51,227 nt of DNA from Acidimicrobiales bacterium. Lineage in GTDB: Bacteria > Actinomycetota > Acidimicrobiia > Acidimicrobiales > Aldehydirespiratoraceae. The stretch lies in assembly GCA_029263175.1 (NCBI GenBank), contig JAJCXZ010000109.1, forward strand, positions 1 to 51,227, read 5' to 3'. Below, piece by piece: positions 1 through 51,227 of the stretch; position 1 is the stretch's first letter; each line of letters begins with the position of its first letter. The position numbers and the translations under genes were made by a program. The notes beneath the pieces are model-generated. The model made no database searches and was not told the origin of the DNA. It saw only the letters and a program-made list of their open reading frames with translations.

Positions 1-1742
1 TTGCACCCGCCGAGGCTCCGGTTGGCCAGTTCGAAGAAGAGGTAGGCGAACACGATCGCACCCCCGACAAAGACCGCGAATGACTCGGCGGCCCTCGCCC
101 GCGGGATCGCTTTGTAGATCATCAGGGCAGCAAGGGCGGCAAGGACTGCGAGCGCCAGGACGCGCGGCCAACCCGAATGGCTCAGCTTGCCGAGTTCAAC
201 CCAAACGAAGTTGAGGACACCTGTCTGCTCCTTCGATGGGTCGCGTGCTTGGTACTGAAGACGCCACACGATCGAGGCGCCGACGAACGACACGGCCATC
301 GGCATGAAGATGAGAGCCTTCGCCACTGATTCCAGGCGGCCGGCGCGCTCGGCGAGTACCGCGATCAGGAGGCCGAGCGTCGTTGACAGGGTGGTGACGG
401 TGACAACCCACCACAGATTGTTGAAGAACGTGCCGCGCAATACGGAGAACGCCGCGAACAGAAGAAGCAGTGTGCCGAGCGAAAGTGTGGCGACAGAGGA
501 TCCGGTGCGCTCGAACGACTGGACTCCGTTGCGCCGAACGCCGGAAGTGAAACCAATGACGATGCCGGCGCCGATCAGCAGCGCGGCGATGACGAAGAGC
601 TGTGACGTGAAGAGGTTGGACCAATTGGACACATCGAAGGAGTCGGCGTCACGGAACAGCGTTTCGTAGTTGTCGAACCCGAGGAGCTCTTCGCCGCGGC
701 GGTCCTTGAACGACAAGATGATCGTGATGATCGCCGGTATGGCCAGTGCCGACGTCAAGAAGAGCAGAGCCGGGCCCAGGAAGATCGCGGCGCGGGCCCG
801 GTTGTCGAATCGGGCCAGCATCGAGAAGTCGGGGTTGGAACCCCAGCCGAGGCGGGCGCCCAGAAGAACGAGTGGCACGATGGCGGCGAGCCGGGCGTCG
901 GCCTCCGAACCACCGAAGTCGGAGGTGAAGAATGCTGCCCAGGTCCAGCCGAGCGCAACGCCGATGGCAATGCCGGGAATCCAGTTGCGGCTCCGCCATC
1001 TCGCGGCGGCACCGAGTGCTGCGCCAAGCAGAGCGAACACGATCAGCTCGGTCCACTCGAGCTGCGGGCGCACCCATGGCTTCAGGTTCGCGCCGATGAG
1101 CCAGCCGGTGAGCGCGCCGGCCCCCGCACCGACAGCAATTCGGGTAGGTCCTTTCGGAAGGGTGGTTATGCCGGCGAGTGCAGCGCCCCAGATGACGGCC
1201 CCCGTGACCGGCCACTCGACGTGGCCGAGGAATCCGGTGCCGGAGAACAGCTCCAGCGGGTCCTGGTCGGTGAAGAGGGCATAGAGACCGAGGTTGCCGC
1301 GAACGATGGCGAAGAACCCGGCGGCAATCACTGCCGCAAGCACGCTGGCGAAAAGGCGCCAATCAGTTTTGGCCTTGTCGATCAAGAAGTTGAAGCTGAT
1401 CCAAATGCCGCCGATCGCCGAGACTGCCAACACGACCGTCCAGAGCGTGGACGCGACACGATCGGCATCGGTCGCGTTGCCGAGAATCAGCCACGTCAAG
1501 AAAATCGGAGCGACCACGACAAAGCCGCTGAGCAGGCGATCGCGAACGTGCGAGGCAGAAAAGTCGCGCTGTGAGATGGCGAATCCGAAGACACCCCAGA
1601 GCACCAACCCGGCGGCCGCCCAGTGGAGTTGGCCCGTGATGCCGATGTCGTATACATCCGTCAGGCCCGGTCGCAGCAGTGCGAACACCACCGCCGCGAT
1701 GATGGCAGCACCGACCGGCGCGAAGCTCCGCCCCAAAGTCAT
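1..1742 (-). CDS. Sugar ABC transporter permease (MalF-type), C-terminus cut by window edge
   Basis: The reading frame is open from the ATG at 1742 to the left edge, about 580 codons with no stop. It is strongly hydrophobic throughout. The permease-like core starts near residue 315 with a membrane helix followed by a segment resembling the usual MalF start (FKD...GFDNYETLF), then a loop before residue ~470 and a weak EAA-like stretch (AERAGRLESVAKALIFMP). The first ~310 residues form an extra multi-helix membrane region not expected in ordinary ~300-residue permeases. It lies just downstream of the sugar-binding lipoprotein gene on the same strand, so it is probably the inner-membrane channel of that importer. 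A MalG-type partner would be expected beyond the edge. Substrate unknown. Confidence 0.85.
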   Translation of the reverse strand, partial: MTLGRSFAPVGAAIIAAVVFALLRPGLTDVYDIGITGQLHWAAAGLVLWGVFGFAISQRDFSASHVRDRLLSGFVVVAPIFLTWLILGNATDADRVASTLWTVVLAVSAIGGIWISFNFLIDKAKTDWRLFASVLAAVIAAGFFAIVRGNLGLYALFTDQDPLELFSGTGFLGHVEWPVTGAVIWGAALAGITTLPKGPTRIAVGAGAGALTGWLIGANLKPWVRPQLEWTELIVFALLGAALGAAARWRSRNWIPGIAIGVALGWTWAAFFTSDFGGSEADARLAAIVPLVLLGARLGWGSNPDFSMLARFDNRARAAIFLGPALLFLTSALAIPAIITIILSFKDRRGEELLGFDNYETLFRDADSFDVSNWSNLFTSQLFVIAALLIGAGIVIGFTSGVRRNGVQSFERTGSSVATLSLGTLLLLFAAFSVLRGTFFNNLWWVVTVTTLSTTLGLLIAVLAERAGRLESVAKALIFMPMAVSFVGASIVWRLQYQARDPSKEQTGVLNFVWVELGKLSHSGWPRVLALAVLAALAALMIYKAIPRARAAESFAVFVGGAIVFAYLFFELANRSLGGC

Positions 1743-1771
1743 CCGTTCATTCCCCCTTTGGAAGCAACGCC

Positions 1772-1798
1772 GGGGGATAGGTCGATGGCCTATCCCCC
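1772..1798 (-). terminator. Intercistronic stem-loop between binding protein and permease
   Basis: Arms GGGGGATAGG (1772-1781) and CCTATCCCCC (1789-1798) form a perfect 10-bp stem with a 7-nt loop in the 90-nt gap between the binding-protein stop and the permease start. No long U run follows. It is more likely an mRNA-stabilising or partial terminator hairpin, which commonly lets a binding protein be made in excess over its permease. The role is inferred. Confidence 0.6.
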
Positions 1799-1832
1799 AG
1801 CGTCGTCTCACGTAGTACTAGCTGAGCGTGAC

Positions 1833-3290
1833 TTAGCTGTCAGGCCAGCTTGCATCGATGGCTGCCGTTGCGGCAACCGAATCCTTCTCACCGTTGACCA
1901 GAGCGGTCGATTCGGTCCAGAAGGTACCGGCACCAACATCGCCAGGCATCAGGTCGGAACCGTCGAAGCGGAACACGGCAGCGTTCTGCAGGATCTCGAC
2001 GAACGAGGCCTCGAGATCGTTCCACAGGCTGCGGTCGACGTTCAGGTTGGCGGTGTTGAAGCCCGAGAGCGCACCCTCGCCACCCTTGAGGTTCTGCTGA
2101 GCGACTTGACGAGCGTTGGCGAACTCGGCCGAGCCGAGGTACTCCATCACGGCCCAGACGGCAGGGCTGTCAGTGAACGCACCGGCAAGGATGCCACCGC
2201 CGAGAACCGGCTTGCTGTCATCGATCGACGGGAAGTAGAAGACGTTCACGTCGGGCACAGCCTCTTCGGGCAGGAATGCCGAGAAGAACGAGGCCTGGCG
2301 AACCATGGCGCAGTCGTCGGCGGCAAGGCCCTCGGCGGGATCAGACGCGAAGTGCGAGCTGCTGATGGAGCCACCACCAGCGAACACGGCGCCAGGGGTC
2401 TCCCACAGATCGATGATTGCGTCGAACACGGCGACGACGCTCGGGTCGCTGAACTTCAGGTCGCCGGCGACCCACTGGTCGTAGGCCTCCGGTCCGTTGA
2501 AGCGAAGCATGAGGTCTTCAACCCAGTCGGTGAAGGTCCAGCCGGTTGCGTTACCGGATTCGATGCCGACGCACCATGGGGTGTTGCCGTCAGCGATCAT
2601 CGTGTCGGTGAGTGCCAGCAGCTCGTCCCAGGTCTCGGGGATCGAGTAACCGTTGGCCTCGAACACGGCAGGCTTGTACCAGACGAGCGACTTGAGGTCG
2701 TTCTTGGCGGGCACGCCGTACTGGGTGCCGTCGACGTTGCCGAATGCCATCGCGGCGTCGGACCAGTTGGGTGACACTGCAGCGACGACGTCGTCGTTGA
2801 CCGCGAGCACGAGATCGTCGCGAGCGAAGTCGGCAAGCTTGCCGGGCTGCGGGAAGAACGAGATGTCGGGCGGGTTGCCAGCAGCGAGCTGGACGTTGAT
2901 CTCCGCCTCCCAGTCAGCGGAACCGGTGAAGATGATCGACATCCCGGTCTCTTCGCCGTAGGCGTCGAGCACCTCTTGCAGGGCGCCCCACTCTTCGGGC
3001 GAACGCTCAGAACCGGTGATCTTGATGATCTCGCCGGCGAACGGGAGGACTTCACCGGCATCGGCGCCTGCATCGTCGAGTGCGGCAGCAGCGGCGTCGG
3101 CCTCAGCCTGGGCGGCTGCGGCAGCAGCTTCAGCGTCGGCCTGTGCGTCTTCGGCTGCGGCTTGTGCGTCTTGCGCAGCGGCGAGCGCGTCGCCACCGTC
3201 ACCGGAGCTGGGTTCATCATCTGAACCGCAGGCGGCCGCAAGCATCGACAGCGCCAGCAAGGCAGCTACGAGCTTCCAAATCTTACTCAT
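1833..3290 (-). CDS. Extracellular sugar-binding lipoprotein of ABC transporter
   Basis: A 485-residue solute-binding protein of the bacterial extracellular solute-binding family 1 type (alpha-glucoside-like). It has a lipoprotein signal peptide with lipobox LAAAC, so the mature protein starts at Cys21 and should be membrane-anchored outside the cell. Residues ~35-80 are almost pure Ala with Asp, Gln and Glu, a predicted coiled-coil spacer that sets the ligand-binding domain away from the membrane. The ATG at 3290 is chosen because it starts the signal peptide; an upstream in-frame extension has no such features. The palindromic operator at 3328 lies 38 nt upstream, pointing to control by the divergent LacI protein. 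Ligand not predictable beyond a sugar. Confidence 0.9.
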   Translation of the reverse strand: MSKIWKLVAALLALSMLAAACGSDDEPSSGDGGDALAAAQDAQAAAEDAQADAEAAAAAAQAEADAAAAALDDAGADAGEVLPFAGEIIKITGSERSPEEWGALQEVLDAYGEETGMSIIFTGSADWEAEINVQLAAGNPPDISFFPQPGKLADFARDDLVLAVNDDVVAAVSPNWSDAAMAFGNVDGTQYGVPAKNDLKSLVWYKPAVFEANGYSIPETWDELLALTDTMIADGNTPWCVGIESGNATGWTFTDWVEDLMLRFNGPEAYDQWVAGDLKFSDPSVVAVFDAIIDLWETPGAVFAGGGSISSSHFASDPAEGLAADDCAMVRQASFFSAFLPEEAVPDVNVFYFPSIDDSKPVLGGGILAGAFTDSPAVWAVMEYLGSAEFANARQVAQQNLKGGEGALSGFNTANLNVDRSLWNDLEASFVEILQNAAVFRFDGSDLMPGDVGAGTFWTESTALVNGEKDSVAATAAIDASWPDS

Positions 3291-3327
3291 TGGTTTCCCT
3301 CCATTGGGTTGAACAGAACGCAAGCTA

Positions 3328-3341
3328 TGTAAGCGCTTACA
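3328..3341. promoter_or_regulatory. LacI-family operator upstream of the binding-protein gene
   Basis: Perfect palindrome TGTAAGCGCTTACA in the divergent region between the binding-protein gene and lacI. The CpG-centred AAGCGCTT core is typical of LacI/GalR-family sites. A near-identical copy stands before the ATPase gene at 5659, so both transport transcripts and possibly lacI itself are likely regulated together. Confidence 0.85.
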
Positions 3342-3462
3342 CTCATGGCGTGACGCTATCAGCCCACCCTCGCCCATGCCAGTGGACCGTTGGCATGGCC
3401 ACGCACCGGGCACGCCTCATCGACGGATGGGTTTCTGCCGACTGGCAATCGGTGGATCGCGC

Positions 3463-4470
3463 ATGAGCAGCCCGCCGACCATCGAAGATGTCGCCAACCG
3501 AGCCGGGGTCTCGGTGGCCACCGTCAGCCGCGCGCTTCGCGACCTTCCCAACGTCGCGCCGGCCACACGAGCTCGGGTCGAAGCGGCAGCTGCGGAGCTG
3601 GACTACCGCCCTGATCCAAGCGCTTCCGCATTGGCGAGTGGACGTACCAAGACCATCGCTATGGCTGTACCGATGCTCGACTCCTGGTATTTCTCGAAGG
3701 TCATGGCCGGGGCGGAGACGGTCTTGGCCGCGGCTGGTTACGACCTCCTGGTGTTCGCCGTGCACAACGACGATCCGGGAGATCGGCTTCTTCACCGGCC
3801 GGTCGTCCGCCGAGCCGATGCGCTCATCGTCGTCGATATCGACATCTCCGACGAAGAGGCGGCGGAACTGGCGGCGAGCCGCATCGAAGTGGTGGCGGTC
3901 GGTATGAAGGTGCCTCAGATGGAGGCTGTCGTCGTCGACGACCATCGAGTGGCGTTCGATGCCACGATGCATCTCGTCTCGCTCGGGCACACTCGCATTG
4001 CGCTGATCGGGGGCGTCGGGGAAGGTCGCCAGCAGTTCTCGGTGCCGATCGAACGCCGAGCCGGGTTCGTTGCCGCGATGACGGCCGCCGGTCTTGCCCT
4101 CGATGAAGCCCTGATCGTGGACGGCGGATTCTCCGTCGCCGGCGGACATCGCGCCATGGCTGACCTCATGGATCTCACCGAACCACCAACTGCTGTCTTT
4201 GCGATGTCGGACGAAATGGCGTTTGGCGCCCTGCGGGAGTTGTGGGACCGAGACATGGACGCGCCTGCTGACGTGTCGGTCATCGGTGTCGACAACCACG
4301 ACGTGGCCGACCTCGTCGGCCTCACCACCATGCAACAGCAGGTCGTAGAGCACGGTGCACAGGCGGCCCGACTCCTTCTGCGCCACCTCCTTGGTGAGCG
4401 CGAGGGCGATGACGTCCATGTCCACACTGGGCTGATCGAGCGATCGTCAACCGGACCACCCCGAAGGTAG
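3463..4470 (+). CDS. LacI-family transcriptional regulator
   Basis: A 335-residue LacI/GalR repressor. The N-terminal helix-turn-helix (residues ~5-25, TIEDVANRAGVSVATVSRAL) and the hinge-helix region are intact, followed by a periplasmic-binding-protein-like effector domain to the C-terminus. The ATG at 3463 is chosen because the helix-turn-helix begins right after it; upstream in-frame codons carry no domain. It sits between the binding protein (divergent) and the ATPase (convergent). Two matching palindromes at 3328 and 5659 are its probable targets, with a sugar taken up by the transporter as inducer. Family is secure; effector is inferred. Confidence 0.93.
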   Translation: MSSPPTIEDVANRAGVSVATVSRALRDLPNVAPATRARVEAAAAELDYRPDPSASALASGRTKTIAMAVPMLDSWYFSKVMAGAETVLAAAGYDLLVFAVHNDDPGDRLLHRPVVRRADALIVVDIDISDEEAAELAASRIEVVAVGMKVPQMEAVVVDDHRVAFDATMHLVSLGHTRIALIGGVGEGRQQFSVPIERRAGFVAAMTAAGLALDEALIVDGGFSVAGGHRAMADLMDLTEPPTAVFAMSDEMAFGALRELWDRDMDAPADVSVIGVDNHDVADLVGLTTMQQQVVEHGAQAARLLLRHLLGEREGDDVHVHTGLIERSSTGPPRR

Positions 4471-4484
4471 GCGGCGGCGTCGAC

Positions 4485-5645
<1,161 letters not shown>

Positions 5646-5658
5646 GACTGACCCCCGG

Positions 5659-5672
5659 TGTAAGCGCTTGCA
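5659..5672. promoter_or_regulatory. Second LacI-family operator, before the ABC ATPase gene
   Basis: TGTAAGCGCTTGCA, one base away from the perfect palindrome at 3328, located 14 nt upstream of the GTG start of the sugar ATPase. The position overlaps the probable promoter or leader and fits repression by the local LacI protein. Confidence 0.8.
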
Positions 5673-5692
5673 GGGGACCCTACCTCTCAGCG

Positions 5693-6451
5693 CTACCGCG
5701 TGAAAGACCGAACTGCGTCGAGTTCCTCGAAGACCCGTACCCCATCGCTCAGTGCTGTGATGATGTGGCCTTCCCCCTCGAAGATTTCTATCGTCGAGTC
5801 GATGCCGAGCTCGGTCATCGCCTCATTGGCGGCTTCCATCGGTGCGATCCAGCTGGGGTCGTTGCCGCCGACGAACATGCGGACAGGAATGTCGAGCAGA
5901 TCGGGAAATGCTGCGATCTCGTCTTCGGTGCGGGGGAAGCCGGGGAAAACAAGCATCGATTGCACTCGGTCGGGCACCCGTGCCGCGAGGGCGAATGTGC
6001 TGAGGCCGCCGTTGCTGATTCCGGCGACGTGGAATCGCCCGTTCTCCGGGGAGACCCACGTCTCGATCCAGTCGAGCACGGCGGGGAGAAGCTCGCCGGA
6101 TTCGTCGAACCACAGCGTGCCACCCTCGGGTGCGGCGGGGCTGAACACGACCCAGCCGCGGGCGACCGCCTCGGTGAGATAGGTCTGCGATGCAACCCGT
6201 TGGGTTGTGTCGAAGTCCTGACGGCCGGGCGGGAACGCCAGGAGTACGGGCGCGGCATCGCCCGGCAAGAATCCGTCCGGCGCGATGGTCACATAGTCGA
6301 CGGATTGTCCCTCGATCGAGAGCCGGCCGGTCGCAAGTGCGCCAGGATCGATCGAAACGTCAGCCTCGACGTCGGCGGCCGGCTCGGCATCGGAGGACGA
6401 GCAGCTCGCGGCAACGAGAGCCGCAGTAGTAAGCAGGACAAGAAGGCGCAT
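5693..6451 (-). CDS. Lipoprotein alpha/beta hydrolase (esterase-like)
   Basis: A 252-residue predicted lipoprotein: a hydrophobic N-terminus ends in a lipobox with Cys17, followed by a Ser/Asp/Ala-rich linker. The rest fits an alpha/beta hydrolase, with nucleophile elbow GISNGG near residue 145, a probable acid in VGGNDPS and a C-terminal His in EGEGHI. This arrangement resembles secreted polyhydroxyalkanoate-depolymerase/LpqC-type esterases. It ends 48 nt before the sugar ATPase gene on the same strand; the operator lies in that gap, so the two may be separately controlled. Substrate unknown. Confidence 0.75.
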   Translation of the reverse strand: MRLLVLLTTAALVAASCSSSDAEPAADVEADVSIDPGALATGRLSIEGQSVDYVTIAPDGFLPGDAAPVLLAFPPGRQDFDTTQRVASQTYLTEAVARGWVVFSPAAPEGGTLWFDESGELLPAVLDWIETWVSPENGRFHVAGISNGGLSTFALAARVPDRVQSMLVFPGFPRTEDEIAAFPDLLDIPVRMFVGGNDPSWIAPMEAANEAMTELGIDSTIEIFEGEGHIITALSDGVRVFEELDAVRSFTR

Positions 6452-6491
6452 CTGCTGATCGTAGAAGTCCCCCGGACCTGAACGGGATCGT

Positions 6492-6528
6492 CTAACGCAC
6501 GCTGGGGACAGACCCCAGTGTGCGTTAG
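6492..6528. repeat. REP-like palindrome, copy 1
   Basis: Arms CTAACGCAC and GTGCGTTAG surround the core CTGGGG-ACAGA-CCCCAG, a hairpin of 15 pairs plus one G-T. It stands between divergent genes and is the only copy not touching a gene end. Confidence 0.9.
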
Positions 6529-6606
6529 GCCGCGAGTGAACTGTCGGGATCGGAAGGTGGGTTCGGCAACAGCGGATGGGGCTATTCTGACCGAGGAGGT
6601 CTCTTC

Positions 6607-7509
6607 ATGACCGACGTTTCAGCTGATCGGTTTCCGCCCATCGAGGTGCGAAAGATTCCGTTCGAGTTTCCCGATGAGCTCGAACCGATCTGGAACCCAG
6701 GCCATCACGAGTGGTCTCACATGATCAACGGCGCATCGCTGACCATGCCGTACCTGGAGCCGTTCCTGATCGCCACGTTGCGCGACGCGGCCGGCGAGAT
6801 CGACGATCCGGTCGTGCTCGAGCAGATTGCCGGGTTCGTCGGTCAGGAGGGTCAGCACTTTCGGATCCACCGCCGCTACAACGAGCTGATGAAGGCCAAC
6901 GGCTATCCGCAGCTGGCTGAGGTCGAGGAGTCGATGAAGCGCTCCTACGACCGGATCAAGCAGCGCCGGTCACTGGCGTTTCGGCTGGCATATTCGGCCG
7001 GCTTCGAGTCGATGACACTCGGGGTCACGAAGTGGTTGGTCGAAGACCGCGTGAAGTTGTTCGCCGGTTCGGATACGCGCGTGGCGAGCTTCGCTCTGTG
7101 GCACATGGTCGAAGAAGTCGAGCACAAACGGGTGGCCTTCGATGTGTACGAGGCCGTTGTCGGGAAGTACTGGCAGCGAGCACTCGGCGTTCTCACCGGC
7201 TCGCTGCACGTCTTTCTTCTGGCCCGAAAGGGATGCGTCGTCATGCTGAAGGCGGACGGTCGCTGGCGGAACCCTCGCTCCCGGCTGCGTCTCTGGCGAC
7301 GGACCGCGGAGTTCTTCGCGGCGGTGGTGCCGGGCGCGTTGCGTTCGGCGCTTCCCCGCCACGACCCGCGAGACGAACCCGATCCCGACTGGGTGACGGA
7401 ATGGATCGCCGGATACGACAACCGGCCGGACCCAGACTCGCCTCCCTTGATCAACACCCACGACGGGCGACTCGACGTGCCGTTCGGCCCGCTGACAAAG
7501 GCTTCGTGA
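6607..7509 (+). CDS. Metal-dependent hydrolase-like protein (PF10118 type, ferritin-like diiron fold)
   Basis: A 300-residue cytoplasmic protein resembling the predicted metal-dependent hydrolase family PF10118. Possible diiron ligands are visible in GQEGQH (near residue 80), the later FES segment, and HMVEEVEHK (near residue 170), a spacing seen in ferritin-like four-helix oxygenases. A good ribosome-binding site (gaggagg, 6593-6599) precedes the ATG. The stop is followed one base later by the start of the membrane-protein gene at 7511, so the two are translationally coupled and probably act together. The chemistry of this family is not established; an oxygenase role is an inference from the ligand pattern. 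Confidence 0.7.
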   Translation: MTDVSADRFPPIEVRKIPFEFPDELEPIWNPGHHEWSHMINGASLTMPYLEPFLIATLRDAAGEIDDPVVLEQIAGFVGQEGQHFRIHRRYNELMKANGYPQLAEVEESMKRSYDRIKQRRSLAFRLAYSAGFESMTLGVTKWLVEDRVKLFAGSDTRVASFALWHMVEEVEHKRVAFDVYEAVVGKYWQRALGVLTGSLHVFLLARKGCVVMLKADGRWRNPRSRLRLWRRTAEFFAAVVPGALRSALPRHDPRDEPDPDWVTEWIAGYDNRPDPDSPPLINTHDGRLDVPFGPLTKAS

Positions 7510-7510
7510 G

Positions 7511-8029
7511 ATGACGCAAGCGACAGACACATACGAAGAACCGTGGGTTGTGGAAGACAAGGGCTTCTCGACTCGAATCAGCGGGAAACTTCTCGTCCAC
7601 TGCTTCATCGTGGTGTTCCTCGGCTTCATCGGCGGATTCGTCTGGCTCATCGCCCTGGCCGACGATGTCTTCCACATACTCCCGTTGCCAAAATTCGAGA
7701 TCTCGGTTCCGGATGAACCGGAGCTGCTGCGAAACGCGCACACCGGTCCGATCATGAACGCCATGTACGTGATGGCAATGGTCGTCATGAGCCCGCGGCT
7801 CTTCTTCAGCGTCCGCCAGGCAAAGTGGGTCTACTACTGGGCGATCATTCTGTTGTGGGGCAACACGATCGGGTACTCGACCGCCGTCTACGCGCCGGAA
7901 CGAGGCCTGCAGCCCACTGCCGAGTGGCCCAACGTCGTCTCGTACGGCACCTTCTACCTCGCTGTCGTGGGCGCCGTGATCACCACCGGCATCTGTCTCA
8001 AGGGCGCGATGGACGCGGCCAAGAGGTGA
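7511..8029 (+). CDS. Four-helix membrane protein resembling styrene-oxide isomerase (StyC-like)
   Basis: A 172-residue protein with about four membrane helices. The middle part matches, from memory of the StyC sequence, its conserved pattern: A-H-(S/T)-G-P-x-x-N (here His77 and Asn83), then G-N-T-x-x-Y (Asn118, Tyr122) and P-x-RGL. In StyC the equivalent His binds heme b, and Asn and Tyr lie in the active site. The StyC active-site Asp appears to be Leu114 here, so substrate or reaction may differ. It is coupled to the upstream diiron-like gene. Alternatively it may be an uncharacterised relative with no epoxide activity. Confidence 0.5.
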   Translation: MTQATDTYEEPWVVEDKGFSTRISGKLLVHCFIVVFLGFIGGFVWLIALADDVFHILPLPKFEISVPDEPELLRNAHTGPIMNAMYVMAMVVMSPRLFFSVRQAKWVYYWAIILLWGNTIGYSTAVYAPERGLQPTAEWPNVVSYGTFYLAVVGAVITTGICLKGAMDAAKR

Positions 8030-8062
8030 CGGCGGCTGGCCCAGCCTTTACTGCCTGCTCTG

Positions 8063-8134
8063 CGCCCCCGGGCAGAATCGAACTGCCGCACACGGTTTAG
8101 GAAACCGATGCTCTATCCACTGAGCTACGGGGGC
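8063..8134 (-). tRNA. tRNA-Arg (anticodon CCT)
   Basis: The cloverleaf reads on the minus strand: acceptor GCCCCCG pairs with CGGGGGC, the D-arm begins GCTC, the anticodon loop is TTCCTAA (CCT), and the T-loop is TTCGATT. The discriminator is G and CCA is not encoded. The outermost anticodon-stem pair is a T-T mismatch. Confidence 0.93.
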
Positions 8135-8364
8135 CAGCGTCCGAGGCTATCTGGGCGCGGTAACGACGGCCTCCGGACAGTGGGGCCGTCGTTGCCGTGT
8201 AGCGGTGAGTTGCTGGTGCGGCCCATTGCGCCGCGATTCCGGGGTCTGTGAGTTGGTAGCCGCGGCGGCTGTGCGCATCGCGTGCTCTTTGTGTCTCCAA
8301 ACGCACCCCAAGCAACGACACACCCAAGCACCCCGAACAGAGGACAAGGATCCGAATACACGCG
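8135..8364. other. Intergenic stretch without recognisable genes
   Basis: The gap between tRNA-Arg and the response-regulator gene is ~310 nt. Apart from the terminator at 8365 it shows no coding-like frame and no conserved motif. It should hold the tRNA-Arg promoter. Confidence 0.6.
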
Positions 8365-8395
8365 AAAGAGGTCCCGCCATCGGCGGGACCTCTTT
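8365..8395. terminator. Rho-independent terminator of the response-regulator gene (bidirectional)
   Basis: A 14-bp perfect stem, AAAGAGGTCCCGCC (8365-8378) and GGCGGGACCTCTTT (8382-8395), with a 3-nt loop and A/T ends on both sides. It lies 52 nt past the stop of the minus-strand response-regulator gene. Confidence 0.85.
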
Positions 8396-8447
8396 CCAGA
8401 TCTATGGGCCGCCGGAATCACGCCGACGACCCGAGGGCAGCTGAGCC

Positions 8448-9119
8448 TCAGCCTCCGCGTTGCAGGGCGGTGGAGGCGTTTCGCTTGCCGGCGAGCTGGG
8501 TGGCGAACACGGCCGCTTCGGTGCGGGTATCCATGCTCAGCTTCTTCAGCATCGTCGACACATAGTTCTTCACGGTCTTTTCCGACAGGTGCAGACGATC
8601 GCCGATCTGTCGGTTGGTGAGACCTTCGGCCACGAGCTCGAGGAGCTGACGCTCACGCTCGTTCAGCTCGGCGATGCGTTCTTCGTCATCGGATTGGCCG
8701 GAGCGAAGTCGATCGAACATGCGGTCGGTGAGACGAGGATCAACGAGTGATTGACCCTGGTGCACGCCACGAACCGAGCTGATGAGCTCATCTGAGCCGA
8801 CCCGCTTCAGCACGTAGCCGGCGGCACCGGCGTTGATAGCGGCGAACAGAGTGTCGTCGTCGGAGAACGATGTCAGCACGAGGATGCGCACATCGGGGGC
8901 ATAGGTACGGAGTGCCTCGCACACCTCGACCCCGTTGCCGTCTGGCAGCACGATGTCGACGAGGGCGACGTCGGGCTTCGTGGTCACGATGCCCTTCACC
9001 CCATCAGCGACCGTTCCGGCCTCACCGATGACCTCGATGTCATCCTCGTTGGAGAGGATGTCACGAAGTCCGCGGCGGACCATCTCGTGATCATCGAGCA
9101 GGAAAACCTTGATTGTCAT
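8448..9119 (-). CDS. NarL/LuxR-family response regulator, DosR/DevR-like
   Basis: A 223-residue two-domain regulator: receiver domain with acidic pocket Asp9/Asp10 and phospho-acceptor Asp55 (in VDIVLPDGNG), then a LuxR-type helix-turn-helix. From memory it follows Mycobacterium DosR closely along its length, including the recognition helix EKTVKNYVS and the following RTxAAVFAT segment, so a DosR-like DNA target is expected. Sequences close to the DosR box (GGGACTxxxGxCC) do occur in its own upstream region and in front of the gene at 47532-48851. It is divergent from a histidine kinase at 9363. That kinase is PAS-based and not a GAF-heme DosS, so the input signal may differ from oxygen or NO. 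Confidence 0.88.
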   Translation of the reverse strand: MTIKVFLLDDHEMVRRGLRDILSNEDDIEVIGEAGTVADGVKGIVTTKPDVALVDIVLPDGNGVEVCEALRTYAPDVRILVLTSFSDDDTLFAAINAGAAGYVLKRVGSDELISSVRGVHQGQSLVDPRLTDRMFDRLRSGQSDDEERIAELNERERQLLELVAEGLTNRQIGDRLHLSEKTVKNYVSTMLKKLSMDTRTEAAVFATQLAGKRNASTALQRGG

Positions 9120-9216
9120 GGGAGTTCCTCTTTCTGCGGGGTGGGTCCCAACCCATCCCGATGGGATCCAGTCGGCGGTTTTGGTCCCCGATAAAGGTCT
9201 ACGGTCCCTGGGGCCC

Positions 9217-9278
9217 GGGACTTTTGGCCATGTCGTGACGAGGGCCATCGCCTCTGTGGGCCCCGGGACCCAAATCCC
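9217..9278. promoter_or_regulatory. Two DosR-like boxes in the regulator/kinase divergent region
   Basis: GGGACTTTTGGCCA (9217-9230) and GGGACCCAAATCCC (9265-9278) each match about 11 of 14 positions of the DosR core GGGACTWWAGTCCC (consensus recalled from mycobacteria). Further GGTCCC/GGGACC halves lie at ~9144-9215. The 243-nt region separates the two divergent two-component genes, so autoregulation is likely. Confidence 0.55.
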
Positions 9279-9362
9279 TTGGCTGGTTCAAGAGTGGTCG
9301 CTGATGACCGATGGGACATCGGACCGAGCCGCTGATGGGCGCGGCCGGCGGGAAGTGGACAG

Positions 9363-11258
9363 ATGGCTGAGGTGGTACCAGATCGATTAGGGAGCGACCC
9401 GGTGGTGGTTACTCCTGCCGCGGTCACTGCCGCGGCTCTGGACCACGCCAGCGAATTTCACCAACTCACCGACGTGTACGGCGAGCTCATGTGGGTGTCG
9501 CCTGCAGTGCGGGCAGTGCTTGGCTACAGCCAGGACGAGTTCATGTGCATCCCCAACTGGTCGCTCGTGCACCCCGATGACGTCGAGCGTGTGCGTCGAA
9601 TCAATACCGAACTCGCACTCGATGCCGAATCCCGCCGTCGAGTCCGGTATCGGGCCCGCCACGCCGATGACTCGTGGCGATGGGTCGAGGCCGTCGTCTC
9701 GAATATGCAGAACCGGGCCGACGTCGGTGGCATCGTCACGACGGTCCGCGACGTCACCAGCCAGGTCGTCGCCAAACGGCGTCTGTCACAAAGTGAACGC
9801 CGGCTCCGCTCGATCGTGTCGTCTGCCGGTGACGTGATTGCCATTCTCGACGAGATGGGATCGATCGAGTACATCACACCGACGGTGGCGACACTGCTGC
9901 AGCGATCCGCGGCGCTCATGCAAGACGACTGGGCACGCTATCTACACCCGGACGATCTGGAGAGCATGGGCGAGGCCTTCAGCGAGGCACTCGATGATCC
10001 GGGGGTCACGAAGGGCCCGACGGATCTGCGCATGCTGCGCGGTGATGGCGAGTGGCTGACTTTCGAAGCGCTCTTCACCGATTATCGGACCGATCCGATC
10101 GTGCGTGGCATCGTGCTCAATGCTCGCGACGTTACCGATCGTCGCCGGGCCGAGGTCAACGAGCGAGCCAACCAGACAATCTTCAATGCCTTGGTCGAGA
10201 TGGCCCCTGTCGGCATCTTCCTCGCCGACGCCAGCGGCGAATGGACGTACGCCAACGCTCGCATCAGCAGCGACTTCGAAGTCGAGGCCTCAGAACTGCT
10301 CGGCACCGGATGGAGGCAGCTGTTCGACGCGGCGGACGTCGTCCGGTTGCGAAGCGAACTTGCGCGCTGGGACGGCCAGGGCCGTTACGTCACCGAACTG
10401 CGCACCCGTCACTCACCCGACGCCCGCGAGTTGCGCCTCACCTTGAGCCGGCCGCAGTCCGCCGATGGCGAACTCGGCGCGGTGGGCACACTCGAAGACG
10501 TGACCTCACGTCGCGGCCTGGATGAGATGCTGCTCGACGGCGCCGCTCTCGGCTCCGTTGCGGGTGTGGTCGGCAGCGCCGCCCACGATCTACACAACCT
10601 GCTTGCGTCGATCGGCTTCCAGCTCGGGCTGCTGGCGCTGCCAGATGACGAAGGCGACCGGGTGTCAGCCGCGAACGAAGCGATCGATCGGGCCTGCGAC
10701 ATCACCGAAGATCTGATGGCGATGAGCCGACCGAGTCGTGGTCATGTTGCCGCGCTGGATGTCGGCGATGTCATCAAGGGCCTCTCCGACATGCTGCGGG
10801 TGCTCGTCGAGCACGCTGCCGATCTCGACTTCTCTTCCGACGTCGACGGGCTGCTTGCTGCCGCTGACCGATCCGGTCTCGAACGGGTCGTCACCAACCT
10901 TGTGGTCAATGCCCGAGACGCGGTCGAGCCCCGCGGCAAAATCGCGGTGTCGGTGTCACTGGCCGAGATTGGCGATGACGGCCCGGAGAGTTGCGAAGCC
11001 GGCTCCTACGTGGCCATCTCGGTCACGGACAACGGCTGTGGCATTGCCGACGCGTTTCTCAACCGCATGTTCGAGCCGTACTTCACCACCAAGGAAGACG
11101 GCAACGGCATCGGCCTGGCAGCCTCGCGCCGCACGATCCGCGGCTGGGGTGGCGACATCGGCGTCGACTCCATCGAGGGCCGGGGGACGACGATGACTGT
11201 CTACCTACCGGTCATCGACCGGGCCGTAACACTGGGGACAGACCCCAGTGTTACGTAG
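9363..11258 (+). CDS. Multi-PAS sensor histidine kinase
   Basis: A 631-residue soluble kinase with no membrane segment. Three PAS domains lie at residues ~30-140, ~145-265 and ~270-385, each ending in a VRDVT/ARDVT/LEDVT-type segment. The phospho-acceptor His lies in AAHDLHNLLASI (~residue 407). The ATPase domain carries N-box NLVVNARDAV, G1 DNGCGI, F-box FEPYFTTK and G2 GNGIGLA. This is the NtrB/PAS-type kinase layout. It is divergent from the DosR-like regulator and probably phosphorylates it. The last ~10 residues and the approach to the stop are encoded by a REP-like palindrome (11225-11255), so the original C-terminus was replaced. Confidence 0.9.
   Translation: MAEVVPDRLGSDPVVVTPAAVTAAALDHASEFHQLTDVYGELMWVSPAVRAVLGYSQDEFMCIPNWSLVHPDDVERVRRINTELALDAESRRRVRYRARHADDSWRWVEAVVSNMQNRADVGGIVTTVRDVTSQVVAKRRLSQSERRLRSIVSSAGDVIAILDEMGSIEYITPTVATLLQRSAALMQDDWARYLHPDDLESMGEAFSEALDDPGVTKGPTDLRMLRGDGEWLTFEALFTDYRTDPIVRGIVLNARDVTDRRRAEVNERANQTIFNALVEMAPVGIFLADASGEWTYANARISSDFEVEASELLGTGWRQLFDAADVVRLRSELARWDGQGRYVTELRTRHSPDARELRLTLSRPQSADGELGAVGTLEDVTSRRGLDEMLLDGAALGSVAGVVGSAAHDLHNLLASIGFQLGLLALPDDEGDRVSAANEAIDRACDITEDLMAMSRPSRGHVAALDVGDVIKGLSDMLRVLVEHAADLDFSSDVDGLLAAADRSGLERVVTNLVVNARDAVEPRGKIAVSVSLAEIGDDGPESCEAGSYVAISVTDNGCGIADAFLNRMFEPYFTTKEDGNGIGLAASRRTIRGWGGDIGVDSIEGRGTTMTVYLPVIDRAVTLGTDPSVT
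11225..11255. repeat. REP-like palindrome, copy 2 (inside histidine-kinase 3' end)
   Basis: A perfect 13-bp stem, CGTAACACTGGGG and CCCCAGTGTTACG, with loop ACAGA. It is read as the final kinase codons (VTLGTDPSVT) and is followed directly by the TAG stop. Confidence 0.9.
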
Positions 11259-11260
11259 CA

Positions 11261-11428
11261 TCAAGTAGTTCTCCGCTTCGACTGGCGCCTCTCCGCCCAG
11301 GCCGCCCGTCCTTCTTTCGCCTCCTCATCCTCGCGGAACTCGGTCCACGCGGCGTTCAGCGCTTCGGGTCGGTTGTAGGCGATTGTGACGGCCTGACCGT
11401 CGCGTTCGTAACGTGCGGCATCCGGCAT
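11261..11428 (-). pseudogene. Crotonase (enoyl-CoA hydratase) remnant with internal deletion
   Basis: A 55-codon open frame starting at ATG 11428. The first ~24 residues look like a crotonase N-terminus (YERDGQAVTIAYNRPEALNA). The remaining ~30 look like the far C-terminus of such enzymes (AAWTEFREDEEAKEGRAAWAERR). The ~200-residue catalytic middle is absent and the two ends are joined in frame at LNA/AW. It is therefore a deletion relic rather than a working enzyme. It abuts REP copy 2 and is divergent from the OsmC gene. The reading is from family knowledge, with no alignment run. Confidence 0.65.
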
Positions 11429-11456
11429 GGGCCCAGCATTCCCTACAGTGCGGGTC

Positions 11457-11888
11457 ATGGCCACAATCACCGCTGACCTCAAATCCGGATTCGCCGTCGA
11501 GCTTCGTGCCGGCGATCACGTCTGGTATGCCGACGAGCCCGCCTCGCTCGGTGGCACCGACACCGGACCCAATCCCTATGAGCTGTTGCTCTCGGCGGTC
11601 GGCGCGTGCACGACGATAACGATCTCGATGTACTGCCAACGCAAGGGCTGGGACCTGCATTCTGTGTCGGCTCGCTACGAACTCGACAAGATTCACATCG
11701 ACGACTGCGCCGACTGTGAGGATGATTCAACCGGCTACGTCGACCGCGTTCGCAGCGAGATCTTCATCGAGGGAGACTTCGACGAAGACCAGCGGAAACG
11801 CTTGGCTGACATCGCCCAGCGCTGCCCGGTCCACAAGACCGTCGACCACGGCGTGAACTTCACGACCGAAACGGTATTCGTCGGCTAG
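11457..11888 (+). CDS. OsmC-family protein
   Basis: A 143-residue OsmC/Ohr-like protein. Two conserved cysteines are visible, one in VGACTTIT (~residue 51) and one in QRCPVHKT (~residue 123), the pair used by this family to reduce organic or fatty-acid hydroperoxides. The ATG at 11457 is chosen because it opens the family-typical N-terminus; ten earlier in-frame codons lack support. It ends 70 nt before the convergent mscL, with a strong hairpin between. The C-P-V-H motif places it nearer the YhfA/OsmC group than Ohr. Confidence 0.85.
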   Translation: MATITADLKSGFAVELRAGDHVWYADEPASLGGTDTGPNPYELLLSAVGACTTITISMYCQRKGWDLHSVSARYELDKIHIDDCADCEDDSTGYVDRVRSEIFIEGDFDEDQRKRLADIAQRCPVHKTVDHGVNFTTETVFVG

Positions 11889-11902
11889 CCCTCCACCGTT
11901 TC

Positions 11903-11941
11903 CCGACGACTTGACCGTGCCCAGCACGATCAAGTCGTCGG
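11903..11941. terminator. Bidirectional terminator between osmC-like gene and mscL
   Basis: Outer arms CCGACGACTTGA (11903-11914) and TCAAGTCGTCGG (11930-11941) plus inner arms CGTGC/GCACG around a CCA loop. TTT precedes and AAA follows, so it would work on both strands for the two convergent genes. Confidence 0.75.
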
Positions 11942-11959
11942 AAAGCACTCCGGGGTGGT

Positions 11960-12328
11960 TCAGCCCTTGGCGAGGCTGTCGCGGATCTCGGTGAGGAGAT
12001 CGATCTCCGACGGGCCATCGGGGGTGTCGTCGGCTTCCTTGTCGGACTTGCTGGCGTTGTACGCCTTGAGCACGAAGAAGACGGCGAGGGCCACGAAGAT
12101 GAAGCTGATCGTGGTCGTGATGACCTGGCCGTACCAGATCGGCGTGTCGCTGATCAGGAAGTTAAGCGAGTCGAAGTTCGGCTCGCCGAAGATGGCGGCA
12201 ATGATCTGCATGATGACGCCGTTGACCAATGCGTCGATGATCGGCTTGAAGGCCGTGGCCATGACCACTGCAACCGCCAGATCAACGATGTCGCCCTTGT
12301 TGATGAAGTCCTTGAATTCCTGAAGCAC
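11960..12328 (-). CDS. mscL: Large-conductance mechanosensitive channel MscL
   Basis: A 122-residue inner-membrane channel that opens under osmotic downshock. It starts with the amphipathic helix LQEFKDFINKGDIVDLAVAVV typical of MscL, has two membrane helices (residues ~15-40 and ~70-92) and a charged cytoplasmic tail ending in the helix EIDLLTEIRDSLAK. The start codon is GTG at 12328. Length is slightly below the usual ~130-150, mainly in the periplasmic loop. Confidence 0.95.
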   Translation of the reverse strand: MLQEFKDFINKGDIVDLAVAVVMATAFKPIIDALVNGVIMQIIAAIFGEPNFDSLNFLISDTPIWYGQVITTTISFIFVALAVFFVLKAYNASKSDKEADDTPDGPSEIDLLTEIRDSLAKG

Positions 12329-12433
12329 GCGTTTGTCCTCTCATTGCGCATCGCATCCCACATCCGTGGTCTGCCAACTGCTCCCGACGCACAAGCGCGC
12401 GGAGAAGTCGCGACGGACTCTAAGACACGAGTT

Positions 12434-12739
12434 TCAGATCTTGCCAGCGAACATCGCAACGATTGGAGCGGCATCCGGATCGTCCGAGGCGATCCGCACG
12501 GCAATGCTCTCGCCGTCGACGGTGGTGGTGATGTCGAGGAACGCGCAGCACGACTGTTCGCGAGCGACCAGATCGTCGATCGCGTCGCGGAGTTCGTACG
12601 GAAGCCGCAGTGTGGCGACACCGGAGACAAGCGATACCTCGGACGCCTGGGCACGCAGTTCCGTCCACTCGGCGAGTTGATCGGTGGCAATCTGCTGCTC
12701 GAGCGTGCAGGCGACGGGGATCAGCTTCCGTTTTGTCAT
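12434..12739 (-). CDS. Conserved hypothetical protein with Cys-Cys motif
   Basis: A 101-residue soluble protein starting at ATG 12739. It has one Cys near the N-terminus (PVACTL) and a conserved-looking EQSCCAFLDI segment near residue 65. Small proteins of this pattern are often found next to MerR/ArsR metal regulators, but none is present here. A metal- or redox-related role is only a guess. A start 9 codons earlier is possible. Confidence 0.55.
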   Translation of the reverse strand: MTKRKLIPVACTLEQQIATDQLAEWTELRAQASEVSLVSGVATLRLPYELRDAIDDLVAREQSCCAFLDITTTVDGESIAVRIASDDPDAAPIVAMFAGKI

Positions 12740-12788
12740 GTCATGACCGTAGGACCTCAACCCCACTCGGGGTCAAGGGGAAGAGCGG

Positions 12789-13865
12789 TCAAGGGCTGAG
12801 GGGAAGGCGGGCAACGATTTCACCGTCGTCGACTTCTCCGGTGGGCACGAATCCGAATCGCTCGTACAGCGGCGCCGGCGATCCATAGCCGGGGACCCAT
12901 GAGACGAGCAGCGATGGGGCGCCCCACTCGCGGGCTTGCGCGGCGACCTGTTCGAGCACCTGCCAGCCGATTCCCCGACCCTGGTGGCGCCGGTCGACAG
13001 TCAGGCGCCACAGATACGCATCAGGTGAGTTCTCCGTCGGCTCCTCCATCATGACGAACCCCACTGGCAGTCCGTCGGCGTGCACGATGCGGGGCCACGG
13101 AACAACCCGAGGGTCGGTTGGATCGGCGCCGAAGCCGTCAGCGAACGGCGGAACCGCCACCTGCGACAACGACGCGGCGATCGGCGCCACGAAGTGATCC
13201 TGCGATTGGTGTGGTCGGAGATCGAGCACGTGACGGAGGCCGACCGGATACGGCTCGACGAGCTCGACCAGATCGGGCCGGTGCGTGGGGCGACCGCTCC
13301 ACGCGTCACGGATCGCTGGTGTCAGTCCATAACTCCAATCATCGACGTAGGTGCCGGCGTCCCAATACGTGTTCCTGATCCGACCCTCGAACTCGAAGCC
13401 GCACCGTTCGAGAACCTTGGCGGAACGGAGATTGTCCGGATGGATTGTGGCGCTGACCCGCATGACATCGAGCTCGTCGAGCAGCCAATCGAGGAAACCC
13501 TCCAATGCTTCGGTTGCGTAGCCCTGCCCCCAGTGCTCACGAGCGAACGTGTAGCCGATTGTCGCGGCGCGGCCGTGCGACTCGAGCTTGAGCGCGAGGT
13601 CACCGAGCACTGACGAGTCGTCCGCATCGGCGACCGTCAGAGCCCACCAACTGCCATTCGATGGTCCGTCTCGGTCTGCAAGTTCAGCGGTCGATCGCTC
13701 GGCCGCTGCGGATGTGTACGGCATAGGCCAGTCCTGGTACGCCGCGACTCCGGGATCGTTGCGGCGGGCGACGAGAGGGCCGGCATCGGATGGCCGAACG
13801 GGCCGAAGCAGAAGGCGGGCAGTGCGGATCGGTTCGAACAACCTCGAGGGTGACAGGTCTGACAT
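12789..13865 (-). CDS. Tandem GNAT N-acetyltransferase
   Basis: A 358-residue protein with two GNAT domains. The first (residues ~10-175) is RimJ/RimL-like, with the acetyl-CoA loop REHWGQGYATEA and the NLRSAKVLERCGF segment. The second (residues ~195-355) has the loop RRHQGRGIGWQVLEQ and ends in a YERFGFVPTGE motif. Both loops fit the Q/R-x-x-G-x-G/A pyrophosphate-binding pattern, so both could be active. It may have arisen by fusion rather than duplication because the halves belong to different subgroups. Substrate unknown. Confidence 0.8.
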   Translation of the reverse strand: MSDLSPSRLFEPIRTARLLLRPVRPSDAGPLVARRNDPGVAAYQDWPMPYTSAAAERSTAELADRDGPSNGSWWALTVADADDSSVLGDLALKLESHGRAATIGYTFAREHWGQGYATEALEGFLDWLLDELDVMRVSATIHPDNLRSAKVLERCGFEFEGRIRNTYWDAGTYVDDWSYGLTPAIRDAWSGRPTHRPDLVELVEPYPVGLRHVLDLRPHQSQDHFVAPIAASLSQVAVPPFADGFGADPTDPRVVPWPRIVHADGLPVGFVMMEEPTENSPDAYLWRLTVDRRHQGRGIGWQVLEQVAAQAREWGAPSLLVSWVPGYGSPAPLYERFGFVPTGEVDDGEIVARLPLSP

Positions 13866-13920
13866 CTGGTCAGCTTCTCAGCCCGTGACGGGTTCCGCCG
13901 GTTGTTCTAGCGTGCGACCT

Positions 13921-14589
13921 GTGAGCGAAGCCCTGGAGCATCTGAGCCGTCAGCTGTTGGCGGCGGTCGACGACTCGCTTGTGTCGGTGCCGCAGGCTGA
14001 TCTCTTCATCGGCCTTTCAGAACGCTTGCGGGCCCTTCCTCCCCCTCGATCCGTGCGTGCGCAGACCCTGCCGGTTGTGGACGAGTGGCTGGCGGCGGCC
14101 GTCGCGGCCGCGCCCGAACCATGGTCAGATCTCGCCCACGCACTCCTCGCCGCTTCGAGCCGCCTCCCGTGGCTGATGGCGTACGAGAACCTCGACCCGT
14201 CTCCCGGGCTCGAGGCGTTCCAGCGCCACTACAGCTTCGCCCTCCTGGCCGGTCCTTCGTTCCGAGGCCACCAGCCTCCGCAAATCGATGACCAGATGAT
14301 CGCCGGATTCAGCATCCAGGCGCCACAGGTCCTCTACCCGCCCCACCACCACGCGCCGCCGGAGCTCTACGGGATCATCAGCGGGGCCGTGGAATGGCAG
14401 ATCGGCGACACGTGGACATTGAAGGGCGCCGGAGACACGGCCATCCATCGTGCGCACGAGTCGCACGCGATGCGCAGCGTCGGCCAACCAGTGCTCACAT
14501 GGGTTTGCTGGCCTCATGGCGCCGCCAGCCATGTGTACATGCCGAGCCTTGATCCGCCAAACAGCTCGATGGCCCCGATCAGCTACTGA
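13921..14589 (+). CDS. Cupin protein of the DMSP-lyase family (DddL/DddQ-like)
   Basis: A 222-residue protein with an N-terminal helical part and a C-terminal cupin. The metal-site motif reads H-H-H (142-144), Glu148, Tyr150, with His182 in the second cupin motif. This matches the H-x-H...E-x-Y...H set of the DMSP lyase cupin family (PF16867), which cleave dimethylsulfoniopropionate to DMS and acrylate. The start GTG at 13921 leaves the family-typical N-terminal length; GTG 13912 is an alternative. It is followed 65 nt later by an acyl-CoA synthetase gene. Related cupins of other function cannot be excluded. Confidence 0.65.
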   Translation: MSEALEHLSRQLLAAVDDSLVSVPQADLFIGLSERLRALPPPRSVRAQTLPVVDEWLAAAVAAAPEPWSDLAHALLAASSRLPWLMAYENLDPSPGLEAFQRHYSFALLAGPSFRGHQPPQIDDQMIAGFSIQAPQVLYPPHHHAPPELYGIISGAVEWQIGDTWTLKGAGDTAIHRAHESHAMRSVGQPVLTWVCWPHGAASHVYMPSLDPPNSSMAPISY

Positions 14590-14654
14590 CCTCTCATCAC
14601 GGCGGCGGTGTTGGCTATTGTCGGCATCCCGCCGTCCGACAGAGGGAAACAGTC

Positions 14655-16646
14655 ATGGCCGAAGGCAATATCGAGATCTACGAGAGCGAAGACCGGCGCT
14701 TCCCGCCATCGGCAGAGTTCGTGGCCCAGGCCAACATCGGTGACCGTTCGCTCTATGACGAGGCCGACGCTGACTACGAAGCGTTCTGGGCGCGCCAGGC
14801 CCGTGAGCTGCTCACGTGGTCAAAGGACTTCGACACAACGCTCGAATGGAGTCTTCCGGATGCGAAATGGTTCGTCGGTGGTGAGCTCAACCTGTCCTAC
14901 AACTGCCTCGATCGACACGTGGAGGCGGGCAAGGGAGACAAGATCGCGTTCCATTGGGAAGGTGAGCCCGGCGACAAGCTCACGCTGACCTACTCCGACC
15001 TGCTGACCGAGGTCTCCAAGTTCGCCAACGTCCTCAAGGGGCTCGGACTGGAGAAGGGCGACCGAATCGCCATCTACATGCCGATGGTGATCGAGTTGCC
15101 GATCGCGATGCTCGCCTGCACCCGCATCGGGGTAGCCCATTCCGTCATCTTCGGCGGCTTCTCGCCAGACGCCATCACCGACCGGTGCGAGGACGCCGAA
15201 GCCAAGCTCGTGATCACCGCCGACGCGGGCTACCGCCGCGGCGAGCCTTCGGCGCTGAAGCCCAATGTCGATGCCGCGCTTGTCGCCGGGGCGCCGTCGG
15301 TGGAGAACGTGGTCGTGGTCAACCGCTGCGACACGAACCCGGAGATGGTCGCGGGTCGGGATCACTGGTGGCACGACCTCATGGCCAATGCGTCGGCCGA
15401 CTGTCCCGCCGAGCCGATGGACTCCGAGCAGCTGCTCTACATCCTCTACACCTCGGGCACCACGGCGAAGCCGAAAGGCATCATGCACACCACGGGCGGC
15501 TACCTCACTCAGGTGGCCTTTACCCACAAGTACGTGTTCGACCTCAAACCTGAGGTCGATGTCTACTGGTGTGCCGCCGACATCGGCTGGGTCACCGGCC
15601 ACAGCTACATCGTCTACGGGCCGCTCACGAATGGTTGCACGTCGGTGATGTACGAGGGCACACCCGACACGCCCCGCGTGGAGGAGCGCGACGGCGATCG
15701 CGCCGGATGGAAGAAGGACCGACTGTGGGACATCATCGAGCGCTACGGCGTCACCCAGCTCTACACCGCGCCGACCGCCATTCGCACGTTCATGAAATGG
15801 GGCCCGGAGTGGCCTGATGCCCGTGACCTCTCGTCGCTTCGAGTGCTCGGCACCGTTGGCGAACCGATCAACCCCGAGGCATGGATCTGGTACAACGAAC
15901 ACATCGGGGGAGGGACTTGTCCGATCGTTGACACCTGGTGGCAGACCGAGACAGGTGGGCACATGATCACTCCGTTGCCGGGCGTCACCACGACCAAGCC
16001 GGGGTCTGGCTGTCACACGATCCCGGGCGTGAAGGCCGAGGTCGTCGACGAGGCCGGCAACACCGTGCACGAGGGTGGCGGTTATCTGACCCTCACTCAG
16101 CCGTGGCCGGGCATGTTGCGTGGCATCTGGGGCGACCCCGACCGATACAAGAAGACCTACTGGTCGACCTACGATGGCAAATACTTCGCGGGCGACGGTG
16201 CTCGCGTCGATGCCGACGGCTATCTCTGGATCCTCGGTCGTGTCGACGATGTGATGAACGTGTCAGGGCACCGCATCTCCACTTCCGAAGTCGAGTCGGC
16301 CCTCGTCGATCACCCTTCGGTGGCGGAGGCGGCGGTTGTCGGCGCCAAGGACGACCTCACCGGGCAGGCCATCGTCGGCTACGTGATTCTCATCGGCTCG
16401 GTCGAACCGTCGAAGGAACTGGGAGAAGAGGTTCGCCAACACGTGGCCAAGAAGCTCGGCCCCACGGCTCGCCCCAAGGCAGTGTTCCTGGTGCCCGACC
16501 TACCCAAGACTCGTTCGGGAAAGATCATGCGACGCCTGCTGCGCGATGTGGCCGACGGGCACGAGCTCGGCGACACCACCACGCTCGCCGACCCCGGCGT
16601 GGTCGCCGCCATCCGCGATGGCGCGGCGAACTCCGACGAGGACTGA
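14655..16646 (+). CDS. acs: Acetyl-CoA synthetase (AMP-forming)
   Basis: A 663-residue enzyme that turns acetate, ATP and CoA into acetyl-CoA. Visible motifs include the P-loop YTSGTTAKPKG (~residue 262), the TWWQTETGG acyl-pocket motif and the C-terminal PKTRSGKIMRR, whose Lys is the usual acetylation-controlled residue. Full length for Acs. It lies downstream of the DMSP-lyase-like cupin, so activation of acrylate or propionate is a possible side role. Residues of the acyl pocket favour short acids. Confidence 0.93.
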   Translation: MAEGNIEIYESEDRRFPPSAEFVAQANIGDRSLYDEADADYEAFWARQARELLTWSKDFDTTLEWSLPDAKWFVGGELNLSYNCLDRHVEAGKGDKIAFHWEGEPGDKLTLTYSDLLTEVSKFANVLKGLGLEKGDRIAIYMPMVIELPIAMLACTRIGVAHSVIFGGFSPDAITDRCEDAEAKLVITADAGYRRGEPSALKPNVDAALVAGAPSVENVVVVNRCDTNPEMVAGRDHWWHDLMANASADCPAEPMDSEQLLYILYTSGTTAKPKGIMHTTGGYLTQVAFTHKYVFDLKPEVDVYWCAADIGWVTGHSYIVYGPLTNGCTSVMYEGTPDTPRVEERDGDRAGWKKDRLWDIIERYGVTQLYTAPTAIRTFMKWGPEWPDARDLSSLRVLGTVGEPINPEAWIWYNEHIGGGTCPIVDTWWQTETGGHMITPLPGVTTTKPGSGCHTIPGVKAEVVDEAGNTVHEGGGYLTLTQPWPGMLRGIWGDPDRYKKTYWSTYDGKYFAGDGARVDADGYLWILGRVDDVMNVSGHRISTSEVESALVDHPSVAEAAVVGAKDDLTGQAIVGYVILIGSVEPSKELGEEVRQHVAKKLGPTARPKAVFLVPDLPKTRSGKIMRRLLRDVADGHELGDTTTLADPGVVAAIRDGAANSDED

Positions 16647-16671
16647 TCTGCGACGAAGTTACGATCAGCGG

Positions 16672-17190
16672 GTGTACCCCCAGAACTGGATCCCGAATAC
16701 ACGCCGCCCGATCGGCGGGCGAACCATCGTGTTCGACCTCGACGGCGTGATCGCTGATGCGGGGCATCGTCAGCACTTCGTTCCCGATGATCGGTCGGTG
16801 GCCAAGAACTGGATGGCCTTCTTCAATGCGTGCGTCGATGACCCGCTGATCGAACAAGGACGTCGTCTGATCGGCTCCGTCAGCGATGAATTCTGTGTCG
16901 TGATCCTCACGGCCCGGATCCACGACACCCGCGAGAAGACGGTGGCGTGGCTGGCGGCCAACGACGTCCGCCACGACTGGCTCATCCTTCGCGGCCCTCG
17001 ACAAGGATCGCCATCAACCCAGTGGAAGCAAGGCCAGCTCGAACTCCTGCAAGCGGCGGGAGCAGAAATCGAGCTCGCCCTCGACGACGACCCCCGCAAC
17101 ACCGCCATGGTCAGGGCGATGGGTCTCACTGCCATGTACGTCCACTCCGGCTACTACGACGACCGCGGTTTCGACGTCGACTTTCGGTAG
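16672..17190 (+). CDS. HAD-superfamily phosphatase, polynucleotide-kinase 3'-phosphatase-like
   Basis: A 172-residue protein with HAD motif I FDLDGV (two Asp, ~residue 22), motif II in VILTARIHDTREKT and motif IV DDDPRN. This spacing resembles the phosphatase half of T4-type polynucleotide kinases rather than metabolic HADs. Start GTG at 16672 follows acs by 25 nt; co-transcription is possible. It ends directly at REP copy 3. Substrate not predictable. Confidence 0.7.
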   Translation: MYPQNWIPNTRRPIGGRTIVFDLDGVIADAGHRQHFVPDDRSVAKNWMAFFNACVDDPLIEQGRRLIGSVSDEFCVVILTARIHDTREKTVAWLAANDVRHDWLILRGPRQGSPSTQWKQGQLELLQAAGAEIELALDDDPRNTAMVRAMGLTAMYVHSGYYDDRGFDVDFR

Positions 17191-17219
17191 GTCACGCTGG
17201 GGACAGACCCCAGCGTGAC
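17191..17219. repeat. REP-like palindrome, copy 3
   Basis: A perfect 12-bp stem GTCACGCTGGGG/CCCCAGCGTGAC with loop ACAGA, starting on the base after the TAG stop of the HAD gene and 38 nt before the sulfatase start. Confidence 0.9.
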
Positions 17220-17256
17220 TTTCTCCCGTCTGCCGGCTTTCGCGTACTGTCGGGGA

Positions 17257-19533
17257 ATGACGCAGGGAACAGAGCCATTTCAGGGGAAGATCGCGCGGAC
17301 CGTCGGAGAGTCGGAGCCATGGTGGCCGGAGCCGACCCTGCCGGCAGCCGGCACCCCGAACGTCGTCATGATCCTCATGGACGACACCGGCATTGCTCAC
17401 CTCAACTGTTTCGGCGGTCCGATCGACACGCCGAACTTCGACCGCCTGGCGAACAGCGGTCTGCGATTCGCCAACTTCCACACCACCGCGCTCTGCTCGC
17501 CGTCGCGTGCGTGCCTGCTCACAGGGCGCAACCACCACGCCGTCGGCATGCGGGCGATATCGAATTTCGACACCGGCTTCCCCAACATGCGTGGTCGCAT
17601 CGCCCCGGAGGCCGCCACGATTGCCGAGATGCTCGGTCCAAGAGGCTGGTCGACCTTCTGTGTCGGGAAGTGGCATCTGGCCCCGATCATGGAGGCGTCG
17701 ACGGCGGGACCATTCCACAACTGGCCTCTGCAGAAGGGCTTCGATCGCTTCTACGGGTTCATGCAGGGTGAGACCGATCACTTCCACCCTGATCTGTGCG
17801 CCGACAACCATCCGATCGATCAGCCTGCATCGCCCGAGGACGGCTACCACCTGAGCGAGGACATGGTCGATCAGGCCATCTCCATGGTCCGCAACAAGCA
17901 CTCGCTTGTTCCCGAGAAGCCGTTCTTGCTGTACCTGCCGTTCGGCGCGACCCACGCACCGCATCACGCTCCTGACAGCTACCTCGAGAAGTACCGCGGG
18001 TTCTTCGACGAGGGGTGGGACATCTGGCGCGATCGTGTCCACCAGAAGCAGATCGCGCTTGGCATCATCCCGCCCGACACCGAGCTGGCGCCCCGAAATC
18101 CGGGGGTGCGACCGTGGGACGACCTCGACGAAACCGAGCGGGCGTTCGCCTGTCGGCTGCAAGAGGCCTTCGCCGCCATGCTCGACCACACCGATGCCCA
18201 GATCGGTCGTCTGCTCGATTCCTTCGAACGCCTGGGCATCGCCGACGACACGATGGTGTTCGCGATGAGTGACAACGGTGCGTCGCAGGAGGGCAACGAC
18301 ACCGGTGTGCTCGACGAGTTCCGCTACTTCAACAACCTGCCCGAGGACATGTCGATGGTCGCCGACCGTCTCGACGACATCGGCACCCGGCGGAGCCACT
18401 CGAACTACCCCTGGGGCTGGTCGCAGGTCGGCAACACGCCGGCCAAGCGCTACAAGCAGAACACCCATGGCGGTGGCGTCCGTGATCCGCTGATCGTGTC
18501 GTGGCCCAACGGCATCGACGCGTCGGTGAACGGGCAGATCCGTCACCAGTTCCATCACATCACCGACATCGTGCCGACCGTCCTCGAAATCTGCGGATGC
18601 GACGCACCGACGGATGTGAAAGGAATTGCGCAGATGCCGATCGACGGCACGAGTCTGGCCTATGCGTTCTCCCCCGAGGCGGCTGATCAGGAGGCAGTGC
18701 CGAGCCGCAAGTCGGTGCAGTACTTCGAGATGTTCGGCCATCGCGGGATCTGGGCCGACGGCTGGAAGGCCGTCACTTACCACACGCCCGGCACGTCACT
18801 GGATGACGATCAGTGGGAGCTGTACCACCTCGACAAGGACTACTCCGAGTGCCATGACCGGGCCGATTCTGAACCGGCAAAGCTCGCCGAGCTGGTCGAG
18901 CTGTTCTGGGTTGAAGCCGAGAAGCACGGTGTGTTCCCGATCGATGCCGGCGAGATGCGAGCCATGTTCGCCGGCCGGCCGGTGCCCGGGACGCCGCGGG
19001 CTCGTTCCCGGTTCGTCTACTACCCGCCGGTTTCTCGCATCGATCCTGATGCGAGTCCGTCCTTCGGCGCCCGGTCCTGGAAGATGCGGGCCGAGATCGA
19101 TCGGGCCGGCGACGGTGTGATCCTCGCCACCGGCTCCGTCAACAACGGTCTGGCGATCTATGTGCAGAACGGGCACCTCGTCTACGAGCACAACAACTTC
19201 GGGACACGCACCTTCCTGCGCTCGCTCGATCGAATTCCAACCGGGGCGATCACGGTGGGCGTCGACCAGCAACGGATCAAGCGGGGTCCTGCTGCGACGC
19301 GGCTGTGGGTCGGCGACGACTTGGTTGGGGAGGGCCTCATCGGCGACCTCGCGGTGATGATCAGCTCCATTGGTATGACGATCGGTTCCAACCCGTCGGG
19401 CGTCAGCGATGCCTACGCGGCGCCGTTCGCCTTCGATGGATCGATCGAACGGCTGGTGGTGGAAACGGAGCGAGCGCTTCGGCCCGAAGACGAGACGGCC
19501 GCGGAGATCCGTGCCGCCTACGGAACGCAGTAA
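17257..19533 (+). CDS. Arylsulfatase (formylglycine-dependent, AtsB/AtsD-like)
   Basis: A 758-residue type I sulfatase that hydrolyses sulfate esters. The activation motif CSPSR begins at Cys80, which a maturation enzyme converts to formylglycine; none is encoded here. Metal ligands are visible in MDDTG (~residue 42) and SDNGAS (~residue 345); GKWHLAP is the conserved Lys/His motif. The last ~150 residues form a beta-rich domain typical of the long mycobacterial sulfatases. No signal peptide is seen, so it is probably cytoplasmic. ATG 17257 is chosen because an earlier in-frame ATG would place REP sequence in the protein. Substrate unknown. Confidence 0.93.
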   Translation: MTQGTEPFQGKIARTVGESEPWWPEPTLPAAGTPNVVMILMDDTGIAHLNCFGGPIDTPNFDRLANSGLRFANFHTTALCSPSRACLLTGRNHHAVGMRAISNFDTGFPNMRGRIAPEAATIAEMLGPRGWSTFCVGKWHLAPIMEASTAGPFHNWPLQKGFDRFYGFMQGETDHFHPDLCADNHPIDQPASPEDGYHLSEDMVDQAISMVRNKHSLVPEKPFLLYLPFGATHAPHHAPDSYLEKYRGFFDEGWDIWRDRVHQKQIALGIIPPDTELAPRNPGVRPWDDLDETERAFACRLQEAFAAMLDHTDAQIGRLLDSFERLGIADDTMVFAMSDNGASQEGNDTGVLDEFRYFNNLPEDMSMVADRLDDIGTRRSHSNYPWGWSQVGNTPAKRYKQNTHGGGVRDPLIVSWPNGIDASVNGQIRHQFHHITDIVPTVLEICGCDAPTDVKGIAQMPIDGTSLAYAFSPEAADQEAVPSRKSVQYFEMFGHRGIWADGWKAVTYHTPGTSLDDDQWELYHLDKDYSECHDRADSEPAKLAELVELFWVEAEKHGVFPIDAGEMRAMFAGRPVPGTPRARSRFVYYPPVSRIDPDASPSFGARSWKMRAEIDRAGDGVILATGSVNNGLAIYVQNGHLVYEHNNFGTRTFLRSLDRIPTGAITVGVDQQRIKRGPAATRLWVGDDLVGEGLIGDLAVMISSIGMTIGSNPSGVSDAYAAPFAFDGSIERLVVETERALRPEDETAAEIRAAYGTQ

Positions 19534-19548
19534 TGACGGCGGCTGGTC

Positions 19549-19585
19549 CTAACGCACACTGGGGTCTGTCCCCAGTGTGCGTTAG
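19549..19585. repeat. REP-like palindrome, copy 4 (inverted orientation)
   Basis: A perfect 16-bp stem CTAACGCACACTGGGG/CCCCAGTGTGCGTTAG with loop TCTGT. It separates convergent genes; its right arm supplies the TAA stop (19582-19584) of the minus-strand crotonase. Confidence 0.92.
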
Positions 19586-20328
19586 ACCTTCGGCGCGGCG
19601 GTGGGGCGGAAGCTCCCGGTGATCGGGGTGACGTCGCGGGCGCGTTCGATCTGGACTGCGGGGTCGACGCCGTAGAGCGCACGCATGGCTGACTTCACCA
19701 CCCGTGCCGAGCCGTTTGGGCTGCCACCGATCCGCGCCGCCAACGCTTCGGCGGTCGGCCGGACATCTTCGTCGGCCACCACTCGGTGCACGACGCTCAT
19801 CGCCTGGAGATCGGCCGCCGGGATGCGCTCGCCGGTGTAGACGATTCGAGCTGCGACCGACTCCGGGTACCTCGTGCTGAGCCAGGCGAGGTTCATCGGC
19901 GCGGGCAGCCCCTGGATCATCTCGCCGACCTGGAGCCAGGCCGACTCGCCGGCCACGATCAGGTCTCCGGCCAACGCGTAGGCAGCGCCGCCGTTGATGG
20001 CGTAGCGCTCGAGTGCGACAACGATCGGCACCGGACAAGCAGCGAGCGCGTTGTGGGCTGCAGAGGCAGACTCCCCGCCGGTCGACATCCAGGGCGGCGG
20101 CGGGTCCGCGTTGTAGGCATCCAGATCGAGCCCGGAGCAGAACGCGCCGCCCGCACCGCAGAGCAGCACTGCGCAGACGGACTCGTCGGCGCCCGCGGCG
20201 TCGAGCGCGGCAGCCAACTCGTCGAGCATCGGCGGGATCACGGCGTTGCGACGATGGGGTCGGTTCAGCTCGACGGTGGCAACACCGTCGGCGATCGACA
20301 AGTTGACCAGCGGCTCTTCGGTCATCAC
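19582..20328 (-). CDS. Enoyl-CoA hydratase/isomerase family protein (crotonase)
   Basis: A 248-residue crotonase. The oxyanion-hole segment reads AVLLCGAGGAFCSGLDLD and the second one NGGAAYALAGDLIVAGE; a catalytic Glu equivalent is less clear, so hydratase versus isomerase is open. It starts 4 nt after the acyl-CoA dehydrogenase gene on the same strand, forming a two-gene beta-oxidation-type unit. Its stop codon is provided by REP copy 4. Confidence 0.88.
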   Translation of the reverse strand: MMTEEPLVNLSIADGVATVELNRPHRRNAVIPPMLDELAAALDAAGADESVCAVLLCGAGGAFCSGLDLDAYNADPPPPWMSTGGESASAAHNALAACPVPIVVALERYAINGGAAYALAGDLIVAGESAWLQVGEMIQGLPAPMNLAWLSTRYPESVAARIVYTGERIPAADLQAMSVVHRVVADEDVRPTAEALAARIGGSPNGSARVVKSAMRALYGVDPAVQIERARDVTPITGSFRPTAAPKV

Positions 20329-20332
20329 GTCC

Positions 20333-21532
20333 TCAGTTCTTCAAGAGATCACGGAAGGGTGTGTTGCGATCCGGCCCCGGCTCACGCGGCAGGCCGAGCA
20401 CACGCTCGCCAAGGGTGTTTTTCTGAACTTCGTCGGTTCCGCCGCCGAGCGACATGCCGCGGCAGTTGAGCACGTGGTATTGCCAGTAGTCGGCGTCGGC
20501 ATCGTCTTCCTCCCAGGCCACGGCCCTCGGCCCGCCGAGTTCGTGGGCGATCTGGGCGACATGGCGACCTTGGAGTGTGCGCCACAGCTTGCCGATCGAA
20601 GGGTGAGCTCGACGCTGCGCAAGCCACGGGATGATCCGTTCGCCGATGTAGGCCTGAGCGATGGAATCGCGCACGACTGGATCGTCACGACGGCCCGCCT
20701 CACCGGCACGTTCGATCAGCCCCTCGACAGGGATCGGGAAACGTCCCGACTTCGAACGCTCGGCGTGCTTGGTCATCTGACCCTTGCCGATGCTGGCTCG
20801 TTCGTGGGCCAGCAGCGCGGTGCCGAGCTTCCACCCGGCATTGACGTCGCCGACGATCCAGTCCGCGGGCAGACGAGCCTCGTCCATGAAGACCTCGTTG
20901 AACTCGGACTCGCCGGTCATCTGCACCAGCGGTCGGACCGTAACCGCCGGCTGCTTCATGGGGATCACGAACATCGTGATACCGGCGTGCTTCGGAGCAT
21001 CGGGATCGGTGCGGGCCAGCAGGATTCCGAGATCGCTGTGCTGGGCTCCCGATGTCCACACCTTTTGGCCGGTGACGATCCACTCGTCGCCGTCGCGCTC
21101 GGCTTTGCAAGTCAGCCCCGCGAGGTCGCTGCCGGCGCCGGGCTCGGAGTAGAGCTGGCACCAGATCTCCTCCCCCCGAAGTCCCGGCCGAAGAAATCGT
21201 TCCTTGAGCTCGTCGCTGCCGTAGTCGCGGATGGTCGGGAGCGCCATACCGATGCCGATACCGAAGGTCCCTTCCTCCGGAGGCTGGCGCGGCGTTGCGA
21301 TACTGCTGAATCGTGCGGCGTGCTCGCCGCTCAGCCCGCGACCGCCGTACTCGACCGGGTAGTTGATCCCAGCGAGCCCAGCATCGAACAGAGCAGCGCG
21401 GTAGGCGTGTGAACGAGCCAGCCGGCTTGGCTCGTCACCGAGGAGCTCGGGCACTCGGGCGAAGAATGCCTCGGCCTCGGCAGCCAACTCGTCGAGCGTT
21501 GGGTCTGGGCTCAGTCGATCGTCTGTACTCAT
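20333..21532 (-). CDS. Acyl-CoA dehydrogenase
   Basis: A 399-residue flavoprotein of the acyl-CoA dehydrogenase family. Typical segments are INYPVEYGGRG, CQLYSEPGAGSDLAGL (FAD/substrate contact), WIVTGQKVWTSGAQ and the C-terminal GMSLGGGTDEVQKNTLGERVLGLP. The catalytic base of the straight-chain group (Glu near the C-terminus) is not evident, which points to the FadE17/branched or steroid-side-chain type. ATG 21532 is chosen over an upstream start because the preceding 54 codons lie in the divergent promoter region. First gene of a pair with the crotonase. Confidence 0.9.
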   Translation of the reverse strand: MSTDDRLSPDPTLDELAAEAEAFFARVPELLGDEPSRLARSHAYRAALFDAGLAGINYPVEYGGRGLSGEHAARFSSIATPRQPPEEGTFGIGIGMALPTIRDYGSDELKERFLRPGLRGEEIWCQLYSEPGAGSDLAGLTCKAERDGDEWIVTGQKVWTSGAQHSDLGILLARTDPDAPKHAGITMFVIPMKQPAVTVRPLVQMTGESEFNEVFMDEARLPADWIVGDVNAGWKLGTALLAHERASIGKGQMTKHAERSKSGRFPIPVEGLIERAGEAGRRDDPVVRDSIAQAYIGERIIPWLAQRRAHPSIGKLWRTLQGRHVAQIAHELGGPRAVAWEEDDADADYWQYHVLNCRGMSLGGGTDEVQKNTLGERVLGLPREPGPDRNTPFRDLLKN

Positions 21533-21599
21533 CTGACCGCAGATCGTAAGCTCTCGGCGCCCCCGAGTCGAAGGGAGCACGCGACCGCGGGAGCTACAC

Positions 21600-23324
21600 A
21601 TGGGAACAAAATGGATCATCGAGGGCGAGATCGACCCGAAATGGCCGCACAACACACGCGGCAACATCGGCGAGGTCTTCCCTGAGGTGCTCACATCGAT
21701 CGGCTATCACCTCGGCGTCGTGCCCGCCGAGCAAGCGTGGCGCACCGCCTACGCCGAAGTCGGCATCATGAAGAAGGACGATTTCGACCGTCAGGACCCG
21801 ACGATCATCGGCCTCTACGGCGGCTATGCGTACCTGAACCTCTCGTACCTCCGCATGATGGGTGTCCGCGCTCCGGGCTCGTCAGCCGAGGCCATCGATG
21901 TCGCGTTCTTCGGCGAGGGCAACCCGCCCCCATACGTCCCCCGCAAAGGCGACAAGAGCATCGGATCGTCGCTCAAGATCCTGCGCGCCGTGCTGAGGGC
22001 ACTCGGACAGAAGGAACTCCCCGACGCTGCCAAGGACAGCTACGCCGCGGTCGAGGAGGCCGTCGCCAAGAAGCCGCCGCTCGACGCATCCGATGACGAG
22101 CTACTGGTGTACCTCCACTCGTTCCCGGAGAGCTTCCGGCGGGTGTTCGGCAACCACATGATCACCACCGCCTTGGCCGCGATCGTCTCGGGCATCTTGG
22201 CCGATGCCGCGGCTGCCGCGGGTGAGCCCGGCCTTGTTACGCACCTCATCGGCGCGTCCGGTGACGTTCACTCCGCTCAGTACTCCCACGCACTCTACGA
22301 GATTGCCAAGACCGTTCGCGACACGCCGGAGCTGATGGCGGCGTTCGACGGTGGCGCGGACGATGTGCTCGACCGGCTCGCCGGTGTAGAGGCCGCGGCG
22401 GGCTTTCGCGAGCAGTTCGCCGGCTTCGTCGCCGAACACGGGCATCGCGGCCCCAACGATTGGGAGTTCTCGGCCCGTACCTGGGACAGCAACCCCGAAC
22501 TGGCGCTCGCCGCCATCGATTCGATGCGACGCACCGAGCGTGACTTGTCGCCGTCGACCCGCCTCGGTGACGATGACGAGAAGCGCCGGGCCGCGATCGA
22601 GAAGGTGCGGCCCCACGTGAAGTTCATGGACAAGATGAACTTTGACAAAGCCATCAAGGCCGCGCCCTATTGGGCGCAGGGTCGGGAGGGAACGCGTGAC
22701 CGGGCGATTCGGTACATGCTTCCGTTCAAGCAGGTGTATCGCGAGCTCGTGCGTCGAGCCGCGGAACGTGGCGGTGACCCCAGCCCGATTCACGTCGGCC
22801 TGCTCAACCCCTTCACCGAGCTTCCCGGCTACATCGCCGATCCGGCCACGAAGATGGCCGAGATCGAAGAACGGGCGGCCTTGTTTGCTCGTTACAAAGC
22901 GGTCGAGCCTCGCTTCTTCATCTCGAGCCAGGCCGAAGTGCCGACGCTCGAAGAACTCGAAGCTGAGTTGCCCGAGGCCGCCGGCGCGGCGAAGGCCGGT
23001 GATGTCTTGAAGGGTGACGCCGGTGCGAGCGGCACGGCCAAAGGGCGTGCTCGGGTGGTCCTCGACCCTGCCGACGGCGCAATGCTGGAACCCGGCGAGA
23101 TCCTTGTCGCTCCGCTCACGGACCCGTCGTGGACGCCGCTTTTCCTACCGGCCGGGGCGGTGGTCGTCAACGTCGGTGCGCTGATGAGCCACGCGGTGAT
23201 CGTCGCCCGCGAGCTGGCCATTCCCTGCGCCATCTCGGTGGTGAACGCGACGCAACTGATCGAGACCGGCATGCTGCTCGAAGTCGACGGCTCCACTGGC
23301 ACCGTCACGATCCTGGAGGCCTGA
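21600..23324 (+). CDS. PEP-utilising-enzyme mobile (phosphohistidine swivel) domain protein
   Basis: A 574-residue protein whose last ~85 residues are the swivel domain of PEP-utilising enzymes, with the phospho-His in GALMSHAVIVARE followed by IPC. The first ~480 residues resemble the central part of rifampin phosphotransferase/PEP synthase-like proteins. The usual ATP-grasp domain that phosphorylates the His is missing, and no separate one is nearby. It may act with a partner ATP-grasp protein elsewhere, or bind without catalysis. The SDR gene follows after 3 nt, so the two are co-translated. Confidence 0.75.
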   Translation: MGTKWIIEGEIDPKWPHNTRGNIGEVFPEVLTSIGYHLGVVPAEQAWRTAYAEVGIMKKDDFDRQDPTIIGLYGGYAYLNLSYLRMMGVRAPGSSAEAIDVAFFGEGNPPPYVPRKGDKSIGSSLKILRAVLRALGQKELPDAAKDSYAAVEEAVAKKPPLDASDDELLVYLHSFPESFRRVFGNHMITTALAAIVSGILADAAAAAGEPGLVTHLIGASGDVHSAQYSHALYEIAKTVRDTPELMAAFDGGADDVLDRLAGVEAAAGFREQFAGFVAEHGHRGPNDWEFSARTWDSNPELALAAIDSMRRTERDLSPSTRLGDDDEKRRAAIEKVRPHVKFMDKMNFDKAIKAAPYWAQGREGTRDRAIRYMLPFKQVYRELVRRAAERGGDPSPIHVGLLNPFTELPGYIADPATKMAEIEERAALFARYKAVEPRFFISSQAEVPTLEELEAELPEAAGAAKAGDVLKGDAGASGTAKGRARVVLDPADGAMLEPGEILVAPLTDPSWTPLFLPAGAVVVNVGALMSHAVIVARELAIPCAISVVNATQLIETGMLLEVDGSTGTVTILEA

Positions 23325-23327
23325 GTC

Positions 23328-24137
23328 ATGGATCTTTCCGGCAAGAACGTGGTCATCACCGGTGGCTCGATGGGGATAGGTGAGTGTTTCGCCGACGAGT
23401 TCGCTCGCAAGGGGGCGGACGTTCTCGTTGTTGCCCGCAGCGAAGACAAGCTCGCCAAGGTGGCGGAGCGGGTGGGTGGGCACTATCTGGTCGCCGACCT
23501 CGGCGCGGCCGATGGGGTCGATGGCCTCGTTGACGCCTGCATCGACAAGCTCGGCCATGTCGATGTTTGGGTCAACAACGCCGGCCTCGAGACCGCAGAG
23601 GGATTCGCCGACATCGACCGTGATCTCGTACGGGCTGTCGCTCGGTTGAATCTCGAGGCGCCGATGATGCTGACCCGGGACATCCTCGACCACATGCTGC
23701 CGCGGGGCGCGGGTCACATCGTGCAGATCAGTTCGATGGCGGGAACGGTGCAATTCCCCGGGTTCACCGCGTACTGCGGCACGAAGGCCGGTCTCACCAA
23801 CTTCACGGAGTCGCTCCGGCTCGAGCTGAGGGGTACGGGAATCGGTCTGACGGTCGTCGCCCCCGGCCCTGTTGTCGGCGAGATGTGGAACCGCGCCGAC
23901 TACAAGGGCTCGTACCTCGAACCGGCGCTCAAACGGTTCAAGCTGCTCCAGCAACTGCCGCGGATCAAGCCCACCAAGATCGCCGCTCACACGGTGGCTG
24001 CGGTCGAGGGCAACAAGCGCTATGTGCGGCTCCCCAAGCGCAGCTTCTACTACCACTGGCTCAACAACGCTCCTCGCCGAATCGCGGAGATGGGGATGGC
24101 CGGCGTCAAGATGTCGAAGCCGTCGAAGGCCCGCTAA
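23328..24137 (+). CDS. Short-chain dehydrogenase/reductase (SDR)
   Basis: A 269-residue classical SDR: NAD(P)-binding GGSMGIG (residues ~12-18), NNAG, catalytic Ser in ISSMAG and YCGTK (Tyr and Lys). The C-terminal ~60 residues are basic (PKRSFYYHWLNNAPRRI), which suggests membrane association, as in fatty-acyl or steroid SDRs. It is transcribed with the swivel-domain gene upstream. The TAA stop lies in the left arm of REP copy 5. Substrate unknown. Confidence 0.9.
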   Translation: MDLSGKNVVITGGSMGIGECFADEFARKGADVLVVARSEDKLAKVAERVGGHYLVADLGAADGVDGLVDACIDKLGHVDVWVNNAGLETAEGFADIDRDLVRAVARLNLEAPMMLTRDILDHMLPRGAGHIVQISSMAGTVQFPGFTAYCGTKAGLTNFTESLRLELRGTGIGLTVVAPGPVVGEMWNRADYKGSYLEPALKRFKLLQQLPRIKPTKIAAHTVAAVEGNKRYVRLPKRSFYYHWLNNAPRRIAEMGMAGVKMSKPSKAR

Positions 24138-24170
24138 CGCACGCTGGGGACAGACCCCAGTGTGCGTTAG
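24134..24170. repeat. REP-like palindrome, copy 5, giving stop codons to both flanking genes
   Basis: CTAACGCAC-G-CTGGGG-ACAGA-CCCCAG-T-GTGCGTTAG, identical to copy 1. The left arm contains the TAA (24135-24137) of the SDR gene; the right arm, read on the minus strand, contains the TAA (24167-24169) of the TetR gene. Confidence 0.95.
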
Positions 24171-24736
24171 ACCGGTATTCCGCCGAGCTCGGCGACGAGT
24201 GCGTCGACGCGCTCGTTGACCGTGGCGCGCTGCGCATCGTCGAGTTCGAGGATCTCGCAGATGTGGTCGGCGAACACGGGCCAGCCAAGAGCCAGCGCCG
24301 ATGCGGTGGCGACCATGGACTTGGCGGTGATCTCGTCGACCTCGGGATGATCGGCCTGGATCGCCCCGACCCATCGCTGACTGATGGGATGCGAGGAGAA
24401 CAGATCAAGGTTCTGATCGAGCCGCATGCGGGCGATGACCTTGGCCAACTCGCCCGACCGCTGGCCGGCCAAGCCCGGAGCCGGATATCCACGCTCGTCG
24501 ACGCCGGCACTGGCCCGGCGGTTGACCTCGTCGACCGCCGCCACGAAAAGCGCGTCCTTGCTCCCGAAATAGCTGTGGATGAGCCCATGGTTGACGTCGG
24601 CGCGGGCCGCGATCTCTCGCACCGACACAGCAGTGCCTTGATCGATGATCAGTTCAACGGTTGCTTCGATCAATGCCTGCTTCACCAACTCTCGCCCGAC
24701 AGGTTTCACGGCGGGTGCCGTGGCGACGACGGACAT
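24167..24736 (-). CDS. TetR-family transcriptional regulator
   Basis: A 189-residue regulator with an N-terminal helix-turn-helix (SVREIAARADVNHGLIHSYFGSKDALF, residues ~37-63) and a helical ligand domain. Its ATG overlaps the stop of the cytochrome P450 gene (TGATG), so it is translated from the same message and may sense a P450 substrate. The annotated stop lies in REP copy 5. Confidence 0.9.
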   Translation of the reverse strand: MSVVATAPAVKPVGRELVKQALIEATVELIIDQGTAVSVREIAARADVNHGLIHSYFGSKDALFVAAVDEVNRRASAGVDERGYPAPGLAGQRSGELAKVIARMRLDQNLDLFSSHPISQRWVGAIQADHPEVDEITAKSMVATASALALGWPVFADHICEILELDDAQRATVNERVDALVAELGGIPV

Positions 24737-25959
24737 CAGCGGTTCAGCAGCAGCGGGATGTTGCGCGGGCCGCGCACTTGACCGTTCGCCCACTCCGTCT
24801 TGCGGGTCGGGTCGAGTGAGTAGTCGGGAAACGCTCGCAGCCACTCCTGGAGGGCAACGACGACCTCGAGCCGAGCGAGGTTCGAGCCGACGCAGCGGTG
24901 GATCCCGAGGCCGAAGGCGACGTGGCGATTGCGGGCCCGGTCGATCTGGAATTCTCCAGGGTTGTCGAACGCCGCGGGATCATGGTTCGCGGCCGGGAAC
25001 GTGACAAGGGTTTGTTCACCAGCCCGCATCGGGCACCCGGCGATCTCGGTGTCCTGGATGACTTTGCGACCCATGGTGACGGGTGCGTAGTAGCGCAGGA
25101 CTTCTTCCGATGCGGTCTGCCAGAGCAGGTCGTCGTTTTCCGCTGCCACAAGCGCCGCGACCTGGTCGGGGTGCTGGGCGAAATGCCAGATCCCCGAGCC
25201 GATCGCACTCCACGTGGTGTCGATGCCGGCGATGATGAGCAGGCCGACATAGCCCCGCTTCAGCTCCCAGTCGACCTCCTCACCTTCGATTTCGGCATTG
25301 GCGATCATCGTCAACATGTCGTCTCGAGGGGTGGTCAGACGATCCTTCAGGATGTTGTCGATGTAGGCGTTCATCTCCGTCATCACCTGGAGGCGGACGT
25401 CGTTGTCTCGTGGCGCCAGCTGGAAGTTGCGATAGATCCAGTCGCGGAACAGGTCGGCATCCTGCTCGGGAATCCCGGTGAGCTTGCAGATTCCGTGGAC
25501 GGGGATGTGCTGGGTGTACTGCTCGGCGGCTTCGACTGCGTTGGCGTCGCCGATATCGGCGATGAGCTTGCGGCAGAACACCCGCATCTCTTCTTCCAAT
25601 TGGTTGATGTTCTTCGGGCTGAACGACGGGAGCAGGAGGCGCCGGTGGCCATGGTGGTCGGGCGGGTCGGAGGTGATGGGCGGCGCAGGGCGACGAGGTG
25701 CATCGGGACGTGCCACCGAGACGAAAATCGACGAGAAGTTCTCGGTGTCGTGGGCGACCTGGGCAACCGCGTTCATGGTGACAGGCATGAACGAGCGGCC
25801 GTAGCGCTCGGTGGTGGCTACCGGACACTCGCTGCGGATCTCGTTCCAGATGTCGATCGCGTTCGCGCCCCACTGGTCGTCGAGCCAGTCCCAGTCGGTC
25901 TTCCAGTTGGTGACGGGGGGAAGATCCTGCACTTCGGATTCGTAGGCCATGGGCGGCAA
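24736..25959 (-). CDS. Cytochrome P450
   Basis: A 407-residue soluble bacterial P450. The I-helix motif is [11 protein letters not shown], the K-helix ExxR is in SEEVLRYY, and the heme-binding loop is [10 protein letters not shown] with the axial Cys. The first ATG is used; a second one lies 3 codons later and is equally possible. Neighbours (acyl-CoA dehydrogenase, crotonase, SDR) suggest oxidation of lipid, steroid or terpenoid chains, but no ferredoxin or reductase is adjacent. Coupled to the TetR gene. Confidence 0.93.
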
Positions 25960-26071
25960 GATTAGTCAGTCGACTGAAGTCTGGGCAAGCGACGATGACG
26001 GGTTCGCGCTTGACGCGGAATTTCGGCCCGATCCCCTACGTTTGAGCATCACAGGAGGAACAAGAAGACAC

Positions 26072-26917
26072 ATGGTCAATACCGCAAAAACATTCACCCT
26101 GCTTGCCGCAATGGGCGGCCTCATCATCGTCGCCGGCGGCGTGATGGGTGGTAGTGGCGGACTTGTGATCGGCCTCATCATCGGCCTTGTGATGGTGGGC
26201 GGGTCCTACTGGTTCAGCGACAAGCTGGCCATCAAGTCAGCCAAAGCCCAGCCTGTCACCCGCGAACAGATGCCGCAGTACTACGAGATCATGGAAGATC
26301 TCACCGCGCGGGCCAACATGCCCATGCCGCGGCTCTACGTGTCGCCGAACCAACAGCCCAACGCGTTCGCCACCGGCCGCAACCCGAAGAACGCAGCGGT
26401 TGCCGTCACGTCAGGTCTGCTGGAGGCGATGACGTGGGACCAGGTGCGTGGTGTGCTCGCGCACGAGCTCGCTCACATCCGCAACCGCGACATCCTCATC
26501 GGGTCGGTTGCGGCGGCCATCGGCATGGCCATCACGTTCATCGCCCGCATGGCGATGTGGGGGGCGATGTTCGGTGGTGGCAACAGCCGCGACCGCAACC
26601 CGATCGGTGAGATCGCGTTCGCCATCCTGGCCCCGATCGCGGCGATGATGATCCAGGCCGCGGTCAGTCGCAGCCGTGAGTTCCAGGCCGACGAGTCGGC
26701 GGCCAAACTGATCGGCACCGGCGAACCTCTGGCGAGTGCACTCGAGCGCCTCGAGGCCTACGCCAACCGGATCCCGAGCGGCGTCGACCCCAACCAGGCC
26801 AGTAGCTACATCATCAACCCGCTCAAAGCCGATGCCAGCGGTCGCGGTGGCATGAGCAAGTGGTTCAGCACCCATCCCCCCACCGACCAGCGAGTCGCCC
26901 GACTCCGTTCGCTCTAA
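26072..26917 (+). CDS. htpX: Zinc metalloprotease HtpX
   Basis: A 281-residue M48 membrane protease for quality control of membrane proteins. Two helices lie at residues ~8-45, the zinc site HELAH at 131-135 with the third ligand in the [11 protein letters not shown] segment, and two further helices lie at ~145-195. ATG 26072 has a strong Shine-Dalgarno (aggagg, 26053-26058). An open frame extends 41 codons upstream but would overlap the divergent P450 start. Its TAA stop falls in REP copy 6. Confidence 0.95.
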
Positions 26918-26949
26918 CGGACGCTGGGGTCTGTCCCCCGTGTTACTCA
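26914..26949. repeat. REP-like palindrome, copy 6 (degenerate)
   Basis: CTAACGGACGCTGGGG-TCTGT-CCCCCGTGTTAC; the arms have diverged and pair only in the core and partly outside. The left arm supplies the htpX TAA; the right end touches the TGA of the minus-strand YajQ gene. Confidence 0.8.
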
Positions 26950-27435
26950 GTCCCTGAAGTTGTTGAACTGGAGCGGCAGGCCGAAGTCGTTTTCCTTCAG
27001 CGCGGCGATGGCGGCTTGGAGGTCGTCGCGCTTCTTGCCACTCACCCGCAACTGGTCGCCCTGGGTGGATGACTGCACCCCTTTGAGGTTGAGACCCTTG
27101 ATGAACTTGTTGAGCTCCTTGGCCTTCTCCGAAGAGATACCCGCCTGAAGCGTGGCAGTCTGGCGAACGGAAGCACCGCTGGCCGGTTCGACGTTGCCGT
27201 AGTCGAGAACCTTCATCGACACCTTTCGCTTCACCAGCTTCTCCTCGAGGACCTGGCGGAGTGCGCGGAGGCGGTCCTCGCTGTTGGAGGCCATGGTTAT
27301 GGCTTCCTCGGTGAGCTCAACGGACGAGTCGGTGCCCTTGAAATCGAACCGCTGTCCGATCTCCCGAGCGGCCTGGTCGACCGCATTGCGGACTTCCTGC
27401 ATATCTACTTCTGAAACAACGTCGAAGGTCGGCAT
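26947..27435 (-). CDS. YajQ-family nucleotide-binding protein
   Basis: A 162-residue protein of full YajQ length. It opens with PTFDVVSEVD and contains RFDFKGT and the C-terminal GDQLRVSGKKRDDLQ segment, all typical. YajQ proteins bind c-di-GMP or other nucleotides/RNA. It is divergent from a BcsA-like gene with a PilZ-like tail, another c-di-GMP-related family, though the link is only positional. Confidence 0.92.
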   Translation of the reverse strand: MPTFDVVSEVDMQEVRNAVDQAAREIGQRFDFKGTDSSVELTEEAITMASNSEDRLRALRQVLEEKLVKRKVSMKVLDYGNVEPASGASVRQTATLQAGISSEKAKELNKFIKGLNLKGVQSSTQGDQLRVSGKKRDDLQAAIAALKENDFGLPLQFNNFRD

Positions 27436-27471
27436 GTCGCCGACGGTACTACGGACAACCGCAGTGAGGTC

Positions 27472-29343
27472 ATGGTGGCCCAGCCCGGTCGTCGGGTGGA
27501 CCCTCAATCGAAGCCCGCTGCTGCCGACTCGTGGACCATGGCCCTTCTCCGCGCGACAGCTCTCGTCACCGGTCTCGTCTATCTCGGTTGGCGGTTGGCG
27601 TTCACGTCCGACGGCGCAAACCCGGTGATGTTCTTCCTCCTGGTGGCCGCCGAAGCCTTCGGCATGCTCCGTCTCTGGATGGAGATCTCCCTGATCGGCG
27701 ACCCGCGTCCTGCCGAACGCAAACCAGATCGGCGCACGGCACCTGACGCTGACGTCGTGGTCATCGTGACGGACGAACCGGCGAGCGAGGTTCGTGCCGC
27801 TGTCCTGTCGGCGCAGCTCACCAGGGGCTACGGAAAGCTCATGATCGTTGACCGCGAGAGCCGTCCCGATGTCGCTGAGCTCGCTCAGCGACTCAACATC
27901 GAACGGGTTGCCGGGTCGTTCAACACCGATCTCGGTGAGCTGATCGACGCGGCGCTTTCGCGGTGTCCATCGCTCTACACCCTTCTCGTCCCTGCCGATC
28001 TCGTGGTTCTTCCTGACGTGCTCGAGGTGACATCTGGCGCGTTCGACGACCCCGACGTCGGTGTTGTGCTCTGCCGGGTTGAGAACACGAATGCCGCCCA
28101 CGCCGTCGACTTCGGCGGCTACGGCGAGCATCGTCTACGCGACACCTTGATGCTCGGCAAGCTCCACGATCGTGGCGTTCTCCCGTGGTGGTCCGGTATG
28201 GCGGTGGTGCGAAAGACCGCGATCCAGAACGTCGGCGGCATGGCCCACGGTCGGTTCGGCGTCACCCTCTCGACCGGTGTTCGCTTGCAGGCCGACGGTT
28301 GGCGGATCGCCGACGTGCCGGTGGTTGTGGCCCGGCGCCTCGCGCCGTGGAGCGACGATCGTCATCTCCACCGTTGGGCCCGCGACCTGCACGAGCGTCT
28401 CGCGGTGCTGGTCGATCCCGAGGCGCCGCGTCGAAGTGAGCACTCGAGCCGCCTCAGCCGTCGCGTCTATCGCGTCGCCGACATCCACGTCGGGCGCTCG
28501 ATCCAACGCCTCGTGCTGTTCGGAATCCTGTTCACGACGATGTTCACCTCGTCACTGCCCCTGGTTGCAAACCCGCTGATCCTCACCGGGTTGTGGGGGG
28601 CATGGATGGGTTCGTCGGTGGCACTACGCCGCGCCGCGACGAAGACCGTCGGATTCACGCCCTGGATCACCAACGATCTGCGCCTTCTCACGACCGACCT
28701 CGCGGTCGCGTGGCGTGCCCTGCCGGGGCGCCCGCTTCGAAGCGAACTCATCGAACCGGCTCCCGGTCGCCGCGCTCGACGGCTCTTCCTCATCGCTCTG
28801 CAGGCGGGCCTCATCGGGTCCGTGCTCGTCTTCGGCACTGGGCTCCTGCGTCCGCCGCACGGCGACTTCGTCACCCTGACCACGCTCGGCATGTCGATCT
28901 GGTTGCTCGCCATGGCGCTCCAGGCCCGCTCGGCGCTCAAGCTTCGTCAGGTGCGCCAGAACTTCCGCACCTTCGAGGAGCTCGATGTCTTTGCATCCGA
29001 GTCACGCATGGGTGTCATCGGCGTCTCGCCCTTCGGCATCGATGTTGTGTCGGCGGTACCGCTCGATGTCGGGGGGAAGATCCGTCTCGCGTTCGGCTTG
29101 CCCCAGGCCGACGGCAATTCGGCCCGCATAGAGGTGTCGACCTCGGTCAAACGGTCCGCTCGAGAAGGGGATCACCACGTCGCCTATCTGCGGTTCGCGC
29201 TGCTGACCGACGAGCAGATGGACCGCATCACCGAGTACTGCTCGGTTGTGGCGGGTATGCGAGTGCTGCGCGATGACCCGGGCGTGGCCGCGGAAGGTAC
29301 GACCATCGCCGATGTGGTCCACGATCGGTCCGTCATCGCCTGA
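27472..29343 (+). CDS. Degenerate BcsA-like family-2 glycosyltransferase with PilZ-like tail
   Basis: A 623-residue membrane protein in the cellulose-synthase layout: two N-terminal helices (residues ~23-60), a cytosolic glycosyltransferase-like domain (~90-310), membrane helices (~345-390 and ~440-490) and a ~110-residue C-terminal PilZ-like domain. Catalytic motifs are damaged: the DxD position reads PAD, TED is not found, and QxxRW is reduced to HRWARD. The PilZ motif reads GVSPFG instead of (D/N)xSxxG. It may therefore be a non-catalytic or altered-specificity paralogue. ATG 27472 is used; ATG 27538 is an alternative closer to the first helix. Confidence 0.6.
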   Translation: MVAQPGRRVDPQSKPAAADSWTMALLRATALVTGLVYLGWRLAFTSDGANPVMFFLLVAAEAFGMLRLWMEISLIGDPRPAERKPDRRTAPDADVVVIVTDEPASEVRAAVLSAQLTRGYGKLMIVDRESRPDVAELAQRLNIERVAGSFNTDLGELIDAALSRCPSLYTLLVPADLVVLPDVLEVTSGAFDDPDVGVVLCRVENTNAAHAVDFGGYGEHRLRDTLMLGKLHDRGVLPWWSGMAVVRKTAIQNVGGMAHGRFGVTLSTGVRLQADGWRIADVPVVVARRLAPWSDDRHLHRWARDLHERLAVLVDPEAPRRSEHSSRLSRRVYRVADIHVGRSIQRLVLFGILFTTMFTSSLPLVANPLILTGLWGAWMGSSVALRRAATKTVGFTPWITNDLRLLTTDLAVAWRALPGRPLRSELIEPAPGRRARRLFLIALQAGLIGSVLVFGTGLLRPPHGDFVTLTTLGMSIWLLAMALQARSALKLRQVRQNFRTFEELDVFASESRMGVIGVSPFGIDVVSAVPLDVGGKIRLAFGLPQADGNSARIEVSTSVKRSAREGDHHVAYLRFALLTDEQMDRITEYCSVVAGMRVLRDDPGVAAEGTTIADVVHDRSVIA

Positions 29344-29415
29344 CACCGAATCCCGGCTCGCCGGAAACCCCTGTCTCACTCTGGGTGTAGTCAGATACAG
29401 TTTTCAGCTGTCCAA

Positions 29416-29497
29416 GGGTCGGTGCCCGAGTGGCCAAAGGGAACGGGCTGTAAACCCGTCGGCTTCGCCTACGAAGGTTCGAATCCTTCTCGGCCCA
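29416..29497 (+). tRNA. tRNA-Tyr (anticodon GTA)
   Basis: Class II tRNA of 82 nt: acceptor GGGTCGG/TCGGCCC (two wobble pairs), anticodon stem-loop ACGGG-CTGTAAA-CCCGT, long variable arm (GGCTTCGCC) and T-loop TTCGAAT. CCA is not encoded. Confidence 0.95.
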
Positions 29498-29506
29498 CAA
29501 CGGACG

Positions 29507-29536
29507 AAAGACCCGGCGATCCTTCGCCGGGTCTTT
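29507..29536. terminator. Bidirectional rho-independent terminator after tRNA-Tyr
   Basis: A 13-bp stem AAAGACCCGGCGA (29507-29519) and TCGCCGGGTCTTT (29524-29536) with a 4-nt loop. It serves tRNA-Tyr on the plus strand and the convergent acetyltransferase gene, whose stop is at 29543, on the minus strand. Confidence 0.9.
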
Positions 29537-29542
29537 CTCGTT

Positions 29543-30037
29543 TCAGCCGAGCATGTGCTGCATCACGGTGACGTCGAGCCACTTGCCGAACTTCCGTCCG
29601 ACTTCCTTCTGCACGCCCACTATCTCGAATCCGACAGCGTGGTGCAGGGCGATGGATGCCTCGTGAGCCCCCGCGATATGGGCCAGCACGGTGTGGAAGC
29701 CTCGAGCCTTGGCCATCGTGAGCAAACCTTCGAGCAGCGTCCTCCCCACGCCGAGCCCGCGCGCTGACTCGCTGACATAGATGCTGTTCTCGACGGTGGT
29801 GTTGTAGGCGGGGCGGCTTCGGTAGGGCGACAGCGACGCAAAGCCCAGGATCGCGCCGTCCTCCTCTCGCTCGGCCACGATTGCGCCCAGCGCGCCCTCG
29901 CGTTCGCGGATCCAGTCCTGCTGTTCCGGAAGGCTTCGGGGGACGAGGTCGAAGGTCACGAGCGACGTTTCGACTTCGTGGTTGTAGATGGTGCGGATCG
30001 CCTCGGCATCGGCGACTGTCGCATTGCGCAGCAACAT
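29543..30037 (-). CDS. GNAT acetyltransferase, phosphinothricin-acetyltransferase-like
   Basis: A 164-residue single-domain GNAT enzyme. The order IYNHEVETSLVTFD (N-terminus), YVSESARGLGVGRTLLEGL (acetyl-CoA loop), and LHHAVGFEIVGVQKEVGRKFGKWLDV (C-terminus) is that of the PAT/Bar group, which acetylates phosphinothricin or methionine sulfone-type amino compounds. The natural substrate here is unknown. It is divergent from the DUF2237 gene. Confidence 0.88.
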   Translation of the reverse strand: MLLRNATVADAEAIRTIYNHEVETSLVTFDLVPRSLPEQQDWIREREGALGAIVAEREEDGAILGFASLSPYRSRPAYNTTVENSIYVSESARGLGVGRTLLEGLLTMAKARGFHTVLAHIAGAHEASIALHHAVGFEIVGVQKEVGRKFGKWLDVTVMQHMLG

Positions 30038-30085
30038 ATCGTCACCGTAGCCACGCTTCTCGACGAGACGTGGTTGGATACGTCA

Positions 30086-30469
30086 ATGGTCGAACCGGTT
30101 GCCTCTCGAAATGTCCTGGGCGGCGAACTCGCCGAATGTGGGAGCGATCCAGTCACCGGATTCTTCCGCGATGGCTGCTGCAACACCGCTGACGAGGACC
30201 TCGGTTCACACACCGTCTGCACCACGGTGACCGAACGCTTCCTGGAGTTCTCGAAGGAGTCCGGCAACGACCTTTCGACCCCGCGACCCGAATGGGGATT
30301 CGCGGGCCTGAAGCCTGGCGACGGTTGGTGTGTGTGCGCTTCGCGCTGGCTCGAGTCGGCGGTGGCCGGCGCCGCCGCTCCGGTTCGCCTTGCGGCAACC
30401 CACGAGCGGGCGCTCGACATCGTGCCGTTGTCGATGCTGCGCGCTCACGCGCTCGACTCCGACAACTGA
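30086..30469 (+). CDS. DUF2237 family protein
   Basis: A 127-residue protein matching DUF2237 closely: NVLGGEL near the N-terminus, DPVTGFFRDGCC, GSHTVC, GNDLSTPRPE and GDGWCVCASRW, with five conserved-looking cysteines. ATG 30086 is chosen because the family motif begins eight residues later. Function of the family is unknown. It lies 74 nt upstream of mftA on the same strand and might be read through into the mycofactocin operon. Confidence 0.9.
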   Translation: MVEPVASRNVLGGELAECGSDPVTGFFRDGCCNTADEDLGSHTVCTTVTERFLEFSKESGNDLSTPRPEWGFAGLKPGDGWCVCASRWLESAVAGAAAPVRLAATHERALDIVPLSMLRAHALDSDN

Positions 30470-30543
30470 GATACGTCGGAGTCGCGGACTCGCTGCCGGC
30501 AAAACGTGCGCCTAGATTGACGGCGCCGATCTGAGGAGGATCC

Positions 30544-30669
30544 ATGGAGCCGACTGACGTCATCGACACCCCTGAAGCCGAGCTGGCTGAGACCGACACC
30601 GAGGAGTTGGTGGAGGATGAGCTTCTCGTCGAGGAGATCTCCATCGACGGGATGTGCGGCGTCTACTAG
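30544..30669 (+). CDS. mftA: Mycofactocin precursor peptide MftA
   Basis: A 41-residue acidic leader peptide (rich in Glu and Asp) ending in IDGMCGVY, the invariant C-terminal core of MftA. MftC decarboxylates and cross-links the last Val-Tyr pair, which becomes the redox-active part of mycofactocin. A strong Shine-Dalgarno (aggagga, 30534-30540) sits right before the ATG, fitting high expression. mftB follows after 2 nt. Confidence 0.97.
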   Translation: MEPTDVIDTPEAELAETDTEELVEDELLVEEISIDGMCGVY

Positions 30670-30671
30670 AC

Positions 30672-30938
30672 GTGTCGTTTGATCTCGACGCCCCGTATCG
30701 CCTCCATGACCGGGTTGCGCTCCGACCCGAGCCGTTCGGCGCGCTCGCCTATCACTACGGCAACCGCCGGCTGAACTTCTTGCGGGCCCCTGAGCTCGTC
30801 ACCCTGGTGGAGTCACTCGGCGATCATCAGTCGGTTCGCGCCGCGCTCGCCGCATCCGATATCGAGGAACAGCGCTGGCCATCCTTTGAGAAGGCCCTTG
30901 CGTCTCTCGCAAAATCCGACGTTCTGGTGGCCGCATGA
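30672..30938 (+). CDS. mftB: Mycofactocin peptide chaperone MftB
   Basis: An 88-residue RiPP-recognition (PqqD-like) protein that holds the MftA leader for MftC. The conserved segment RPEPFGALAYHYGNRRLNFLRAPELV is present. The GTG at 30672 is preferred because an in-frame ATG at 30654 lies inside the mftA core codons. The stop overlaps the mftC start (ATGA), so mftB and mftC are translationally coupled. Confidence 0.95.
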   Translation: MSFDLDAPYRLHDRVALRPEPFGALAYHYGNRRLNFLRAPELVTLVESLGDHQSVRAALAASDIEEQRWPSFEKALASLAKSDVLVAA

Positions 30939-32119
30939 CCGACCTGGCGATCCCGCCGACGGCCGCCCCCGAGGGCCTTGTGCTCTCGCCGGTCAAGAAG
31001 AGCGGCCTTGGTGACCAGATGAAAGCAGGGCTCGACGCGCCGATCTGTCTGACCTGGGAGCTGACCTACGCCTGCAACCTCCAGTGCGTGCACTGCCTCT
31101 CGTCATCGGGCCGTCGCGATCCCGGCGAGCTCTCGACCGAGCAATGCGAAGCCGTGATCGATGAGCTGCAGCGGATGCAGGTCTTCTACATCAACGTCGG
31201 GGGCGGCGAACCCACGATCCGCCCCGACTTCTGGCATCTCGTCGACTACGCCGTCAGCCACGACGTCGGTGTGAAGTTCTCGACCAACGGTTCGCGCATC
31301 GACGCGAAGGTCGCGCAGCGCCTGGCCGGATCCGACTACATCGACGTCCAGATCTCGATTGACGGAGCCGACGCCGCCACCAACGATCACGTGCGTGGCG
31401 AGGGTTCCTTCGCCACGGCGATCGAGGCCATGGAGCAGCTCCAGGCCGCCGGCTTCGGCGAGTTCAAGATCTCGGTGGTGATGACCCGCCACAACCTCCC
31501 GCAGATCGAGGAGTTCAGGGCGCTCGCCGACCACTACGGCGCACAACTTCGGCTCACTCGCTTCCGGCCGTCTGGCCGCGGCGCCGACTCCTGGCACGAA
31601 CTCCATCCCACCGATGCGCAGCAGGTCGAGCTCTACCACTGGCTGCTCGACCATCCCGACACGCTGACCGGCGACTCCTTCTTCCACCTGTCCGCCCTCG
31701 GCGAACCGCTGCCGGGCCTCAACCTGTGCGGTGCCGGTCGAGTCGTCTGCCTCATCGACCCCCTCGGCGATGTCTATGCGTGCCCGTTTGTGCTGCACGA
31801 CGAGTTCAAGGCGGGTTCGGTGCTCGACGGCGGCGGCTTCCAGCAGGTCTGGCAGGAGAGCGATCTCTTCGCCGAACTGCGAGAGCCGCAATCGGCGGGC
31901 GCGTGTTCATCCTGCGGCCAGTTCGACGCTTGCCAGGGTGGCTGCATGGCCGCCAAGTTCTTCACCGGCATCCCGCTCGACGGCCCCGACCCCGAATGCG
32001 TCAACGGATACGGCGCCGACCTCGTGGCAGCGGCCAATGTGGCTGCTCGGCCTGCCGTCGGCAAGGACCACAGCCGCACCCGGGTAACCCTGGGGACGAA
32101 GCCGGCTTCGCTCGACTGA
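30935..32119 (+). CDS. mftC: Mycofactocin radical SAM maturase MftC
   Basis: A 394-residue radical SAM/SPASM enzyme. The SAM-cluster motif C-x3-C-x2-C is at Cys47, Cys51 and Cys54 (TYACNLQCVHC), followed by NVGGGEPT. The C-terminal SPASM cysteines lie in LNLCGAGRVVC, YACPF and CSSCGQFDACQGGC. It catalyses oxidative decarboxylation and lactam formation on the MftA C-terminal Val-Tyr. The final residues (RVTLGTKPASLD) resemble the peptide read from REP elements, see findings. Confidence 0.97.
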   Translation: MTDLAIPPTAAPEGLVLSPVKKSGLGDQMKAGLDAPICLTWELTYACNLQCVHCLSSSGRRDPGELSTEQCEAVIDELQRMQVFYINVGGGEPTIRPDFWHLVDYAVSHDVGVKFSTNGSRIDAKVAQRLAGSDYIDVQISIDGADAATNDHVRGEGSFATAIEAMEQLQAAGFGEFKISVVMTRHNLPQIEEFRALADHYGAQLRLTRFRPSGRGADSWHELHPTDAQQVELYHWLLDHPDTLTGDSFFHLSALGEPLPGLNLCGAGRVVCLIDPLGDVYACPFVLHDEFKAGSVLDGGGFQQVWQESDLFAELREPQSAGACSSCGQFDACQGGCMAAKFFTGIPLDGPDPECVNGYGADLVAAANVAARPAVGKDHSRTRVTLGTKPASLD

Positions 32120-32129
32120 TCCGCGCGAT

Positions 32130-32837
32130 TCAGCGACGCATCTGCATCAGGAGACGAAGGACGTACCAGAAGAGCATCATCACGCTGGTGAACAGGGTGA
32201 GTGACGCCGCCACGTGGGCCTGCACCGGGTACCGGCGAATGATGTTCTGCGTCTGATAGAGGATCGAGCCGCCAGCGAGGGCGATCATGGCAACCGAGAA
32301 CCAGACACCCAGGTTGAAGCCGAACAGGATGGCGCCCAGGATCAGCACCATGGCGGCGACGCCGCCGAACATGATCATCGGCCGAATGAAGGACAGGTCC
32401 TTGCGGGTGATCATCGCAATAACGGTGAGGCCGGCAAAGGCCACGGCGGTGAGAAGGGCAGCCGCGGCAACCGTGGTGCCGGCACTCTCGATTTCGAAGG
32501 CGTAGTAGAGGAACGGAGCGAAGATCAGCGCTTCGAGCGCCGCCATCCCGAAAAGGGCGCCGTACTGCTTCCCCGGGTTGAGCATGTCCATTGCGGCTTG
32601 GCCGACCATCCACTGGCCGACCATGAAGAGGCCCATGATCAGCAGCCAGCGAGAACTGCCGCCGGAAACGAAGTCGTAGATGCCCTCGGCGATGCCGGTG
32701 GTGAAGAAGAGCGCCTCGATGGCGACGAAGGCGGCGATGGCCCCCATCAGGTGCTGGTAGACGCGGACAACGAAGTCGCCGCGGGTGGTCTCGTCCAGCT
32801 CGATGACTGGTCGAAGATCAAGTTCCGAATGGCTCAT
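32130..32837 (-). CDS. Bax inhibitor-1/YccA-like membrane protein
   Basis: A 235-residue protein with seven predicted membrane helices in the BI-1 arrangement, a charged N-terminus of ~20 residues and a short C-terminal RLLMQMRR tail. ATG 32837 is chosen because helices begin soon after; ~100 upstream open codons carry no domain. It lies on the opposite strand inside the mycofactocin locus, 10 nt past the mftC stop. A calcium-leak or stress role is known for some family members; none is shown here. Confidence 0.85.
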   Translation of the reverse strand: MSHSELDLRPVIELDETTRGDFVVRVYQHLMGAIAAFVAIEALFFTTGIAEGIYDFVSGGSSRWLLIMGLFMVGQWMVGQAAMDMLNPGKQYGALFGMAALEALIFAPFLYYAFEIESAGTTVAAAALLTAVAFAGLTVIAMITRKDLSFIRPMIMFGGVAAMVLILGAILFGFNLGVWFSVAMIALAGGSILYQTQNIIRRYPVQAHVAASLTLFTSVMMLFWYVLRLLMQMRR

Positions 32838-33048
32838 TACCGCTCCTACTCGAGGTGAACTCAAGTGTAGATGACCGGCCGTAATAGTCCGCCTCGCTGG
32901 TCCCACCCCGTTCTGACCCCCGGTTTCCCACCGTAGACGGGGGTTGGCGGCAGCAATTTGGGGAGGGGTGGGATTTGTCGGCCCCGGCACTGTGGTGCCT
33001 CGGCCCGGTAGGGTGCCCGCGGTTCCCCCCTGAAACAGGAGTCTCATC

Positions 33049-33225
33049 ATGGGTATTTTCAGCAAGTTCAAGAAGGTCGCCAAGGACAACGCCGACAAGA
33101 TCGAAGACGGCATCGACAAGGCCGCCGACTTGGCCAAGGACAAGGTCGACGGTCACGACGACAAGATCGACATGGCCGCCGACAAGGCGCAGGATCTTCT
33201 CGACAAGGTCGACGGCGACGACTGA
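33049..33225 (+). CDS. Small helical antitoxin-like protein (Rv0909/MT0933 type)
   Basis: A 58-residue, highly charged protein (Lys and Asp rich) with the repeated pattern DKAADLAKDKV / DKAQDLLDKV, predicted to be one or two amphipathic helices. This matches the small antitoxin protein family MT0933-like, described from mycobacteria as the antitoxin of Rv0910. No toxin of that type lies next to it, so a free-standing stress or structural role is equally possible. A Shine-Dalgarno-like acaggag precedes the ATG. Confidence 0.75.
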   Translation: MGIFSKFKKVAKDNADKIEDGIDKAADLAKDKVDGHDDKIDMAADKAQDLLDKVDGDD

Positions 33226-33311
33226 ATCTGTTTGGCGGATGACGGCGGGGGTTCGCCCCCGCCGCCACCGCTACCCTCGGAGCTGAATTCGGCTCCGAGA
33301 GGTGACATACC

Positions 33312-34484
33312 GTGAGTAACGACTGGTTCGAGTCGGTTGCCGTCGCGCAAGAACGCGCGAGGAAGCGACTCCCTGCGTCTGTCTACGGGGCCATCATGGG
33401 CGGCACCGACGCCGGCATCTCACGAGCTGACAACGTCGATGCCTTTGGCGAACTCGGCCTTCGTCCGATCACGGCCGGCCAGCCCGCCGAGCGCGACATG
33501 AGCGTCACCGTGATGGGGCAACCCTCGTCGATGCCGGTCCTGATTTCGCCGACCGGTGTGCAGGCCGTGCACCCCGACGGGGAGGTTGCCGTCGCTCGCG
33601 CCTCAGCGGCTCGTGGCGTGCCGATGGGTTTGAGCTCGTTCGGCAGCAAGCCCATCGAAGAGGTCGCTGCCGCGAATCCGCAGACGTTCTTCCAGATCTA
33701 CTGGGCCGGTGATCGTGACTCGATGGTCGCCCGGTGTGAGCGCGCCAAGGCTGCGGGAGCCGTTGGCCTGATCCTCACCCTCGACTGGTCGTTCGTCCAC
33801 AGCCGCGACTGGGGTTCGCCGTCGATCCCCGACTCCATGGGGCTCAAGACGATGATCGAGCACGCCCCTGAGGTGCTGCGTCGTCCTGGCTATCTCGTGA
33901 GTTGGTTGCGCACGTTCCACCTCCCGACACTCGGGGTTCCCAACTTCGCCGTCGACGACAATCACGTGCCCGGTTTCTTCGAGGCCTACGGCACGTGGAT
34001 GGGCACGCCTCCGCCCACCTGGGACGACGTCGCATGGCTCGCCGATGCCTGGGATGGGCCGTTCATGGTGAAGGGCATCTATCGCGCTGACGAGGCCCGT
34101 CGCGCTCGCGACGCCGGTGCTACCGCAATCTCCGTCAGTACCCACGGCGGCAACAATCTCGACACCGTGCCGGCTGCGATCAGAGTTCTGCCCGAGATCG
34201 CCGATGCTGTCGGCGACGACATCGAGGTGTTGCTCGACTCGGGCATCCGCCGCGGCAGTGACGTGGTGAAGGCCGTCGCCCTCGGCGCCAAGGCCGTGAT
34301 GATCGGGCGTGCCTATCTCTTCGGCCTGGCGGCCAATGGTCAGGCCGGTGTGGAGAACGTGCTCGACGTGCTGCGGATGGGTATCGATTCCACGATGCTC
34401 GGGCTCGGCAAGTCGTGCCTTGCCGAGCTCGGCCCGGACGACCTGATCATCCCCGCCGGGTTCTCGCCACCTCGGCTCGACTAG
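33312..34484 (+). CDS. mftD: Mycofactocin FMN-dependent oxidoreductase MftD
   Basis: A 390-residue member of the lactate-dehydrogenase/glycolate-oxidase FMN family, in the branch found with mycofactocin (pre-mycofactocin synthase). FMN and catalytic features include LISPTGVQAVHPDGE, GLILTLDW, STHGGNN (His-Gly-Gly) and LLDSGIRRGSDVVKA with MIGRAYLFGLA. It oxidatively deaminates the MftC/MftE product to the redox-active alpha-keto amide. Start is GTG at 33312. Confidence 0.95.
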   Translation: MSNDWFESVAVAQERARKRLPASVYGAIMGGTDAGISRADNVDAFGELGLRPITAGQPAERDMSVTVMGQPSSMPVLISPTGVQAVHPDGEVAVARASAARGVPMGLSSFGSKPIEEVAAANPQTFFQIYWAGDRDSMVARCERAKAAGAVGLILTLDWSFVHSRDWGSPSIPDSMGLKTMIEHAPEVLRRPGYLVSWLRTFHLPTLGVPNFAVDDNHVPGFFEAYGTWMGTPPPTWDDVAWLADAWDGPFMVKGIYRADEARRARDAGATAISVSTHGGNNLDTVPAAIRVLPEIADAVGDDIEVLLDSGIRRGSDVVKAVALGAKAVMIGRAYLFGLAANGQAGVENVLDVLRMGIDSTMLGLGKSCLAELGPDDLIIPAGFSPPRLD

Positions 34485-34532
34485 GAGGGGTTCGCCATTT
34501 GGCCACGGTATCGGTGGGGTTACCCTCTGGCG

Positions 34533-35213
34533 ATGACCGACAGGACTTCCCGGCACCTTGGCGCGATGACGACGCGGGAGGCCGCGGCGGGTCGTTGGCA
34601 GTTGCTCATCCCGCTCGGATCGACCGAACAACACGGGCCGCATCTCCCACTCGATACCGACACCCGAATTGCGATCGGAGTGGCGGACCGGGCCGCCGCT
34701 GGCATTGCTGATGTGGTTGTGGCGCCGGCGCTGCCGATCAGCGCAGCTGGCGAGCATGCTGGTTTCGCCGGGACCCTGTCGATGGGAGCCGATGCAGTCA
34801 CCGCCATGCTCCTGGAGATCGTTCGCACCGCTGGACCAGAGTTCGCATCGATCACGGTGATCAACGGTCACGGTGGCAACTACGCCGCGGTGACAGCAGC
34901 AGTCGAGCGTTGCGCGTACGAGGGGCGGGCGCTGAGGGCTTGGTCGCCCGCGAATCTCGCGGGTGATGCCCACGCGGGCCGAACCGAGACAAGTGTCATG
35001 TTGGCGATCGCCCCCGAGTCGGTGCGGTTGGACCGGGCCGAGGCGGGGTCCACGGCCTCGATTGTCGAGATGATGCCCCAGCTTCGAGATGGGGGAGTAG
35101 CCGCGGTATCCCCCAACGGGGTGCTTGGCGACCCGGCCGGTGCCAGCCGCGAGGAAGGTGTCGCGATTCTCGAGACATGGGTCGCCGAAGTGGTGGCGAT
35201 GCTGCGGGGGTGA
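34533..35213 (+). CDS. mftE: Mycofactocin peptidase MftE (creatininase family)
   Basis: A 226-residue metallopeptidase of the creatininase fold. Metal ligands are visible in LGSTEQHGPHLPLDTD (Glu, His, Asp) and INGHGGN, with further family residues in GEHAGFAGT and DAHAGRTETS. It releases the modified Val-Tyr dipeptide from MftA after MftC. It follows mftD by 48 nt and precedes the SDR gene by 24 nt, forming a mftD-mftE-SDR transcription unit. Confidence 0.95.
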   Translation: MTDRTSRHLGAMTTREAAAGRWQLLIPLGSTEQHGPHLPLDTDTRIAIGVADRAAAGIADVVVAPALPISAAGEHAGFAGTLSMGADAVTAMLLEIVRTAGPEFASITVINGHGGNYAAVTAAVERCAYEGRALRAWSPANLAGDAHAGRTETSVMLAIAPESVRLDRAEAGSTASIVEMMPQLRDGGVAAVSPNGVLGDPAGASREEGVAILETWVAEVVAMLRG

Positions 35214-35237
35214 CGGCGTGTCTGTCACCATGAGGAC

Positions 35238-36005
35238 GTGAATCGACCTGTCGCCATCGTCACCGGAGCCGCACGAGGCATAGGTGCTGCGACGGTCGCG
35301 GCACTGGTGGTCGACGGTTGGCGTGTGGTCGCGGTCGACTCGTGCGCCGACGATTCAGCGGTCGGCTATCAGCAGGCCAGCCGGGCGGATCTCGACGCCG
35401 TCGTCACTGCCGGCGAAGGCGCCGTCACCGGTGTCGTCGCCGACGTGCGGGACAACGCCGCGCTCCGAGAGGCCCTCGCGACCGCCGGGCCGATCAACGC
35501 TCTCGTCACCTGCGCCGGAGTCGCGACCGGCGGTGGGCCGGTGTGGGACGCCACCGATGCCGAGTGGGAGGCCGCGATCGGTGTCAACCTGACCGGCACG
35601 TTCAACGCGATCCGTACGGTGGTTCCGTCCATCGTCGATGGTGGACGGGTGGTCGCCGTCGCTTCCGCGGCCGGCTCCCTGGGGCTGCGCCACATGGGCC
35701 CTTACGCCGCGGCCAAACACGGGCTGGTCGGTCTGATCCGGTCCTTGGCCGCGGATCTTGCCGGCACGGGTACCACGGCCAATGTGGTCAGCCCCGGCTC
35801 GACCGCCACCGCAGCGCTCGACGCGAGCGCCGAGATCTACGGTCTTGCCTCGATCGACGACTTCGTCCGTCACCAGGAGCCGCTCGGCCGCTTGATCGAA
35901 CCGACCGAGGTCGCCGCCACCATCGCCTGGCTCTGCTCGCCTGCCGCGTCTGCCATCACGGGAGCAGTGATCCCCGTCGACGGCGGGATGACCGCGACGC
36001 CCTAG
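35238..36005 (+). CDS. Mycofactocin-associated SDR oxidoreductase
   Basis: A 255-residue SDR with TGAARGIG (NAD binding), Ser in VASAAGS and YAAAKH (Tyr, Lys). After the second beta strand it carries an insert (SCADDSAVGYQQASRADLDA, residues ~35-54) characteristic of mycofactocin-coupled SDRs, which bury their NAD and pass electrons to mycofactocin. Start is GTG at 35238. Its substrate, probably an alcohol, is unknown. Confidence 0.9.
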   Translation: MNRPVAIVTGAARGIGAATVAALVVDGWRVVAVDSCADDSAVGYQQASRADLDAVVTAGEGAVTGVVADVRDNAALREALATAGPINALVTCAGVATGGGPVWDATDAEWEAAIGVNLTGTFNAIRTVVPSIVDGGRVVAVASAAGSLGLRHMGPYAAAKHGLVGLIRSLAADLAGTGTTANVVSPGSTATAALDASAEIYGLASIDDFVRHQEPLGRLIEPTEVAATIAWLCSPAASAITGAVIPVDGGMTATP

Positions 36006-36085
36006 TTGCAGCGGTGCTCCGAGTACCCGCTGCATCTCGAGGCGAACTAGATTCTCGCCACTGTCGAGACTTGCAGGAGCGAACG

Positions 36086-37198
36086 ATGAAAACCAGGGCT
36101 GCGGTACTGCGGGAGATCGGTGCGCGGTGGAGTGTCGAGGAGATCGAGCTCGACGAGCCCAAGGCGGGCGAGATCCTCGTCAAGACACTCGCCGCGGGCA
36201 TGTGCCACTCCGACGAGCATGCCCACGACGGCTCGATGCCCGCCCCGATGCCGCTCATCGGCGGCCATGAGGGTGCCGGTGAAGTCATCGCCCTCGGTCC
36301 TGGTGTCACCGAGTTCGAGATCGGCGACCACATCGCCTGCTCGTTCATCCCGTCGTGCGGAAAGTGCACCTGGTGTGCCCGCGGTCAGCAGAACCTGTGT
36401 GATCTCGGCGCCAAGCTGATGGAACCCGGCATGATCGATGGCACCTATCGCCATCGCGATGCCGATGGCAATGACCTCACGCCGCTACTCAAGCTCGGCA
36501 CGTTCGCGGAGCACATGGTCCTCAGCGTCGACTCCGCGATCAAGATCGCCAACGACGTCCCCGCGGGTCCAGCGGCCCTCGTCAGCTGTGGTGTCGCCAC
36601 GGGCTACGGCTCGGCCGTCAACCGTGCGGATGTGACTGCGGGTGACACCGTGGTCGTCGTGGGCTGCGGTGGTCTCGGCACAGCCGCAATCCAGGGTGCC
36701 AAGATCGCGGGAGCGAAGAACGTCGTCGCCGTCGACCCGTCGGAGTTCAAGCGCGAGAGCGCCATGGAGTTCGGCGCCACCCACTCGGCCGACTCGATCG
36801 AGGACGCCATGGAGATGGTCGGCGCCATGACCGAGGGCGTGATGGCCGACAGCACGATCCTCACCCCTGGCACGCTCACCGGCGACTTCATCGCTCCAGC
36901 GCAGTTCATCACCCGCAAGGGCGGCACCATCGTCGCCACCGCAGTCGCTCCGGCCGCGCAGATGGACGTGCAGATGAACCTGTTCCTCTTCTCGATGATG
37001 AACCAGGAACTGAAGGGCTGCCTGTTCGGGTCATCGTCGCCCCGCAAGGAGATTCCGCATCTGCTGTCGATGTATCAGGCCGGTCAGCTGAAACTCGACG
37101 AGATGATCACCAACACCTACACGTTGGATCAGATCAACGAGGGTTACCAGGACATGCTTGACAACAAGAACATCCGCGGCGTCGTCACCTTCGACTGA
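36086..37198 (+). CDS. NDMA-dependent (mycofactocin-linked) zinc alcohol dehydrogenase
   Basis: A 370-residue MDR alcohol dehydrogenase. Catalytic zinc ligands are in MCHSDEH and GGHEGAGEV; the structural-zinc lobe is CGKCTWCARGQQNLC. The Rossmann motif is VGCGGLG. It resembles the NDMA-dependent alcohol dehydrogenase family that does not release its NADH and is found with mycofactocin genes. It is the last clear member of the locus; the preceding 80 nt contain a possible promoter. Confidence 0.9.
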   Translation: MKTRAAVLREIGARWSVEEIELDEPKAGEILVKTLAAGMCHSDEHAHDGSMPAPMPLIGGHEGAGEVIALGPGVTEFEIGDHIACSFIPSCGKCTWCARGQQNLCDLGAKLMEPGMIDGTYRHRDADGNDLTPLLKLGTFAEHMVLSVDSAIKIANDVPAGPAALVSCGVATGYGSAVNRADVTAGDTVVVVGCGGLGTAAIQGAKIAGAKNVVAVDPSEFKRESAMEFGATHSADSIEDAMEMVGAMTEGVMADSTILTPGTLTGDFIAPAQFITRKGGTIVATAVAPAAQMDVQMNLFLFSMMNQELKGCLFGSSSPRKEIPHLLSMYQAGQLKLDEMITNTYTLDQINEGYQDMLDNKNIRGVVTFD

Positions 37199-37208
37199 AC
37201 CTGGACCG

Positions 37209-38123
37209 ATGACTGCACTCGCCGACCCCGCGCTTCTCGCCGCGCTCGACGCCTCGATCGTGGGCCGCCGACGTGAGTTGGAGATCCTCGTTGCCGCGCT
37301 TGCGGCGAAACGTCATGTGCTGCTCGAGGGCCCGCCGGGCACGGGCAAGTCAACGATCTTGCGCGAGGTCGCGCGGGCCGCGGGCACGGGTTTCGTGTTC
37401 GTCGAGGGAAACGCCGAGCTCACGCCCGGGCGTCTCGCCGGCCAGTTCGACCCGTCGCGGGTGATGGAGGACGGCTACACGCCCGATGTGTTCGTCGACG
37501 GTCCGCTCGTCGAGGCACTGCGCAACGGCTCGCTTCTGTACGTCGAAGAACTGAACCGAGTGCCGGAGGAGACGGTCAACCTCCTCATCACCGTGATGTC
37601 GGAAGGCGAGCTGACGTTGCCTCGTCTCGGCCGGATCGAGGCGGCCGACGGCTTCATGCTGGTCGCGGCGATGAACCCGTTCGACAACATCGGTACAGCC
37701 CGGGTCTCCGGCGCGGTGTACGACCGTATGTGCCGGATTTCGATGGAGTATCAGACGCTCGATGACGAGTCCGACATCGTGGTCCGCCGCACGACCGCCG
37801 ACGACCGCCTACTGCGACGACGAGCGGTGATGACCACGCGCGCCACACGCACGCACAGCGACGTCCGCGTCGGCTCGTCGGTACGCGGCGCCATCGACCT
37901 GGTCGAAGTGGCCCACCAACTCGCCGCCATGCGAGGCCTCGATCCCACCGACTCCGAGGTCGGCCTCGACGCCGCGATCGTGTCGCTCTCGGGTCGGATT
38001 CGGCTCCACGAGGGCGGCGACAAGACGCCCGAGTCCGTGGTCCGTGAGATCTGGGATGCTGTCCTCGCCACCGAACAACCGCGTGAACCCGACGACGACT
38101 CGGGAAAAGCGACCGCCCCGTAA
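37209..38123 (+). CDS. MoxR/CobS-like AAA+ ATPase; likely 0-frame product of a frameshift gene
   Basis: A 304-residue AAA+ protein: Walker A GPPGTGKST (residues 41-49), Walker B LLYVEELNR (~residue 113), and sensor segment VAAMNPFDNIG. It belongs to the MoxR/NorQ/CobS range that works with vWA-domain partners as chelatase or metal-insertion chaperones. The vWA gene follows in the -1 frame without a usual start codon, and a slippery heptamer plus hairpin overlies this gene's stop (38102-38129). Two products, ATPase alone and ATPase-vWA fusion of ~621 residues, are therefore likely. It begins 11 nt after the alcohol dehydrogenase stop. Confidence 0.9.
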   Translation: MTALADPALLAALDASIVGRRRELEILVAALAAKRHVLLEGPPGTGKSTILREVARAAGTGFVFVEGNAELTPGRLAGQFDPSRVMEDGYTPDVFVDGPLVEALRNGSLLYVEELNRVPEETVNLLITVMSEGELTLPRLGRIEAADGFMLVAAMNPFDNIGTARVSGAVYDRMCRISMEYQTLDDESDIVVRRTTADDRLLRRRAVMTTRATRTHSDVRVGSSVRGAIDLVEVAHQLAAMRGLDPTDSEVGLDAAIVSLSGRIRLHEGGDKTPESVVREIWDAVLATEQPREPDDDSGKATAP

Positions 38124-38129
38124 GGGGCG
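38102..38129 (+). promoter_or_regulatory. Predicted -1 programmed ribosomal frameshift signal
   Basis: Heptamer G-GGA-AAA (38102-38108) is in the exact X-XXY-YYZ phase of the ATPase frame, so both tRNAs re-pair after a -1 slip (GGG-AAA). Five nucleotides later a stem CGCCCC/GGGGCG (38114-38119, 38124-38129) closes a GTAA tetraloop that holds the 0-frame stop TAA. The -1 frame then runs open through the vWA domain. Confidence 0.7.
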
Positions 38130-39073
38130 ACTCCGGTGGCGCTCCGATCGTCCTGGAGGGCGAAGACGCGCAGCAGGCGCTCGCCGACGACAACCGACGC
38201 ACGACCCCGCGCCCGCAGTTGGCTCGCGATCCGAAGTTCGATGAGATCAGCCCGCAGGTCGGTCAGATCAACGAGGACGCGCTGGCCGACTTGGTCGATG
38301 AGAATCCCGATCACGCACTCTCGATGTTGGCCGAGATGCGCAACGCCACCGATCAGGAGCTGGCGGCCATGGCGGCGCGGATCGCGGGGCGGTTGGTTCT
38401 CGACGTCGCCCGCGCCGGCCCTCGTCAGGCCCGCGGTATCGGCACCATGGTTTCGTCTCCGGCCGATCGCTTCGAGGGAGATCTCGACCTCGAACGCAGC
38501 CTCGACGGTCTGATCCAGGCGCGTGCGGCAGGCGAACTCGTCGATGCGGGCGACCTGTCGGTGCGTCACTGGACGCGGCCGGCCACGGCCGTGACCTTGG
38601 TGGTCGATCGCAGCGGATCGATGAGCGGGCGGCGTTTGGCGACCGCCGCTGTTGCTGCGGCAGCCTGCGCGTATCGAGCCCCGATCGACTGGTCGGTGCT
38701 CGCCTTCGCGGATCGGGTGATCGCGGTGAAGAGCCAGCACGATGCCCGATCGCCGGCCGCGGTGGTCGACGACCTGCTCCGGCTCCGTGGCCAAGGCACC
38801 ACTGATCTCGCCGGCGCTCTGCGAGCCGCGGCAACCCAGCTGGAGCGCTCACGAGCCAAGCGCCGCGTCACGATTCTCATGTCGGATTGTCGAGCGACGA
38901 CCGGCGCTGAAGCGGTGCCAATCGCTCGCGGCCTTGACGAGCTCTGCATCCTCGCCCCCGCCGACGACGACGCCGATGCGGTCAGGTTCGCAAGGTCGGT
39001 CGGCGCCCGCATCGCCTCTATCGACGGCCCAAGCGAGATCCCCGCCGCCTTGCTCCGCGTTCTCGACAAGTAA
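38108..39073 (+). CDS. vWA-domain protein, probably translated by -1 frameshift from the AAA ATPase gene
   Basis: The frame stays open from a TGA at 38084 to 39073. There is no ATG, GTG or TTG before a TTG at 38219, and that TTG has no Shine-Dalgarno. The vWA domain (last ~170 residues) has the MIDAS motif VDRSGSMSG (Asp, Ser, Ser), the Thr in GQGTTDLAGA and the Asp in MSDCRATTG, so metal binding looks intact. The preceding ~110 residues are acidic and helical. Read by frameshift it adds 321 residues to 300 of the ATPase. Independent start at TTG 38219 (284 residues) is the alternative. The TAA stop lies in REP copy 7. Confidence 0.8.
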   Translation, partial: SDRPVRGDSGGAPIVLEGEDAQQALADDNRRTTPRPQLARDPKFDEISPQVGQINEDALADLVDENPDHALSMLAEMRNATDQELAAMAARIAGRLVLDVARAGPRQARGIGTMVSSPADRFEGDLDLERSLDGLIQARAAGELVDAGDLSVRHWTRPATAVTLVVDRSGSMSGRRLATAAVAAAACAYRAPIDWSVLAFADRVIAVKSQHDARSPAAVVDDLLRLRGQGTTDLAGALRAAATQLERSRAKRRVTILMSDCRATTGAEAVPIARGLDELCILAPADDDADAVRFARSVGARIASIDGPSEIPAALLRVLDK

Positions 39074-39100
39074 CACTGAGGACAGGCCCCAGTGTTACTT
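39068..39100. repeat. REP-like palindrome, copy 7
   Basis: AAGTAACACTGAGG-ACAGG-CCCCAGTGTTACTT; 13 of 14 arm positions pair. The left arm includes the TAA stop of the vWA gene. Confidence 0.88.
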
Positions 39101-39174
39101 GGCCATGCCCATCCTGCTCGGGTTGCTGACCGAGGTCCCTACTCGTCTCACGCCAAGCGGACGACACTGGGGTT

Positions 39175-40074
39175 GTGGCCAACGCGATCGAGCTTCGGGG
39201 ACTGACAAAGCAGTGGGGTGACCACTTCGGGCTGCGCGACCTTGACCTCGACGTGCAGGCCGGGTCGGTCACTGGCTTGATCGGGCCGAACGGGTCGGGC
39301 AAGACCACAACGATGCGGATCGTGCTCGACCACATCCGCGCCACGACCGGCCACGCCTCCGTGCTCGGACACGACAGTCGCACGGCTGGGCCGCAGCTAC
39401 GAGCCAAGGTCGGCTACCTCCCCGGCGAACTCCCGCTCGAGGCCCGCTGGACGGCGGCGCAGCAGCTCACCTGGCTCGCCTCGCTGCACGACCATGACTC
39501 GATCGACGTCGCCGCGCTCGCGGCCCGACTCGACTTGGATCTTGATCGGCCTGTCGGTGATCTGTCGAAGGGCAATCGCCAGAAGGTCGGCATCGTGTCG
39601 GCGCTGCTGCACGAGCCCGAGGTGCTGATCCTCGATGAGCCCGCGTCTGGTCTCGACCCACTGGTCCGCCGCGAGCTGTGGAGCCTCCTGCGCGAAGCTG
39701 CGAGCAGGGGCCGCACGGTCTTCCTGTCGTCGCATGTGCTCGGCGAGGTCGAGGAGATCTGCGATCGGGTGGCCATCCTGGATGAGGGACGCCTTGTTGC
39801 CGAGGACGACGTGCACACGTTCGTCGACCGTCGGGGGCGACTGGTGCGGATCGACTTCGCCGCTCCCGTTGATAGTGCCGATTTCGAACAGCTCGCCATG
39901 GTCCATGAGGTCGTGGCCGACGGTCGGACCCTCGAGCTTCGGATTTCGGGCTCGGTCGACGCGCTGATCAAGGCGGCCGCCCGGTTCGAAGTCGTCGACT
40001 TCACCAGCCGGCCGCTGTCGCTCGAGGAGATGTTCCTCGAGACCGTCACCCACCGGGAGGTCGCCGATGGGTGA
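39175..40074 (+). CDS. ABC exporter ATP-binding protein
   Basis: A 299-residue ABC ATPase of the ABC-2 (drug/polyketide export) type. Walker A is GPNGSGKTT (residues ~37-45), signature LSKGNRQKVG, Walker B VLILDEPASGLD, and the switch His in SSHVLGEVE. A C-terminal ~90-residue extension is usual in this group. Start is GTG at 39175. The permease gene overlaps its last 8 nt, so the two form a transporter of unknown cargo. Confidence 0.93.
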   Translation: MANAIELRGLTKQWGDHFGLRDLDLDVQAGSVTGLIGPNGSGKTTTMRIVLDHIRATTGHASVLGHDSRTAGPQLRAKVGYLPGELPLEARWTAAQQLTWLASLHDHDSIDVAALAARLDLDLDRPVGDLSKGNRQKVGIVSALLHEPEVLILDEPASGLDPLVRRELWSLLREAASRGRTVFLSSHVLGEVEEICDRVAILDEGRLVAEDDVHTFVDRRGRLVRIDFAAPVDSADFEQLAMVHEVVADGRTLELRISGSVDALIKAAARFEVVDFTSRPLSLEEMFLETVTHREVADG

Positions 40075-40864
40075 TTTCCCCATCCTCATCCGAGCCCTCA
40101 GGGTCCGGCGCCGGGGGCTGATCGGCTGGTCGGTCGGCCTGGCGCTCTATGTCGCGATGATGCTGGCCGTCTACCCCACCGTTCGCGACGACACCACGTT
40201 CGACGATCTCCTCGCCGAGTATCCCGAGGGAATCCGAGCCCTCTTCGGTGGCGATGTATCGATCACCTCGGGTGGCGGGTTCATGAGCGCCGAACTCTTC
40301 TCCATCCTCCCGATCCTGGTGTCGATCATGGCCATCGGCGCGGCCGCCTCGCTGCTCGCCGGTGACGAGGAACGGGGTCTGATCGCGCTGGTTCTGGCCT
40401 CCCCGCTTCGTCGCCGTCGGGTGATCGAGGAGGTGTCGGCCATGACCATCATCACCGTCGTGGTGCCGACGACCGTTGTCGCTGTTGCGCTACTCGTGGG
40501 TGGGCCATCGGTGCGCCTCGACCTCGCGGTATCGAAAGCAGTCGCCGCGTGCGTCGCCGTCGCCGTCTTCGCGCTCCTGCACGGGATGGTCACGCTGACG
40601 ATCGGCGCCGCCACGGGCCGTCGAAGTCGAGCTGTCGCAGTGACATCAGTCCTGCTTGTCGCCGGCTATCTGGCCGAGATCGTTGGCACCATTGCCAGCT
40701 GGGCCGAACCCCTCCAGGCCGCATCGCCGTACCACCACCTGATCGCTTCACAGCCGGCGGTCGATGGCTTCGCCACCGTCGCCATCGTCATCGTTCTTGC
40801 GGTGTCTGCGGGCCTCGGTGTCCTGGCGACGGTGCTCTTCGACCGTCGCGACCTCGTCGCCTAA
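40067..40864 (+). CDS. ABC-2 type transporter permease
   Basis: A 265-residue protein with six predicted membrane helices and the EERGLIALVLASPLRRRRVI coupling segment characteristic of ABC-2 permeases. It overlaps the ATPase gene by 8 nt. It ends in a 4-nt overlap with the convergent amidohydrolase gene, so no terminator lies between them. Confidence 0.9.
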   Translation: MGDFPILIRALRVRRRGLIGWSVGLALYVAMMLAVYPTVRDDTTFDDLLAEYPEGIRALFGGDVSITSGGGFMSAELFSILPILVSIMAIGAAASLLAGDEERGLIALVLASPLRRRRVIEEVSAMTIITVVVPTTVVAVALLVGGPSVRLDLAVSKAVAACVAVAVFALLHGMVTLTIGAATGRRSRAVAVTSVLLVAGYLAEIVGTIASWAEPLQAASPYHHLIASQPAVDGFATVAIVIVLAVSAGLGVLATVLFDRRDLVA

Positions 40865-42561
40865 GGGTTCTGAGGGCCGCGGATGAGGCGGCCGGGGTGC
40901 TCGCCGGTGAACTGGTCGTCGAGCACGGTCACGGCACCGCGACAAACGGTGGCGCCGTAGCCCTGGGCCCGCTGGACGAAGCGGTTGGCCCCGGTCGGCA
41001 AGTCGTCGAGCAGGTACGGCAGCTCGACTGACAACCCGTCGATGTCGATGATGTTCAGATCGCCCCGCAGGCCGGGAGTGAGGAGGCCACGGTCTCGAAG
41101 CCCGTAGAGCTCGGCCGTCTGTCGGGTCTGGCGGTGGACCATCCATTCGAGTGGGAGCTGCTCGCCGCGGTCTCGATCTCGGGCCCAGAACTGCAGCATG
41201 AACGTCGGCATGCCGCCGTCGGCGATCGTGCCGCAGTGGGCGCCGGCGTCGGCGAGCCCCATCCGAGTGTGCGGATGCTGATGCAGCTCCCAGAGATGGT
41301 CCAGGTTGTGGTTGCTGTAGTTGAAGAGCGGGTAGTAGAGCAGGCCCCGCCCGTTGGCCGACATGAGCTGGTCGTACGCAAGCTCGGCCGGCGTGAGGCC
41401 ATCGCCTGCGAGGGCGGCGCAGCTGGCGTTCGGATTGGGCTCGTAGTCGGCTTCGCCGGAGAACGGATAGAGCTTGTCCCAGCCCCGCGTGATCGATTCG
41501 AGGAAGTCGCTCCAGTGTGTGGGCGCTTCGGTGGTGAGCGCCGTTCGGATCTCATCGCGGCGGAGGTGTTCGAGGCGCTCGGCTTCGAGAAGTTGGGCGA
41601 TCAAGCCCCATGTCGGGCACAGCATGAACGGGTTGACCGTGCTCATCCAGCTCTCGAGGATGCCGACCGGCCGGCCCGAGACCTGAGCAAGGATGTTGAG
41701 ACCGTCCACATGGGCCTGCTCCATCAGCCGCAGATCTTCCCGCCAGAGATCGGGGGCGTAGTCGGGCTGGTTGAGATTGAAGACGACTGCCTCGCCGGTG
41801 ACCTCGGCCACGGCGCGCATCCAGTCGAACGACTCGGGCACGTCGGCGTGATGCGATGCCACTTGAAAGATGCCGTGGCCGGCCGCCTTCATTGCTCGGG
41901 CGATTCCGAGCAGCTCGTCCTGGGTGGCAAACGTGCCGGGCACGAACTCGCCGTCGACCGCCTTGTGGAGTGGAGTGCGTGACGTCGAGAATCCGAGGGC
42001 TCCGGCCTGTAGGCCTTCTTGCACCATCGCTGCCATGCGGGCGATGTCGTCGTCGGTCGCATCGCCCAGCGCCCGTTCACCCATGACGTAGGCACGGAGC
42101 GCGCCGTGAGGGACCTGGGTCCCGAGGTCGAGAACCCATCGACGGGACTCGAGATCGTCGAGGTATTCGGGGAACGATTCCCAACCCCACTGGATGCCGT
42201 CGGTGAGCGCCGCCCCGGGAATGTCCTCCACGCCTTCCATCAGCTGGATCAGAAAGTCGTGCCGATCCGGAGCCGCGGGAGCGAATCCGACCCCGCAGTT
42301 GCCCATGACCGCGGAGGTGACACCGTGCCAGCCCGACGGTGTGAGGTCCGGGTCCCACGTGGCTTGTGCGTCGTAGTGCGTATGAGTATCGACGAAACCG
42401 GGTGTGACAATCCGCCCATCGGCGTCGAGCTCACGCGTGCCCGGACCCACATCGCCACCGACGGCAACGATGGTCTCGCCGTCGATCGCCACGTCCCCCA
42501 TGATCGCGTCGGCGCCGCTGCCATCGATGATTCTTCCGTTCCGGACGACGAGATCGTGCAT
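40861..42561 (-). CDS. D-aminoacylase-like amidohydrolase
   Basis: A 566-residue member of the N-acyl-D-amino-acid deacylase branch of amidohydrolases. The metal motif is FVDTHTHYD (two His and Asp, ~residue 58); further family segments are [19 protein letters not shown] and DAGAHCGT. The start ATG at 42561 gives the typical N-terminus ([15 protein letters not shown]). A much longer open frame upstream is antisense to the next genes. Related actinobacterial proteins are common but their substrates are unproven. Confidence 0.88.
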
Positions 42562-42601
42562 ACCGATCAGCGTAGGTCGCTCGGCCGCTACGGTCCGTAC
42601 C

Positions 42602-42973
42602 GTGAACTCCCGCGCCGCCCACCGCCTGAGCCGACTCCGGGAGATCTGCCTGGCGATGCCGGAGTCCTCGGAGAAGGAGACGTGGGGGCATCCGACGTTT
42701 CGCGTGCGCGACAAGATCTTCACGTCGTTCGGCGAGACCGAAGGTGACAACCCGGTCGCGGTGGTGACGATGAAGGCCGCCCCGGGCGAGCAGCAACCGC
42801 TCTTGGCCGAAGGCCATCCGTTCTTCATGCCGAAGTACGTCGGCTCGAAGGGCTGGATCGGCATCGTGCTCGACGACGACACGGACTGGACCGAGATCGC
42901 CGAGTTCGTCGAGGACTCGTATCGACAGATCGCCCCGAAGCGTCTCTCCGCCCAACTCGACCAGGACTCGTGA
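42602..42973 (+). CDS. MmcQ/YjbR family protein
   Basis: A 123-residue protein with the MmcQ/YjbR pattern: CLAMPESSEKETWGHPTFRVRDKIF near the N-terminus and GWIGIVLDDDTDWTEIAEFVEDSY near the C-terminus. Family members have a CyaY-like fold and are often called DNA-binding, with little proof. Start GTG 42602 is the first in the region free of the divergent gene. Its stop overlaps the mftF start by 4 nt (GTGA), so it may be co-translated with mftF. Confidence 0.85.
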   Translation: MNSRAAHRLSRLREICLAMPESSEKETWGHPTFRVRDKIFTSFGETEGDNPVAVVTMKAAPGEQQPLLAEGHPFFMPKYVGSKGWIGIVLDDDTDWTEIAEFVEDSYRQIAPKRLSAQLDQDS

Positions 42974-44391
42974 CCGACTCGCTGCCGCCGGCCGGCTGGC
43001 AGGTCCAAGCTGACGCGGGGCTGCGGACAGCGGATGACGGAAGGCTGCTGATCGGCGGCAGCCCGCTCCGGCTCATGCGCCTCTCCGCGGCGGGCGCATC
43101 GACGGTGGCCGGCTGGATCGCCGGTGACCCGGTCGGCAAGACCACCGCAGCCCGAACTCTCGCCCGTCGCCTCCTCGATGCCGGCCTGGTCCATCCCTCT
43201 ACCGCACACTGGGGACAGCGTTCACGCTGCGACGCCGTAGTCCCAGCGTGCGTTAGAGATCTCACGGTGGTGATTCCGGTGAAGGACGACCACCGAGGGT
43301 TGCGGCGGCTGCTGGATGCGCTGCCCGATGTGGCGGTTGTAGTGGTTGATGACGGGTCGGCCGATCCGGTCGTCGCGCCGGGCGCCACGGTGATTCGTCG
43401 CGAGCAGACGGGTGGACCCGGCGGGGCAAGAAACGATGGTCTGGCCGTTGTCGAGACCGAACTCGTCGCCTTTCTCGATGCCGATGTGGAGCCCGGTCCC
43501 GACTTCATCGACGGGCTGGTCGGCCACCTCGACGACCCTGCCGTCGTGGCGGTCGCCCCCCGGGTGCGGAGCCGACCTGGGTCCTCCCCGATCGATCGCT
43601 ATGAGGCCGACTTCTCGCCTCTCGACCTCGGCGCCACGCCGGCGAATGTCGGGCCCCGCCGGCCCGTGTCATACGTGCCGACCGCGGCGCTCATCGCGCG
43701 GACAGCCGTCTTGCGCGACAGCGGTGGTTTCGATGTCGATCTTCGCTACGGCGAAGACGTCGACCTCGTCTGGCGCCTCTCCGAGGCCGGCGGCACGATC
43801 CGCTACGACCCCGACGTCGAGGTCACGCACGACCCGCGCCCAACGGCGACGACGTGGCTCCGCCAACGGATCGCCTACGGCTCCTCGGCGCCCGCGCTTG
43901 CCACGCGCCACGGCTCCGCAGTGGCACCGGCTCGCTGTTCTCCCTGGAGCGCTCTCGCCTGGTTGCTCGTCGCGCTCCGCCGGCCGGTTGTCGGAGTCGC
44001 GGTGGCCGCAGGCTCCACTGCCGCGCTCGCCCGCACGTTCGGGCATCTGTCGGCGGGCAATAAGGAGGCCGTCAGGCTCGCGGGATGGGGCCATCTCCAT
44101 GCCGGCCGCGGACTGGCCCAGGCGATCGGGCGCGTGTGGTGGCCGATAGCGCTCCCGCTGGCCATGTTGTGGCCGCGTGTTCGTCCGGCCGTCCTCGTCG
44201 CCATGCTCGCCGGACCCGTCATCGACTGGCGAGCGAGCGAACGCCGTCTCGATCTCATTTCTTCGATTGCACTCCGAGTCGTCGATCAGATGGCATACGG
44301 ACTGGGCGACTGGCAGTCGAGCATCGAGTCCCGCTCGTTCATCGCGCTTCGACCGGACCTGGTCGAACGAACTACGGTCCACCGCCCATGA
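42970..44391 (+). CDS. mftF: Mycofactocin glycosyltransferase MftF
   Basis: A 473-residue enzyme that adds a glucose chain to (pre)mycofactocin. The N-terminal ~75 residues (GWQVQADAGLR...LLIGGSPLRLMRLS) match the MftF-specific leader domain. The family-2 glycosyltransferase domain has intact TVVIPVKD, VVVDDGSADP, FLDADVEP and YGEDVDLVWRL motifs. The C-terminal third is hydrophobic. The interdomain linker (43199-43256) is encoded by an expanded REP element. It lies 8 kb from mftE but is clearly part of the pathway. The stop overlaps the next gene (ATGA). Confidence 0.93.
   Translation: MTDSLPPAGWQVQADAGLRTADDGRLLIGGSPLRLMRLSAAGASTVAGWIAGDPVGKTTAARTLARRLLDAGLVHPSTAHWGQRSRCDAVVPACVRDLTVVIPVKDDHRGLRRLLDALPDVAVVVVDDGSADPVVAPGATVIRREQTGGPGGARNDGLAVVETELVAFLDADVEPGPDFIDGLVGHLDDPAVVAVAPRVRSRPGSSPIDRYEADFSPLDLGATPANVGPRRPVSYVPTAALIARTAVLRDSGGFDVDLRYGEDVDLVWRLSEAGGTIRYDPDVEVTHDPRPTATTWLRQRIAYGSSAPALATRHGSAVAPARCSPWSALAWLLVALRRPVVGVAVAAGSTAALARTFGHLSAGNKEAVRLAGWGHLHAGRGLAQAIGRVWWPIALPLAMLWPRVRPAVLVAMLAGPVIDWRASERRLDLISSIALRVVDQMAYGLGDWQSSIESRSFIALRPDLVERTTVHRP
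43199..43256. repeat. REP-like palindrome, copy 8, inside mftF
   Basis: Left arm CTACCGCACACTGGG and right arm CCCAGCGTGCGTTAG match the outer arms of copies 1 and 5, but the loop is enlarged to ~28 nt and contains a small CAGCG/CGCTG hairpin. It is fully translated within mftF as the linker between its two domains. Confidence 0.8.
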
Positions 44392-45506
44392 GCACGATCA
44401 TCCCGCAACGCGTCGTCGACCTCCTGGCCCGATGTGCCCAGGAAGTGGATGTCGGTCACATCCTCGGTGGTCAGATCGCCGTGGCGTTCGAAGGCGAACT
44501 CGTGGTCGACGAGGCCCTCGGCGACGTCACGCTCGATCAACGTCTCCACACGTACTCGGCCGTCAAGCCGACGGTGAGCCTCACGGTGCTCGAACTCGCG
44601 GCCGAGGGCCTGATCGACCTCGATGCGCCAGTGGCCGGCGTGCTCCCGAGCTTCGGGAATGAAGGCAAGGCCGAGATCACGCTCTCGCAGGTGCTCCTCC
44701 ATGCCGGGGGCTTCCCACACGCGCCCATGCCCCACGAACTGTGGGCCGACCGCTCGGCGCGGCTGGAGAGGTATGCAACCTGGCGCACGAGCTGGGCACC
44801 GGGAACTGCGTTCGAGTATCACGCCTCATCTGCTCACTGGGTGCTCGCCGACATGATCACCGAGGTGACCGGTCGGCATCACGCCGACGTGGTCACGGAG
44901 CGAGTCATGGAACCGGCAGGAGCATCGCGCTGGCTGGCCATTCCGGAGGACCAGCAAGCCGACGTCGCCGATGTCGTGGCCATCGGCACTGCGCCCGACC
45001 CTGCAGCGTTCCGAGAGAAGTTCGGCATCGATATGCCGGTCACCGAGGTCACGCCCGAGGCGCTCGTGGCATTCAACGACCCGGCCATTCGCGCCGCCGG
45101 TCAGCCCGGTGGCGGCGGCATTGCCAGCGCGGCCGGCGTTGCCCTCTGGTACCAGGCGATCATGCACGACGACGGCGAGATCCTTCGTCCCGAAGTCAAG
45201 ACCGATGCACTCACTGTTGTCCGCCAGAACCACATGGACTGGCTCGGTGCCCCCGCCTCCCGTACCCACGCCTTCATCCTCGGCGGCGAACAGACAACCA
45301 AGGCTGCTCGCGGCTTCGGTCACACCGTCAGCGCTGCCGCGTTCGGCCACAACGGGGCGAGCGGGCAGCGCATCTGTGCCGATCCCGAGTCGGGCCTCTC
45401 GATAGCGATGATGACCCGCGGACTCGATCGCAACGACATGGTCTACAACCACTGGGGCACCGCCATCAGCTCGAAGGCCGGTCTGCTCACCACGCCGCTG
45501 GACTGA
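44388..45506 (+). CDS. Serine beta-lactamase-like hydrolase (class C/esterase type)
   Basis: A 372-residue protein of the beta-lactamase/serine-esterase family. The catalytic Ser57-x-x-Lys60 tetrad lies in TYSAVKPT; the Tyr motif is in YHASSAH (~residue 144) and a C-terminal HNGASG replaces the KTG box. No signal peptide is present, so an intracellular esterase is likelier than an antibiotic-resistance enzyme. It overlaps mftF by 4 nt and may be co-translated. Its last 20 nt overlap the convergent MFS gene. Confidence 0.85.
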   Translation: MSTIIPQRVVDLLARCAQEVDVGHILGGQIAVAFEGELVVDEALGDVTLDQRLHTYSAVKPTVSLTVLELAAEGLIDLDAPVAGVLPSFGNEGKAEITLSQVLLHAGGFPHAPMPHELWADRSARLERYATWRTSWAPGTAFEYHASSAHWVLADMITEVTGRHHADVVTERVMEPAGASRWLAIPEDQQADVADVVAIGTAPDPAAFREKFGIDMPVTEVTPEALVAFNDPAIRAAGQPGGGGIASAAGVALWYQAIMHDDGEILRPEVKTDALTVVRQNHMDWLGAPASRTHAFILGGEQTTKAARGFGHTVSAAAFGHNGASGQRICADPESGLSIAMMTRGLDRNDMVYNHWGTAISSKAGLLTTPLD

Positions 45507-46662
45507 TCTCGGCTTCGCGTCGGATGGCGCCCCACAAGAGAGTCATCACCACCATGGTTGCAAGGATGGCGGGTGGGGCGACCTTGATGCCATGGGCGTC
45601 GGCGAGCACCCCGATCAAGGCGGGCAGCGTGATGGCGCCGATGGCCGACCCGGCGAACTGATAGCCCACGACCCGACTCGTTCGCTCGCTGCCGAGATAG
45701 TGCGGGGTGCGACCCATCGCCAAGGGGAACATCACCGAGAAGGCGAGTCCGATGATCGGAACGGCGACGAACCCGGCGCCGAAGGGGTCGATCCACAGCA
45801 GTGCACCTGCGCCGACGGCCAGCAGCGACGCTTCCCAGAGCAATCGTTCTGGGTCGATTCGGTTTCCGAGTGCGGCCAAGCCGAGACGCCCGACCGTCAT
45901 GCCGATCCAGTACCCGGCGGTGATGGCGGCGGCGAACCCATCACCCAAACCGCGGTCCTCGGTCAGCAGCGTGAACGCCCACTGAGCGGTGGCAACCTCG
46001 ACGCCGACGTAGAGGGCGAACCACAACACGAGCTGGACCGTGACGCGGCCGGGTGCACCCACCCGCGACTCGACCGATCCGAAGTCCTGCGTCGGCGTGG
46101 GTGGCGCCTCGGTGTTTCGGTTGCGGATGAGCAGGCCGACGAGAATCAGCTGGATCATTGCCACCAAGGCGAAAGAGCCGCGCCACCAGTCGAACACGAT
46201 GATGAACACGCTCATCATCAGTGGGCCGGCCGAGGCGCCGATGCCGTAAGCGGCATGGAGCATCCCCATGTGGCGCGGACCAAAGGTGAGGGCGACCCAC
46301 GTGTTGCCGGAGGCGTCGCCGAGTCCGTTGCCGAGCCCAAGCGCCGCGAATCCGGCGAGCACAACCCACCAGACCGGCGAGACGGCGAGGAGCCCGAGGC
46401 CGACGGTGCTGACCGTTACACCGGCGATGATCGTGGGGACCGTGCCGATGCGATCGGCCAGATGGCCCGAGGCGATGCCGGCAACGAGGTAGCCGCCGGA
46501 GAGGGCGACCGAAATCATGCCGAAGCTGCTGTCGGTGCGTCCGAAGCCGTCTCGGATGGTCGGCCACGCCGTGCCGATGCCGCCATCGGCGAGTCCGAGC
46601 ATCACATAGACGGCGACGATCAGAATGAAGAGTGAGGGTGCCGCCAGTCGACTTCGCGCCAT
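45487..46662 (-). CDS. MFS transporter
   Basis: A 391-residue membrane protein with about twelve helices and MFS-type motifs (GHLADRIG after helix 2; GNRIDPER between helices 8 and 9). ATG 46662 is used because the first helix follows it; an upstream extension is unlikely to be translated. Substrate unknown. It starts 20 nt after the crotonase gene on the same strand, suggesting an operon. Confidence 0.88.
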   Translation of the reverse strand: MARSRLAAPSLFILIVAVYVMLGLADGGIGTAWPTIRDGFGRTDSSFGMISVALSGGYLVAGIASGHLADRIGTVPTIIAGVTVSTVGLGLLAVSPVWWVVLAGFAALGLGNGLGDASGNTWVALTFGPRHMGMLHAAYGIGASAGPLMMSVFIIVFDWWRGSFALVAMIQLILVGLLIRNRNTEAPPTPTQDFGSVESRVGAPGRVTVQLVLWFALYVGVEVATAQWAFTLLTEDRGLGDGFAAAITAGYWIGMTVGRLGLAALGNRIDPERLLWEASLLAVGAGALLWIDPFGAGFVAVPIIGLAFSVMFPLAMGRTPHYLGSERTSRVVGYQFAGSAIGAITLPALIGVLADAHGIKVAPPAILATMVVMTLLWGAIRREAEISPAAW

Positions 46663-46681
46663 GGCGGGGAGTCTGCCTTGG

Positions 46682-47473
46682 TTAGCGGCCTCGTTCGCGC
46701 AGATATGCCGCCCCGACCTCGCGTGACTCGGGGTCCTCCAACGCGTTGACGAGCACATCGGCGTCGCTCCACGCGAAGCGGGTCGACACCAGTGCCTCCG
46801 CGGCAGCGTCCACCGCGATGAGTGTGGCGCGAAGCGTGAGCGACGACTTCGCGGCCAGGGTGGCGGCGAGGTCCTCCACCTCGTCGACCAGTTTGTCGTC
46901 GTCGACCATGCGAGTGACGAAGCCGCGGACGTGCGCCTCCATTGTCGTGAAGGGGCGACAGGTCATCACCAGGTCACGGGTTGCGGCCGGCCCAATCTCA
47001 CGAACGAGGCGAGGGATACCACCCCAGGCGAGCGGGATGCCCAAGTCGACTTCAGGAATCGAGAAGCGGGTCGATTCTGCGGCCACGCGGAAGTCGCACG
47101 CGCCGGCCAACACCACACCTCCGCCGACACAGTGGCCGTGGATCGCGGCGATCGTGACGGCCTGCATACCTTCGATGGCCTCGGCCATCAGCCGTCCTGC
47201 GTCCGCCCCCGATCGGGCGATCCCAGAGGCCCCAGCGGAGAACGCCGAGAGGTCAGCACCGGCCGAGAATGCTCGCCCGGCTCCGGTGACCACCACGACG
47301 CGCACGTCGACCTGGCCGTCGAACCAGGCGGCGGCCAGCGCCAGCTCCTCCAGGCAAAGCGTCGACAGCGGATTCAGCTTGTCGGGCCGGTCGAGCGTGA
47401 TTCGCCCGATCCGTCCTTCAAGCTCAACCCGCAGCGTTTCGAAAGCCGGTATCTCAGAAGTCGGTGATCCCAT
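46682..47473 (-). CDS. Enoyl-CoA hydratase/isomerase family protein
   Basis: A 263-residue crotonase. Oxyanion-hole segments read GAGRAFSAGADLSAFS (~residue 70) and HGHCVGGGVVLAGACD (~residue 115). One of the usual catalytic Glu positions is within EVDLGIPLAWGG, as in hydratases, so activity is likely. It is upstream of the MFS gene in the same unit and 58 nt downstream of the SMC-like gene. Confidence 0.88.
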   Translation of the reverse strand: MGSPTSEIPAFETLRVELEGRIGRITLDRPDKLNPLSTLCLEELALAAAWFDGQVDVRVVVVTGAGRAFSAGADLSAFSAGASGIARSGADAGRLMAEAIEGMQAVTIAAIHGHCVGGGVVLAGACDFRVAAESTRFSIPEVDLGIPLAWGGIPRLVREIGPAATRDLVMTCRPFTTMEAHVRGFVTRMVDDDKLVDEVEDLAATLAAKSSLTLRATLIAVDAAAEALVSTRFAWSDADVLVNALEDPESREVGAAYLRERGR

Positions 47474-47531
47474 TCCGAGAGGCTGTCACAGCCGCGCCTC
47501 GAAATGCGATCCCGGTTGGGGGTTCGCGGCG

Positions 47532-48851
47532 CTATGAGATGCGCAGGCCGGAGTCGCTGTCCGCAGCGACGAGTTCGTCGACCGCGGTCGGCTCGAGGAT
47601 GGTGAGGTCACCGGTTATGGCCTCGACGCGTGCCCAGTCGGCGACGTCGACGTCTTCGGTGAGAAACACGATCTGCTGGCTGTCGGATGCGTGGAGCAGC
47701 AGCTCCAACAGGGGAGCCTTCAGGTCGTGGTCGATGCCGCGGAGCGAATCATCGAGGACGAGTGGGAGGCTCTCACCGTCGGGTCCGGCCGTGCGGACGG
47801 TCTCGAGGCGTGCCATCAGGGCGTGCGCCAATGCGACCGCATCGTCGTCTTCCACCGTCAGCGGGTTGCTGGTGATGAAGCTGACGTCGTTCATACGACG
47901 TGACGCTTCTTCGATCTCGTCGCGGTGCTCGTAGGCCCACTCGGGCACGATGTCGCCGGCGAGTCCGAACCAGGCCGCCATGGCCGATTCGTGTTCGGCC
48001 CCGGCCTCGACCATGCGCTTTCGAGCGTGCTCGGAGTCGAGTAGGCCGTTGACCCGTTGCAGATGGAAGCCGAGGTAGGAGTCGGCGCCGGCCGCGGCGA
48101 GAGCCACGGTTTCGGCCTTGCGGGCAGCGACCATCCGCTGGTGCTGGAGGAACGAGATGGCGGTCACGACAGCGGCGACCACGATGAAGCCCATGGCGGC
48201 GATCTGGCTGACGAACATGGCGGCCGGGACGGCCACGAGAGCTGCCATCGCACCTCCCACGAACGACAACCTCCGGAACCGTTCGGCGCTCGCCTGAGCG
48301 TCCTCGAAGCGCTGGTGCTGCTCTTCGATGCGAGCGACAACGGCTGCGTCCTCGGGAGAAGAACCACTGTCGGCGGCGGCAGCGTCCAGTTCGACCTGAG
48401 CAGCACGCACCCGCTCGGCGAGACCCCAGAGAGTCGGCGCGTCGACCGCGGCCAGGCGACGGATGATCTGGTCATGATGGGTGCTGGTGGTCAGGTCGGT
48501 CGAGGTGACGCGCAGCGTTCGCTTGGCGGCTCGCTCGTCGAGACCGGCCACGGAGAGGAGGTCGATGGCCCCTGTCTCGTCCGCAAATCGGCTGCTCACG
48601 TCAGCGGAGGCATCGATGTCGATCACCCGGGCTCGTGCGCCGTAGGGACGGAAGATGGCGAACCGGTTGCCCGTATCCGCCATGATCTCGGCGTGCACAC
48701 CAGCGCGGCTCGAGGTCAGTGAACCCACCAGCTCGCTGATGAGTCCCTCGCGCTCCAACCGGCCCACGCCGGAGATCACGGTGAGTCGGGGATGAAAGTC
48801 CAACGAGAATGTGTTCTCGTCGGCCTCGATGACCAGTCGCTCGAATCGCAT
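47532..48851 (-). CDS. SMC/RecN-like P-loop protein with lost Walker A and membrane insert
   Basis: A 439-residue protein. The N-terminus resembles an SMC/RecN ATPase head (MRFERLVIEADENTFSLDF... TVISGVGRLERE), but the Walker A Gly-Lys-Ser/Thr is replaced, so ATP binding is doubtful. Near the C-terminus a Walker B-like LPLVLDDSLRGID and a D-loop survive. Between them is a coiled coil with two membrane helices (residues ~195-240), an unusual insert for this class. Function unknown. Two DosR-like boxes lie 27-78 nt upstream, suggesting control by the regulator at 8448. Confidence 0.6.
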   Translation of the reverse strand: MRFERLVIEADENTFSLDFHPRLTVISGVGRLEREGLISELVGSLTSSRAGVHAEIMADTGNRFAIFRPYGARARVIDIDASADVSSRFADETGAIDLLSVAGLDERAAKRTLRVTSTDLTTSTHHDQIIRRLAAVDAPTLWGLAERVRAAQVELDAAAADSGSSPEDAAVVARIEEQHQRFEDAQASAERFRRLSFVGGAMAALVAVPAAMFVSQIAAMGFIVVAAVVTAISFLQHQRMVAARKAETVALAAAGADSYLGFHLQRVNGLLDSEHARKRMVEAGAEHESAMAAWFGLAGDIVPEWAYEHRDEIEEASRRMNDVSFITSNPLTVEDDDAVALAHALMARLETVRTAGPDGESLPLVLDDSLRGIDHDLKAPLLELLLHASDSQQIVFLTEDVDVADWARVEAITGDLTILEPTAVDELVAADSDSGLRIS

Positions 48852-48877
48852 ATCACACAGTTCGGCCTTCGGGGGCC

Positions 48878-48929
48878 CGGACTTGAGTCGAAAGACCCAA
48901 GGTCATGGGGCATAGGGACCAGAGTCCCT
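48878..48929 (-). promoter_or_regulatory. Two DosR-like boxes upstream of the SMC-like gene
   Basis: AGGGACCAGAGTCCCT (48914-48929) is a near-perfect palindrome matching 12 of 14 core positions of the DosR consensus. CGGACTTGAGTCG (48878-48890) is a weaker second match. Both are between the gene start at 48851 and tRNA-Thr. Confidence 0.55.
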
Positions 48930-49048
48930 TTGGGCGAAGAAACGCTCAGATTCAGGATTCCGTCAACTGTCCGCGAAACAGGGTTGGAGTCGGATGGCGC
49001 TCGTGGCATCATTGCCAACGCTTCGCATCGGGAAACCGGCGTGGAATT

Positions 49049-49121
49049 GCTCCCTTAGCTCAGTCGGTAGAGCGTCTCCATGGTAAGGAGAAGGTCGTCA
49101 GTTCAATTCTGACAGGGAGCT
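49049..49121 (+). tRNA. tRNA-Thr (anticodon GGT)
   Basis: Acceptor GCTCCCT/AGGGAGC, D-arm GCTC...GAGC, anticodon stem-loop TCTCC-ATGGTAA-GGAGA, T-loop TTCAATT. Discriminator T; CCA not encoded. Confidence 0.95.
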
Positions 49122-49165
49122 CGTCGGAACGGTCCCTCACGCGGGGAATCCACCGCTCCGGAGGC

Positions 49166-49239
49166 GGCGACGTAGCTCAGTTGGTGAGAGCGCTCGACTC
49201 ATAATCGAGAGGTCGACAGTTCGAATCTGTCCGTCGCTA
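49166..49239 (+). tRNA. tRNA-Met (anticodon CAT, elongator type)
   Basis: Acceptor GGCGACG/CGTCGCT with a G-T first pair, anticodon stem-loop CTCGA-CTCATAA-TCGAG, T-loop TTCGAAT. The pairing at position 1-72 argues against initiator tRNA. A lysidine-modified Ile isoacceptor cannot be excluded, but the tRNA-Thr/secE context favours elongator Met. Confidence 0.9.
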
Positions 49240-49290
49240 CAGCATGAATTCCGCCGGAACGCCGGTGTCGATCGAACCGGGAGTGCACTG

Positions 49291-49941
49291 ATGGCCGATA
49301 TGCCGCGCCGCCCGCTTCGGATCGTCACGAATCCGTCACGTAACCCATCGCGGTCTGGCGGGTCCAATATCTCAGATCCCGCCATGGCCGAATTGGTCGA
49401 GCGGGCCGTCGCCGGCGAACGCGGAGCGTTCGACGAGCTGGTGCGCCTCACCTATCGCGATGCGTTCGGTCTGGCTCTCCGTCTCACCGGCAAAGAGGAG
49501 GATGCACGCGACGTGGTGCAGGACGCCTACCTACGGGCATATCGCAGCCTGGGCCGCTTCCGTGGTGAGGCGCGCTTCAGCACATGGCTGTACCGCATCG
49601 TTGCCAACTGCTCCTCCACGCACACCACGAAGCGTCAGCGCTATCGCCATGAGCAACTCCCCGACGACGATCTCGTCGTCGACTCCCGCCCGGAGTCCGA
49701 TCCGGCCGCTCAAGCCGAGGCCGCTGGTCTTCGTCGCGCGCTCGACGCCGCGATCGCCGACCTGCCACCTCGGCTGCGATCGGTGGTCGTGCTGCGCGAT
49801 GTCTATGACCTGTCGCACGAAGCAATCGCCGACGAACTCGGTATCTCCGTGAGTGCCGCCAAAGTTCGTCTCCACCGTGCTCGCCGCCGTCTGCGCGAGC
49901 AGGTATTCCCGCTCCCGGGAGAGGAAGTTCATGCCGTTTGA
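49291..49941 (+). CDS. ECF-type RNA polymerase sigma factor
   Basis: A 216-residue sigma-70 family protein. Region 2 (residues ~45-110) has DEDARDVVQDAYLRAYRSLGRFRGEARFSTWLYRI-type content and region 4 (~150-200) ends in DLSHEAIADELGISVSAAKVRLHRARRRLRE. The ~30-residue N-terminal part is basic and disordered. Its stop overlaps the start of an anti-sigma gene by 11 nt, the usual layout for an ECF pair. It lies between tRNA-Met and tRNA-Trp, where other actinobacteria often carry rpmG or other genes. Confidence 0.92.
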   Translation: MADMPRRPLRIVTNPSRNPSRSGGSNISDPAMAELVERAVAGERGAFDELVRLTYRDAFGLALRLTGKEEDARDVVQDAYLRAYRSLGRFRGEARFSTWLYRIVANCSSTHTTKRQRYRHEQLPDDDLVVDSRPESDPAAQAEAAGLRRALDAAIADLPPRLRSVVVLRDVYDLSHEAIADELGISVSAAKVRLHRARRRLREQVFPLPGEEVHAV

Positions 49942-50296
49942 ATCCGAATTCTTCACCACTGATGGCTCCAGCTGCGCCGAAGTCGCCGACCTCCTGGTCG
50001 GGGTCGATGAGATCGAGCTGCTGGGCTTCGAGGCCCGGACCCACGTGGAGCAGTGCCTGCGTTGCCAAGCCGAGGCCGCCAGCTACCGCCGCCTGCGTCG
50101 CACCATGCGCTCGCTGGCCGGAGAACCGACATCCGTCGACTCGATGCTCGAGCACGAGATCATGATCGCGCTCGATGCCGAGGACGGCCGAGTCGTGTCT
50201 CGAGTGCCCCGTGGTGCCGCCGCAGTGGCGACCCTCGGCGGTCTCGCGGCCGCAGCGGGCGCGATCGCCATCGCAACACGCCGCCGCGCCAGTTAG
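49931..50296 (+). CDS. Zinc-finger anti-sigma factor (zf-HC2 type)
   Basis: A 121-residue protein with the H-x3-C-x2-C motif HVEQCLRC (~residues 38-45) and a preceding Cys at residue 15 (SSCAEV), typical of ZAS anti-sigma proteins. A C-terminal membrane helix (GAAAVATLGGLAAAAGAIAIA) ends in Arg-rich residues. It overlaps the sigma gene by 11 nt and probably holds that sigma factor inactive at the membrane. The start ATG 49931 is chosen for this overlap. Confidence 0.8.
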   Translation: MPFESEFFTTDGSSCAEVADLLVGVDEIELLGFEARTHVEQCLRCQAEAASYRRLRRTMRSLAGEPTSVDSMLEHEIMIALDAEDGRVVSRVPRGAAAVATLGGLAAAAGAIAIATRRRAS

Positions 50297-50330
50297 CCGA
50301 CCGGTGCCGCTAGTCTGGGTCGTTGTTCTC

Positions 50331-50403
50331 AGGGGCGTGGCTCAATTGGTAGAGCACCGGTCTCCAAAACCGGCGGTTGGGGGTTCGAGTCCCTCCGCCC
50401 CTG
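50331..50403 (+). tRNA. tRNA-Trp (anticodon CCA)
   Basis: Acceptor AGGGGCG/CGCCCCT, anticodon stem-loop CCGGT-CTCCAAA-ACCGG, T-loop TTCGAGT, discriminator G; CCA tail not encoded. It directly precedes secE, a conserved actinobacterial order. Confidence 0.97.
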
Positions 50404-50456
50404 CTTGACAGCGCCGCTTTTCGATGCGGATCTGAAACCCACCCGAGGAAAACGCC

Positions 50457-50756
50457 ATGTCGATGAACCGACAGCAAAAGCGCATGATGCAGAAGCAGGG
50501 CGAGATCGATGCCGACGGCGAACCGATCCGCGCTCGCAAGCAGCCGAACTCCGGTGGCCCCGCTCACGAGCGTGTCGGCCCCATGCAGTTTCTCCACGAG
50601 GTCCGAGGCGAGCTGCGCAAGGTTGCCTGGCCGACCCGTGAAGAGACCATCAACTACTCGATTGTCGTGCTGATCACGATCGTCATTCTCGGCGCCATGA
50701 TCTACGGCGCCGATTGGTTGTTCTCCACCTTCATCCTTGAACTGTTCGAGACCTGA
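50457..50756 (+). CDS. secE: Preprotein translocase subunit SecE
   Basis: A 99-residue essential part of the SecYEG protein-export channel. The conserved amphipathic segment FLHEVRGELRKVAWPTREET (~residues 44-63) precedes one membrane helix (~68-90). The basic ~40-residue N-terminal tail is an extension common in actinobacteria. A second ATG two codons on is possible. nusG follows after 4 nt. Confidence 0.96.
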   Translation: MSMNRQQKRMMQKQGEIDADGEPIRARKQPNSGGPAHERVGPMQFLHEVRGELRKVAWPTREETINYSIVVLITIVILGAMIYGADWLFSTFILELFET

Positions 50757-50760
50757 TCCC

Positions 50761-51227
50761 ATGAGCGACGAAACCGCAATCGAAGAGACCCCTGACGTCG
50801 AAGAGGCCCCCGAGGTCGAAGACACTGCTGTCGAGGAAGACACTGCTGTCGAGGAAGACACTGCTGCGCTCGAAGGAGCCGTCGCTGAAGCTCCTACTGC
50901 TGCCGGCAAGCTGGCCAACCAGTGGACCGGCGCTGCCGTCGACGCCGCACCGGCCGAGGACGCCGCCGCTGAGGTTGTTGACGAGGACGAACTCCTTGCC
51001 GAAGATGGCGAAGAGGCGGAGACCATCGTCAGCCCCTACGACCGTCCTGGTCGTTGGTTCGTTCTTCACACCCAGTCGGGTTACGAGAAGAAGGTCAAGC
51101 AGAACCTGGAAGCTCGTACCGCTTCGATGAACATGGAAGATCGCATCTATGAGGTGATCATCCCCACCCGTGAGATCCCCGAGTTCAAGAACGGCAAGAA
51201 GGTGATGACCGAGAAGAAGCTCTTCCC
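50761..51227 (+). CDS. nusG: Transcription termination/antitermination protein NusG, C-terminus cut by window edge
   Basis: 155 codons are visible. The first ~90 residues are a very acidic, Ala/Glu-rich extension with three tandem DTA(V)EE units. The NGN domain then begins at RPGRWFVLHTQSGYEKKVKQNL, the RNA-polymerase-binding half. The KOW domain would lie beyond the edge. NusG links transcription elongation to Rho and to translation. The gene is coupled to secE, and rplK-rplA are expected next. Confidence 0.96.
   Translation, partial: MSDETAIEETPDVEEAPEVEDTAVEEDTAVEEDTAALEGAVAEAPTAAGKLANQWTGAAVDAAPAEDAAAEVVDEDELLAEDGEEAETIVSPYDRPGRWFVLHTQSGYEKKVKQNLEARTASMNMEDRIYEVIIPTREIPEFKNGKKVMTEKKLF
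50821..50866 (+). repeat. 18-bp tandem repeat in nusG N-terminal extension
   Basis: GACACTGCTGTCGAGGAA occurs twice in a row (50821-50838, 50839-50856) and a third unit starts at 50857 (10 nt). It encodes DTAVEE in the disordered acidic tail. Units are identical at the DNA level, so copy number may vary between strains. Confidence 0.9.

Follow-up and report, generated by a model that had tools for sequence, protein, structure and literature searches.

Organization of the locus

The DNA analyzed here, which we refer to as the window, is a stretch of 51,227 nt from an Acidimicrobiales bacterium and represents contig 109 of a 4.4-Mb assembly (111 contigs, 97% complete). Within it, the gene for an AAA+ ATPase runs into a second reading frame that encodes a vWA domain. 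The features at their junction are as follows.

37209–38123, + strand: ORF of an AAA+ (MoxR-like) ATPase, 304 aa; ATG at 37209, stop TAA at 38121–38123; Pfam AAA_5, 5.4e-24
38102–38108, + strand: candidate slippery heptamer GGGAAAA, read directly and conserved in phase among relatives
38109–38113, + strand: spacer of 5 nt, read directly (5–7 nt in 88 of 105 stem-bearing relatives)
38114–38129, + strand: stem-loop CGCCCC(GTAA)GGGGCG; GC stem of 6 bp with arms at 38114–38119 and 38124–38129
38108–39073, + strand: −1 frame with linker and vWA domain, 321 aa of a predicted 621-aa fusion; VWA_CoxE, 3.9e-11

Read directly from the window, the ATPase frame at the site is ..TCG GGA AAA GCG.., which gives the heptamer the phase G_GGA_AAA, and the ATPase stop (38121–38123) falls within the GTAA loop at 38120–38123. 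The vWA frame is −1, is open from 38087 to its stop at 39071–39073, and has the TTG at 38219 as its first ATG, GTG or TTG. The predicted products of the locus are 304 aa and 300 + 321 = 621 aa in length. A first-pass annotation of the same DNA had described the G-GGA-AAA phase, the 5-nt spacer, the 6-bp stem and the TAA within the GTAA loop, and our reading agrees with it letter for letter; the same holds for its account of a −1 vWA frame that is open over the junction and lacks an ATG or GTG start, with TTG 38219 as the first candidate, and for its products of about 304 and 621 residues.

Taken alone, the site is unremarkable. GGGAAAA is not enriched in the window (2 copies observed, 2.17 expected), and the hairpin, at −17.6 kcal/mol, has a z of −0.84 and is not significant by itself; the case for function thus rests on comparison. 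The only other copy of GGGAAAA in the window lies at 5943–5949.

Reading frames in related genomes

Relatives were collected by an ATPase search of 61 genomes (the window's own and 60 relatives) and with a profile, A1, built from 22 ATPase sequences. Searched against GTDB contigs, the profile gave 162 loci, of which 80 were kept; at 1e-60 it matched 66 of 395 genomes from the class, and at 1e-40 it matched 33 of 396 genomes from the phylum. Cultured carriers of the gene include Geodermatophilus sabuli and Aciditerrimonas ferrireducens. ATPase domains below 150 bits were dropped before counting. Removal of identical inner ATPase DNA reduced 178 loci with a strong ATPase domain to 150 distinct ATPases, and exclusion of L037 and L089, which lie at contig ends without a vWA domain, left 148 ATPase–vWA pairs, the window's included.

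Relative to the ATPase, the vWA frame is −1 in 125 of these 148 distinct pairs, the same in 21 and +1 in 2. Two doubtful pairs were kept among the 125: L201, whose vWA domain is 1.1 kb off and belongs to the next gene, and L206, a distant paralogue with a 52-bit vWA match. The 21 same-frame rows comprise separate ORFs in L036 and L184 and one-ORF fusions in the other 19. On an ATPase tree of 147 of the 148 rows (FastTree; 50 of 144 inner branches open, some branches long), we counted 8 changes between shifted and fused forms, with 2 further rows left out.

Conservation of the slippery heptamer

The heptamer singled out in the first-pass annotation is conserved in orthologues. An in-phase X_XXY_YYZ motif with A or T in the second triplet was found near the end of the ATPase frame in 112 of the 125 −1 pairs; length-matched control windows taken from within these 112 ATPase genes contain one in 9 of 448 cases. 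GGGAAAA accounts for 101 of the 112, CCCAAAA for 7, TTTTTTC for 3 and AAAAAAA for 1. In these genes lysine is encoded by AAA in 174 of 744 cases and glycine by GGA in 647 of 5261, and from this codon usage GGGAAAA is expected at a given Gly-Lys with a frequency of only about 0.010 (~1%). Over 205,373 nt elsewhere in the 112 genes there are 4 more copies of GGGAAAA, none of them in the slip phase. Judged against codon usage, the heptamer is conserved at synonymous positions, beyond coding need.

The X_XXY_YYZ motif is absent from 13 of the 125 −1 pairs, the doubtful L201 and L206 among them. GGGGGAA is common to L059, L069, L109 and L195, where a TGA follows at most one codon later with a GC stem behind it, and this arrangement is perhaps one of single-tRNA slippage. 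The junction of L161 has GAAAAAA, and no evident slippery motif was seen at the junctions of L052, L055 and L060. GGAAAAA is found in L030, L032 and L065, a small clade whose sisters have GGGAAAA and in which the stem and the −1 frame are kept.

The GGAAAAA clade provides a natural variant of the putative slippery site. In L082, L085 and L088, from a more distant Pseudonocardiaceae branch, we found TTTTTTC in phase and no adjoining dehydrogenase of the kind described below; these loci may represent a sister system that has a slip site of its own.

The downstream stem and upstream sequence

Between 3 and 14 nt downstream, a perfectly paired stem of 5 bp or more begins in 105 of the 112 genes, with 44 different 5′ arms. 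Of these 105 genes, 88 have a spacer of 5–7 nt and 64 a 4-nt loop. A single register, with its start at +6 and a loop of 4, is fully paired in 62 of 112 genes; the median across all registers is 1. The stem read in the window is in this sense conserved in orthologues.

The background for such stems is high, with at least 5 bp of pairing in 37.9% of mononucleotide shuffles and in 34–76% of sequences at nine other positions of these genes. Offset −240 equals the site in its frequency of stems of at least 6 bp (0.60) and slightly exceeds it in those of at least 7 bp (0.30 versus 0.28), so that stem length by itself does not distinguish the site. Folding energies of 36-nt windows, sampled every 20 nt between offsets −240 and +300, average −15.9 kcal/mol at the site, and the averages at the other offsets range from −8.1 to −12.9 kcal/mol; the mean site z relative to mononucleotide shuffles is only −1.03, compared with −0.14 for a control at +120.

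Variation among the stems was also observed. In 26 genes a 0-frame TGA lies one codon past the heptamer, and their stem sequences vary. Within one clade the same stem pair is G-C (L034), G-U (L157) or A-U (L062, L063), a two-sided change with an intermediate. Conservation of the GCCCC/GGGGC arms may be due in part to coding. In a raw count, an SD-like motif lies 6–17 nt upstream of the heptamer in 51 of 112 genes, with no clear pattern.

Fused, inverted and duplicated architectures

Seven loci form a clade on the ATPase tree in which the arrangement is inverted (L068, L070, L071, L073, L074, L076 and L079; Pseudonocardiales, a Nocardiopsaceae bacterium, a Modestobacter and two unplaced Actinomycetes). 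L068 is from Pseudonocardia autotrophica. In-phase GGGAAAA persists throughout this clade though the ATPase frame continues past the junction, into the vWA domain in 6 of the 7, and it is the −1 frame that stops behind the heptamer (TGA at +2 nt in 6, TAG at +14 in 1), again with a predicted structure downstream. The vWA frame of L071 is +1, and this locus may hold an assembly error. From these sequences we infer that frameshifting in the inverted clade would yield the short form, as it does in E. coli dnaX, a mirror image and a natural swap of frameshift polarity. In dnaX, long and short forms (tau and gamma) come from one gene, and both polarities are described in the available text of PMC5009743; the gene and its function are unrelated, and the site there is A_AAA_AAG.

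The fused genes L179 and L180 have AAAAAAA with a −1 TGA at +5, and AAAAAAA also stands at the site of L207; other fused genes (e.g. L080 and L081) have no such site. In two genomes of the phylum, G648 and G481, an ATPase-only ORF lies directly before an ATPase–vWA ORF, and both forms would be supplied by tandem genes. That evolution has repeatedly maintained a short and a long form argues strongly for a need of both.

Translation of the −1 frame

Separate vWA genes are usual in MoxR systems, and the distant relatives L036 and L184 have separate ORFs. Two separate proteins would also be made here if ribosomes began the vWA ORF after the ATPase stop, by termination–reinitiation or at an internal or non-canonical start codon. 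In favor of this, 36 of the 112 genes have an ATG, GTG or TTG of the vWA frame no more than 60 nt from the slip; the commonest start position, +231, is a start in 33 of 112. SD-like motifs precede some vWA-frame start up to +180 in 15 of 112 genes; because even the ATPase gene is seldom preceded by such a motif (10 of 103), its absence before the vWA frame says little. In the window and three congeners, the first vWA-frame starts lie at +117, +180, +180 and +51 from the heptamer. Position +180 is a start in three of the four congeners, another point for separate translation, but not in the window, and the first start common to all four is an ATG at +222, 75 codons into the vWA frame. The missing start noted in the first-pass annotation has its counterpart here in that no start near the junction is shared by all four.

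We compared the four congeners over the 39 codons that extend from the slip to the window's first start. In the −1 frame dN/dS is ~0.05–0.11, with 6–15 synonymous and 2 non-synonymous changes per pair, and when the same DNA is read in frame 0, most of those changes become non-synonymous. By this measure the −1 frame is under purifying selection straight after the slip. The model of the vWA protein (mean pLDDT 88) is ordered from about residue 13, is weaker near residues 101–120, and has a helix at residues 21–30 that a start at TTG 38219 (residue 40) would remove.

Separate translation is made improbable by the late position of the shared start, by constraint on the −1 frame from the slip itself together with the helix at residues 21–30, and by the heptamer kept at synonymous positions. 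Furthermore, the position of the 0-frame stop varies between +10 and +52, and in one case is +100, with the vWA frame always at −1, and 19 relatives are one-ORF fusions. The comparison of relatives strongly supports the frameshift interpretation, and we consider it very probable that this one gene specifies two proteins by programmed −1 ribosomal frameshifting. Ribosomes that keep to the ATPase frame would decode GGA AAA and terminate at the TAA within the loop of the hairpin, producing the 304-aa AAA+ ATPase, while a fraction would slip back one base on G_GGA_AAA, aided by the GC hairpin 5 nt downstream, and continue to a 621-aa ATPase–linker–vWA protein.

In the tandem slip, tRNA-Gly(UCC) would re-pair from GGA to GGG and tRNA-Lys(UUU) from AAA to AAA. 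We typed the tRNAs of the window's genome (loci for 30 of 46 tRNA matches, plus three pattern hits) and found at least two tRNA-Lys(UUU), one tRNA-Lys(CUU), and tRNA-Gly with the anticodons UCC, CCC and GCC. The presence of tRNA-Lys(UUU) and tRNA-Gly(UCC) would suit tandem slippage on G_GGA_AAA; tRNA-Lys(CUU) would make AAG a poorer site, which may explain why AAA and not AAG is kept. Counting against frameshifting, G_GG.A_AA.A was inefficient in earlier tests in E. coli, where X_XX.A_AA.G sites are best, according to the available text of PMC4066793. The sequence signals, their conservation, the coding selection, the alternative architectures, the neighborhood and the fold likeness are observed, and from them we infer slippage in vivo; its rate, the co-assembly and ring stoichiometry of both products, and their client are likewise inferences.

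Transcriptional rather than ribosomal slippage as the source of the shift is less probable still. AAAAAAA at the sites of L179, L180 and L207 would favor it, but the common site has only four A, and the runs given for transcriptional slippage in excerpts of PMC3711429 and PMC5009743 are >7 A, >8 T, or 9 A/T; the CCCAAAA and TTTTTTC variants, moreover, obey the tandem-slip rule in phase. Decay of the gene, or a sequencing error in an assembly of 111 contigs, can be dismissed as the origin of a functionless frame break, since the same break occurs in 125 of 148 distinct pairs, including named isolates and the single-contig genomes G010 and G042.

Identity of the two proteins

The ATPase is AAA_5/MoxR-like and the vWA protein CoxE-like by Pfam, and the MIDAS residues DRSGS, T and D are present in the latter by eye. 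In sequence profile comparisons the nearest solved relatives of the ATPase are midasin, NorQ and CbbQ, with CobS weaker, and the vWA sequence matches CobT (1.2e-5), not NorD. Foldseek with the vWA model returned the NorD chains of NorQ–NorD complexes first (best E 3.7e-10, TM 0.45 by query length), followed by the Rea1/MDN1 MIDAS. Among the best 50 rows of VIA-align, in which mainly residues 107–323 were compared, there were generic vWA domains and no NorD. Taken together, profiles and model suggest a MoxR-type AAA+ protein with a vWA partner, resembling NorQ/NorD. The first-pass annotation had called the pair MoxR/CobS-like; the MoxR part stands, with NorQ and CbbQ nearest besides midasin, while by curated cut-offs the ATPase is neither ChlD nor CobS.

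Several named families were considered and rejected. For ChlD/BchD and cobaltochelatase, the scores are 37.7 bits against a cut-off of 499.55 (TIGR02031) and 34.1 bits against 779.45 (TIGR02442), and a check of the whole genome for ChlD and CobS gave nothing over cut-off. GvpN scored 69.3 against 266.8 bits, and the MadB family AAA ATPase NF047784 gave a partial match of 39.5 bits against 475, so the protein is not a member.

The likeness to NorQ/NorD and CbbQ, as these appear in the available text of PMC9976466 and PMC13036017, lies in the nearest solved ATPases besides midasin and in NorD as the first structural match of the vWA model. In those systems the vWA component is a protein of its own, whereas here frameshifting would append it to the ATPase. 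Each NorQ hexamer binds a single NorD (PMC9976466, in part). By analogy, a minor frameshift product would give a similar imbalance, and the short and long products would co-assemble into an AAA+ ring with few vWA arms, as in NorQ6–NorD1.

The first report on frameshifted chlD reportedly dates from 2020. As the first-pass annotation had noted, the chlD group is a precedent for −1 frameshifting: excerpts of PMC9227772 and PMC3711429 describe a −1 shift that gives the small and medium chelatase subunits from the same mRNA, as well as fused and duplicated relatives, and the latter gives 10–63% frameshifting in E. coli for poly-A sites. The present locus resembles frameshifted chlD in having one gene, a probable −1 shift, two predicted subunits, and fused and duplicated relatives. 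It differs in its site (G_GGA_AAA here, a poly-A run there), in scoring below the ChlD cut-offs, in its linkage to an alcohol dehydrogenase, and in having one clade with inverted polarity.

Genomic neighborhood

Upstream of the ATPase gene lie the following genes.

30935–32119, + strand: MftC radical SAM maturase (TIGR03962, 620 bits; cut-off 265)
33312–34484, + strand: MftD (TIGR03966, 648 bits; cut-off 471)
34533–35213, + strand: MftE (TIGR03964, 258 bits; cut-off 172)
35238–36005, + strand: mycofactocin-coupled SDR (TIGR04504, 288 bits; cut-off 250)
36086–37198, + strand: NDMA-dependent alcohol dehydrogenase (TIGR03989, 518 bits; cut-off 440)

The mycofactocin cluster at 30935–36005 (MftC, MftD, MftE and SDR), with all members over their NCBIfam cut-offs, precedes the dehydrogenase, and 10 nt separate the dehydrogenase stop from the ATPase ATG. 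In 113 of the 148 pairs a same-strand homologue of this dehydrogenase ends within 400 nt upstream of the ATPase gene, and usually within 100 nt. The remaining 35 lack a scored dehydrogenase upstream, only 2 of them for want of DNA (<450 nt). In nine pairs outside the 113 an SDR 45–52% identical to the window's mycofactocin-coupled SDR is found there instead, with MftE directly downstream in seven of the nine.

Across the 395 genomes of the class, the dehydrogenase (E ≤ 1e-115) is present in 65 of 66 genomes with the ATPase and in 49 of 329 without it, an association among related genomes for which p-values overstate independence. The exception, G425, has a dehydrogenase-like stretch just upstream of its ATPase, cut by the contig end (L167). 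Direct adjacency in Acidimicrobiia and Actinomycetes does not depend on that test. MftD is over its cut-off in 32 of the 66 genomes with the ATPase and 27 of the 329 others. Dependence on mycofactocin itself is only partly supported, since 34 of the 66 ATPase genomes have no MftD over cut-off, and the dehydrogenase is thus the tighter link. In the ATPase genomes without MftD, the dehydrogenase may pass its electrons to a different acceptor, or the mycofactocin genes may have been missed or be absent from the assembly. The description of the pair as mycofactocin-adjacent in the first-pass annotation is right for the window, where the cluster lies upstream, and too narrow for the relatives, where the tight link is to the NDMA-dependent alcohol dehydrogenase.

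Discussion

NDMA-dependent alcohol dehydrogenases do not exchange their cofactor. The neighborhood points to the upstream dehydrogenase as the client of the AAA+/vWA pair, and we think it reasonably likely that the pair is its chaperone or activase. It would most likely act by NorQD-type remodelling of the nicotinoprotein dehydrogenase, for example in metal or cofactor (NAD) loading, or in repair. With slightly less confidence, yet still on balance, we favor a broader model in which these genes form a hitherto undescribed chaperone system of actinobacteria that serves nicotinoprotein alcohol dehydrogenases, often those linked to mycofactocin. In this model the −1 shift would set the number of vWA arms per AAA+ ring, and the two-form output would be kept by a −1 shift to the long form, by an inverted shift to the short form, or by duplication.

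Among the matches listed in the open-licence literature, there was no report of frameshifting in this AAA+/vWA family, and none of a link between the family and mycofactocin or NDMA-dependent dehydrogenases; the view in the first-pass annotation that this is not a described case agrees with those matches. Known from chlD is −1 frameshifting as such, and new here are the family, the slippery site and the neighborhood. If the interpretation is correct, recoding would provide both subunits in a further AAA+/vWA family in addition to chlD, which suggests that the unequal number of ATPase and vWA components is what is selected. It would also provide a concrete maturation or repair factor for NDMA-dependent alcohol dehydrogenases. 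Gene finders without a frameshift model will split the protein in two in many Actinomycetota. The window's genome contains three NDMA-dependent alcohol dehydrogenase matches over cut-off (on C43, C28 and C109), and the ATPase gene lies behind the C109 copy.
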